Of a stretch of 37,677 bases of DNA, positions 1 to 37,677 are shown piece after piece (position 1 is the first letter of the stretch; every line of letters begins with the position of its first letter). The position numbers and the translations under genes are program-made. This DNA is from Pseudomonadota bacterium. Its GTDB lineage: Bacteria > Pseudomonadota > Gammaproteobacteria > Pseudomonadales > Moraxellaceae. The notes below the pieces were generated by a model, which saw only the letters and a program-made list of their open reading frames with translations, did not search any database and was not told the origin of the DNA. The DNA lies in contig JAJZHP010000011.1 of NCBI GenBank assembly GCA_021804355.1, forward strand, positions 1-37,677, in the 5' to 3' direction.

Positions 1-454
1 CCAGTATCTGGGGGCATCCTCGTCCAGAGATCTCTGAGATACGTTGACGAACATAGGATTGATACCAACGCTCAACGGTGGCGCTGCCGATCTGATGTGT
101 CATGGTCAGCCTACGCTGACTGACACCCACTTCGTGAGCCTCAAACACCTCTAGCCGATAGGTCTCTGTAGAACGCAGACGTGGACGAATGCCGGTAAAT
201 TGGTGCCTGAAATAACGCTGACATTGCGGGCAATGATACTTGGGCACACTTAAATGCAGCACCATGATCTGGTTACCCTGACGGGTATGCTTGAGAGTAC
301 GTTGATAGGTCGCTTTGATACGCACCGATGGGTGCTGGCAATACACACAGGCAGGGCGATCCTGCGGCTGTGCCCAGACCTGAATATCACGGCCACGTTC
401 CACGCGCTGAACTACCCAACCTTGTATTCCAAGGATAGAATCTATTGGGGACAT
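1..454 (-). CDS. ISL3-family transposase, N-terminal part (truncated by window edge)
   Basis: The minus strand is open from an ATG at 454 to the window edge, giving 151 residues without a stop. The protein begins MSPIDSILGIQGWVVQRVER. It has a zinc-finger-like pair of CxxC motifs (CVYC around residue 32 and CPQC around residue 68), followed by RYFRHQFTGIRPRLRST and a helix-turn-helix-like stretch (GVSQRRLTMTH... ATVERWYQSY). It stops just where the DDE catalytic domain should begin. This N-terminal zinc-ribbon plus HTH layout is typical of ISL3-family transposases, which move by a DDE mechanism. The catalytic residues are outside the window, so activity cannot be judged. Confidence 0.8.
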   Translation of the reverse strand, partial: MSPIDSILGIQGWVVQRVERGRDIQVWAQPQDRPACVYCQHPSVRIKATYQRTLKHTRQGNQIMVLHLSVPKYHCPQCQRYFRHQFTGIRPRLRSTETYRLEVFEAHEVGVSQRRLTMTHQIGSATVERWYQSYVRQRISEISGRGCPQIL

Positions 455-535
455 CGGTATTACCTCCATTAAGCCTGTTTTTCGCAACAACAAGTTTAAT
501 GAATACCTCATGTCCCCCGTTTATGATGAAGAGCC
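1..535 (-). mobile_element. ISL3-family insertion sequence, one end (rest lies outside window)
   Basis: This is the transposase-5' end of an insertion sequence that continues past the left edge of the window. The outer boundary is placed at 535 because the minus strand there begins GGCTCTTCATCATAAACGGG, which resembles the GG-starting terminal inverted repeats of ISL3 elements as I remember them. The transposase reading frame starts about 80 bases inside this end. The other end, the matching repeat and the target duplication (expected to be about 8 bp) cannot be seen. The element sits 80 bases upstream of the LysR gene, so its end may contribute to that gene's promoter region. Confidence 0.7.
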
Positions 536-615
536 CAGAATTGGAGGTTAATGGTAAAACAGAATAGGTGTTCATTCGCTCATGATATGTATATTAACGA
601 TTGCCGAGGTGCCTG

Positions 616-1506
616 ATGGATCTAAACCAATTAAAGACATTCGTCATGGTTGCTGAGACAGCCAATCTGACCAAGGCATCCGAGTTGCTCTTTCTTAGTC
701 AGCCGGCTGTCAGCGCACAGATCAAAGCGCTGGAATCTGAATTTGGCGTCGAACTGTTTCAGCGCACCGCGCGTGGCATGATCTTAACCGTTGCTGGCCA
801 AGCCATGAAACAGGACGCCATAAAAGCTCTTGCAGCAGCCAAGGGAGTGTTGTCGAGGGCACAGAACTTTCGTAATGGAGTCAGTGGCGAGTGCCGCATC
901 GGAACGATCTCAGAGCCAGTAATCCTGCGTCTCGGAGAACTTCTGTCCCACTTGACGCTAGCTCACCCTAATCTATCGTTACGATTGACGCAAAGCATCT
1001 CCGGCATCGTGATCGAAAGCGTTCTGGAAGGTAGGCTTCACGGTGGGTTTGTGCTCGGCGATGTGAATGACCTGCGCATTGTGTCAATGCCCATTCACAC
1101 GATTACTTTGCGAGTTGTGGGCCCATTTGCATGGCGGAATCGCATCCTCAATGCAGATTGGGAGGAAATTGCGGAACACCCATGGATCGGCATGCCAGCT
1201 AAATGCTCTTTTCACCGCACAACTGCCAATCTGTTTGCACGTCATGGTCTATCCCCGCATAGCATCATTGAGGTCGACCAAGAAAGCACCGTACGTCAGA
1301 TGGTCAAGTCAGGATTGGGCCTGGCCTTAATTCGCGAGGACGTAGCACTCGACGCTGAAGAAAAACAGGAAGTTGCCATTTGGCCCAAGGGCATGGAAAA
1401 AGACACGCTAAACTTCATCTACCTGAAGTCAGAGACCAACTCACCGATAGTCCCCATTTTGTGCGAGGGAGTGAACAAGATCTGGGATCGGGACCTTAAC
1501 AGCTGA
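616..1506 (+). CDS. LysR-family transcriptional regulator
   Basis: A 296-residue LysR-type regulator, a normal length for the family. The N-terminal winged helix-turn-helix is clear: MDLNQLKTFVMVAETANLTK, then ASELLFLSQPAVSAQIKALE and FGVELFQRTARGM, which match the LysR HTH signature. The rest is the periplasmic-binding-protein-like effector domain (about residues 90-290). The ATG at 616 is preferred over an in-frame TTG at 601 because it is preceded by GAGGT at the right distance and gives the canonical start. LysR proteins usually bind T-N11-A sites as tetramers and respond to a small co-inducer; the ligand here is unknown. It lies between an IS end and, 390 bases downstream on the same strand, a DMT exporter, which may be its target (inference). 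Confidence 0.9.
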   Translation: MDLNQLKTFVMVAETANLTKASELLFLSQPAVSAQIKALESEFGVELFQRTARGMILTVAGQAMKQDAIKALAAAKGVLSRAQNFRNGVSGECRIGTISEPVILRLGELLSHLTLAHPNLSLRLTQSISGIVIESVLEGRLHGGFVLGDVNDLRIVSMPIHTITLRVVGPFAWRNRILNADWEEIAEHPWIGMPAKCSFHRTTANLFARHGLSPHSIIEVDQESTVRQMVKSGLGLALIREDVALDAEEKQEVAIWPKGMEKDTLNFIYLKSETNSPIVPILCEGVNKIWDRDLNS

Positions 1507-1558
1507 ATGATCCTCGGGGCAGATGCAGTATTGGCTACTACTGAGAGCCCTCTACCGC

Positions 1559-1720
1559 CTAGAAAATCTCTAAAACCTTCTCAATATCCCTAATTCGTAC
1601 CTTACCGCTGAGCGAATAAGTTATGCGTTCAACGTCCGTGATGCCTTGACGATTTACATCTGTGACATAGGGCCAACTGTAGATCCTGGCTGTGTAACCA
1701 GTATGCCTACATACATCCAT
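1559..1720 (-). pseudogene. Short reading frame, possible gene remnant
   Basis: The minus strand encodes 53 residues from an ATG at 1720: MDVCRHTGYTARIYSWPYVT followed by DVNRQGITDVERI and ending KVRIRDIEKVLEIF. The composition looks protein-like, but I recognise no family and there is no visible Shine-Dalgarno sequence. In-frame sequence continues only a few codons upstream before a stop. It could be the C-terminal remnant of a gene broken by the neighbouring IS, a genuine small protein, or chance. Confidence 0.25.
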
Positions 1721-1837
1721 TCGGATTTTCCGAAGATAGAGATCACGCTAGCAAATTGAAGAGAGATATTTGCAAAACTAATCAATTCAACAGATGGCAA
1801 CATTCCGAAAATGCGAATGGATGAGTGATATCAAGAC

Positions 1838-1860
1838 TTACTAAAGTGTGAACTTAGTAA
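1838..1860. promoter_or_regulatory. Perfect 7-bp dyad upstream of the DMT transporter (possible operator)
   Basis: TTACTAA (1838-1844) and TTAGTAA (1854-1860) form a perfect inverted repeat with a 9-base spacer, ending 36 bases before the transporter start codon. The position suits an operator or activator site. It is AT-rich and could be chance; no regulator can be assigned, though the upstream LysR protein is the obvious candidate. Confidence 0.35.
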
Positions 1861-1896
1861 CTTGGGTTTCAATTTTTGACTTTATGGAGTATGAAC

Positions 1897-2886
1897 ATGC
1901 AATCTCGCCACTACGTTACCGGCATCCTGTGTTGCCTAGCAGCTACTGTTTCTTGGGGAGCGATGTTCCCGGTGATGACCAACGCCCTGCGTTACATGGA
2001 CCCATTCACCTTTACCACCCTGCGTTACAGTCTTGCCGGCCTTGCATTCCTTGCGCTGCTACTCATGCGCGAAGGTAGCCAGGCCCTGTCGCTCAAAGGA
2101 GAGCGTTGGGGGCTGGCATGGCTATTCGGTTCTGCAGGATTTGCTGGTTTCGGATTCCTCGTATTCTTAGGGCAGAAACTTGCTGGACCAAGCGGAGCGC
2201 TAACCGCATCTATCATGATGGCAACGATGCCGATGCTGGGCATGTTTGTGATCTGGGCTCTGCGTAAAGTTCGACCTCCACTGTTTTCATTCGCGTTCAT
2301 CTGTACGTCATTTGCCGGTGTGGTCGCGGTGATCACTAAAGGCGATCTGAATGGATTGCTGGTCAATCCATCCGCCTATGTAGCAAACATACCCGTGGTC
2401 CTCGGTGCACTGTGCTGGGTCTTCTACACGGTGGGCGCCTCCTACTTTCCAAAGTGGAGTCCTTATCGCTACACGGCCGTGACCACGCTGCTAGGGCTGA
2501 CGACCGTGTATGCAATTGATCTTGTTTTGCTGGCGCTTGGGGTCATCCATTACCCTTTAGCATCCACTGTCCTAGCTGTAGCACCACACCTTCTTTACAT
2601 GGCTTTTGTGGCTGGCCTGATTGGTGTGCTTTGCTGGAACATTGGCAATAAAATACTTACTCCGCTCAATGGCGTGCTGTTCATGGACGTGGTGCCAATC
2701 ACGGCATTCACGGTTTCAACGCTCACTGGCGTGACGCCTGAACCTATGCAGATTGCTGGGGCAGCGGTGACAGCAACGTCTCTCCTGCTGAACAACATCT
2801 ACCAGCGTCGTGCTCATAAAGCTGTGGTCGGATCTCTACCTGTATCCAATCAAGCTCAGACACCAGTTCTCGTAGAAGCGCCTTGA
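1897..2886 (+). CDS. EamA/DMT-superfamily transporter
   Basis: A 329-residue inner-membrane protein of the drug/metabolite transporter superfamily. It has about ten hydrophobic segments in two EamA repeats: residues ~5-150, beginning with GILCCLAATVSWGAMFPVMT, and ~160-300. The proline- and glycine-containing ends of the repeat helices are typical of the RhaT/YdcZ/EamA group. Members export or import amino acids, metabolites or drugs; the substrate cannot be read from sequence. ATG 1897 is preferred to ATG 1891 because GGAG at 1886-1889 leaves a 7-base spacer to it and only one base to the other. It follows a LysR gene on the same strand and may be its target (inference). Confidence 0.88.
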   Translation: MQSRHYVTGILCCLAATVSWGAMFPVMTNALRYMDPFTFTTLRYSLAGLAFLALLLMREGSQALSLKGERWGLAWLFGSAGFAGFGFLVFLGQKLAGPSGALTASIMMATMPMLGMFVIWALRKVRPPLFSFAFICTSFAGVVAVITKGDLNGLLVNPSAYVANIPVVLGALCWVFYTVGASYFPKWSPYRYTAVTTLLGLTTVYAIDLVLLALGVIHYPLASTVLAVAPHLLYMAFVAGLIGVLCWNIGNKILTPLNGVLFMDVVPITAFTVSTLTGVTPEPMQIAGAAVTATSLLLNNIYQRRAHKAVVGSLPVSNQAQTPVLVEAP

Positions 2887-2954
2887 TCACAGGTAAGTAG
2901 ATTAGTTTAGAGTTATGAAAACTTATTTTTGCGCGCGAAAGTGATAAAGCAGCT

Positions 2955-2975
2955 CGCCCAGGCATGGCCTGGGCG
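2955..2975. repeat. Perfect 8-bp hairpin (possible terminator of the DMT gene)
   Basis: CGCCCAGG (2955-2962), loop CATGG, CCTGGGCG (2968-2975) gives a stable GC-rich stem about 70 bases after the transporter stop codon. There is no run of T on either side, so it is not a classical rho-independent terminator. It may be a transcript-stabilising hairpin or part of a small repeat. Confidence 0.4.
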
Positions 2976-3053
2976 AAGCGATATTGAGCAAGCGGAACTC
3001 ACAGCGCCAAAGGCGCGAAGGTGCCAGGGATCAAAGCCAGCAGGTCTATACGA

Positions 3054-3260
3054 TTAGTGGTTAGTGAAATAAGTGATTATATTCATATAGAGACCCGGCG
3101 GCTCTCTGCCGTATTCGAAACTTGGGTACTCTTTCATCGCGTTAATCCTGTTGGTTTCAAAAATTCGCTTCATCCAATATCGCTGCACAGCAGCGTTCAT
3201 GGTGCTGTCGAAGAAGTTTTGGAGCAGATTAATCAGGCGTTCACTCGACATTTGATTCAT
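3054..3260 (-). CDS. Doubtful small hypothetical protein
   Basis: A 68-residue minus-strand frame: MNQMSSERLINLLQNFFDST continuing through QRYWMKRIFETNRINAMKEY to YMNIITYFTNH. Its composition is more protein-like than the overlapping plus-strand frame (3021-3269). However, no Shine-Dalgarno sequence is visible before either Met 1 or Met 4, and I recognise no family. It could be a mobile-element remnant in the accessory strip between the IS and motA. Confidence 0.25.
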   Translation of the reverse strand: MNQMSSERLINLLQNFFDSTMNAAVQRYWMKRIFETNRINAMKEYPSFEYGREPPGLYMNIITYFTNH

Positions 3261-3333
3261 TTCTACTAGGATTTAGGCATGGATTTTAGCGTTTTGTTTA
3301 GATAGCTCTGGGGGCTGCGGTGCTGGGGGGTTT

Positions 3334-4200
3334 ATGTTTATCCTCATAGGTTATGTTGTTTCTATAGTCACTATATTCGGTGGTTATATTGTTGCCGGTG
3401 GACATATTGCGGCACTCTTTCAACCCATTGAGTTAGTGATGATTTTTGGTGGTGCTTTTGGTGCTTTCCTCGGAGGCAATGGTGGTAAGCCGTTCAAAGG
3501 CATAGGCAAGGCTGTTCCCGGTGTATTCAAGGGTAGTAAGGTAACCAAGGATTTATTTCTTGAGTTGTTCACATTGCTATTTGAGATTTTATCTAAGGCG
3601 CGTAAAGAAGGGCTGATGTCCATTGAAGCGGATATCGAAGATGCCCATGCCAGTCCCATTTTTACCAAATATCCTAAAGTGCTATCTGATCATCATATCG
3701 TTGATTTTATTAGTGATTACCTGCGTATGATGGTCAGCGGTAATCTGAATGCCATGGAGATGGAAAATCTCATGGACCTGGAAATTGATACACATCATCT
3801 CGAGGGTCATGCACCCATTGGCGCGGTTCAGGGGCTTGCAGATGGCATGCCGGCATTTGGTATTGTGGCAGCGGTTATGGGGGTGGTGCATTGTATGGAG
3901 TCTTTGTTTTTGCCGCCTAACGAGTTGGGCATATTGATAGCCCATGCGTTGGTGGGAACCTTTCTTGGTATCTTGCTCTCCTATGGCTTTGTTGCTCCGA
4001 TTGCAGCGGCCATGGTGCATCGTCTTGAAGATGAAACCGTGATTTATAAATGCATCAAGATGGTTTTGATGGCCAGTGTCAACGGTGCAGCACCGCAAGC
4101 CTGCGTAGAGTTTGGGCGCAAGGCGCTGTTTTCCACCGATCGGCCTTCTTTTGCTGAACTGGAAGAGCATGTGAAGCAATCACGAAACTCGGGCAAATAG
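3334..4200 (+). CDS. motA: Flagellar motor stator protein MotA
   Basis: MotA (288 residues) forms the five-subunit ring of the proton-driven flagellar stator with MotB in the inner membrane. The N-terminus MFILIGYVVSIVTIFGGYIV and the whole length match enterobacterial MotA. Functional residues fall at the same positions as in E. coli: Arg90 and Glu98 in the cytoplasmic loop that contacts FliG, and Pro173 and Pro222 in the last two membrane helices. Four membrane segments are visible (about 1-22, 30-50, 170-190, 200-225). A G-rich Shine-Dalgarno-like stretch precedes the ATG. motB follows after 20 bases, so they are almost certainly co-transcribed. No other flagellar genes lie in the window. 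Confidence 0.97.
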   Translation: MFILIGYVVSIVTIFGGYIVAGGHIAALFQPIELVMIFGGAFGAFLGGNGGKPFKGIGKAVPGVFKGSKVTKDLFLELFTLLFEILSKARKEGLMSIEADIEDAHASPIFTKYPKVLSDHHIVDFISDYLRMMVSGNLNAMEMENLMDLEIDTHHLEGHAPIGAVQGLADGMPAFGIVAAVMGVVHCMESLFLPPNELGILIAHALVGTFLGILLSYGFVAPIAAAMVHRLEDETVIYKCIKMVLMASVNGAAPQACVEFGRKALFSTDRPSFAELEEHVKQSRNSGK

Positions 4201-4220
4201 GTGGTGAGGATCATTAAGCC

Positions 4221-5162
4221 ATGAGCATTGACTCGCAACGGCCTATTGTCGTCAAAAAAATTAAAAAAGGGGGGCATGGGCATCATGGTGGAGCTTGGAA
4301 AATAGCTTATGCCGACTTTGTGACGGCCATGATGGCGTTCTTTTTGCTGATGTGGTTGCTTAGTTCTGTCAATAAAGCCAAGTTGCGTGGTATCGCTGAT
4401 TATTTTTCGACCACGGTGCAGGCGGCGATGTTTAATTCCAACGGTACGGGTAATCGTGAGAGTATTATGGATGGAGGCGGCAAGGATCTGTCACGTCCTT
4501 CGGGCGATTCCAACAAGAAGATCAAAGAAGTTCCTAACACCCATGACAATCAGGCACCCGAGGCCGTGGAGTCGGCCCAGGGCAAGAAGATTAAACAACA
4601 ACAGCAACAATTAGAAAAAGAGCAGCTTGAGAAACTAGAGAAAAATATCCAGTCGACCATCGATAGCCATCCTGAACTGTCCAAGCTCAAGGATCAGATC
4701 GAACTCAGTATGACCCCTGAGGGCTTACGCATTCAGATTATGGATGAGAAGAATCGTCCGATGTTTGCATCTGGTTCCGTTAATCTTGAGCCTTATACGC
4801 GCGAGCTTTTGCATGAAATCGGCAAACTGCTGAATAATGTTCCCAATCGTATCAGTATTGCAGGACATACCGATGCGGCCCCCTATGGTGGAGACCATAT
4901 TGGCTATAGCAATTGGGAGTTATCCGCTGATCGGGCCAATGCGTCACGGCAGGAATTGTTAGCCGGTGGGATGCAATCGGATAAGGTGCTGCGTGTCGTC
5001 GGGTTGGCTGATGCGGTTCCCTATGATCCAGATAATGTATTTAATCCCGTTAATCGCCGTATCAGCATCACGGTACTGAATGCGGCAACAGAAACGGCTG
5101 TGCTTTCAGGCATGGGAAGAGATGGCATGAGTGTGAAACAACTTCAACAAAACGGAATGTGA
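4221..5162 (+). CDS. motB: Flagellar motor stator protein MotB
   Basis: MotB (313 residues) is the peptidoglycan-anchored stator subunit. A basic, His/Gly-rich N-terminus is followed by WKIAYADFVTAMMAFFLLMW; its Asp32 is the proton-carrying residue and is in the E. coli position. A Gln/Lys/Glu-rich linker spans about 95-150 and an OmpA-like peptidoglycan-binding domain about 175-290 (ISIAGHTDAAPYGG, NWELSADRAN, NPVNRRISI). Codons 12-18 are encoded by A7-TT-A6-G6 (4254-4274), a cluster of homopolymers that could slip. Next comes a methyltransferase gene four bases after the stop. Confidence 0.97.
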   Translation: MSIDSQRPIVVKKIKKGGHGHHGGAWKIAYADFVTAMMAFFLLMWLLSSVNKAKLRGIADYFSTTVQAAMFNSNGTGNRESIMDGGGKDLSRPSGDSNKKIKEVPNTHDNQAPEAVESAQGKKIKQQQQQLEKEQLEKLEKNIQSTIDSHPELSKLKDQIELSMTPEGLRIQIMDEKNRPMFASGSVNLEPYTRELLHEIGKLLNNVPNRISIAGHTDAAPYGGDHIGYSNWELSADRANASRQELLAGGMQSDKVLRVVGLADAVPYDPDNVFNPVNRRISITVLNAATETAVLSGMGRDGMSVKQLQQNGM

Positions 5163-5166
5163 GCGC

Positions 5167-5898
5167 GTGCGTTTACTCCGTATGGTCATGATACAAGGGA
5201 TGGCCTGGTTGCTGGTTTTAAGTATGCCCTTGGGTTTGTTGACGGGGACTTTGCTACAGATATTGCTCGTACAAACAACGTTAATGGTTTGGGATAAGAA
5301 GGAAAAAAGTGAACGTTGGATGCATCTGGCGTTATCGGGCCTGTTAGCCTGGCAGCTGAGTATCCCTGCAAGCGTACATGCAGCGCTTTATGATGCCTTA
5401 ATTTTCGCTGTACTCTGGTTGATCTTTGGCGCTGTCGATCAGGATAGGGTGCCTTTGTATTTGAGCTCGCGGCTAGCTTGTGAGTGTTTGGAGCAACAGC
5501 TTCCCGCATCAGCGAAAATTTGGGTGGATTTAGGCTGTGGTAATGGCCAAGTGCTGGCGTGGATGGCTAGCCGTTATCCTGGTATTAGTTTTTTGGGGGT
5601 TGAGCAAGCCTGGGTGCCCTGGCTTTGGGCGTGCTGGCGGTGCAGACAATTACAAAACTGTACGGTGCTGCGCGGTAATCTGTGGAATATATCCTTAGCA
5701 TCAGCCGATGTTGTCTATGCGTTTTTATCCCCTGCGCCTATGACCGCTTTGTGGCATAAAGTGAATGCTGAAATGCGCCCTGGGACTTGGATGGTCAGCA
5801 ATAGTTTTGCGGTCCCTGATGTTAAACCTGCTCAGATTGTCGATGTCGGGCAGACCTTGCAAACACGTCTATTTTGTTATGAACTTGGACGCAGCTGA
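5167..5898 (+). CDS. Membrane-anchored class I SAM-dependent methyltransferase
   Basis: 243 residues. The first ~90 residues contain two or three hydrophobic segments (about 12-40, 54-70 and 73-90), then comes a Rossmann-type methyltransferase fold. Motif I is VDLGCGNGQVL at about 120-130, the acidic residue after beta-2 is in FLGVEQ (about 143-147), and a motif near DVVYAFLSP (181-189) corresponds to motif IV. The substrate is unknown. The GTG at 5167 is chosen because the frame opens there four bases after motB; the ATG at 5182 is an alternative with no better ribosome site. The spacing suggests co-transcription with motAB. The 3' end overlaps the convergent yaiI gene by 22 bases. Confidence 0.75.
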   Translation: MRLLRMVMIQGMAWLLVLSMPLGLLTGTLLQILLVQTTLMVWDKKEKSERWMHLALSGLLAWQLSIPASVHAALYDALIFAVLWLIFGAVDQDRVPLYLSSRLACECLEQQLPASAKIWVDLGCGNGQVLAWMASRYPGISFLGVEQAWVPWLWACWRCRQLQNCTVLRGNLWNISLASADVVYAFLSPAPMTALWHKVNAEMRPGTWMVSNSFAVPDVKPAQIVDVGQTLQTRLFCYELGRS

Positions 5899-6323
5899 CG
5901 TTCAAGTGCAGAGGCAAAAAGCTGTCTGTCACGTAGGTTCAGCGCATTTTGACTGGACTGAGCCAGGCCAGCATCACGCAGATCCTGCAAGAGATTTCGT
6001 GTAGCCAGTCGATCACCAATATTGGTTGATGTCAGCAGTTCTCCACGATGGTTGAGTGCTGTCGCTCCACGGTCGATTACTTGGGCAGCCAGCGGGATGT
6101 CCTGGGTAATCACCAGGTCTCCGGCTTGTATATGGCTGATAATATACCGGTCAGCCACATCAAAACCTTGCTCGACCTGTAGGCCCTTGACCCAGGCTGA
6201 GGCAGGCAGGCGCACATAAGTATTGGCCACGAAGGTCGTGGAGGTTTGCGTTCGTTCCGCGGCTCGGAACAGTAGATCGCGCAAGGCGACCGGGCACGCA
6301 TCAGCATCTACCCAGATGTGCAT
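5877..6323 (-). CDS. yaiI: UPF0178 family protein YaiI
   Basis: A 148-residue protein of the YaiI/YqxD family (UPF0178, PIN/NYN-like fold). The signature N-terminus MHIWVDADACP is present, together with VADRYIISHIQAGDLVITQD and the downstream RGELLTSTNIGDRLATRNL typical of the family. The biochemical role of the family is not established; the conserved acidic residues suggest a metal-dependent nuclease fold. Its start codon lies inside the end of recQ (16-base overlap), so the two are translationally coupled. At its 3' end it overlaps the convergent methyltransferase gene. Confidence 0.93.
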   Translation of the reverse strand: MHIWVDADACPVALRDLLFRAAERTQTSTTFVANTYVRLPASAWVKGLQVEQGFDVADRYIISHIQAGDLVITQDIPLAAQVIDRGATALNHRGELLTSTNIGDRLATRNLLQDLRDAGLAQSSQNALNLRDRQLFASALERQLRPSS

Positions 6324-8113
6324 GTCGCGATGATCTCCAGAATTTGTTGGCCATACCGCTCAGCCTTGCGTTGTCCTATGCCATGTATGCGTAGCAATTC
6401 CTCGAGGCGTTTGGGGCGCTGAGTAGCTAATTCCCGCAAAGAACGGTCATGCAGAAGGGTATAGGGTGGTACGTTCAGGTGCTCGGCTTGTTGTTTGCGC
6501 CATGTTCTCAAAGCCTGGGCAAGTTGGTCTGAATGAGGGGCTTTCACGGCTGAGGAGGTATCGTAGAGGGCGCGAGACTTCGTCACACGCTGACGCCTGA
6601 ATAATAGGTTCTGTTCGCCGCGAAGAACGGGACGAGCAGCTTCGGTTAACATCAAAGCGCCATGTCGTTCAGCTTGCGCAGCAAGATAACCCAGCGCAAG
6701 CAATTGGCGGATGACGGCTCGCCAGCCTTGTTCATCCAGATCCTGACCTATCCCGAACGTTGAAAGCTTATGGTGCTCATAGTTGATGACCTGGGCAGTC
6801 CGCTGTCCGCGCAAGATGTCGATGATATGACCGCTACCAAAGCGTTGGCCACTACGGTAAATGCATGACAGGGCTTTTTGTGCTGCGGTAGTACCATCCC
6901 AGCGTAATGGGGGATTCAGACAAATATCGCATCGGCCGCAAGGACCTATGGATTCGCCAAAGTATCGCAGTAACTGTATCCTTCGGCATTCAGCTGACTC
7001 ACAAAATGCCAGTAAGGCATCAAGTTTTCGTTTCTCCAATAATTTCTGCGTCAAATCAGCCGTTGATGCATCAATACGTTGGCGCTGCAATACGGCATCT
7101 TGTAGCCCATAAAACATACAGACATCTGCAGGATCGCCATCTCTTCCTGCGCGTCCGGTTTCCTGATAATACGCTTCCAGGCTTTTGGGAATATCCATAT
7201 GCACGACAAAACGAACATCGGGTTTATCGATACCCATACCAAAGGCGATAGTTGCCACCATGATCAGGCTGTCTGCTGAAATGAATTGACGCTGGTGACG
7301 GGCTCGGTCCTGTGTGCTCATGCCAGCATGATAAGGCAGCGCTTCGTACCCTTCATCGTTCAGCCAAGCTGCTAGCTCATCAACTTTCTTGCGCGATTGA
7401 CAATAGATGATGCCTGATTCACGGCGATGGGCGCGCAGGAATTCCTTGAGTTGAGCGCGTGGCTGCGTTTTCTCCAGCACACTGTACTGTAAGTTAGGGC
7501 GGTCGAAGCTGGCGACAAATACCTGATCGACAGCCAGGTTCAAGTGCCTAATGATTTCTTCCCGAGTGGGTAGATCTGCCGTTGCTGTCAGGGCCAGTCG
7601 AGGTATATGGGCGAACTGCTCATGGAGTTTGGCCAGTTGCAGGTACTCCGGCCGAAAATCATGTCCCCATTGGGAAAGGCAGTGGGCTTCATCAATGGCA
7701 AATAACGCCAGTCCTTGCACAGCATCGATCTGTTGTAGCAGATCCATAAAGCGGGCTGTCCCCAAGCGTTCCGGAGCCACATAAAGCAGTTTAAGATCCC
7801 CGGCTAAGGCTCTGCGTTCGATGGAAGAGGCTTCTTGCCAGTTCAACGAAGAATTTAGATAGGCTGCATTGATGCCTAGTTGTAAGAGTGCATCTACCTG
7901 ATCCTGCATCAGTGCAATCAAGGGTGAAATCACCACTGTAAGCCCGGGTCGTAGCAGAGCGGGGATCTGAAAACACAGTGACTTTCCCGCCCCCGTCGGC
8001 ATGAGCACCAGCGCATCGCCCCCCGCCAGGATGTGACGTATCACCGTTTCTTGATGGCCACGGAAGGAAGAATAACCGAAAACGCTACGTAGAGTATGGA
8101 AGATATCTGACAT
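6308..8113 (-). CDS. recQ: ATP-dependent DNA helicase RecQ
   Basis: RecQ unwinds DNA 3'-5' in RecF-pathway repair and restart of stalled forks. The 601-residue protein has Walker A (LMPTGAGKSLCF), DEAH box with the RecQ aromatic loop (AIDEAHCLSQWGHDFRPEY), motif VI (YQETGRAGRDGDPADV), a four-Cys zinc site (CESAEC ... CGRCDIC), a winged-helix RQC region and a C-terminal HRDC domain. The ATG at 8113 (MSDIFHTLRSVFGYSSFRGH) is chosen over 8158 because it gives the usual short N-terminus before the FGY-FRxxQ motif. No Shine-Dalgarno sequence precedes it; an extended -10 box lies only six bases upstream. yaiI overlaps its 3' end. Confidence 0.95.
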   Translation of the reverse strand: MSDIFHTLRSVFGYSSFRGHQETVIRHILAGGDALVLMPTGAGKSLCFQIPALLRPGLTVVISPLIALMQDQVDALLQLGINAAYLNSSLNWQEASSIERRALAGDLKLLYVAPERLGTARFMDLLQQIDAVQGLALFAIDEAHCLSQWGHDFRPEYLQLAKLHEQFAHIPRLALTATADLPTREEIIRHLNLAVDQVFVASFDRPNLQYSVLEKTQPRAQLKEFLRAHRRESGIIYCQSRKKVDELAAWLNDEGYEALPYHAGMSTQDRARHQRQFISADSLIMVATIAFGMGIDKPDVRFVVHMDIPKSLEAYYQETGRAGRDGDPADVCMFYGLQDAVLQRQRIDASTADLTQKLLEKRKLDALLAFCESAECRRIQLLRYFGESIGPCGRCDICLNPPLRWDGTTAAQKALSCIYRSGQRFGSGHIIDILRGQRTAQVINYEHHKLSTFGIGQDLDEQGWRAVIRQLLALGYLAAQAERHGALMLTEAARPVLRGEQNLLFRRQRVTKSRALYDTSSAVKAPHSDQLAQALRTWRKQQAEHLNVPPYTLLHDRSLRELATQRPKRLEELLRIHGIGQRKAERYGQQILEIIATCTSG

Positions 8114-8119
8114 GAGGGG

Positions 8120-8128
8120 ATGATAGCA
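8120..8128 (-). promoter_or_regulatory. Possible extended -10 promoter of recQ
   Basis: The minus strand reads TGCTATCAT at 8128-8120, an extended -10 element, followed by six bases and the recQ ATG (8113). A -35 hexamer at standard spacing is poor. If used, transcription would begin at or next to the start codon, giving a leaderless recQ mRNA. Confidence is limited because the recQ start itself is inferred. Confidence 0.35.
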
Positions 8129-8151
8129 GATTCCGGATAAGGGATCGTAAC

Positions 8152-8180
8152 TTGACATTAGACGATCGGTCTACTAGGAT
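8152..8180 (+). promoter_or_regulatory. nemR promoter with embedded palindromic NemR-type operator
   Basis: A near-consensus sigma-70 promoter: TTGACA (8152-8157), 17-base spacer, TAGGAT (8175-8180). The spacer contains TAGACGATCGGTCTA (8159-8173), an inverted repeat with arms TAGAC and GTCTA. It sits exactly where a bound TetR-type repressor would exclude RNA polymerase. From memory it resembles boxes reported upstream of nemRA operons. The -10 box ends six bases before the nemR ATG. The site is also about 45 bases upstream of the divergent recQ start, so NemR could affect recQ too. Confidence 0.8.
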
Positions 8181-8186
8181 GAGCGT

Positions 8187-8795
8187 ATGACACGACAAAC
8201 GCACTATCAAGATACCCGCGAGCACCTGCTGAATGTAGGAGAGCGCGTTATGCGCGGTCAGGGCTTTGCAGCGACGGGTTTGACAGAAATTCTCAAGGAA
8301 GCCGAAGTTCCCAAGGGTTCTTTTTATCATTATTTCAAGTCTAAGGAAGCCTTCGGGGTAGCTTTGCTGGAGCGGTATTTTGCCAGGTACCTGGAAGAGC
8401 TTGATGCTTTTCTGGGGCATACAGGTGCTCCTGATGAGCGTTTATTAGCTTACTTCCGTCAGTGGATTGATCGTATGCAGGCCGTGGGTTGTACCCAGGG
8501 ATGCTTTGCGGTCAAGTTATCGGCCGAGGTATCGGATCTTTCAGAAGATATGCGGTTGGCCTTGGTGGCAGGTCGTGAGGCCGTCGTCAGACGACTGGCC
8601 GTCGCCTTACGGCAGATACAGGAGCTGCAGGGTGAAAAACGTGATGCGGCAGATATTGAGGTAGGTGCGGAGTCACTGTATGCCCTGTGGTGTGGAGCTG
8701 ACTTGGCTGCCAAAGTGCAGCGTGGCGATACTCCATTGCAAGCAGCATGGATATTGACGCGTCGTATTTTAAATAGAAGTGACATGACAACGTAG
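8187..8795 (+). CDS. nemR: TetR-family electrophile/bleach-sensing repressor NemR
   Basis: A 202-residue TetR-family repressor closely resembling E. coli NemR, which is inactivated by electrophiles, quinones and hypochlorous acid through a redox-active cysteine. The HTH region ([20 protein letters not shown]) and the motif [19 protein letters not shown] align well. Cys106 falls at the exact position of the E. coli sensor cysteine, and Lys176 in [11 protein letters not shown] corresponds to the lysine that forms a sulfenamide bond with it. The start at 8187 is supported by alignment of [15 protein letters not shown] with E. coli NemR. No Shine-Dalgarno sequence precedes it, and the promoter would start transcription at about the ATG. 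nemA follows 22 bases after the stop. Confidence 0.92.
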
Positions 8796-8817
8796 AAGTT
8801 TCTCCAGGAGATCAAGC

Positions 8818-9912
8818 ATGACCAATACCTTATTTACCCCTGTACACGTAGGTTCTATGACCTGGCCCAATCGCATCGTGATGGCACCTTTGACGCGTAT
8901 GCGCGCCACCCAACCAGGTGATGTTCCGGCACCGATGTCTGTTACGTATTACGAGCAACGTGCAACAGCTGGGTTGATTATCTCTGAGGCGGCACAGATC
9001 TCGCCGCAAGGTAAAGGCTACATGGCTACTCCGGGTATTTATTCCGCTGAGCAGATTCAAGGTTGGCGGAAAGTGACGGATGCGGTTCATGCCGCTGGTG
9101 GTCGTATGGCTTTGCAGTTATGGCATGTAGGGCGCGTATCTCATCACTCCCTGCAGCCTGACCAACAGTTGCCTGTCTCTGCATCAGCACTGCCTTATCA
9201 AAACCGTACAACGATCATGGGGGAGGAGGGTACCCCGGTACGCGTGGATTGTGACACGCCGCGTGCGTTGCGCACCGATGAGATCCCAGGCTTGGTGGAG
9301 ACTTACCGAAAAGCGACAGAAAATGCGCGCGAAGCCGGTTTTGATATGGTGGAAGTACATGCTGCCCATGGATATCTACTGCACCAGTTTCAGTCCACAC
9401 AAAGTAATCATCGCTCAGATGCTTACGGGGGATCTCTGGAAAACCGTGCCCGGTTGACCCTGGAAGCGCTGGATGCATCGATTGCAGCTTGGGATGCTGA
9501 TCATGTGGGCATCCGAATTTCACCCCTGGGTATCTTTAATGGCCTGGATGATCATGATGGGGAGGCGATGGGGTTTTACTTGGCGGAGCAGTTTCATCAG
9601 CGCAAAATTGCATATTTGCATTTGTCAGAACCAGACTGGGCCGGTGGTCCGGTATTAAGCGAAGCCTTCCGGCGCGGATTGCGTCAGCGATTCCCAGGGG
9701 TACTGATCGCAGCAGGAAACTACACGCAGGAGAAGGCGGAGCCTTTACTAGCCGCCGGCCTGATTGATGCCGTGGCTTTTGGGCGCAGTTACATCGCTAA
9801 TCCTGATCTCGTGCGCCGTCTACAACTGAAGTCAGCGCTCAATGCGCCTCGTCCCGAGTTATTTTATGGTGGCGATGAAAAAGGTTACACCGATTATCCT
9901 TTGCTGCCGTAA
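8818..9912 (+). CDS. nemA: N-ethylmaleimide reductase, Old Yellow Enzyme family
   Basis: A 364-residue FMN-dependent, NAD(P)H-using ene-reductase of the Old Yellow Enzyme family. It reduces activated alkenes such as N-ethylmaleimide, quinones, nitrate esters and methylglyoxal-type electrophiles in the cytoplasm. Visible family features: [13 protein letters not shown] near the N-terminus, substrate-binding His181 and His184 followed by Tyr186 ([13 protein letters not shown]), the [10 protein letters not shown] motif, and the C-terminal FMN phosphate region ([12 protein letters not shown]). A good ribosome site AGGAG (8806-8810) lies seven bases before the ATG. It is in one operon with nemR, matching the E. 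coli arrangement (without gloA). Its 3' end overlaps the convergent ATP-grasp gene by 19 bases. Confidence 0.95.
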
Positions 9913-11042
9913 ACCTGGGCAAAACCTCCGCCAGGCGTACGAAAGTTTGTCGTTTGCCCGCGATAGAGGCGGGCACACAGCAGTAGTAATTGACCTGCGT
10001 AGGCGTAGGCGCGCAGGTCAACCTTCATCGGTTCGCTGGTTCCGGGTAATACTAGCGTACTAGGTGGGCAATAGCCCTGCGCGACGTAAGTACCATCCTG
10101 CATCAGCTCAGTTAATTTGCCCCGGGTTATTTTGCGACCGCTGTAAGTGCCTTTACTGCCATATCCTGCGGCGGGCTTAAAGAACCAGTCGTGCCTATGC
10201 GTCCACCAGTAGTCAGCATCCTGAGCTTGCATGACCTGCATGGGAAGCCATAGGGAACTAAGAGCCTGAGCATGTGCAGGATCATATGGATTAACCCATG
10301 TTGCCAAGTCGATCAGATTGCGTTTGTCAGCATACAAGGCATGGGTCTGAGGACTAGGGACCAGCACATGCTGTTTTAGAGCAGGGTGATCGGTCAGATA
10401 AAAATCAGTAAGTCGATTATAAATCAGGGTATGTGGATCCTGATCGATCAGAGAGCAGGCATCGACCAGGGTTGATTTTAGTCCGTTACGCTCAAATAAC
10501 TCACGATAGAGCAGAAATTCTGGCAACAAAAACTGAGTTGCAGGTTGGTCATCAACGATCAAGACCTGTTGCAGGCTTAGCCCGGGGCGTTGTTGCTGCC
10601 AAGCATCCTGTAGCATACGCATCACCACAGCCTCTATATCCACATCATGAGGGGGGAGGCCAGCTTTCGCTAAGCGTTGGCGTTGCCAGGCGTTGAGCAA
10701 GAGGCCGCCAGCATTGGTATTGATTTCAATCAGGCGGAGTTCACGCTGGTCCACATGAAAATCATAGCAAAGAAAAGCGCCGGGAACCGCAGGACCCTCT
10801 TCCTGTAAACCATGGCGCTGTAAAAGGCGTTGTCGTAGTTGGGGCGCCTGCAGGGTGGCTTCTAAGAGGGCCAGTATCTGACGTAATTGCAGCACCATAT
10901 CAGGTGCCATGAGCAGATTATGCGGCGCCATCAGGCGTTGAGCCTGGATAAACGACGGCTCTCCCCAACCAGCAGGGAGCTCGTGATCAAGCACAGGGGG
11001 GGTATTTAGAATTTCAAAAGGAGGAGAAAATATAGGTATCAT
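9894..11042 (-). CDS. ATP-grasp fold protein of unknown substrate
   Basis: 382 residues. Features that suggest an ATP-grasp ligase: IEINTNAGG (105-113), an acidic/Asn metal-binding motif; [10 protein letters not shown] (238-247); the nucleotide-binding stretch [16 protein letters not shown] (287-302) with Lys289; KVDLRAYAY (340-348); and [13 protein letters not shown] near the C-terminus. The Glu-x-Asn motif comes before the Lys/Gly-rich loop, the reverse of classical ATP-grasps. This suggests a circularly permuted member, as in the glutathionylspermidine-synthase-like and DUF404/407 groups. Such enzymes form amide bonds between a carboxylate and an amine. The start at 11042 has AGGT six bases upstream. 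I know no characterised homologue. It is separated from the upstream TRAP gene by a strong terminator. Confidence 0.7.
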
Positions 11043-11074
11043 CGCTTACCTGTGGCAAGCCAAAACGTTTATTG

Positions 11075-11107
11075 AAAAAAGGGGTTGGGGGCAGTGCTGC
11101 CCCCAAC
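11075..11107 (-). terminator. Rho-independent terminator after the TRAP permease gene
   Basis: On the minus strand a perfect 10-bp stem (11107-11098 with 11093-11084; arms GTTGGGGGCA and TGCCCCCAAC, loop GCAC) is followed after a few bases by six T (11080-11075). It lies 17 bases past the TRAP stop codon and only about 30 bases before the ATP-grasp start codon. It either separates the two transcripts or attenuates read-through. Confidence 0.9.
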
Positions 11108-11123
11108 TATGCAGCATCCCCTA

Positions 11124-13226
11124 TTAGTGGCCTATCATGAACAGAGGAACAAAGGCCACTGTCAGCAAGCCTATCGACATGACGATAACGGGTACAATCC
11201 AGCGCTCATAGCGACGGAAGAAGCGAAGATTTTTAACTTCGGCATCAGCCTTGTCAATTTCTTCTTCGCCGACGACGTGACGTGTCAACAGCTGATTCAA
11301 AGCAACAGGCGGTAACAGATAGCCTAGTTCAAAGGCGACCAGCACCATCATCCAGAAGTGGACAGGATCTATGCCTGCTTTGTAGGCGATGGGAGCCAGG
11401 GTGCTCGACACCAGAATCACCGCCCCAAAAGGATCCATGAACATACCCACCAGCACTTTAGTCACCACCAGGAAGCTCATCGCTACCCAAATATTGGGGA
11501 AGTGTGTGGGTGCCAAGTCCATAATGCCTGATCGGGATACGACGCCACCCATGGTCAAGCTCAAGGCCATCAGCATGATCAGAGCACCAATATGTCCGGT
11601 AGTTTCATTGGTAGCAAAACGAATGGAACGCTCCAGACCCTGACGACGGTTGCGCTTTTTGGGTGGATTCTTTTCATGAGGATTACGACGTAGCTTGTCG
11701 AAAATGACCAGCACCAACATGATGATGGGCATAATGACCGGAGCCGTAAACTCATTCAGCGGTGTGTCCAGCAACAAGCGGTAGCCAACAACCACCAAGC
11801 CGATGATGATGATATAAGGAATAACAGGGACGCAGTTACGTATCATGCCCGGTATCGCCACACTAGGCCGTTCGATCTTCACTCGATGTGTTCGATGGAT
11901 CTGGGAAACGATAAAGAAGAGGGTAGATGTCAGGATGAAGACCCAAAAGCCCCAATGAAACAAGGCTGCTGTAGTAACTTCTTTGTTCAAAGCCGCAATC
12001 AGTACCACGAGCAGACAGGGGCGTAGCACGACACCTAGAGATCCAGACATGGCGGTGGCGGCGAGAGCAAACTGACGGCTACCGCCTGCTTGTTTGACTT
12101 CGTTATAAATCAAGGGGCCAGCTGCAATGACAAAAATCCCTGAGGCACCGGTATAGGCGGTAGGAACCGCTGCTGCCAGCAAAATGATATAGGTCAGCAT
12201 TTCAGGAGAGAATTTCCACGGACGTAAGATGTCGAGGAAAAGATCTACGACACGTGACTGTTTGAGCAACATGCCGGTCCAGATGTAGAGCGAAAGGTTC
12301 AAGAAGATGGAAGAAAGGTCCATCATTTGATTCATATAAATAGAAAGCGCAGGATGGTCACCACGCGTTATGAAGAAAATACTGCCATTGATCGCCATAA
12401 AGGCATAGATCGGAATGGACAGCAGCGCTTTGCCCAAGGTTCCACCCGGTTGGGCATGGGCCGGTGTCTGGAAGATCTGAGCGATGCTCACCAGGGTCAA
12501 TAAACTGAACATGGTGATCCACGTATAAAATATCCAGGGTTTATCGACGGGTACACCTGAGTTCAAATCCACTCTGAGGTGACTGACGCAGGAAAATACC
12601 AGCAGCGCATTAGCGATAGCCATGGCAATGGCTTGCACCTTGAAGTCCAGAACAGAACGTCCCGGTCGCAGCGTAATATGATGAAATCCCAGGGTTGTCG
12701 TCATCGAGGCAAAGAATACGATCAGCAATAACAGCAGGGGGCGGTTATCCATACCGAAATGAAACAGCCAGAAAAAAGCCGTCTCAAAGGTACGATAGGC
12801 GCGCAGGCCGGGTGTGATGTGCTGTACGATCTTTTGGTAAATGACATGCCGCTCGCGGCATTGATCCAGTGAGGTTTGAACCGATTGGCGAACTGCCTGC
12901 GGATCTACCGGCGATGAGGCAAATAACGACCCAAAATCATCGCTGCTACTTGAAGATTGGGTGGCAGCTATTTGTTTCGCAACCTCAGCGTCAATGTTGG
13001 CATTGGCATCGCAGGTGGGGAGGGTTGGGTCAGCTCGCAGCATAAAATATTGCACGCCGGCGGCAGGATCACCAAAGATCTTCTCCCCCATACGTAACAA
13101 CTGGCCATGGAACATTTCCCCGGTTCCTATGATCAGCGTCAGCAGTAGTAACACAAACATGGGCAAACTGGACAGCCATTCGCCTATCGTTCGATTTAAT
13201 AGCACTGGTTTTGCAGAGTGCATCAT
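11124..13226 (-). CDS. TRAP transporter permease, fused small (DctQ-like) and large (DctM) subunits
   Basis: A 700-residue inner-membrane protein. The N-terminal ~260 residues hold about four hydrophobic segments and a ~130-residue polar insert between the first two, with two Cys (in LPTCDANANID and LDQCRERH). This part probably corresponds to the DctQ-like subunit. Residues ~265-700 have the many-helix, glycine/proline-rich DctM pattern (ILLAAAVPTAYTGASGIFVI, ATAMSGSLGVVLRPC, FMDPFGAVILVSSTLAPIAY). TRAP transporters import organic acids using a Na+ gradient and need a periplasmic DctP binding protein, which is not encoded nearby. AAGGGATG precedes two adjacent ATGs; 13223 is as likely a start as 13226. 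The substrate is unknown. Confidence 0.88.
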   Translation of the reverse strand: MMHSAKPVLLNRTIGEWLSSLPMFVLLLLTLIIGTGEMFHGQLLRMGEKIFGDPAAGVQYFMLRADPTLPTCDANANIDAEVAKQIAATQSSSSSDDFGSLFASSPVDPQAVRQSVQTSLDQCRERHVIYQKIVQHITPGLRAYRTFETAFFWLFHFGMDNRPLLLLLIVFFASMTTTLGFHHITLRPGRSVLDFKVQAIAMAIANALLVFSCVSHLRVDLNSGVPVDKPWIFYTWITMFSLLTLVSIAQIFQTPAHAQPGGTLGKALLSIPIYAFMAINGSIFFITRGDHPALSIYMNQMMDLSSIFLNLSLYIWTGMLLKQSRVVDLFLDILRPWKFSPEMLTYIILLAAAVPTAYTGASGIFVIAAGPLIYNEVKQAGGSRQFALAATAMSGSLGVVLRPCLLVVLIAALNKEVTTAALFHWGFWVFILTSTLFFIVSQIHRTHRVKIERPSVAIPGMIRNCVPVIPYIIIIGLVVVGYRLLLDTPLNEFTAPVIMPIIMLVLVIFDKLRRNPHEKNPPKKRNRRQGLERSIRFATNETTGHIGALIMLMALSLTMGGVVSRSGIMDLAPTHFPNIWVAMSFLVVTKVLVGMFMDPFGAVILVSSTLAPIAYKAGIDPVHFWMMVLVAFELGYLLPPVALNQLLTRHVVGEEEIDKADAEVKNLRFFRRYERWIVPVIVMSIGLLTVAFVPLFMIGH

Positions 13227-13552
13227 TCATCCCTTTTTGTTATATCAACGTTCAACGTCACCCAGTTCGGTGCATCCAGTCCTGTGGTGGGCGCGCTGAT
13301 AATAAAGCCATGCGCGAATCTCGACCACTGTCATGCATCAAAATTTCCGGGAATTTGTTTAAATTTTCAGTAAAAACCCTCGTCAAGCTCGCATTCTAGG
13401 TGAATCATGTCTTGGCGTCACTGACGTAAGCGACCGAATAGGTAGTCCATTAGGGCCATGTGTCAGATACATATTGTCATCACTTTACGGGTGTACATGA
13501 CCTGAAATAGTGGTGAAAATAGCCGCCGATTAAAAGAGTGCAAGGTATGGGC
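13227..13552 (+). other. Divergent regulatory region between TRAP and START-domain genes
   Basis: About 325 bases with no gene. Two dyads stand out: the near-perfect 16-bp palindrome AAATTTCCGGGAATTT (13341-13356, one mismatched pair) and CGTCACTGACG (13416-13426, perfect 5-bp arms). Either could be an operator serving the divergent genes. No near-consensus promoter was identified with confidence. Confidence 0.4.
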
Positions 13553-14242
13553 ATGATGGTGCGATGGAAATGGGCGCTGAGGGTAGTCATGGTGTCAGTC
13601 CTGGTGGGTGGGGGAGCCTGGGCTGTCACGCCTCCTGAACCTGCAGGGCCCTGGCAAACCGTGATCAACAGTCCTGAGTTGGATATCGTCATCGCTACCC
13701 GTGCCAAGCAGGGAACTAATATCCGTGAATTTTCAGCAGTGACTACGGTCAAAAGCTCTCTGGCTGGACTGGTCGCGCTGATTGAGGATACCGGTAATTT
13801 ACCCAACTGGATGCATCGCATCGGTCGTGTCGATATTGTGCATCGCCAGGATGATCATGACTTGACAGCCTATACAGTGATCAAGGCTCCCTGGCCTTTG
13901 CATGATCGCGATACCTTCATGCATTCCCATCTGTCTCAAGATGCGAAGACAGGAACGGTGACCATCAGTAGTGTGAGTGAGCCTGGCGGAGTGGGTCTGC
14001 AGACTGGATGCATTCGCATGCCTGAGATGGATACCGACTGGGTTTTTCAGCCTCTGCCCGGTCATCGCGTGAAAGTGACGTTTAGGGGGTTTGGATTGCC
14101 AGGCGGGGTGGTGCCGGATTGGGCGGTCAACTTGGTGGTGACCGATTTGCCTTTTGGCAGTTTGCGTAATTTAAAACGACAAATTCAGCGTCAGAAGTAC
14201 CAGGATGCTCATTTTGATACCATTAAGGAAGTTAATCCATGA
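13553..14242 (+). CDS. Exported START-domain protein (first of a tandem pair)
   Basis: About 229 residues with an N-terminal signal peptide (MMVRWKWALRVVMVSVLVGG, likely cleaved after AWA). It is followed by a START/SRPBCC lipid-binding fold: VIATRAKQGTNIREFSAVTT, TGNLPNWMHRI, the APWPLHDRDTFMH motif typical of bacterial START proteins, then VKVTFRGFGLPGG and a C-terminal amphipathic helix. START domains bind a hydrophobic ligand in a deep cavity; the ligand here is unknown. ATG 13553 is preferred to GTG 13538 because AAGG (13542-13545) lies seven bases upstream. Its stop overlaps the start of a second START gene by four bases, so the pair is translationally coupled. Confidence 0.82.
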   Translation: MMVRWKWALRVVMVSVLVGGGAWAVTPPEPAGPWQTVINSPELDIVIATRAKQGTNIREFSAVTTVKSSLAGLVALIEDTGNLPNWMHRIGRVDIVHRQDDHDLTAYTVIKAPWPLHDRDTFMHSHLSQDAKTGTVTISSVSEPGGVGLQTGCIRMPEMDTDWVFQPLPGHRVKVTFRGFGLPGGVVPDWAVNLVVTDLPFGSLRNLKRQIQRQKYQDAHFDTIKEVNP

Positions 14243-14892
14243 AGTGGTGTTTAGGGTTGTTATTAGGGCTCCTGGTCGTCAGTGGGGCTCATGCTACGGA
14301 TTGGAAATTGGCGCGGGATAGGCATGGGGTACAGGTTTGGAAAGCTGAAGTTGCCGATTCGGCGGTGGAAGCGTTTAAAGCCAGAACCATTGTGCATAGT
14401 AGCCTGTCAGGGCTATTAGCCTTGTTTTATGATGTGCAGGATGCTCCGCGCTGGATAGATCGTTGTTCTCGGGTAGAGGCCCTGCAGCGAAATGATGCAC
14501 GTCATGAATATACTTTATTGATGGAAACTAATATGCCCTGGCCGGTCACTGACCGTGATGCCGTCATGAAAGGGCATTGGTATCAGGATCCGGCTACCTT
14601 AATTCTTCATTTGCAGGCAGGTGATGCTGATTCTTCCATTTACCCCCCGAGGCCAGAGTATGTGCGTACCCGGCAGTTGCGCTCCAACTGGACATTTAAA
14701 CCGCTAGGTCATGGTGATGTAGAAGTCACGACGGAAGGGCATGTCAACCCCGAGGGACATTTACCCGCTTGGGTCATCAATATTGTGCTGGAAGAGTCTC
14801 CGTATAATACGATGCGTAATCTGCAGACCATTATTAAGGAGTCTCAGTTTCAGGAGGCACATATGTCGGGCGTTACTGAGCCTATGCCGTAA
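14239..14892 (+). CDS. Exported START-domain protein (second of a tandem pair)
   Basis: 217 residues; signal peptide MKWCLGLLLGLLVVSGAHA, then a START domain parallel to its upstream neighbour: WKLARDRHGVQVWKAEV, DAPRWIDRCSRVEAL, TNMPWPVTDRDAVMKGH, TEGHVNPEGHLPAWVINIVL. The two genes are clear paralogues by motif order (PWP-x-DRD, LPGG/GHLPAW). The ATGA overlap indicates tandem duplication within one operon. It is predicted to act in the periplasm as a binding or carrier protein for lipids or aromatics (inference from fold). A TPR/glycosyltransferase gene follows after 57 bases and may be co-transcribed. Confidence 0.85.
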   Translation: MKWCLGLLLGLLVVSGAHATDWKLARDRHGVQVWKAEVADSAVEAFKARTIVHSSLSGLLALFYDVQDAPRWIDRCSRVEALQRNDARHEYTLLMETNMPWPVTDRDAVMKGHWYQDPATLILHLQAGDADSSIYPPRPEYVRTRQLRSNWTFKPLGHGDVEVTTEGHVNPEGHLPAWVINIVLEESPYNTMRNLQTIIKESQFQEAHMSGVTEPMP

Positions 14893-14949
14893 CGAAGAGG
14901 GATAGAGGGGCTTTCTGTTCATAGGCCCTAGGGTATTGCCAAGGAAATC

Positions 14950-17226
14950 ATGACCATGCTTCAAGATGATCCGGATGATATAGACCCCGATGCCCGAGAG
15001 CAGATATCAATGCAGCTTTGTGCACAGGCTCTAGACCTCCACCAGCGGGGAGAACTGTCCCAAGCGAAAACGCTCTACGAGCAGGTATTGAAACGTGATC
15101 CGCAACATTATGATGCTCTGCACTTGCTTGGGGTTGTTTTCTTGCAAACAGGCAATTTCCTCCAAGCAGAGCAACTGATTACCCGTGCTTTGGCTATTCA
15201 TGAACAGCAAGCCATCGTCCACTACCATCATGGATTGACACGGCAGGCACTTCAACAGTATGAATCGGCCCTAGGGTGTTTTGAACGAGCTGTGGCTTTA
15301 CAGCATGATTACCTTGATGCGCTGGTTGCTCGTGCGGGAATACGGCGTATTTTGGGTCAGCACATGGCAGCTATTGCTGACTACGATCAAATTATTCAGT
15401 TCCAGCCTGATTCGGTAAGTACCTGGTTCAATCGTGGTAATGCCTGTCAAATAGTGGGGCGTTATGAGGATGCTGTGCAGAGTTATGCTGCCGCTCTGGC
15501 TATTCAGCCAAGTCACTGGCAGTCTTGGGTCAATCGAGGCAATGCATTGCAATCACTAGCTCGATATCAGGATGCGGTGTCCAGTTATGACCAAGCTCTT
15601 GTATTAAACCCTATGCAAGCTGAGGCATGTCTTAATCGAGGCAATGCGCTGCGACAACTTGGAAATCCAGCTGAAGCTATTAGTAGCTACCAGCGTGCGC
15701 TTTCCCTGCAAAGTGATTTTGTTGAAGCTTATAAAATACTTGCCTATGTCCAGCGCGAACTTAAATGTTATGAAGAGGCGATTGCAGGCTTCGAGAAAGT
15801 GTTGCAACTAGAGCCAAGCATGGCCTACCTGGCAGGGGAGTTGTTGTACACTAAGATGCATGTATGTCGGTGGGATGATTTTGAAGCGCAGAAGACTGTC
15901 CTGGAAAATTCTGTGCTTTTGGGTGAAATGCCCAGTTCCCCCTTTCCGTTGCTTTGCATTACGGACCATGCCCAGGTACAGCTCAAAGCAGCCACTAACT
16001 ACGCAAGGGAGAAATACCCTGCGCGGATGGTTCCTTTCCCATCTGTAGCAGGGAATGTCGGTGCTAAGCTTAAAATTGGCTATTTCTCTCCTGATTTCCG
16101 CAGTCATGCCGTTAGTTTTCTGATAGCAGGTCTTTTACGGCAACATGATCGCCAACGGTTTGAGATACATGCATTTTCTTTCATCCATAAGCCTGATGAT
16201 CCCTGGCAACAGCGGGTGAACTCGGCAGTAGATGTTTTTCATGATGTCAGTGGCTGCTCTGAAGCTGACATAGTCGATTTGGCTAGAAAATTGGCTTTGG
16301 ATATTGCTGTAGACCTCACCGGTTATACACATAGCAACCGTACGGAGCTCTTCGCTCGACGATTGGCTCCCGTACAAATTAGCTATTTGGGTTTTCCTGG
16401 CACGATGGGTGCGAGCTATATCGATTACCTCATCGGGGATCGCACGATAACTCCCGCTGATCATTTTGATAATTACAGCGAAAAAATAATTGTTATGCCT
16501 GACAGTTTTCAGGCAAATGACGATCAGAGAATTATTGGGCCATGTTTAGGTCGTAAGCGATGGCATTTGCCGGAAAATGCTTTTGTTTATTGCAGTTTCA
16601 ATAATCCGTTCAAGCTCACTCCGCTCATTTTTTCCGCCTGGATGCAAATTCTTCGGGCAACGCCGGGGAGTGTGTTGTGGTTATTGCAGGAAACTCCTGA
16701 GCAGTCAGCTCGTTTGCTGAAGGTAGCGAAGAGTTATGCGGTGAATGCCGATCGACTTATCTTTGCCCCGCGTATCGAATATGAGGCTCATTTAGCTCGC
16801 TACCAACTCGTAGACTTAGTTCTGGATACCTTGCCCTTTAGTGGTGGAGCTAGTACTAGCGATGCTTTGTGGGGTGGGGCGCCCGTATTGACCTGTTTGG
16901 GGACAACCTATGCGGGCCGTATGTCGGCGAGTTTATTGCGCGCTGTAGGACTACCCGGTCTGGTGACCCAGTCGATGCAAGATTATATTAACTTAGGTAT
17001 TGAGTTAGGGCAGAATCCTGCTCAAATCGCTGTCTATAAAGCTAAATTAAACTTATCTGATCATAACAAATTACCTCTTTTTTCTACCCTGCACTTCACC
17101 CGCAATCTAGAACAGGCCTATCAGACTATTGCAGGAAGGGCAAGGAGAGGCGAAGCGCCTCAGCACGTCTGGGTCGCGAGCGAAAGTAACGAACACGGAG
17201 ATCAGTGGCAGCCAGCGACTCTATGA
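14950..17226 (+). CDS. TPR protein with GT41 O-GlcNAc transferase (SPINDLY/OGT-like) domain
   Basis: 758 residues. The N-terminal ~290 residues contain about seven to eight tetratricopeptide repeats (repeated pattern such as WFNRGNACQIVGRYEDAVQS and WVNRGNALQSLARYQDAVSS). The C-terminal part (about 373-720) is a GT41-type catalytic region: GYFSPDFRSHAV (377-388, with the conserved His386), VDLTGYT, YLGFPGTMGA, the FNNPFKLTP motif with the nucleotide-sugar-binding Lys555, APRIEYEAHL, and DTLPFSGGASTSDALWGGAPVLT. Such enzymes O-glycosylate Ser/Thr of proteins bound by the TPR superhelix; the donor and target here are unknown. AAGGA at 14941 precedes ATG 14950; ATG 14956 is an alternative. The 3' end overlaps the convergent GDPD gene by six bases. 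Confidence 0.9.
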   Translation: MTMLQDDPDDIDPDAREQISMQLCAQALDLHQRGELSQAKTLYEQVLKRDPQHYDALHLLGVVFLQTGNFLQAEQLITRALAIHEQQAIVHYHHGLTRQALQQYESALGCFERAVALQHDYLDALVARAGIRRILGQHMAAIADYDQIIQFQPDSVSTWFNRGNACQIVGRYEDAVQSYAAALAIQPSHWQSWVNRGNALQSLARYQDAVSSYDQALVLNPMQAEACLNRGNALRQLGNPAEAISSYQRALSLQSDFVEAYKILAYVQRELKCYEEAIAGFEKVLQLEPSMAYLAGELLYTKMHVCRWDDFEAQKTVLENSVLLGEMPSSPFPLLCITDHAQVQLKAATNYAREKYPARMVPFPSVAGNVGAKLKIGYFSPDFRSHAVSFLIAGLLRQHDRQRFEIHAFSFIHKPDDPWQQRVNSAVDVFHDVSGCSEADIVDLARKLALDIAVDLTGYTHSNRTELFARRLAPVQISYLGFPGTMGASYIDYLIGDRTITPADHFDNYSEKIIVMPDSFQANDDQRIIGPCLGRKRWHLPENAFVYCSFNNPFKLTPLIFSAWMQILRATPGSVLWLLQETPEQSARLLKVAKSYAVNADRLIFAPRIEYEAHLARYQLVDLVLDTLPFSGGASTSDALWGGAPVLTCLGTTYAGRMSASLLRAVGLPGLVTQSMQDYINLGIELGQNPAQIAVYKAKLNLSDHNKLPLFSTLHFTRNLEQAYQTIAGRARRGEAPQHVWVASESNEHGDQWQPATL

Positions 17227-17952
17227 AGGTTCTGCCAGGGTGCTTAAAGCCAGCGTAGGCAGGTCAGTGATCAGAGAGTGTATGCCCCATGCACTCAGTT
17301 CCTTCATGCGTTCAGGGTCATTGACGGTCCAGGTCGAGATGATCAGTTGGGCTGCATGGGCAGCTTCTATCAAGGGGGGTAAGCACAGTTGTTGCTTGGG
17401 GCCCAGGCTGCAACAGCCCAGGCGTTGCGCAAGTTCTACAGGATTGCCAGGAAATTTCTCATCGAACAATAAGCCGCGTTGTATATCAGGGGCATCCTGA
17501 CGTAGAGCTTGCAGATAAAGAGGATTAAATGAGGTGCTAATACAACGATCAACCAGATTAAAGTGTCTGATCAGGCTCGGGAGTTGCTCCACGACGCTTT
17601 CAACCTCGGAAGTTCGGGTGGCCTTGACTTCAAACTGAATATGTTCAAAATCTTGCAGTTCTTGCATCACATCGACAAGATCGGGGATGCCTTCACGCGC
17701 AGGCCAGGAGGGAAAATACTGGTGACAGGCATCCATGGCAGCCAGTTCGATGGCGGAGAAATCCTGTACCTGCCCTGCCTGTCCTGTGGTGCGTTGCAGG
17801 TCTGCGTCATGGATAACCACCAGATCACCGTTACGGGCAACCTGTATGTCTAGCTCGACACATAAAATACCCAAGGAGCGTAAGTACCTGAAACCACCCA
17901 GGGTGTTTTCAGGTGCCTCGCCACGGGCGCCACGGTGGCCTATCACCCGCAT
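17221..17952 (-). CDS. Glycerophosphodiester phosphodiesterase (GDPD/UgpQ-like)
   Basis: A 243-residue cytoplasmic GDPD with no signal peptide. It hydrolyses glycerophosphodiesters to glycerol-3-phosphate and an alcohol. The family motifs are complete: IGHRGARGEAPENTLGGF with catalytic His and Arg, CVELDIQVARNGDLVVIHD with metal-binding Glu/Asp and the second catalytic His, FEVK in the middle and IISTWTVND near the end. It starts four bases after the stop of a small exported protein gene, so they are co-transcribed. In pseudomonads a GDPD gene sits at the same place next to the lolCD cluster (from memory). Confidence 0.94.
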   Translation of the reverse strand: MRVIGHRGARGEAPENTLGGFRYLRSLGILCVELDIQVARNGDLVVIHDADLQRTTGQAGQVQDFSAIELAAMDACHQYFPSWPAREGIPDLVDVMQELQDFEHIQFEVKATRTSEVESVVEQLPSLIRHFNLVDRCISTSFNPLYLQALRQDAPDIQRGLLFDEKFPGNPVELAQRLGCCSLGPKQQLCLPPLIEAAHAAQLIISTWTVNDPERMKELSAWGIHSLITDLPTLALSTLAEPS

Positions 17953-17956
17953 CGTA

Positions 17957-18202
17957 TTAGCCGTGGGCAGGAGGCGTGCTGGGGGTTAGCACGGTATCGA
18001 TGACATAGTCATCCTGAAAATAGACCACATATCCGGGGTAAACCCAGCGCACGATAGGAGGGTTGCCCACGGCGGGTAATTTTTCCTTAGGCTCACCAAA
18101 CTTGAGAGCCACCGTCGTCATCACCATGCCTCGTTGCGGGGTGTCGACGGCCAGAGCCTGAAAGCTCCAGAGTACAGCCAGTAAAGTTATGATCAATTTC
18201 AT
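17957..18202 (-). CDS. Small exported protein of unknown function
   Basis: 81 residues. A signal peptide (MKLIITLLAVLWSFQALA) is followed by a ~63-residue mature protein containing GEPKEKLPAVGNPPIVRWVY and VVYFQDDYVIDTVL. This pattern recalls small periplasmic outer-membrane-assembly-type (SmpA/BamE-like) modules, in which a GxP step is followed by a W-x-Y strand, but the match is only suggestive. It is the first gene of a two-gene unit with GDPD. A similar small gene accompanies GDPD in pseudomonads as far as I remember. Confidence 0.75.
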   Translation of the reverse strand: MKLIITLLAVLWSFQALAVDTPQRGMVMTTVALKFGEPKEKLPAVGNPPIVRWVYPGYVVYFQDDYVIDTVLTPSTPPAHG

Positions 18203-18339
18203 AAAACCCAGGAAGCGATAATGATATTACCGCCTACCTGCCTCCTCAGCACGACACGTGCAACATGATATTCGCCTAGATCTTAGGGCGTGTTGCGGGC
18301 TTGCGCAAGACCAGAACCGTGATCAAGAGGGTTGGCGGC

Positions 18340-18891
18340 CTAGTCTCTATGCGCTTGGCGTATAACCAAGCGGCAAATTGCTTGTCGGTCGGATTCTCGT
18401 AGCGCCACAAACTCAATTCCCAGCGTATAATCAGCACCGTGAGGGCGGACATGGACAACGCGTCCTGTGGCACTGATGCACAGGGATGCATCATGGCTTT
18501 GCAGCAAGAGGTGGAGTGCTTGCCCAACCGGTAGGGAATGCGAGAGTTGCAAGCTGATACCGCCTTCGCTGAAATTGCGAGCCTGGGCAGTTTCACCGGG
18601 GAGATCAGGAATCAAAGAACTGGCCAGCAAGTGAAGTTTTCTGTCCAGGACTTGAAGATATTGTGCAGTGGCTCGAGATTCGTTATGGATGGTCCGTAGC
18701 AGATGTCGTTGTTCGGCATCCAGGTCCAACATGCGATGGGCAAGATGAAAATAAGCTGGCAAGGCAAATTCGTCAGCATAGGGGTCAAGGTCGAGTTGGT
18801 CAGCGTTCAAGCTGCTCCACTGCACACGCAGTATTTGCTGTGACCTGTGCAGCTGGCGTCGTTCATGCGCGGCTTCCTTGGACAGGGACAT
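18340..18891 (-). CDS. PilZ-like domain protein with separated motifs
   Basis: 183 residues. The start at 18891 (MSLSKEAAHERRQLHRSQQI) is chosen because AGGA lies six bases upstream of it; the frame opens six codons earlier. An RRQLHR (RxxxR) element lies near residue 11 and a PilZ-type NFSEGGI (N-x-S-x-x-G) near residue 107. About 90 mostly helical residues lie between them, and the C-terminal part (VGQALHLLLQ ... GRVVHVRP ... YTLGIEFV) reads like PilZ beta strands. In classical PilZ domains the two c-di-GMP motifs are about 20-30 residues apart, so c-di-GMP binding is uncertain here. It is divergent from lolC with only 39 bases between starts. Confidence 0.75.
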   Translation of the reverse strand: MSLSKEAAHERRQLHRSQQILRVQWSSLNADQLDLDPYADEFALPAYFHLAHRMLDLDAEQRHLLRTIHNESRATAQYLQVLDRKLHLLASSLIPDLPGETAQARNFSEGGISLQLSHSLPVGQALHLLLQSHDASLCISATGRVVHVRPHGADYTLGIEFVALRESDRQAICRLVIRQAHRD

Positions 18892-18930
18892 GGTATTTCC
18901 TGCTTTCATGATAATGGTTTAGAGTAGCTC

Positions 18931-20166
18931 ATGTTCAAACCTCTTTCTCTATTTATAGGCCTGCGCTACACCCGGGCTCGTCGTCGCAATCATTTTATTT
19001 CATTTATTTCGTTGACTTCTATCCTGGGGCTCATGCTGGGTGTAGGGGTCATGATCACCGTCTTGTCGGTGATGAATGGTTTTGATCATGAATTGCGTAC
19101 ACGCATTTTGGGCATGGTGCCACAAGCCACAATAAATGCCTATCAACCCATTGAAGATTGGCCATCGCTGGCCAGGTTAGCTTCGAAGAATCCTCAGGTG
19201 GAGGCTTCCGCTCCCTTCATACAGATGCAGGGCATGCTAACGGCACAAGGTAATGTCAGTGGTGCGGTGGTGACCGGCGTGTTGCCTGATGCAGAACGCA
19301 AGGTTTCTATCGTCGATACCGCGATGATACAGGGGCACTTGGCCAATTTACAGAGTGATCAATTCGGTATTGTCCTGGGGGCTGGATTGGCTGCTAGTCT
19401 GGGCGTTGGGCCGGGTGACAAGGTCATGTTGGTTTTGCCAGAAGCCTCGTTGTCTCCTGCCGGGGTTATACCACGGTTCAAGCGTTTCACCGTGGTGGGT
19501 GTTTTCAAAGTAGGCGCAGAAGTAGACAGTTCGCTAGCCTATATCCATCTTGATGATGCAGCTCGCATGTTGCGCATGCAGGGTCAGGTTCAGGGGCTGC
19601 GGCTCAAACTCAAGGATCTTTTTCAGGCGCCCGAAGTAACCCGGCAGATCCTGGGGCATCTGTCAGAGAATTTTTATGGCAGTACCTGGGAAGAAACCCA
19701 AGGTAATTTATTCAGCGCTATTCAGATGGAAAAAACCATGATGGGTTTGCTGTTGTTTCTCATTGTGGCGGTAGCGGCGTTCAATATCGTGTCCAGTCTG
19801 GTCATGGTGGTCACGGATAAAAAAGCTGATATTGCGATACTGCGTACCTTGGGGGCCAGCCCTGAGACGGTTCAGCGCATTTTTATGGTCCAGGGCAGTT
19901 TTATCGGCTTGGTGGGGACCGGTATGGGCGTAGTGCTTGGGGTTACACTGGCTTTGACCGTCAGTGGCATTATCAACGGTATTCAAAAGATTTTTGGCCT
20001 TAACCTCTTTGCTGCGTATTTTGTTGATTATTTGCCGTCACGACTGGAAGGCACTGATGTTTTATGGGTGACGGCTCTGGCATTGTTTCTGAGTTTTATG
20101 GCGACGATTTATCCTGCCCGGCGTGCTGCCCGGGTTCAACCTGCTGAGGCCTTACGCTATGAATGA
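18931..20166 (+). CDS. lolC: Lipoprotein-releasing ABC transporter permease, LolC/LolE family
   Basis: A 411-residue inner-membrane permease that releases mature lipoproteins to the chaperone LolA. It has one N-terminal membrane segment ([20 protein letters not shown]), a large periplasmic domain, and three C-terminal segments (from about 270) with [13 protein letters not shown] and [18 protein letters not shown]. The periplasmic segment [13 protein letters not shown] resembles the LolA-binding Hook of LolC. It is the only LolC/E-type gene in the window: lolD is followed by exbB, not lolE. It may therefore work as a homodimer (LolF-type) unless a second gene lies elsewhere. It overlaps lolD by eight bases. 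The ribosome site is weak. Confidence 0.93.
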
Positions 20167-20857
20167 GTCCGTTTTAGCAGCGCGAGGTGTTAGCAAAATA
20201 TTTGATGAGCTGGCGGAACATCTGCAAGTATTGCAGGATGTTGACATCCAGGTGTCAGCGGGCGAGTTTATTGCCATTGTGGGAAGTTCAGGTTCAGGTA
20301 AAACTACCTTGCTACATATATTAGGTGGGTTGGCTCAACCTAGTGCGGGTGAAGTACGTCTCATGGGACAGGATTTTAGTCGTTTGGGGGAACGCGACCG
20401 AGGTAGGCTGCGTAACTTGCATTTGGGCTTTGTTTATCAGTTCCATCATCTGCTTCCTGAGTTCACGGCACTGGAAAATGTGGCCATGCCGCTATTGATA
20501 CGCGATGTCAATCCGCAGCAGGCGCAGCACTTGGCTGAAGAGATGTTGACTACGGTGGGTCTGCGAGCTCGACTTGAGCATAAGCCAGGAGAGCTTTCCG
20601 GTGGTGAACGGCAGCGTGTGGCTTTGGCCAGGGCTCTGGTAACGCACCCGGCGGTTGTGTTGGCAGATGAGCCTACCGGCAATCTGGATCAACAGAATGC
20701 CGGTGCCATTCGTGATTTGCTGTGTCAATTAAACGAGCAACTGGGCATCAGTTTTGTTATCGTCACCCACGAGCCAGCGTTGGCTGCCCGCGCCCATCGC
20801 ATCCTCAGGATGCGCGATGGTCGTTTGTACGCTGAGGATCAGGGTCGGGATGAATAA
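20159..20857 (+). CDS. lolD: Lipoprotein-releasing system ATP-binding protein LolD
   Basis: A 232-residue ABC ATPase that powers lipoprotein release through the LolC/E permease. It has Walker A ([11 protein letters not shown]), Q-loop region ([19 protein letters not shown], the typical LolD/MacB-type sequence), signature LSGGERQR, Walker [11 protein letters not shown] and the switch His (IVTHEP). The ATG at 20159 lies within the last codons of lolC, the usual LolD position; an earlier in-frame start (20123) would add residues not found in the family. exbB follows after 22 bases. Confidence 0.96.
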
Positions 20858-20879
20858 TTCAACAAAGGAGAAGTGAAAC

Positions 20880-21512
20880 GTGTGGGAACTCGTTAAAGCC
20901 GGTGGTTGGGCCATGCTGCCCATCATTCTTGCGTCGATCGTAGCCTTGGGTATCAGTCTGGAGCGGCTGTGGACTTTGCGTCGATCGCGTATTGTACCGC
21001 CGGATCTGCTGATGCAAGTATGGAACTGGATACGAAATAAGCAGCTGGACGCAGCACACGTCAAGGCGATACGCGCCGGGTCGCCGCTAGGAGAGATTTT
21101 TGCCGCCGGGTTAATTAATTCCAGGCATGGCAGAGAGATCATGAAAGAAGCTATCGAGGAAGCAGCCAGTCGCGTTGTACATGATATGGAACGCTATATG
21201 ACCTTGCTAGGCACCATCGCTGTGATTTCGCCTCTGCTGGGATTGTTGGGTACGGTTTTTGGGATTATTCAGACTTTTATGAGCATAACTTCACATGGTA
21301 ATGCCGATCCTGCCATGTTGGCTTCAGGTATATCACAAGCTCTGGTAACGACCGCCGGGGGCTTGGTTGTCGCTATTCCTGCTTTAATCATGCATAGAAC
21401 CTTGATGCGACGTATCAGCACGATTACGGTGGATATGGAGCAACAAGCGATCAAGTTGGTGGATATCGTGCATGGTGACCGTGAAGTTGATGTGGCGGAG
21501 ACCCCGGCATGA
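20880..21512 (+). CDS. exbB: ExbB/MotA/TolQ-family proton channel protein
   Basis: 210 residues with three membrane segments: about 10-30 (AMLPIILASIVALGISLERL), 125-150 (MTLLGTIAVISPLLGLLGTV) and 160-185 (ALVTTAGGLVVAIPALIMH). This is the ExbB/TolQ pattern of an ion-conducting motor subunit that pairs with ExbD. GTG start at 20880; AAAGGAG at 20864-20870 leaves nine bases. It overlaps exbD by four bases. Its place between lolD and msbA-lpxK matches an ExbBD pair linked to envelope genes in pseudomonads and Halomonadaceae. No TonB gene is nearby, so the energised partner is unknown. Confidence 0.93.
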   Translation: MWELVKAGGWAMLPIILASIVALGISLERLWTLRRSRIVPPDLLMQVWNWIRNKQLDAAHVKAIRAGSPLGEIFAAGLINSRHGREIMKEAIEEAASRVVHDMERYMTLLGTIAVISPLLGLLGTVFGIIQTFMSITSHGNADPAMLASGISQALVTTAGGLVVAIPALIMHRTLMRRISTITVDMEQQAIKLVDIVHGDREVDVAETPA

Positions 21513-21931
21513 GATTCCGACGGCCTGCTCAGGACCCGCTTGAAATCAACTTGACCCCATTGATTGATTGCCTGTTGTTTCTGCTGATTTTTTTTATGTT
21601 ATCTACCAGCTTTACTAAAGCCAGTCGTCTGCATCTGACGTTGCCTCAGGCTCACGGTGAAGCCAGTGCTCCTGCACCCAGTCAACCTTTGCTGGTGACG
21701 GTAACGCGTGAGGGCCGGTATGCCGTTAATGGCGTGGCCGTTGAAGGGACCGATGAGCAGGCGTTGCAGAGTGCGATAGATAAGGCCAGCGGTGGGAAGC
21801 GGGACATGGATTTTATCATTTCTGCCGATGGGGCCAGTCCACACCAAACGGTCGTAACCGTTATGGATGCCGCCGGGCGACTAGGATTTGTCAATCTAAG
21901 CATCAGCACACGGTCATCTGATGAACATTGA
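21509..21931 (+). CDS. exbD: ExbD/TolR-family biopolymer transport protein
   Basis: 140 residues. A single N-terminal membrane helix (LTPLIDCLLFLLIFFMLST) carries the conserved Asp (in PLIDCLLF) needed for proton flow. It is followed by a periplasmic domain (about 45-140) with the usual VNLSIST-like end. It forms a complex with the ExbB encoded immediately upstream. The start overlaps the exbB stop by four bases, and msbA starts 11 bases before its end, so the three genes are translationally coupled. Confidence 0.93.
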   Translation: MRFRRPAQDPLEINLTPLIDCLLFLLIFFMLSTSFTKASRLHLTLPQAHGEASAPAPSQPLLVTVTREGRYAVNGVAVEGTDEQALQSAIDKASGGKRDMDFIISADGASPHQTVVTVMDAAGRLGFVNLSISTRSSDEH

Positions 21932-23687
21932 TGAGGAAGCCAGTTACCCAGGGGCCGTAGTTCTACGCCGATTATTGCGCTATTCACAGCTTTACTGGCC
22001 GTATTTTTTACTAGGCCTGGTTGGATTTGCGCTTAACGCTGCGGCTGAAAATGGCGCAGTTCAGGTCATAAAATTTATCACTGACGCGTTGTCTAGTCAC
22101 GATGCGGCGGCGCGTGTGTGGATACCCTTGTTGGTGATTGCTCTCGTTTTTGTACGGGGGCTGGGTTCATTTGTGGGTAATTACTACATCTCATGGGTGG
22201 CACGTAACATCGTTTACCGGCTGCGTCTGGAAATGTTCAATAAATTGTTAACCCTGCCATCCTCTTATTACCATCTCAATTCGTCAGCACGTATTGCTTC
22301 CAAAATTCTTTATGATGTGGAGCAAGTCACGTCGGCGGCAACCGATGCGGTTATTTCCCTTGCACGTGAAGGTTTTACCACGGTAGCTTATTTGAGTTTG
22401 CTTTTTTGGTATAACTGGCGCTTATCGTTACTGATTATTCTAATAGGGCCGCTGATTGGTAAGGTAGTTCAGCTGGCCTCGCAACGTTTCCGACGGTTGA
22501 GCCATCGTATCCAGGCATCTATGGGGGACATCAATCACATCAGCAATGAAACCATTCAGGGCTATAACGTCGTCAAAAGTTTTGGTGGAGAGGCTTATGA
22601 ACGGCAGCGTTTTGAACGTGCTTCCAATGAGTACCTGCGTCAAACCATGAAAATGGTCGTGACCAGTTCCATCAATACGCCTGTTGTGCAGCTGATTATT
22701 GCGGTAGCGATGTCATTTATCGTATGGCTGGCCTTGGGGCCTGGGCTGACGGGGTTTCATTCGGCCGGGGAGTTTATCGCTTATTTTACAGCGGCAGGTC
22801 TTTTGGCTAAACCTGTGCGTGCCTTGACTGACGTCAATCAGAAAGTTCAACGCGGTATAGCTGCATCACAGTCAGTTTTTGCCCTGATTGATTTGCCTGA
22901 AGAAGAGGATTCAGGGGAATTAGAACCGGTCACGGTGAAGGGCGATCTAGCCTTCAGTCATGTCAGTTTTGCTTACCATACGGATGAATGGGTCTTGCAA
23001 GACATTAGTTTTACCGTGAAAGCAGGACAAACGGTGGCTATCGTCGGGCGATCAGGTGCCGGGAAAAGCACCTTGGTCAATTTGTTGCCCAGATTTTATG
23101 TGGCGGCGGAAGGGCAAATACTACTTGATGCTGTACCCGTTGAGGCTTATCGCCTCCATGCTTTACGCCGTTATATCGCTACCGTGAGCCAAAAAGTCAT
23201 GCTGTTTAACGATACGGTGCATGGCAATATCGCCTATGGTGATTATGCAAATTGTTCTCGTGAACAGGTAGAAGCAGCCTGCACGGCTGCTTATGCGCAT
23301 GATTTCATCATGGCCCTGCCACAAGGCTACGATACCCCCATAGGTCAGGATGGTGTGCAACTCTCTGGGGGACAACGTCAGCGTTTGGCCATAGCTCGGG
23401 CTATCCTGAAAAATTCTCCCATTCTGATTCTGGATGAAGCCACTTCGGCGCTGGATAATGAGTCTGAGTTTTATATCCAGCGAGCCCTGGAGGGTATCAT
23501 GCGGGAAAGAACGACGTTGGTGATCGCTCACCGCCTGTCAACCATAGAAAATGCAGATCTGATTCTGGTCATGGATCAGGGGCGCTTGATTGAGCAGGGT
23601 ACACATGCACAATTACTGGCCCTGGGTGGTATGTATGCCCAATTGCACAGCAGAAATTTTGCCGATATGGAGGAGGGGGCAGGGTGA
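21921..23687 (+). CDS. msbA: Lipid A export ATP-binding/permease protein MsbA
   Basis: A 588-residue ABC half-transporter that flips lipid A-core across the inner membrane as a homodimer. Six membrane segments occupy about 20-310 and an ATPase domain about 340-580: Walker A GRSGAGKSTLVNLL, Q-loop region TVSQKVMLFNDTVHGNIAYG, signature LSGGQRQRLAIARA, Walker B ILILDEATSALD and switch IAHRLSTI. The location directly before lpxK supports MsbA rather than another exporter. It overlaps exbD by 11 and lpxK by four bases. Confidence 0.95.
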   Translation: MNIDEEASYPGAVVLRRLLRYSQLYWPYFLLGLVGFALNAAAENGAVQVIKFITDALSSHDAAARVWIPLLVIALVFVRGLGSFVGNYYISWVARNIVYRLRLEMFNKLLTLPSSYYHLNSSARIASKILYDVEQVTSAATDAVISLAREGFTTVAYLSLLFWYNWRLSLLIILIGPLIGKVVQLASQRFRRLSHRIQASMGDINHISNETIQGYNVVKSFGGEAYERQRFERASNEYLRQTMKMVVTSSINTPVVQLIIAVAMSFIVWLALGPGLTGFHSAGEFIAYFTAAGLLAKPVRALTDVNQKVQRGIAASQSVFALIDLPEEEDSGELEPVTVKGDLAFSHVSFAYHTDEWVLQDISFTVKAGQTVAIVGRSGAGKSTLVNLLPRFYVAAEGQILLDAVPVEAYRLHALRRYIATVSQKVMLFNDTVHGNIAYGDYANCSREQVEAACTAAYAHDFIMALPQGYDTPIGQDGVQLSGGQRQRLAIARAILKNSPILILDEATSALDNESEFYIQRALEGIMRERTTLVIAHRLSTIENADLILVMDQGRLIEQGTHAQLLALGGMYAQLHSRNFADMEEGAG

Positions 23688-24664
23688 GGGATGCCATCTT
23701 GCGCCGTTGGTATGGCCAGCCTGGCTGGCTACGAATACTCTGGCCGCTGGAGTTGATTTTTATCGGTGTAGTCCGATGGCGACGGATGGCCTATGAGCGT
23801 GGCTGGATCAAAAGGATAAAATTGCCGGTGCCTGTCATTGTAGTAGGCAATCTTTCGGTGGGAGGCAATGGAAAAACCCCCTTGGTGTTGGCTCTGGCAG
23901 AACATCTGCAAGCTGCGGGTTGGCATCCAGGCATCATTAGCCGTGGTTATGGATCGGCAGTTCGGTCAGGTTACCATGAGGTAAAGCCAGAGGATGACCC
24001 GGTTAGGGTGGGTGATGAACCCCTGTTATTAGCTCGGCGCAGTGCTGTTCCGGTGTATATAGGGCCAGATCGTCCACAAGTGGCCAAAGCACTGTTGCAA
24101 GCGCATCCCCTAGTTAATGTGTTGATCAGCGATGATGGTTTACAGCATTACGCTCTGGATCGTGATCTGGATATCGTAGTGATGGATGCACAGCGTCGGT
24201 TAGGCAATGGCCATCTGTTGCCCGTAGGCCCCCTGCGCGAGCCGGGTTATCGTCTGCGTGAATTTTGTGTGATCTACCATGGTGATGAAGCGCCATTGCA
24301 TGAATTTCGCATGCAATTGCAATCGCTTGCACCGGTTTCCCTGGATGAACAATACCCCTGGTCAGCCAGGCTGAAAGTTGCCGCCTTCGCGGGAATCGGA
24401 AATCCACAGCGGTTTTTTGCCGGTTTGCGTGCTCAGGGTTATGACGTGGAAGAGCATGCGCGGCCTGACCATCACCGCTACAGCGCTGAGGATTTTGCGG
24501 GGTTGCAATTACCTGTGCTCATGACCGAAAAAGATGCGGTAAAATGTAAGGGATTAGCTCCAGCAGGGAGTGCGTTTGTGCCAGTGGTTGCCATGCTTCC
24601 TTTAGCCTTCTGGCATCATGTTGAGGAAGTTCTTAACGCAGGGGGTAAGCAGCATGCTCGATAA
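23684..24664 (+). CDS. lpxK: Tetraacyldisaccharide 4'-kinase LpxK
   Basis: A 326-residue membrane-associated kinase that phosphorylates the 4' position of the lipid A disaccharide precursor to form lipid IVA. The N-terminal hydrophobic stretch ([19 protein letters not shown]) anchors it. The P-loop [15 protein letters not shown], the SRGYGS motif, the [12 protein letters not shown] motif and [12 protein letters not shown] (base-sensing His) are all present. GTG start at 23684 overlaps the msbA stop (GTGA), with a G-rich ribosome site just upstream. It overlaps the Trm112-like gene by 11 bases. Confidence 0.95.
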
Positions 24665-24851
24665 AAGATTATTGCCGATGTTGGCCTGTCCGGTATGTAA
24701 AAGCGGGCTAACTTATGATGCTCAACATCAGGAACTGATTTGCCAGGTTGATGGTTTGGCGTTTCCTGTACGCGATGGCATTCCCGTCATGCTGGAGTCT
24801 GAAGCACGCTATCTCAAACCTGAAGGTCAGGGGCATGACGAACATGCCTGA
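24654..24851 (+). CDS. ycaR: Trm112 family zinc-binding protein (YcaR-like)
   Basis: A 65-residue protein: [20 protein letters not shown] then [20 protein letters not shown]. The CPVC pair and third Cys are as in E. coli YcaR, also found between lpxK and kdsB. Trm112-type proteins are small zinc proteins that activate methyltransferases in eukaryotes; the bacterial role is not firmly established. ATG 24654 has a G-rich site upstream and gives the family's normal length. It overlaps lpxK upstream and kdsB downstream. Confidence 0.93.
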
Positions 24852-25611
24852 ATTTCATGTGATCATTCCGGCGCGTTTTGGATCTAGCCGGTTGCCAGGT
24901 AAACCTCTGCGTGAAGTTGCAGGTCGTCCCATGATAGCGCATGTTTATGATCGAGCCTGTGAAAGCGGGGCCTCCCGGGTCATTATTGCCACCGACGATG
25001 AGCGCATCATGCAGGCTGCTCATGAGATAGGAGCCGAGGCGGTCATGACACGATCTGATCATGCCTCAGGGACCGACCGGGTTCATGAAGTTGTGACGTT
25101 AACAGGTTGGGGTGATGAGGTTTGTGTCGTCAATTTACAGGGCGATGAGCCTCTGTTACCCGCTGTCTTGATAGACCAAGTCGCCAATAATCTTGCCAGC
25201 CATGCTGACGTTGCGATGGCCACGCTGGCTGAGCCAATAACTGACTGGCCAGACCTGGACAATCCTCATGTCGTAAAAGTCGTCAGGGATGCCCGTGATT
25301 ACGCCCTGTATTTTAGCCGCGCTCCTATTCCTTGGGCTCGCGATAGCCGCGCTGCAGGGGCGTTACGATGGCCGACGGAAGGAGAGTTTCTTCGCCATAT
25401 TGGGCTTTATGCCTATCGCGTGGGGTTCCTGCATGAGTTCGTGCGTCGTTCACCTGCAGCTATTGAAAATCTGGAATGCCTTGAACAATTACGTGCTCTG
25501 CATGCAGGCGCGCCCATACACGTTGCCCTGGCAGCCTGCCCTTTACCGGCAGGGGTAGATACCGAGGAAGATCTTTTACGTGTTCGCAGGCTCATGGGTG
25601 AGCTGGTGTGA
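24835..25611 (+). CDS. kdsB: 3-deoxy-manno-octulosonate cytidylyltransferase KdsB
   Basis: A 258-residue cytoplasmic enzyme that makes CMP-Kdo from CTP and Kdo, the donor for lipid A Kdo transfer. The nucleotidyltransferase signature [19 protein letters not shown] and [12 protein letters not shown] (catalytic metal-binding Asp) are present, as are [12 protein letters not shown] and the C-terminal [15 protein letters not shown] 24835 is chosen (AAGG eight bases upstream); ATG 24844 is possible. The frame runs further upstream but that part overlaps the Trm112 gene. It overlaps the phosphatase gene by four bases. Confidence 0.95.
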
Positions 25612-26048
25612 CCAGGATACTGATGGTGTGTCTGGGTAATATTTGCCGATCACCTACTTTTGAAGTGGTTGCTCGCTCATGGGCGGGACACGTTTATCAG
25701 TTTGCCTCAGCCGCTATTTCTTCAGATCATCAAGGTGAGAGGGCGGATCAACGTAGTGTGTTGGCTGCTCAACAGCGCGGCTATGATTTGTCCGGGCATA
25801 GGGCGAGAGGTATCACAGAGGCTGATTTCCTGGCATTTGATATTATATTGGCTATGGATCGAGCCAATCTGAGTAGCTTGCGTGGCATGATGCCTGCGTC
25901 GGCATCGTGCCAGTTAGCCATGGTTATGGCCTATGCTGGGTTGGGTGATGTGCCTGTGCCTGATCCTTATTATGGTGAGCTAGCAGGCTTCTCTCGCGTT
26001 ATCGATATGGCTGAACAATTTGCCAGGGCACTGGTGCGTAGTGATTGA
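25608..26048 (+). CDS. Low-molecular-weight protein-tyrosine-phosphatase
   Basis: 146 residues. The catalytic P-loop VCLGNICRSP (C-x5-R, Cys8 and Arg14) lies at the N-terminus and the general-acid Asp in VPVPDPYYG near the C-terminus. These enzymes dephosphorylate tyrosine on proteins such as capsule-synthesis kinases or other small phosphoesters; no partner tyrosine kinase is in the window. GTG start at 25608 overlaps the kdsB stop (GTGA). The same kdsB-PTP-murB order is known in pseudomonads. Confidence 0.94.
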   Translation: MTRILMVCLGNICRSPTFEVVARSWAGHVYQFASAAISSDHQGERADQRSVLAAQQRGYDLSGHRARGITEADFLAFDIILAMDRANLSSLRGMMPASASCQLAMVMAYAGLGDVPVPDPYYGELAGFSRVIDMAEQFARALVRSD

Positions 26049-27036
26049 CCTAACACAGCACAATACCTTAGGCCTGCCTAGTCAAGCTGACACCTATGTT
26101 CGCGCCAAGGATCGCCTACAGCTTCAGGCATGGTTGCAACGCCACCAAGGCTATCCCCTGCTGGTTTTGGGGGGTGGCAGCAATGTGGTTCTGCCGGATT
26201 ATTGGCCCGGGGTAGTGATTGCTCCCGCTATGCAGGGTGTACAGTGTCTTGAAACGAGGTCAGAGCAGGTATTGATTGAGGTCGGAGCCGGTGAAGTCTG
26301 GAAGGACCTGGTGCTTTATACCCTGAAGCAGGGCTGGTATGGACTGGAAAACCTGGCAGATATTCCTGGCTGGGTGGGAGCTGCCCCCATTCAGAATATT
26401 GGAGCTTATGGTGTAGAACTTTCGTCTGTGCTGCATTCGGTGGTGGCCGTCAGTCGAAAGGATAGTCACGAGCAAGTTTTTAGCCGTGAGCAGTGCAGGT
26501 TGGGTTATCGAGAAAGCATCTTCAAGCAAGAGGAAGCTGAGCGCTGGGTGATTGTGGCTGTACGTATGCTTTTGCGCCGTCAGCCCTTGCTACATCTGGA
26601 TTACGGTGAAATCAGACAGGAACTGCTCAGGCAACAGGTAGAGCATCCCGATGCCTGGGCGGTTTCCCAAGCAGTGATTGCTTTACGGCGGCGTAAATTG
26701 CCAGACCCTGCGGTGTTAGGCAATGCAGGATCGTTTTTTAAGAACCCCTGGGTTGATGCGATGAAAGCCAGTGAGTTGCGTGACCATTTTTCTGGTCTGG
26801 TGGCCTACCCACAGGCAGGAGGGTATAAGCTGGCAGCAGGCTGGTTGATTGATTATGTGGGTTTGCGTGGTCAGGGTGATCAGCATGTAGGTTGCCATGT
26901 TGACCAGGCTCTGGTGCTCGTTAATCGGGGAGGGGCTAAGGCGGCTGATATATTGGCTTGGGCCCGCCATGTGCAGGCCCGGGTTCAGGATGTTTTTGGC
27001 ATTATGCTGGAGATAGAACCACGAGTTTACAGGTAG
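26041..27036 (+). CDS. murB: UDP-N-acetylenolpyruvoylglucosamine reductase MurB
   Basis: A 331-residue FAD/NADPH enzyme that completes UDP-MurNAc synthesis for peptidoglycan. It has LLVLGGGSNVVLPD (FAD pyrophosphate loop), GWVGAAPIQNIGAYGVEL, the catalytic Arg in GYRESIFKQ (Arg157), the proton-donating Ser231 in GNAGSFFKNP and a Glu near the C-terminus (LEIEPRV), as in type I MurB. GTG 26041 is chosen because the protein then begins MIDLTQHNTLGLPSQA, the family's usual N-terminus. It overlaps the phosphatase gene by eight bases. It is the last gene of the long operon and overlaps the convergent acyltransferase gene by ten bases. Confidence 0.95.
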   Translation: MIDLTQHNTLGLPSQADTYVRAKDRLQLQAWLQRHQGYPLLVLGGGSNVVLPDYWPGVVIAPAMQGVQCLETRSEQVLIEVGAGEVWKDLVLYTLKQGWYGLENLADIPGWVGAAPIQNIGAYGVELSSVLHSVVAVSRKDSHEQVFSREQCRLGYRESIFKQEEAERWVIVAVRMLLRRQPLLHLDYGEIRQELLRQQVEHPDAWAVSQAVIALRRRKLPDPAVLGNAGSFFKNPWVDAMKASELRDHFSGLVAYPQAGGYKLAAGWLIDYVGLRGQGDQHVGCHVDQALVLVNRGGAKAADILAWARHVQARVQDVFGIMLEIEPRVYR

Positions 27037-27989
27037 CGATGGCTGGCGGGATGTGGTTTTAGAAACTTAGGGGGGCGATCACGGTCGTAAACGTGTTGCA
27101 GGTGAGGGCTTTCTTTGAACCTTTTGTAGGCCCATTGATAATCGCTGGGTAGGATGCTGATAACATTTTCTACGGTACGGTTCATGCCGCGCACGGAGAT
27201 GGCGATGTCTTCGTTAAAGAAATCACGATCAGGTTCCTGAAAATATAAATCAAAGCCTTCACCGGGAGCACGACGCAAGGCAAACATGACGATCACCGCG
27301 CATCGGGTGCGTTGCCATAGTTTGGTGGCGAGTACCGTACTTAAGGTTTCAATACCAAAGAAATCTGCATAGACACCGCCTTGGGGTTGGGGCACATGAT
27401 CCGGTAAAATAGCAGCAAAACCATTACGTTTAAGAGCCTTGAGCAGGGCCCTGACACCTGTCTCATCTGTGGCGACCAACGTGGCATCAAGCCGGCTGCG
27501 TGCTCGACGAACAAAAGCATCCACGCCGGGTTCTTTGGCAGGTTTATACATGATGGTGGCATGAACAAATTGGTTGGTCCATGCGTTCATGAACTCCCAG
27601 TTTCCGAAATGAGGTAGCAGGGCAATGGTGCCTTTGCCTCCCTCCAGCGCGCGTTTAAAAATTTCTTCTCCATGCACCTGACGTATCATGCTGATGCTAT
27701 AGGCAGGTGGCATGCCCCAGCATTTGGCGAACTCCAGAAACGTCATGGCATTAGCTTGCAGGCTGGCGACAGCAGTCCGCTGCACCCAGGTTTCGGATTG
27801 CTCGGGAAAGCACAGTTCAAGGTTGCGTCGAGCCACGAAGACAGGGGTCAGGCCAGGCATAAAACGTGCCAGATAACCTACCCCTGCGCCAAGACGCTGC
27901 AGCCAAGCTAGGGGTAAACGGGCAAAAAATCGTAGTAGCCCCAGATAAAAGCGATCGCGCAGGGAGAGGGTAGGGGGAGTACGGTTCAT
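27027..27989 (-). CDS. Lipid A biosynthesis lauroyl/myristoyl acyltransferase family (LpxL/LpxM-like)
   Basis: A 320-residue inner-membrane acyltransferase of the HtrB/LpxL family that adds secondary acyl chains to Kdo-lipid A. It has an N-terminal hydrophobic anchor (FYLGLLRFFARLPLAWLQRL) and catalytic H-x4-E in PHFGNWE (His127, Glu132). Other family motifs are MYKPAKEPGVD, AILPDHVPQPQGGVYADFFG and DYQWAYKRFK. The acyl specificity cannot be told from sequence. It converges on murB and so lies next to the LPS gene cluster but in its own transcript. Confidence 0.93.
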   Translation of the reverse strand: MNRTPPTLSLRDRFYLGLLRFFARLPLAWLQRLGAGVGYLARFMPGLTPVFVARRNLELCFPEQSETWVQRTAVASLQANAMTFLEFAKCWGMPPAYSISMIRQVHGEEIFKRALEGGKGTIALLPHFGNWEFMNAWTNQFVHATIMYKPAKEPGVDAFVRRARSRLDATLVATDETGVRALLKALKRNGFAAILPDHVPQPQGGVYADFFGIETLSTVLATKLWQRTRCAVIVMFALRRAPGEGFDLYFQEPDRDFFNEDIAISVRGMNRTVENVISILPSDYQWAYKRFKESPHLQHVYDRDRPPKFLKPHPASHRYL

Positions 27990-28131
27990 GGAAACCTACA
28001 ATCGACATATATGACAGCCGTGAATCATAGGCAAATACAAATGTCTTATAAAGAAAAAACTATGCTTATCGATGGGTGAAATAACAACGACTGGCCGAAA
28101 GGAGGCAAGTCTATAGATACTCGATGGGGTT

Positions 28132-28205
28132 TGGAGGCTGGGGTCGGAATCGAACCGGCGTAGGCGGAGTTGCAGTCCGCAGCATAACCACTCTGCTACC
28201 CAGCC
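28132..28205 (-). tRNA. tRNA-Cys (GCA)
   Basis: On the minus strand the sequence folds as a full cloverleaf of 74 bases: acceptor stem GGCTGGG/CCCAGCC, anticodon stem GCGGA/TCCGC with loop CTGCAAC (anticodon GCA) and T-arm GCCGGTTCGATTCCGAC. The discriminator base is U, the cysteine identity base, and CCA is encoded (28134-28132). It stands alone, not in a tRNA cluster. Confidence 0.97.
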
Positions 28206-28601
28206 TTGGAGGTGCGCTTGCAGGGGCGCCATCTTATTCAGCTTGTAGACTTTCGTCAAGAGGCTTGCCGCTATCAAGAGGTCAGGGACTCGTTGAGAAA
28301 GCTAACCCTGAGTGGAAGCCTATGAGTTAACAAGAAACCCTGATAATTAAAGCTACAATTACTTCGGATCTACTTGTGAACACGGGAGATTTTCGCTACT
28401 TTCTGCCGTTGGGATAAGTAAAGTCCATAAAAATATGAGTGGCTGCTCCAGGGAAGGAGGGCAATATGCTGCAGCGATGGCTATGATGCTACGCGAGAGG
28501 AATGCAGCCTGACGGGGGCATGATTGATAACAGGAGGAGCGGGGCCGGGTTGAGATTGCTCAGCCTGCGGTGTTGTCGCCGATGGTTCCTGCACATAACT
28601 G
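28206..28601 (+). other. Leader region of the signalling operon
   Basis: Nearly 400 bases between the tRNA-Cys 5' end and the histidine kinase start. It contains a perfect Shine-Dalgarno AAGGAGG (28454-28460) followed by a six-codon frame (ATG 28466 to stop 28486). Another nine-codon frame (28483-28512) overlaps that stop. The kinase ATG at 28602 lacks any Shine-Dalgarno and is preceded in frame by a stop. The leader may therefore be regulatory. No near-consensus promoter was identified with confidence. Confidence 0.45.
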
Positions 28602-31600
28602 ATGAAATGGTTTCAGAATCTTTCGATCTGGTTCAAAGTGATGTCGATTGCCCTGATCGGGCTATCGGGCTTTTGCTTATACTTGGCGTTTACTTACTTG
28701 GCGAGCAGCGATATGCAGGTCCAGGTATCGGCAGGTCGTCGTTTGGACATGCCAGTGCTATGGGATGTTGCGGGCATCGATAAAAACCTGGCGAGCCTGG
28801 CTACTTTTTATGAGCAAGCCGGTCGTACACGTTCAGAAGCACCTTTGCTGCAAGCTGAAGTGCTTGAACATACCCTGGATGCCCAGATGGTTAAGTTGCT
28901 TGATTATGAGCCCAGGCTACAGGATCAAGTGCATGGGGTGATAGGTGAATTTCGTCGCTATGCCAGTTTTGCACGTGCCGGGGCGGAGACCATGGTCTAT
29001 GGTCGTTTGCCAGGAGTGCGTGAGATTGATCCCAATGTTGTTGAGCGGCAACGAATTCAGCTGTTATCAGATTTAACCAATATTCAGGTTCATGCCTTCG
29101 CTTTGCTGAAAGAACGCATGAATAGTGTGGAGCAGCAGAGCCGCATCGTCTGGGTAATCGGCGGTACCTTGGGTGGCTTGCTGGCTGTGTTACTGCTGGT
29201 GGTTTCAACCGTGATTATCAAGAGGTTGATCGTTAAGCCCCTGCATGCAGCGGCAGAAGCAGCTAACCGGATTGCCCTGGGTGATTTCAATGTGCGTCTG
29301 GAGGCGGGGTCTCGTGATGAGCTGGGTCGGTTATTACAGGCCTTGATTAAGATGCGAGATAGCCTGGCTCAACGTTTTGACGCTGATCGACGGGGAGAGT
29401 GGGTCAAGACTTGTGTGGCTGATTTGACCACGCATATACGAGGTGATCTTGATGAAGAAGCCATTGCAACGACGGTCCTGAATCATCTGGTCCCTGCGTT
29501 ACATGCGCAAGTGGGTTTACTCTATGTCTTTCAAAAAGACCGACTGAATCTGCTCGGCAGTCATGCTTTGGTACGACGTAAGAATTTGGCTAACAGCTTT
29601 AGATTGGGTGAGTCCCTGGTGGGTCAGGCTGCTCTGGAGCGTCAGCAGATCGTGATAGAGCATATGCCTGAAGACTATCTGGTCATCGCTTCGGGAATGG
29701 GGGAAAGCACGCCGCGTCAGGCGGTGGTCACGCCTATAGTGCATGAAGGTGAGTTACGTGGGGTGATTGAGATCGGATCATTATCGGCGTTCTCGGATGA
29801 TGATCTGGAAATTTTGCGTATGTCGGTGGAAAGCATCGCTATAGCGCTGAGTTCTGCCGCCGCCAGATCGGCTTTGAGCGAGGCACTGGAACAACAGCAG
29901 GCGCAAGCCCGACGTATGGAAGAACAGCAGGAACAGCTGCGCGAAGTCAATGATGATCTTGAGTCACAGGCTATACAATTAAGTGCTTCTGAGTCTAAGT
30001 TACAGCAGCAGCAGGAAGAGCTGCGTCGCGCCTACTCAGAGCTGGAAGAACAGGCTCAGGCTTTACGTGCATCCGAGGAGAGTCTACAGGCGCAACAAGA
30101 AGAGTTACGGGTTATCAATGAGGAGCTTGAGGAACAGGCTAAATTACTGGCTGAACAGAGAAATGAACTGCTACAGAAAAATGAGCAGCTTGAGCGTACT
30201 GGCGAGCTCATGGAGGAGAAGAATCGTCTGCTCGAGCAAAGTAGTCGTTACAAATCCGAATTTCTCAGCACCATGTCTCATGAACTGCGGACGCCACTCA
30301 ACAGCATTTTGATATTGTCAAATGCCTTGGCCGAGAACAAACAGGGAAATCTGGGAACCAAGCAGGTAGAGCATGCCCAGGTCATCCATTCTGCCGGTTC
30401 AGATTTACTTTCCTTGATCAATGACATTCTGGATATTGCCAAGGTTGAAGAGGGCAAGATGCAGTTGGTTATTGAGAAACTGCCTATTGTTGAAATGGCT
30501 GAGGATCAGCGCAGAAGTTTTTCCACCGTAGCTAATCATCGCGGGTTAACGTTTGATGTCAAAATTGATGCGGATGTTCCCAGCGCGATTTATACCGACC
30601 GTCAGCGTCTTGAACAGATATTACGTAATTTCTTTTCCAACGCCTTTAAATTTACCCATCACGGTGGTGTCACGTTACACATTCACCGCCCCGCCGAAGG
30701 GGTTACGTTCCGCCGTATGGAACTGGATCATGCGGCAGTCGTTGCGTTTTCTTGTGTCGATACGGGTATTGGGGTGCCCCTGGCCAAACAGGAACTTATT
30801 TTTGAGGCATTTCAGCAGGCGGATGGTACGACCAGCCGCAAATATGGTGGAACAGGGCTGGGGCTGACCATTTCACGGGAACTGAGTCATTTGCTGGGTG
30901 GAGAGGTCCAGTTACGCAGCGATGGCGAGGCATCAGGATCAACATTTACGCTCTATCTTCCTATAGGTCAGGAGGCAGTGCTAACTCCTGAAGCAGCCGC
31001 TGAAACTCATGAGGAGCAGCCGGATCGTAGTAGCCCAACGTTTTCCAAACGCTTGCAAGAGGAGCGAACCTTGCTGGTTGTGGATGACGACGCTGGGTTT
31101 GCCAATGTGGTGGCTGATCTTGCCCGCGAGTATCGGTTTAAGGCCCTGGTCGCTCATGATGGAGAGACCGGTGTGGTGATGGCGCGTGAATTTCAACCGG
31201 ATGCCATTATTCTAGATTTGGGGCTGCCTGGTATCGATGGGTTGGAAGTCATGCGACAGCTTAAGGCTGATCCAGTCACCCAGGCGATACCTGTTCACTT
31301 TTTCTCCGGACGCGATGAAAAAGAAAAGGCTTTAGGTTTAGGTGCTCAGGATTATTTATTAAAACCAGTCAATCTGCAGCAGATACAGACTACTTTTGAA
31401 AAGCTACAGTCCAGCACTTCCCGCCCGTTCCGTCGCTTACTGGTGGTGGAAGACAGCAGTATTCAACATGACGCTATTGTTGAATTATTTGCAGAGCATC
31501 AGGTGGAGGTAAGTATCTGTGGTAGCGGGGGCGCAGCTCAGGAACGATTGGCTAAGGAAAGTTTCGACTGCATGATTCTTGACTTGTCCTTGCCTGACAT

Positions 31601-32231
31601 GGATGGTTTTTCCTTGCTAGAGACCTTGCATAGCGATGATAAGCTCAAGGATCTCCCCATTATTGTCTATACCGGTCGCGATTTATCCCGTGATGAAGAG
31701 GCCCGATTGCGTAAGCATGCGGACAGAATCATCTTAAAGACGGAGCGTTCAGCAGAAAGGTTGCTCAGTGAAGTCTCCCTCTTTTTGCATTGGGTCGACA
31801 GCCAGGGGGCGACTCGTCTGCAGAATCAGGCCAGCCAGCACCGTGATGATGTATTTAGTGGGCGGCGTATTCTGGTGGTCGATGATGATATGCGTAATAT
31901 CTATGCACTATCGGCAAGTTTAGAGGAGTGGGGGTGCGATATTACGGTGGCGAATAACGGTCGTGAAGCGATCAGGGCCTTGCAGGAAGCTCAGTTTGAT
32001 CTGGTCCTGATGGATATCATGATGCCTGAAATGGACGGTTATGAAGCTATGCGCCGCATACGTGAGATGGAGCATCTGAAACATCTGCCCATACTTGCGC
32101 TTACGGCCAAAGCGATGAAGGAAGATCGGAGCAAATGCCTGGAAGCGGGTGCTAATGATTACATCTCCAAACCCATTAGCCTGGATAAGCTGCAATCACT
32201 GATGCGCGTCTGGTTGCATCCGGGACAATAA
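28602..32231 (+). CDS. Hybrid sensor histidine kinase (HAMP-GAF-coiled coil-HisKA-HATPase-REC-REC-REC)
   Basis: 1209 residues. Membrane segments at about 13-33 and 183-207 flank a ~150-residue periplasmic helical sensor. A HAMP domain follows (~207-262), then a GAF domain (~275-420), a long coiled coil (~421-555) with 28-residue repeats, and HisKA with His560 in MSHELRTPLNS. The HATPase (N676/N680, VDTGIGVP, GGTGLGLTI) precedes three receivers with phospho-acceptors Asp872, Asp994 and Asp1138. Each receiver keeps its acidic pair and Lys. Phosphate could pass from His560 to its own receivers or to the two downstream receiver proteins. The ATG has no Shine-Dalgarno; an in-frame stop lies just upstream. 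It is the first of five tightly spaced genes with cheR, cheB and a PilZ effector. Confidence 0.93.
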   Translation: MKWFQNLSIWFKVMSIALIGLSGFCLYLAFTYLASSDMQVQVSAGRRLDMPVLWDVAGIDKNLASLATFYEQAGRTRSEAPLLQAEVLEHTLDAQMVKLLDYEPRLQDQVHGVIGEFRRYASFARAGAETMVYGRLPGVREIDPNVVERQRIQLLSDLTNIQVHAFALLKERMNSVEQQSRIVWVIGGTLGGLLAVLLLVVSTVIIKRLIVKPLHAAAEAANRIALGDFNVRLEAGSRDELGRLLQALIKMRDSLAQRFDADRRGEWVKTCVADLTTHIRGDLDEEAIATTVLNHLVPALHAQVGLLYVFQKDRLNLLGSHALVRRKNLANSFRLGESLVGQAALERQQIVIEHMPEDYLVIASGMGESTPRQAVVTPIVHEGELRGVIEIGSLSAFSDDDLEILRMSVESIAIALSSAAARSALSEALEQQQAQARRMEEQQEQLREVNDDLESQAIQLSASESKLQQQQEELRRAYSELEEQAQALRASEESLQAQQEELRVINEELEEQAKLLAEQRNELLQKNEQLERTGELMEEKNRLLEQSSRYKSEFLSTMSHELRTPLNSILILSNALAENKQGNLGTKQVEHAQVIHSAGSDLLSLINDILDIAKVEEGKMQLVIEKLPIVEMAEDQRRSFSTVANHRGLTFDVKIDADVPSAIYTDRQRLEQILRNFFSNAFKFTHHGGVTLHIHRPAEGVTFRRMELDHAAVVAFSCVDTGIGVPLAKQELIFEAFQQADGTTSRKYGGTGLGLTISRELSHLLGGEVQLRSDGEASGSTFTLYLPIGQEAVLTPEAAAETHEEQPDRSSPTFSKRLQEERTLLVVDDDAGFANVVADLAREYRFKALVAHDGETGVVMAREFQPDAIILDLGLPGIDGLEVMRQLKADPVTQAIPVHFFSGRDEKEKALGLGAQDYLLKPVNLQQIQTTFEKLQSSTSRPFRRLLVVEDSSIQHDAIVELFAEHQVEVSICGSGGAAQERLAKESFDCMILDLSLPDMDGFSLLETLHSDDKLKDLPIIVYTGRDLSRDEEARLRKHADRIILKTERSAERLLSEVSLFLHWVDSQGATRLQNQASQHRDDVFSGRRILVVDDDMRNIYALSASLEEWGCDITVANNGREAIRALQEAQFDLVLMDIMMPEMDGYEAMRRIREMEHLKHLPILALTAKAMKEDRSKCLEAGANDYISKPISLDKLQSLMRVWLHPGQ

Positions 32232-32235
32232 ATCC

Positions 32236-33069
32236 ATGAATGAATCGTCAACGCCAAGTATTGAGGATATTGAGTATAAATTGTTGCTTGAAGCGATTTT
32301 TCAGGCCTATGGTTATGATTTTCGCGCCTATACTCAGGCATCGCTGCGTCGCCGTATTCAGCATCATATGACGATGAATACTGTCGATAAGGTGTCAACT
32401 TTGCAAGGCAGAATTTTGCATGATCGACGGGCGTTTGCCAGTCTGCTGAGCGATTTGACCATCAATGTGACGGAGATGTTTCGCGATCCGGATTTCTATC
32501 GAACTTTTCGCGAGAAGGTCGTGCCTGTCCTGCGTACACATCCTTTTTTAAAAATATGGCATGCAGGTTGCGCTACCGGCGAAGAAATTTACTCGATGGC
32601 CATTTTGTTGACGGAAGAAGGCTTGTACGACCGCGCCCATATTTATGCGACAGATATTGATCATCAGGTCTTGGAAAAGGCCAGACGAGGCATATTTCCG
32701 GCTTCTTCCCTGAAAAAATATACGCAGAATTATCAGCGCTCTGGTGGTAAGTCTGACTTTTCGGATTATTACACCGCTCGATATGACAACGTCATCATGG
32801 ATTCAGGTCTCAAGAAAAACCTGGTTTTTGCCGATCATGATCTTGCAACGGATCAGGTATTCGGTGAAATGCAGGTGATTTTATGCAGAAACGTGCTCAT
32901 TTATTTTAATAAGAACTTGCAGCAGCGAGTATTTCAGCTTTTTCATGACAGCCTGGATATTGGTGGCACCCTCTGTTTGGGTACGAAAGAGAGTTTACGA
33001 TTCGCTAGCTGTGAAGGTGGTTTTGAACCCTTGGATGCGCAACAGCGTATCTACCGTAAGCGTCATTGA
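32236..33069 (+). CDS. cheR: CheR-type protein-glutamate methyltransferase
   Basis: A 277-residue SAM-dependent methyltransferase of the CheR family. It has the helical N-terminal domain (DFRAYTQASLRRRIQHHM ... TINVTEMFRDPDFY) and the SAM-binding motif IWHAGCATGEEIYSMAILL. It also has the IYATDID acidic motif and the ILCRNVLIYFN motif followed by FHDSLDIGGTLCLGTKESL. CheR normally methylates glutamates of chemoreceptors. It has no TPR or pentapeptide-binding extension. It starts four bases after the hybrid kinase stop, and no chemoreceptor, cheA or cheW is present, so the substrate may be the kinase itself or a receptor elsewhere. Confidence 0.93.
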   Translation: MNESSTPSIEDIEYKLLLEAIFQAYGYDFRAYTQASLRRRIQHHMTMNTVDKVSTLQGRILHDRRAFASLLSDLTINVTEMFRDPDFYRTFREKVVPVLRTHPFLKIWHAGCATGEEIYSMAILLTEEGLYDRAHIYATDIDHQVLEKARRGIFPASSLKKYTQNYQRSGGKSDFSDYYTARYDNVIMDSGLKKNLVFADHDLATDQVFGEMQVILCRNVLIYFNKNLQQRVFQLFHDSLDIGGTLCLGTKESLRFASCEGGFEPLDAQQRIYRKRH

Positions 33070-33079
33070 GTCAAATGTT

Positions 33080-33556
33080 ATGAGTAAAGACCAGAATATC
33101 TTAATTGTTGATGATCATCCTGAGAACCTGATAGCCATGCAGGCTATTTTAGAGGATGAAGACTGTAGTTTATTGATAGCTTCATCCGGGAATGAGGCCT
33201 TGGAATTGTTACTTAATAATGAAGTGACTCTGGTGTTGCTCGACGTGCAGATGCCTGATATGGATGGTTTTGAAGTGGCGGAGCTGATGCGCAAGAGGCA
33301 ACGTACCCGCATGATTCCCATCATTTTTGTAACAGCGATCAGCAAAGAATCAAAGTATGTCAACCGTGGGTATGATGTGGGGGCTATCGATTACATGTTT
33401 AAACCCCTGAATCCTGAAGTGTTGCGACATAAAGCAAGGTTCTTTCTGGATCTTGACCTGCAAAAGCGGCGTCTTGAAGAGAAGTTACGGCGTAGTCAGG
33501 ATTCCATGCGGGAATTACAGCGTATGCTGAATGATCAGAACGGAAAGGGTAAATGA
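33080..33556 (+). CDS. Single-domain response regulator with C-terminal coiled-coil tail
   Basis: 158 residues; one receiver domain (about 5-120) with Asp11/Asp12, phospho-acceptor Asp55 (VLLDVQMPDMDGF), Thr in FVTAIS and Lys in MFKPLN. A basic, Glu/Arg-rich helical tail (QKRRLEEKLRRSQDSMRELQ) follows. There is no DNA-binding output domain. The ATG at 33080 gives the standard receiver start; the frame is open further upstream but overlaps cheR. It overlaps cheB by four bases. It probably shuttles phosphate or acts by protein contact, possibly with the separate CheB domain encoded next. Confidence 0.9.
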   Translation: MSKDQNILIVDDHPENLIAMQAILEDEDCSLLIASSGNEALELLLNNEVTLVLLDVQMPDMDGFEVAELMRKRQRTRMIPIIFVTAISKESKYVNRGYDVGAIDYMFKPLNPEVLRHKARFFLDLDLQKRRLEEKLRRSQDSMRELQRMLNDQNGKGK

Positions 33557-34146
33557 CGCTAGGCCTGAATGTGCCGCAGCAGATGCCCCGGGTTGTCGTG
33601 ATAGGTGCATCCTGGGGTGGTGTTGAGGCAATAATTCGCTTATTGCGGCAGATTCCTGATCATTTTCCCGCAGCTATCGTTATAGTGCAGCATCGGCACA
33701 GTGACGCTCATGCTTCTTTTGATCGTTCGCTGCGGCGCTATTGCACCCTGCCTGTGCGTGAGGTAGAAGACAAAGATGTATTACAGTCAGGTCATATCTA
33801 CTTGGCACCGGCTAATTACCACTTGCTGCTGGAGCGGGATTTGAGCTTTGCACTTTGTTTGTCACAACCGGTGTTTTATTGCCGGCCTTCCATTGACGTG
33901 ACCATGCAGAGTATGGCCAGCGTGCTAGGAAAGGCGTTGATAGGTGTTTTGTTGACCGGGGCCAATGAAGATGGCGCTGAAGGTTTGTGGTCAGTACAGA
34001 GGCAAGGAGGACTGACCATCGCGCAGGATCCCGAAGAGGCTGTGGCTCCTGTGATGCCGCGCTCGGCGATTGCGCGCGGAGGTGTTGACAAGGTGATAAA
34101 ACTAAAAGAAATAATACCTTATATTCTGGATGTCCTGGGGGAATGA
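33553..34146 (+). CDS. cheB: CheB methylesterase catalytic domain without receiver
   Basis: 197 residues covering only the CheB esterase/deamidase domain. The catalytic triad is complete: Ser20 in IGASWGGVEA, His47 in IVQHRHSD and Asp140 in GANEDGAEG; LAPANYHLLLE and the PSIDVTMQSMA segment are also family features. Classical CheB has an N-terminal receiver that controls the esterase; here that part is missing, and a free-standing receiver is encoded directly upstream with ATGA overlap, as if the protein were split. It removes methyl groups added by CheR. Confidence 0.92.
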   Translation: MTLGLNVPQQMPRVVVIGASWGGVEAIIRLLRQIPDHFPAAIVIVQHRHSDAHASFDRSLRRYCTLPVREVEDKDVLQSGHIYLAPANYHLLLERDLSFALCLSQPVFYCRPSIDVTMQSMASVLGKALIGVLLTGANEDGAEGLWSVQRQGGLTIAQDPEEAVAPVMPRSAIARGGVDKVIKLKEIIPYILDVLGE

Positions 34147-34147
34147 T

Positions 34148-35281
34148 ATGCAGCGTATCATGGTGGTAGATGACCGGGCTGAGAATATTTTAGCCATTGA
34201 GGCTGTATTAGAACGGCCTGGTCTTGAAATCGTTAAGGCGTCATCGGGGAATGAAGCCTTGCGTTTGTTATTGCGTTATGACGTCGCTTTAGTTTTGCTG
34301 GATGTTCAGATGCCGGGCATGGATGGTTTTGAAGTGGCCGAACTGATGCGACGCAATCGCAAGACTCAGACTCTCCCTATCATTTTTGTGACAGCGCAAC
34401 ATACCGACCCTAGCTATGCTTTCAAGGGTTATCAATCGGGTGCTGTGGATTACATCAACAAACCTTTTGACCCGATTGTTCTTGAAAGCAAGGTTAATGT
34501 GTTTCTTGATCTGGCCCGTCATCGGGAAGAATTGCAGGCACAACTGCAAGAAATCCGTGAACTGCAAAGTCAGAATGAGGCCTTGCTGGCGGCCATGGGT
34601 GATGCCATCCTGGCCGTGGATGCCGGGGGTAGAGTGACTTTTAGTAATCCTGCCTTGAAAGAACTGCTTCCCTTGCGCCTTGAGCCGGTGGAAGGACATA
34701 CAGTTATGGATCTGCTGACGACGACCCATGGCCTGGGGGAACGTGAATCCTGGATGACCTCTGAGATTTTTATGGGGTGTCGTTATGGCCAACAGGTAGA
34801 GATTAAGGAAAAGATATTTCTGCGTCATGGACAGGAGCTTGTGCCTGTTCATGTGGTGGCTCGACCTATCAATACCGCTGACGAAGCATTTGCTGGTGCG
34901 GTTTTGGTGTTGCGACGTTTGGTGGAAGGAGAAAGTGCCTTACAGACGCAGCATCGCGGGCGCAGGTTGCCACGAAAATCGGTCTCATCGGTGCTGCGTG
35001 TCTTTGATCGGACCAATGGTCGCAATCTAGGGCGTATGGCAAATTTATCATCCGATGGTTTCAAGCTGGTGATGCGTGAGCAACAGGCGCTAGGCACGAT
35101 TTTTTCCATGAGTATGGTGCTGCCTGAGACGCTGTCAGGTTGCAATACCATGAGTTTTGAAGCTGAATTGGTTTGGTGCCAGCCTTCTGAATACACTCAG
35201 GATTTTCGGTGTGGATTTCGTGTAGTACAAATCGCGGATAGCGATGCTCACCTGATGCGTCAGTTGCTGGATATGTTGTAG
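34148..35281 (+). CDS. Response regulator with REC-PAS-PilZ architecture
   Basis: 377 residues. The receiver (1-120) has Asp8/Asp9 and phospho-acceptor Asp52, FVTAQH and INKPFD. A helical linker (~120-150) is followed by a PAS-like domain (~150-258, LLAAMGDAILAVDAGGRVTF ... ARPINTADEAFAGAVLVLRR) and a C-terminal PilZ domain (~270-377). The PilZ c-di-GMP motifs are intact: RxxxR as R272-R-L-P-R276 and N-x-S-x-x-G as N299-L-S-S-D-G304. It could combine phosphorylation, a PAS signal and c-di-GMP. ATG 34148 is chosen over 34130 because GGGGGA lies at a good distance upstream. It is the last gene of the operon. Confidence 0.9.
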   Translation: MQRIMVVDDRAENILAIEAVLERPGLEIVKASSGNEALRLLLRYDVALVLLDVQMPGMDGFEVAELMRRNRKTQTLPIIFVTAQHTDPSYAFKGYQSGAVDYINKPFDPIVLESKVNVFLDLARHREELQAQLQEIRELQSQNEALLAAMGDAILAVDAGGRVTFSNPALKELLPLRLEPVEGHTVMDLLTTTHGLGERESWMTSEIFMGCRYGQQVEIKEKIFLRHGQELVPVHVVARPINTADEAFAGAVLVLRRLVEGESALQTQHRGRRLPRKSVSSVLRVFDRTNGRNLGRMANLSSDGFKLVMREQQALGTIFSMSMVLPETLSGCNTMSFEAELVWCQPSEYTQDFRCGFRVVQIADSDAHLMRQLLDML

Positions 35282-35663
35282 TCGATCTGGAGCCTGCCAT
35301 AGGTATGGGGGAGGAGTGGATTCAGCAGGCCCAGTAGAGCTTTTAACCCATAACCCCCCAGCTCCTATTTCAGCGCAGAGGGTATCTCTTGGGTAAATCT
35401 TAAGTGATGTGGCATCGGGTGCATTGAGTGCCGCCAAGGTTCCTATGCAGACGATCAATAGGGGGGGGCGGAAGTCTCATCGTTAATGCCCGGCCTCAGC
35501 CGATGGCTGCCGCTTACGCGGAACCCCTGAAAAGAGTGGGGATCTATCGAAGATACTGTCCATAGACCAATCGTCTCAGTGGTAAGGATGAAAACGGCAG
35601 GGTTTTACGCACAAACGGATAACAGTAAGCGCGTAAAAAACACAACAAATATGTTTTTTCCAC
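35282..35663 (+). other. Gene-free region between signalling operon and hicAB
   Basis: About 380 bases without a credible gene. It contains a G8 run (35461-35468), a perfect short hairpin CAGCCGATGGCTG (around 35497-35509), a CCCC/GGGG hairpin further on, and two overlapping dyads at 35603-35659. A GCCTGC/GCAGGC pair just after 35281 with a long loop is too weak to call a terminator. The structure-rich character suggests a horizontally acquired islet or an unannotated RNA. Confidence 0.4.
35603..35659. repeat. Two overlapping, mutually exclusive inverted repeats upstream of hicA
   Basis: TTTTACGC (35603-35610) pairs with GCGTAAAA (35631-35638). AAAAAACA (35635-35642) pairs perfectly with TGTTTTTT (35652-35659). 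The arms share 35635-35638, so only one hairpin can form at a time. The second dyad ends five bases before the hicA -35 box. It may be a bidirectional terminator-like element or a protein-binding site. Confidence 0.5.
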
Positions 35664-35691
35664 TTGACAGACATAACACTTTTGTTAAGCT
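35664..35691 (+). promoter_or_regulatory. hicA promoter with embedded inverted repeat
   Basis: TTGACA (35664-35669), 16-base spacer, TAAGCT (35686-35691). The spacer contains TAACACTTTTGTTA (35674-35687), an inverted repeat with arms TAACA and TGTTA that overlaps the -10 box. This is a likely operator for the HicB antitoxin, which commonly autoregulates. The -10 box ends six bases before the hicA ATG and no Shine-Dalgarno sequence is visible, so the transcript may be leaderless. Confidence 0.6.
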
Positions 35692-35697
35692 AAACTC

Positions 35698-35877
35698 ATG
35701 AATTCCAAGCAGATGAAGAAATGGCTAGAACAGCAGGGTGCGACTTTTCAACCCGGTAAAGGTTCGCATCTGAAGGTGTTTTTGAATGGCAAACAGTCAT
35801 CCCTTCCCATGCACGGCACCGTCGAACTTGGCAAAGGACTTGAAGCCGCTATTAAACGTCAGCTTGGTTTGAAGTAA
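35698..35877 (+). CDS. hicA: HicA-family mRNA interferase toxin
   Basis: A 59-residue protein: MNSKQMKKWLEQQGATFQPG then KGSHLKVFLNGKQSSLPMHG and ending LEAAIKRQLGLK. This is the compact dsRBD-like HicA fold; the His in GKGSHLKVF is the conserved catalytic residue, and the pattern LPMHGTVELGKGLEAAIKRQL is typical. HicA cleaves translated mRNAs and is neutralised by HicB. Its length is usual for the family. hicB starts 11 bases after the stop. No Shine-Dalgarno sequence precedes the ATG. Confidence 0.93.
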   Translation: MNSKQMKKWLEQQGATFQPGKGSHLKVFLNGKQSSLPMHGTVELGKGLEAAIKRQLGLK

Positions 35878-35888
35878 AGGAGAGAGTG

Positions 35889-36305
35889 ATGTTTGACTAC
35901 CCTGTGACCTTAACCCTCGATGACAGCACCGTGCTGGTCACATTTGAGGATGTGCCTGAGGCAATCACCTTCGGTGCTGATGAGGATGAGGCTCTGTTGA
36001 ATGCAATTGATGCACTAGAAACGGGCTTGTCGTTCTATGTCGATGCCCGTAAACCTCTACCTATTCCCAGCCAACCAGCGACCGAACAAAAGACCGTGCG
36101 ACCATCGGCCCTAGAATGCGCCAAGTTGGGTGTCTATCAGGCAATGACCAGTCAGGGGATAAAGAAGGCCGAACTAGCCCGTCGCTTGGGGTGGCATATG
36201 CCGCAAGTTGATCGCTTATTTGACCTACGTCACGCCTCGAAACTCGATCAGATTGAGGCTGCTGCTAACGCGCTGGGCAAGCATATTTATGTACAAATTG
36301 TTTGA
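35889..36305 (+). CDS. hicB: HicB-family antitoxin
   Basis: 138 residues. The N-terminal half is the degenerate RNase-H-like HicB fold (MFDYPVTLTLDDSTVLVTFE ... AITFGADEDEALLNAIDALE) and the C-terminal part is a DNA-binding helix-turn-helix (GIKKAELARRLGWHMPQVDRLF). ATG 35889 is chosen over GTG 35886 because GGAG (35879-35882) leaves a six-base spacer. It should bind and block HicA and repress the operon through the dyad in the hicA promoter (inference from the family). Confidence 0.95.
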   Translation: MFDYPVTLTLDDSTVLVTFEDVPEAITFGADEDEALLNAIDALETGLSFYVDARKPLPIPSQPATEQKTVRPSALECAKLGVYQAMTSQGIKKAELARRLGWHMPQVDRLFDLRHASKLDQIEAAANALGKHIYVQIV

Positions 36306-36396
36306 ATTCAATTTAGGATGTAGCTGCTGACTGAGGGTTGGCAGGGATTCGGCAGAAAAATAGCAGAAACATGCTTAACTAATTGTTTTACGTGAA

Positions 36397-36446
36397 GGTT
36401 CCCAACGCCACCACACGCAGGGTCATGGCCGAGTGGGCTGGGAACC
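36397..36446. repeat. Long-loop inverted repeat downstream of hicB
   Basis: GGTTCCCA (36397-36404) and TGGGAACC (36439-36446) are perfect inverted repeats separated by 34 bases. The inside can extend the stem with GCCAC/GTGGGC and one bulge. An alternative hairpin pairs GAACC (36442-36446) with GGTTC (36456-36460). No T run follows on either strand, so it is not a classical terminator for hicB or for the convergent mscS. It lies at the right boundary of the hicAB islet. Confidence 0.5.
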
Positions 36447-36488
36447 GCCTACAGGGGTTCGGCGCTTTGGTTATGGCAGGGACGTCAG

Positions 36489-37283
36489 TTAATTCGGTTG
36501 TTGGATTTGCACCACCAGTTGATTGAAAGGTATTTCAATGCCGGCCTTGTCCAGTGTCTGTTTGATCTGCTCATGAACCTGGGCTAGCATATCAACATAG
36601 TGTTCACGTTGCACCCAGATGCAAAATCTGAGATTAATGCTGGAGTCGGCAAATTTCTCGACTTGCATGAGGGGAGGTGGTTCATCCAGGCTGTAGGGTA
36701 GAGAGTCGGCCAGTTCAAACAGTACCTTACGTACCTCACTCAGATCCTCCTTGTAGGCAATGCCAAATAAAACATCCAGACGTCGTATGGGGAATCGGCT
36801 TATATTGGTCACTTCTGATTTAATCAGGGTCTCGTTAGGTATACGCACAAACAAGTTGTTGACTGTTCGCAGCTTGACCGACAACAGATCAATAGACAGG
36901 ACTTCCCCGGTGGTATCTCCGACCTTGATCCAGTCCCCCAGGGACAAGGAACCTTCTCCGAGAAGAAATAAACCACTGATAAGGTTGGATGCTGAAGTTT
37001 GCGAGGCAAAACCTACAGCGACAGTCAATATACCGGCTGCCCCCATGAGCACACTGAGTTTGAAGCCCAGTTCATGCAGGGCTGAGGTTACAAAGAGTAG
37101 AAAGACTACATAGAAGATGGCTCTGCGGCCCATCATGAGATGATGAGCGCTGAGTCGGCGAGCAAACAGTCGGAGAAAAGCCGTTGCGATGGAACGAGCG
37201 GCCAGCCATCCCATGGCCAGCAATAAGGCAGCTCGTGCTATTTCCCAAAGTCGCTCATTCAGGGCAAGGTGGCTTAAAATCAT
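36489..37283 (-). CDS. MscS-family mechanosensitive channel
   Basis: A 264-residue inner-membrane channel of the small-conductance mechanosensitive family that releases solutes on osmotic downshock. Three membrane segments occupy the first ~110 residues; the third (LMGAAGILTVAVGFASQTSASN) is the Ala/Gly-rich pore helix. The beta domain follows: FLLGEGSLSLGDWIKVGDTT, GEVLSIDLLSVKLRT, VRIPNETLIKSEVTNIS, then the C-terminal alpha/beta domain. AGGAG lies nine bases before the ATG. It is preceded at 30 bases by a DUF432-like gene on the same strand, so they are probably co-transcribed. Confidence 0.93.
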   Translation of the reverse strand: MILSHLALNERLWEIARAALLLAMGWLAARSIATAFLRLFARRLSAHHLMMGRRAIFYVVFLLFVTSALHELGFKLSVLMGAAGILTVAVGFASQTSASNLISGLFLLGEGSLSLGDWIKVGDTTGEVLSIDLLSVKLRTVNNLFVRIPNETLIKSEVTNISRFPIRRLDVLFGIAYKEDLSEVRKVLFELADSLPYSLDEPPPLMQVEKFADSSINLRFCIWVQREHYVDMLAQVHEQIKQTLDKAGIEIPFNQLVVQIQQPN

Positions 37284-37313
37284 CCCTAAAAACTCCTAGA
37301 TCAGATAGAAAAA

Positions 37314-37677
37314 TTAAACGCCGTTGCCACGACTGGAAAATAGCATATCCAGAGCCCGTACCAAGTTGCCAGTGCCGAGCGGAGTGCGAGGCGGAGCCAG
37401 CAAGGTGGTAGGCCCGGCGGTATTATCGACACGATTGGCCATACGAATTTCAGCCTGTTGGTTGCCTGCATCGCAGTAGACATTAAGCGTGGGTGTCCAT
37501 AGGCGAGAGGCTTCCGAGACATATAAGGGTAGAAATTGTACAGGCACGGCCAGTCTTTGCAGGGGAAAGGCTTGAGAACCACCGTTGTAGATACGGACTG
37601 GGGTAACGGCGCGGAACGGGTGTTGTGACAACTCTTGCAAATGCAGGCGACCGACAACACGTGTGGCGTAACATAAC
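37314..37677 (-). CDS. DUF432-like protein, C-terminal part (truncated by window edge)
   Basis: The minus strand is open from the window edge (37677) to a stop at 37314, about 120 residues. It reads LCYATRVVGRLHLQEL ... HPFRAVTPVRIYNGGSQAFP ... RLAVPVQFLPLYVSEASRLW ... ALDMLFSSRGNGV. From memory this resembles the C-terminus of DUF432 proteins, which are often encoded beside MscS-type channels; the match was not tested by search. The start lies outside the window. Overlapping frames on the same strand (for example 37301-37660) are out of phase and lack this pattern. Confidence 0.65.
   Translation of the reverse strand, partial: LCYATRVVGRLHLQELSQHPFRAVTPVRIYNGGSQAFPLQRLAVPVQFLPLYVSEASRLWTPTLNVYCDAGNQQAEIRMANRVDNTAGPTTLLAPPRTPLGTGNLVRALDMLFSSRGNGV

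Follow-up and report, generated by a model that had tools for sequence, protein, structure and literature searches.

The window, a stretch of 37,677 nucleotides from a draft Moraxellaceae assembly, contains a gene for a fused DctQ-DctM permease of the TRAP type that is transcribed divergently from two genes for exported START proteins (Table 1). START proteins are of a lipid-binding type. An earlier sequence-only reading had described this arrangement, including the absence of an adjacent DctP gene, and its open reading frames are borne out; no PF03480 DctP lies beside the permease. The region separating the two transcription units, which that reading took to be a 325-base control region, measures 311 bases up to the GTG listed as start codon, or 320–329 bases if an ATG just inside START-A is used. 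Comparison of this region among five kin gave two unlike sets of sequences, and a shared operator was not identified in them.

Table 1 Features of the permease–START locus (positions are those of the window)
Feature	Position	Strand	Basis or remark
Fused DctQ-DctM (TRAP) permease, 700 aa	11124-13226	-	DctM Pfam match and fused-QM structure match
TM1-TM2 insert, residues 42-138, with Cys72 and Cys123, expected periplasmic	12813-13103	-	Alignment of relatives
Intergenic region between divergent start codons	13227-13537	.	311 bp
START-A, exported START-type protein, lineage apart from operon STARTs	13538-14242	+	Signal peptide by eye
START-B, exported START protein	14239-14892	+	Pfam START, 42.9 bits, cut-off 22

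Residues 268–688 of the permease match DctM in Pfam (PF06808, E 6e-24, 85 bits against a cut-off of 23.8), and a DctQ match was not found in the same scan. We regard the DctQ half as real despite this silence, because the predicted model aligns over residues 8–696 with fused TRAP QM structures, namely 8y4w (Z 25.1, 519 residues, 14% identity) and 9pym (Z 23.9). The full-length fold is the same as that of the fused DctQM proteins SiaQM and IseQM, from which the window permease differs in sequence (~14% identity), in its ~95-residue insert between TM1 and TM2, and in the family of its binding protein. Literature searches on this permease family did not find a functional study.

Both cysteines of the insert are kept in 129/129 permease relatives, a count that leaves out the window's own ORF, and in 110/110 after removal of near-copies. 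The segment between TM1 and TM2 spans 85–103 residues among the relatives, and the positive-inside rule and the QM fold place the insert on the presumed periplasmic side of the membrane. The insert had first been described as about 130 residues long with two cysteines; the cysteines proved to be a family-wide feature, and the length is nearer 95–110 residues by helix ends. Similarly, the idea of a permease carrying its own periplasmic domain is retained in part, as a conserved, putatively periplasmic segment whose size is well below that of a solute-binding protein.

The distribution of the permease across genomes points to a binding protein of another kind. In a sample of 194 genomes of the order, 33 contained a permease relative (counted when scoring >400 bits), and AdeT (PF19582) was present in all 33, compared with 1 of the 161 others. 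Presence of AdeT and permease also agrees within the genus labels g23 (four genomes with both, two with neither) and g56 (one with both, two with neither); genus g57 disagrees, with AdeT and no permease in G173. The fetched flanks of the permease held AdeT at 33/40 order loci and 48/80 named loci. Profile comparison relates AdeT to DctP (probability 97%, E 3e-11, 254 columns), four mismatched pairs run as a control for such comparisons having given 0.2–1.6%. When six AdeT proteins were scanned with Pfam, AdeT1_2 was reported for all and a weak DctP match for three, and the TAXI family was not listed. NusA, which appeared in a solved-structure sequence search at E 0.03–0.05, was rejected as a chance match to AdeT. 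As judged from sequence, the usual partner of this permease family is an AdeT1/2-type, DctP-like protein (PF19582), with which the permease would associate physically.

A lipoprotein whose lipobox Cys is invariant in 23/23 rows completes the common gene set. It was found in the fetched flanks at 31/40 order loci and 57/80 named loci; lipoprotein, AdeT and permease occurred together at 31/40 and 46/80, the permease alone at 6/40 and 17/80, respectively, and the lipoprotein without AdeT at 11/80 named loci. The lipoprotein and AdeT are commonly encoded just upstream of the permease. The predicted model of the Agitococcus lipoprotein is best matched by TatT (3u64; 249 aligned, rmsd 4.0) and 4di3, both at Z 16.9, followed by the TPAT entry 8g52 (Z 16.4) and a sterol carrier, 7t1s (Z 12.6), values to be read with the VIA tool's warning that helical models often attain Z 14 by chance; a second TPAT entry, 8g53 (Z 10.3), is outranked by unrelated structures. 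The lipoprotein also aligns with the TAtT profile (probability 66%, E 6e-5, 248 columns). Foldseek alone returned nothing at E 0.001; the link to TatT comes from the VIA structural comparison together with the profile comparison. Pfam scans of four of the lipoproteins did not find TAtT (PF16811) or another family above its cut-off, and a solved-structure sequence search did not find a relative.

The window genome holds the same parts in dispersed form. Its permease lies with the START genes on contig C158 of the draft assembly, and its lipoprotein–AdeT pair is encoded on C76, preceded by a pnp-like gene as the lipoprotein is at 19 named loci; within the 1432 bases available after the pair in the window genome (L157), a permease was not found. 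The gene names pnp, truB, mraZ, rpsO, ExbB, ExbD and TonB are presumptive, assigned from the sequences themselves. A single permease gene and two AdeT genes occur in the window genome and in each of seven kin; in all eight genomes the lipoprotein–AdeT pair, or AdeT, is on a contig other than that of the permease. The second AdeT of the window genome is linked to a TonB receptor, an arrangement seen among 21 loci, several of them short-flanked, only here and at L211. The earlier inference that the permease lacks a binding protein is not borne out; the permease very likely has one in the DctP-like AdeT encoded elsewhere in this genome.

The two START genes overlap by 4 bases, and their products are 29% identical in alignment. 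START-A fell below the cut-off of every Pfam family and is assigned to START only through the profile of the group, which matches the bacterial START structure 3qsz (E 3e-31). Unlike START proteins of the 3qsz type, those of the window have signal peptides and adjoin a transporter gene. Linkage of START to the permease takes two forms: at eight Moraxellaceae loci START follows the permease in the same orientation, and five distinct loci (the window, L075, L079, L080 and L081) have a divergent START pair, in each case with the 4-base overlap retained. In several relatives the genes for permease, AdeT, lipoprotein and START lie together; Agitococcus lubricus (L083) has all four. Some loci are redundant: L035 and L081 are one contig, as are L037 and L131, and the START genes of L089 and L096 are nearly identical. 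START-B forms one clade with the operon STARTs of Moraxellaceae relatives (support 97/92), which also takes in two START copies that do not adjoin a permease, and START-A falls outside it. Because of the position of START-A and the unlinked copies in the START-B clade, the divergent and same-strand linkages may have arisen apart.

The proposed co-occurrence of START and the TRAP permease was therefore upheld in that the genes adjoin in more than one lineage, and fails as a general rule, since most loci lack START. Of the 33 order-sample genomes with the permease, 2 have START next to it, as do 12 of the 80 named loci; a START near the permease was absent from 39/40 order loci and 68/80 named loci, including the close kin L076–L078. 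No START match was obtained in 6/33 permease genomes, and 41/161 genomes without the permease have one. An iterated profile for remoter STARTs in the fetched loci yielded nothing past the same 20 ORFs. Given the linkage in just two sample genomes, START looks to be a lineage-restricted, accessory associate of the permease. These frequencies, the STARTs of genomes without the permease and the unlinked members of the START-B clade all favour the strongest alternative, namely that permease, AdeT and lipoprotein are complete by themselves and that the STARTs are chance or historical neighbours with no joint function. The recurrence of linkage in two arrangements, the grouping of START-B with the operon STARTs in one clade and the retention of the overlapping pair at five loci argue against mere neighbourhood, and we consider this alternative a substantial one that nonetheless falls short of an even chance.

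AdeT itself has been assigned a different function. PMC7687900 classes AdeT1 as a membrane fusion protein. In that study E. coli BL21(DE3) expressing AdeT1 is reported to show more ethidium efflux, and in KAM32 the difference was not significant. Acinetobacter AdeT1 and AdeT2 belong to the same Pfam family as the binding proteins proposed here, and papers on resistance (PMC7687900 for one) label them as efflux or membrane fusion proteins. AdeT could then be the periplasmic partner of an RND-type drug efflux system, its pairing with the permease reflecting export. We think this improbable: the profile comparison and a published fold comparison (PMC11467057) both place AdeT with DctP-type binding proteins, and the gene linkage of AdeT is to the TRAP permease. 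Literature searches for a link between AdeT and a TRAP permease did not find one, and AdeT1 and the full TRAP name came up jointly only in PMC11467057.

Replacement of the solute-binding protein by START, which the earlier reading had offered as a new kind of binding partner, would fit the five divergent loci, where START adjoins the permease and AdeT is unlinked. Those five genomes still have two AdeT genes each, AdeT is also present at each of the eight loci where START follows the permease, and AdeT accompanies the permease throughout the sample, so that we give this proposal very little credence. Still less plausible is a partnership with the DctP encoded on contig C159. No other PF03480 protein was found in the window genome, but this DctP belongs to its own TAtT-DctP-DctQ-DctM set.

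Taken together, the permease probably forms the membrane component of a divergent, TPAT-type TRAP importer that handles a lipid-like ligand, acting with AdeT and the TatT-like, all-helical lipoprotein and with START as a possible periplasmic helper. The lipoprotein would take up the hydrophobic ligand and hand it to AdeT, which would dock on the permease partly through the Cys-bearing insert; ion-coupled transport would then carry the ligand across the inner membrane. In some Moraxellaceae, exported START may serve the same route as an additional carrier or store of ligand. Probable ligands are lipid-like, such as fatty acids, hydrocarbon-derived lipids or sterol-like compounds. A stricter version, a four-part lipid importer in which a dedicated periplasmic START carrier joins the TatT-like lipoprotein, AdeT and the Cys-inserted DctQM permease, is plausible but less likely than not.

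The model for this reading is the Treponema TatT-TatP(T)-TatQM system (TPAT), for which PMC5812351 proposes a lipid route. Shared with TPAT are a TatT-fold helical lipoprotein, a DctP-like binding protein, a fused QM permease and the proposed lipid route; unlike TPAT, the binding protein is AdeT1/2 (PF19582), the lipoprotein lies outside Pfam TAtT, the permease has the two-Cys insert, the parts are on different contigs in the window genome, and some Moraxellaceae have START genes linked to the system. In BstABC, the sterol carriers of Methylococcus, BstC has the T-component fold and BstB is a periplasmic binding protein (PMC10942540). Both elements recur in the proposed system, which differs from BstABC in that the binding protein of the latter is PhnD-like. 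The membrane part, BstA, is likewise not a TRAP permease; it is of the RND type.

These observations give the permease family a testable set of partners. They also suggest that the AdeT1/2 proteins tallied in resistance surveys could bind nutrients or lipids on behalf of a TRAP-type importer, and they present a possible example of a secondary transporter of the bacterial envelope that is supplied by a lipid-binding START protein. If the four-part importer proves true, START would act in a bacterial transport route, and AdeT1 and AdeT2, surveyed as Acinetobacter drug-efflux genes, would be importer binding proteins.

The 700-residue permease had been read from sequence as a DctQ-DctM fusion. 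This was confirmed, because residues 8-696 of its model (predicted from a 44-row alignment, mean pLDDT 79.6) align with experimentally determined structures of fused TRAP permeases, namely 8y4w (Z 25.1, 519 residues), 9pym (Z 23.9) and 8thj (Z 23.6). Residues 268-688 match Pfam DctM. The insert after helix 1, ~95-110 residues in the window protein and 85-103 across its relatives, is too small for a binding protein. Its Cys72 and Cys123 are both kept in 129/129 permease relatives in hand, and in 110/110 once copies at least 95% alike are removed; the two-Cys insert is a constant part of the family. The cysteines may form a disulfide within the insert, which could serve in docking. The gene for the 382-residue protein is kept behind the permease in the fetched loci L075-L078.

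Coordinates and strands of the permease gene and its neighbours in the window
Feature	Coordinates	Strand	Remarks
382-aa protein	9894-11042	minus	weak match: circularly permuted ATP-grasp
Permease, 700 aa	11124-13226	minus	ORF
START-A gene	13538-14242	plus (divergent from permease)	ORF; overlaps START-B gene
START-B gene	14239-14892	plus (divergent from permease)	ORF; clear START protein (Pfam)
758-aa TPR + GT41 glycosyltransferase protein	14950-17226	plus	directly after START pair

Among 194 genomes of the same order, 33 contained a permease relative above 400 bits, in several of them as two separate matches owing to a longer inner loop; the top score in the remainder was ~74 bits. Forty of the listed loci, often several per genome, were fetched with their flanks. 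The recurrent gene order was a helical lipoprotein (LIPO, ~345 aa), an AdeT1/2-type protein (AdeT, ~335 aa) and the permease, with all three in 31 loci, AdeT with the permease in 2, only the permease in 6, and the permease with START in 1. The best 80 of 555 confirmed stretches from the GTDB species collection (named loci, including Acinetobacter, Agitococcus, Perlucidibaca, Limnobacter, Aquabacterium, Pseudomonas and others) held AdeT in 48 cases, LIPO in 57, all three genes in 46 and the permease alone in 17; some flanks stop at a contig end. Several AdeT genes in an array accompany tandem permeases in L058, L060 and L061, and AdeT matches reach 13 in a single genome, G200.

AdeT1_2 was present in 34 of the 194 genomes, comprising 33/33 with the permease and one other, G173 (Fisher p 2e-36, relatedness uncorrected). 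The two genes agree within genus labels g23 (4 genomes with both, 2 with neither) and g56 (1 with both, 2 with neither), and disagree in g57, where G173 breaks the match. From the named collection, 23 genomes were chosen since their permease flanks lacked AdeT (23 of 32 such loci), with three positive cases added; AdeT was found elsewhere in 23/23 of the former, and in 26/26 overall.

The inference that the permease lacks a binding protein is not borne out. The window genome itself has two AdeT genes, on contigs C76 and C5. The sole PF03480 DctP of this genome lies on C159, within a separate TAtT-DctP-DctQ-DctM set. On C76, LIPO and AdeT stand between genes that we take to be pnp and mraZ, in the order pnp-LIPO-AdeT-mraZ, and no permease was found in the remaining 1432 bases behind LIPO-AdeT. 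Relatives of this pnp precede LIPO in 19/80 named loci, and in Paraperlucidibaca (L131 = L037) a presumed truB, pnp, LIPO, AdeT and the permease are consecutive. The LIPO-AdeT pair is also present in six genomes of close relatives (L171, L177, L179-L182), where the 614 to 1494 bases behind it contain no permease. The window genome, G035 and G194-G199, all draft assemblies, each contain one full permease and two AdeT genes on different contigs. The most parsimonious explanation would be departure of the permease from an ancestral pnp-linked operon. On contig C5 (L158 2442-7744), a TonB-dependent receptor gene (Pfam) comes after the second AdeT gene in the same orientation, together with genes presumably encoding ExbB, ExbD and TonB; among 21 loci compared, several with short flanks, AdeT lies beside such a receptor otherwise only in L211. 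These TonB-type neighbours suggest that the ligand of this AdeT is taken up across the outer membrane.

The group profile of the START proteins matches a START protein of known structure, 3qsz. A START gene neighbours the permease in 2/33 permease genomes of the order sample and in 12/80 named loci, either as a divergent pair across a gap of 258-330 bases (window, L075, L079, L080, L081 = L035) or 3' of the permease on the same strand, 148-760 bases away (L083, L084, L088, L089, L090, L091, L096, L135). Agitococcus (L083, L084) and Fluviicoccus (L090) are Moraxellaceae, and the records label the other same-strand loci likewise. A rhomboid-type gene, identified by Pfam in the L083 copy (12132-12716), lies between permease and START in L083, L084, L088, L090 and L091; such genes, placed either as in these loci or between AdeT and permease (L140 4164-4784), occur in several Moraxellaceae. 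A tree built from 36 START proteins (16 permease-adjacent and 20 paralogues picked from profile matches) has one clade (97/92) that unites START-B of the window clade with the eight operon STARTs. The divergent and same-strand linkages may or may not share a single origin, because this clade also takes in one copy from the window genome (C113) and one from G025, neither of them next to a permease. START-A falls outside it, grouping with copies on C93 and on contig C51 of G035.

The proposal that START proteins replace a binding protein is not supported, AdeT being present in every permease genome of the order sample and in 8/8 loci with START behind the permease (LIPO in 7/8, L091 beginning inside AdeT). 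An obligate role is argued against because START adjoins few permeases, occurs without a permease (any START in 27/33 permease genomes vs 41/161 others) and is unlinked in the close relatives L076-L078, whose START copies lie elsewhere in the genome. It is plausible that START acts on the same route as the permease in part of the Moraxellaceae, where it might serve as a carrier. Agitococcus lubricus DSM 5822 (G217, the genome of L083) shows a marked expansion, with 27 START-profile matches in 3.7 Mb.

Four AdeT proteins scanned matched Pfam AdeT1_2 (7e-86 to 2e-108), and profile comparison aligned AdeT with DctP (97%, E 3e-11, 254 columns). Four LIPO proteins scanned gave no Pfam family above cut-off. 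The structure predicted for the Agitococcus LIPO (mean pLDDT 85) matched TatT best (3u64 and 4di3, Z 16.9 each), then 8g52 (TPAT, Z 16.4) and 7t1s (sterol carrier, Z 12.6), with the first unrelated row at Z 12.2 and another TPAT entry, 8g53, at Z 10.3; helical models may score ~Z 14 even where no clear relative exists. For this model, Foldseek returned nothing at E 0.001. Profile comparison linked LIPO to TAtT (66%, E 6e-5, 248 collinear columns), whereas four mismatched pairs gave 0.2-1.6%. In Alkanindiges hydrocarboniclasticus (L221 7400-10113, genome of L127), AdeT lies 239 bases before a same-strand fatty acid desaturase family gene, which we take to resemble AlkB; this neighbourhood is in keeping with a hydrophobic ligand. 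Together, LIPO, AdeT and the permease resemble the TPAT class, in which lipids have been proposed to pass from an outer-membrane lipoprotein through a binding protein to the permease (PMC5812351). Computation establishes which folds and families the proteins belong to, that they co-occur and are linked, and that their genes are split between contigs in the window genome; the system would probably import a lipid-like ligand.

The fold relation between AdeT and DctP is already published (PMC11467057), and beyond that comparison no paper tying AdeT to a TRAP permease was found in the open PMC literature. PMC7687900 describes AdeT1 as a membrane fusion protein and reports efflux activity for it in a single strain of E. 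coli. Reading AdeT as a TRAP partner challenges, without disproving, the efflux description given there.
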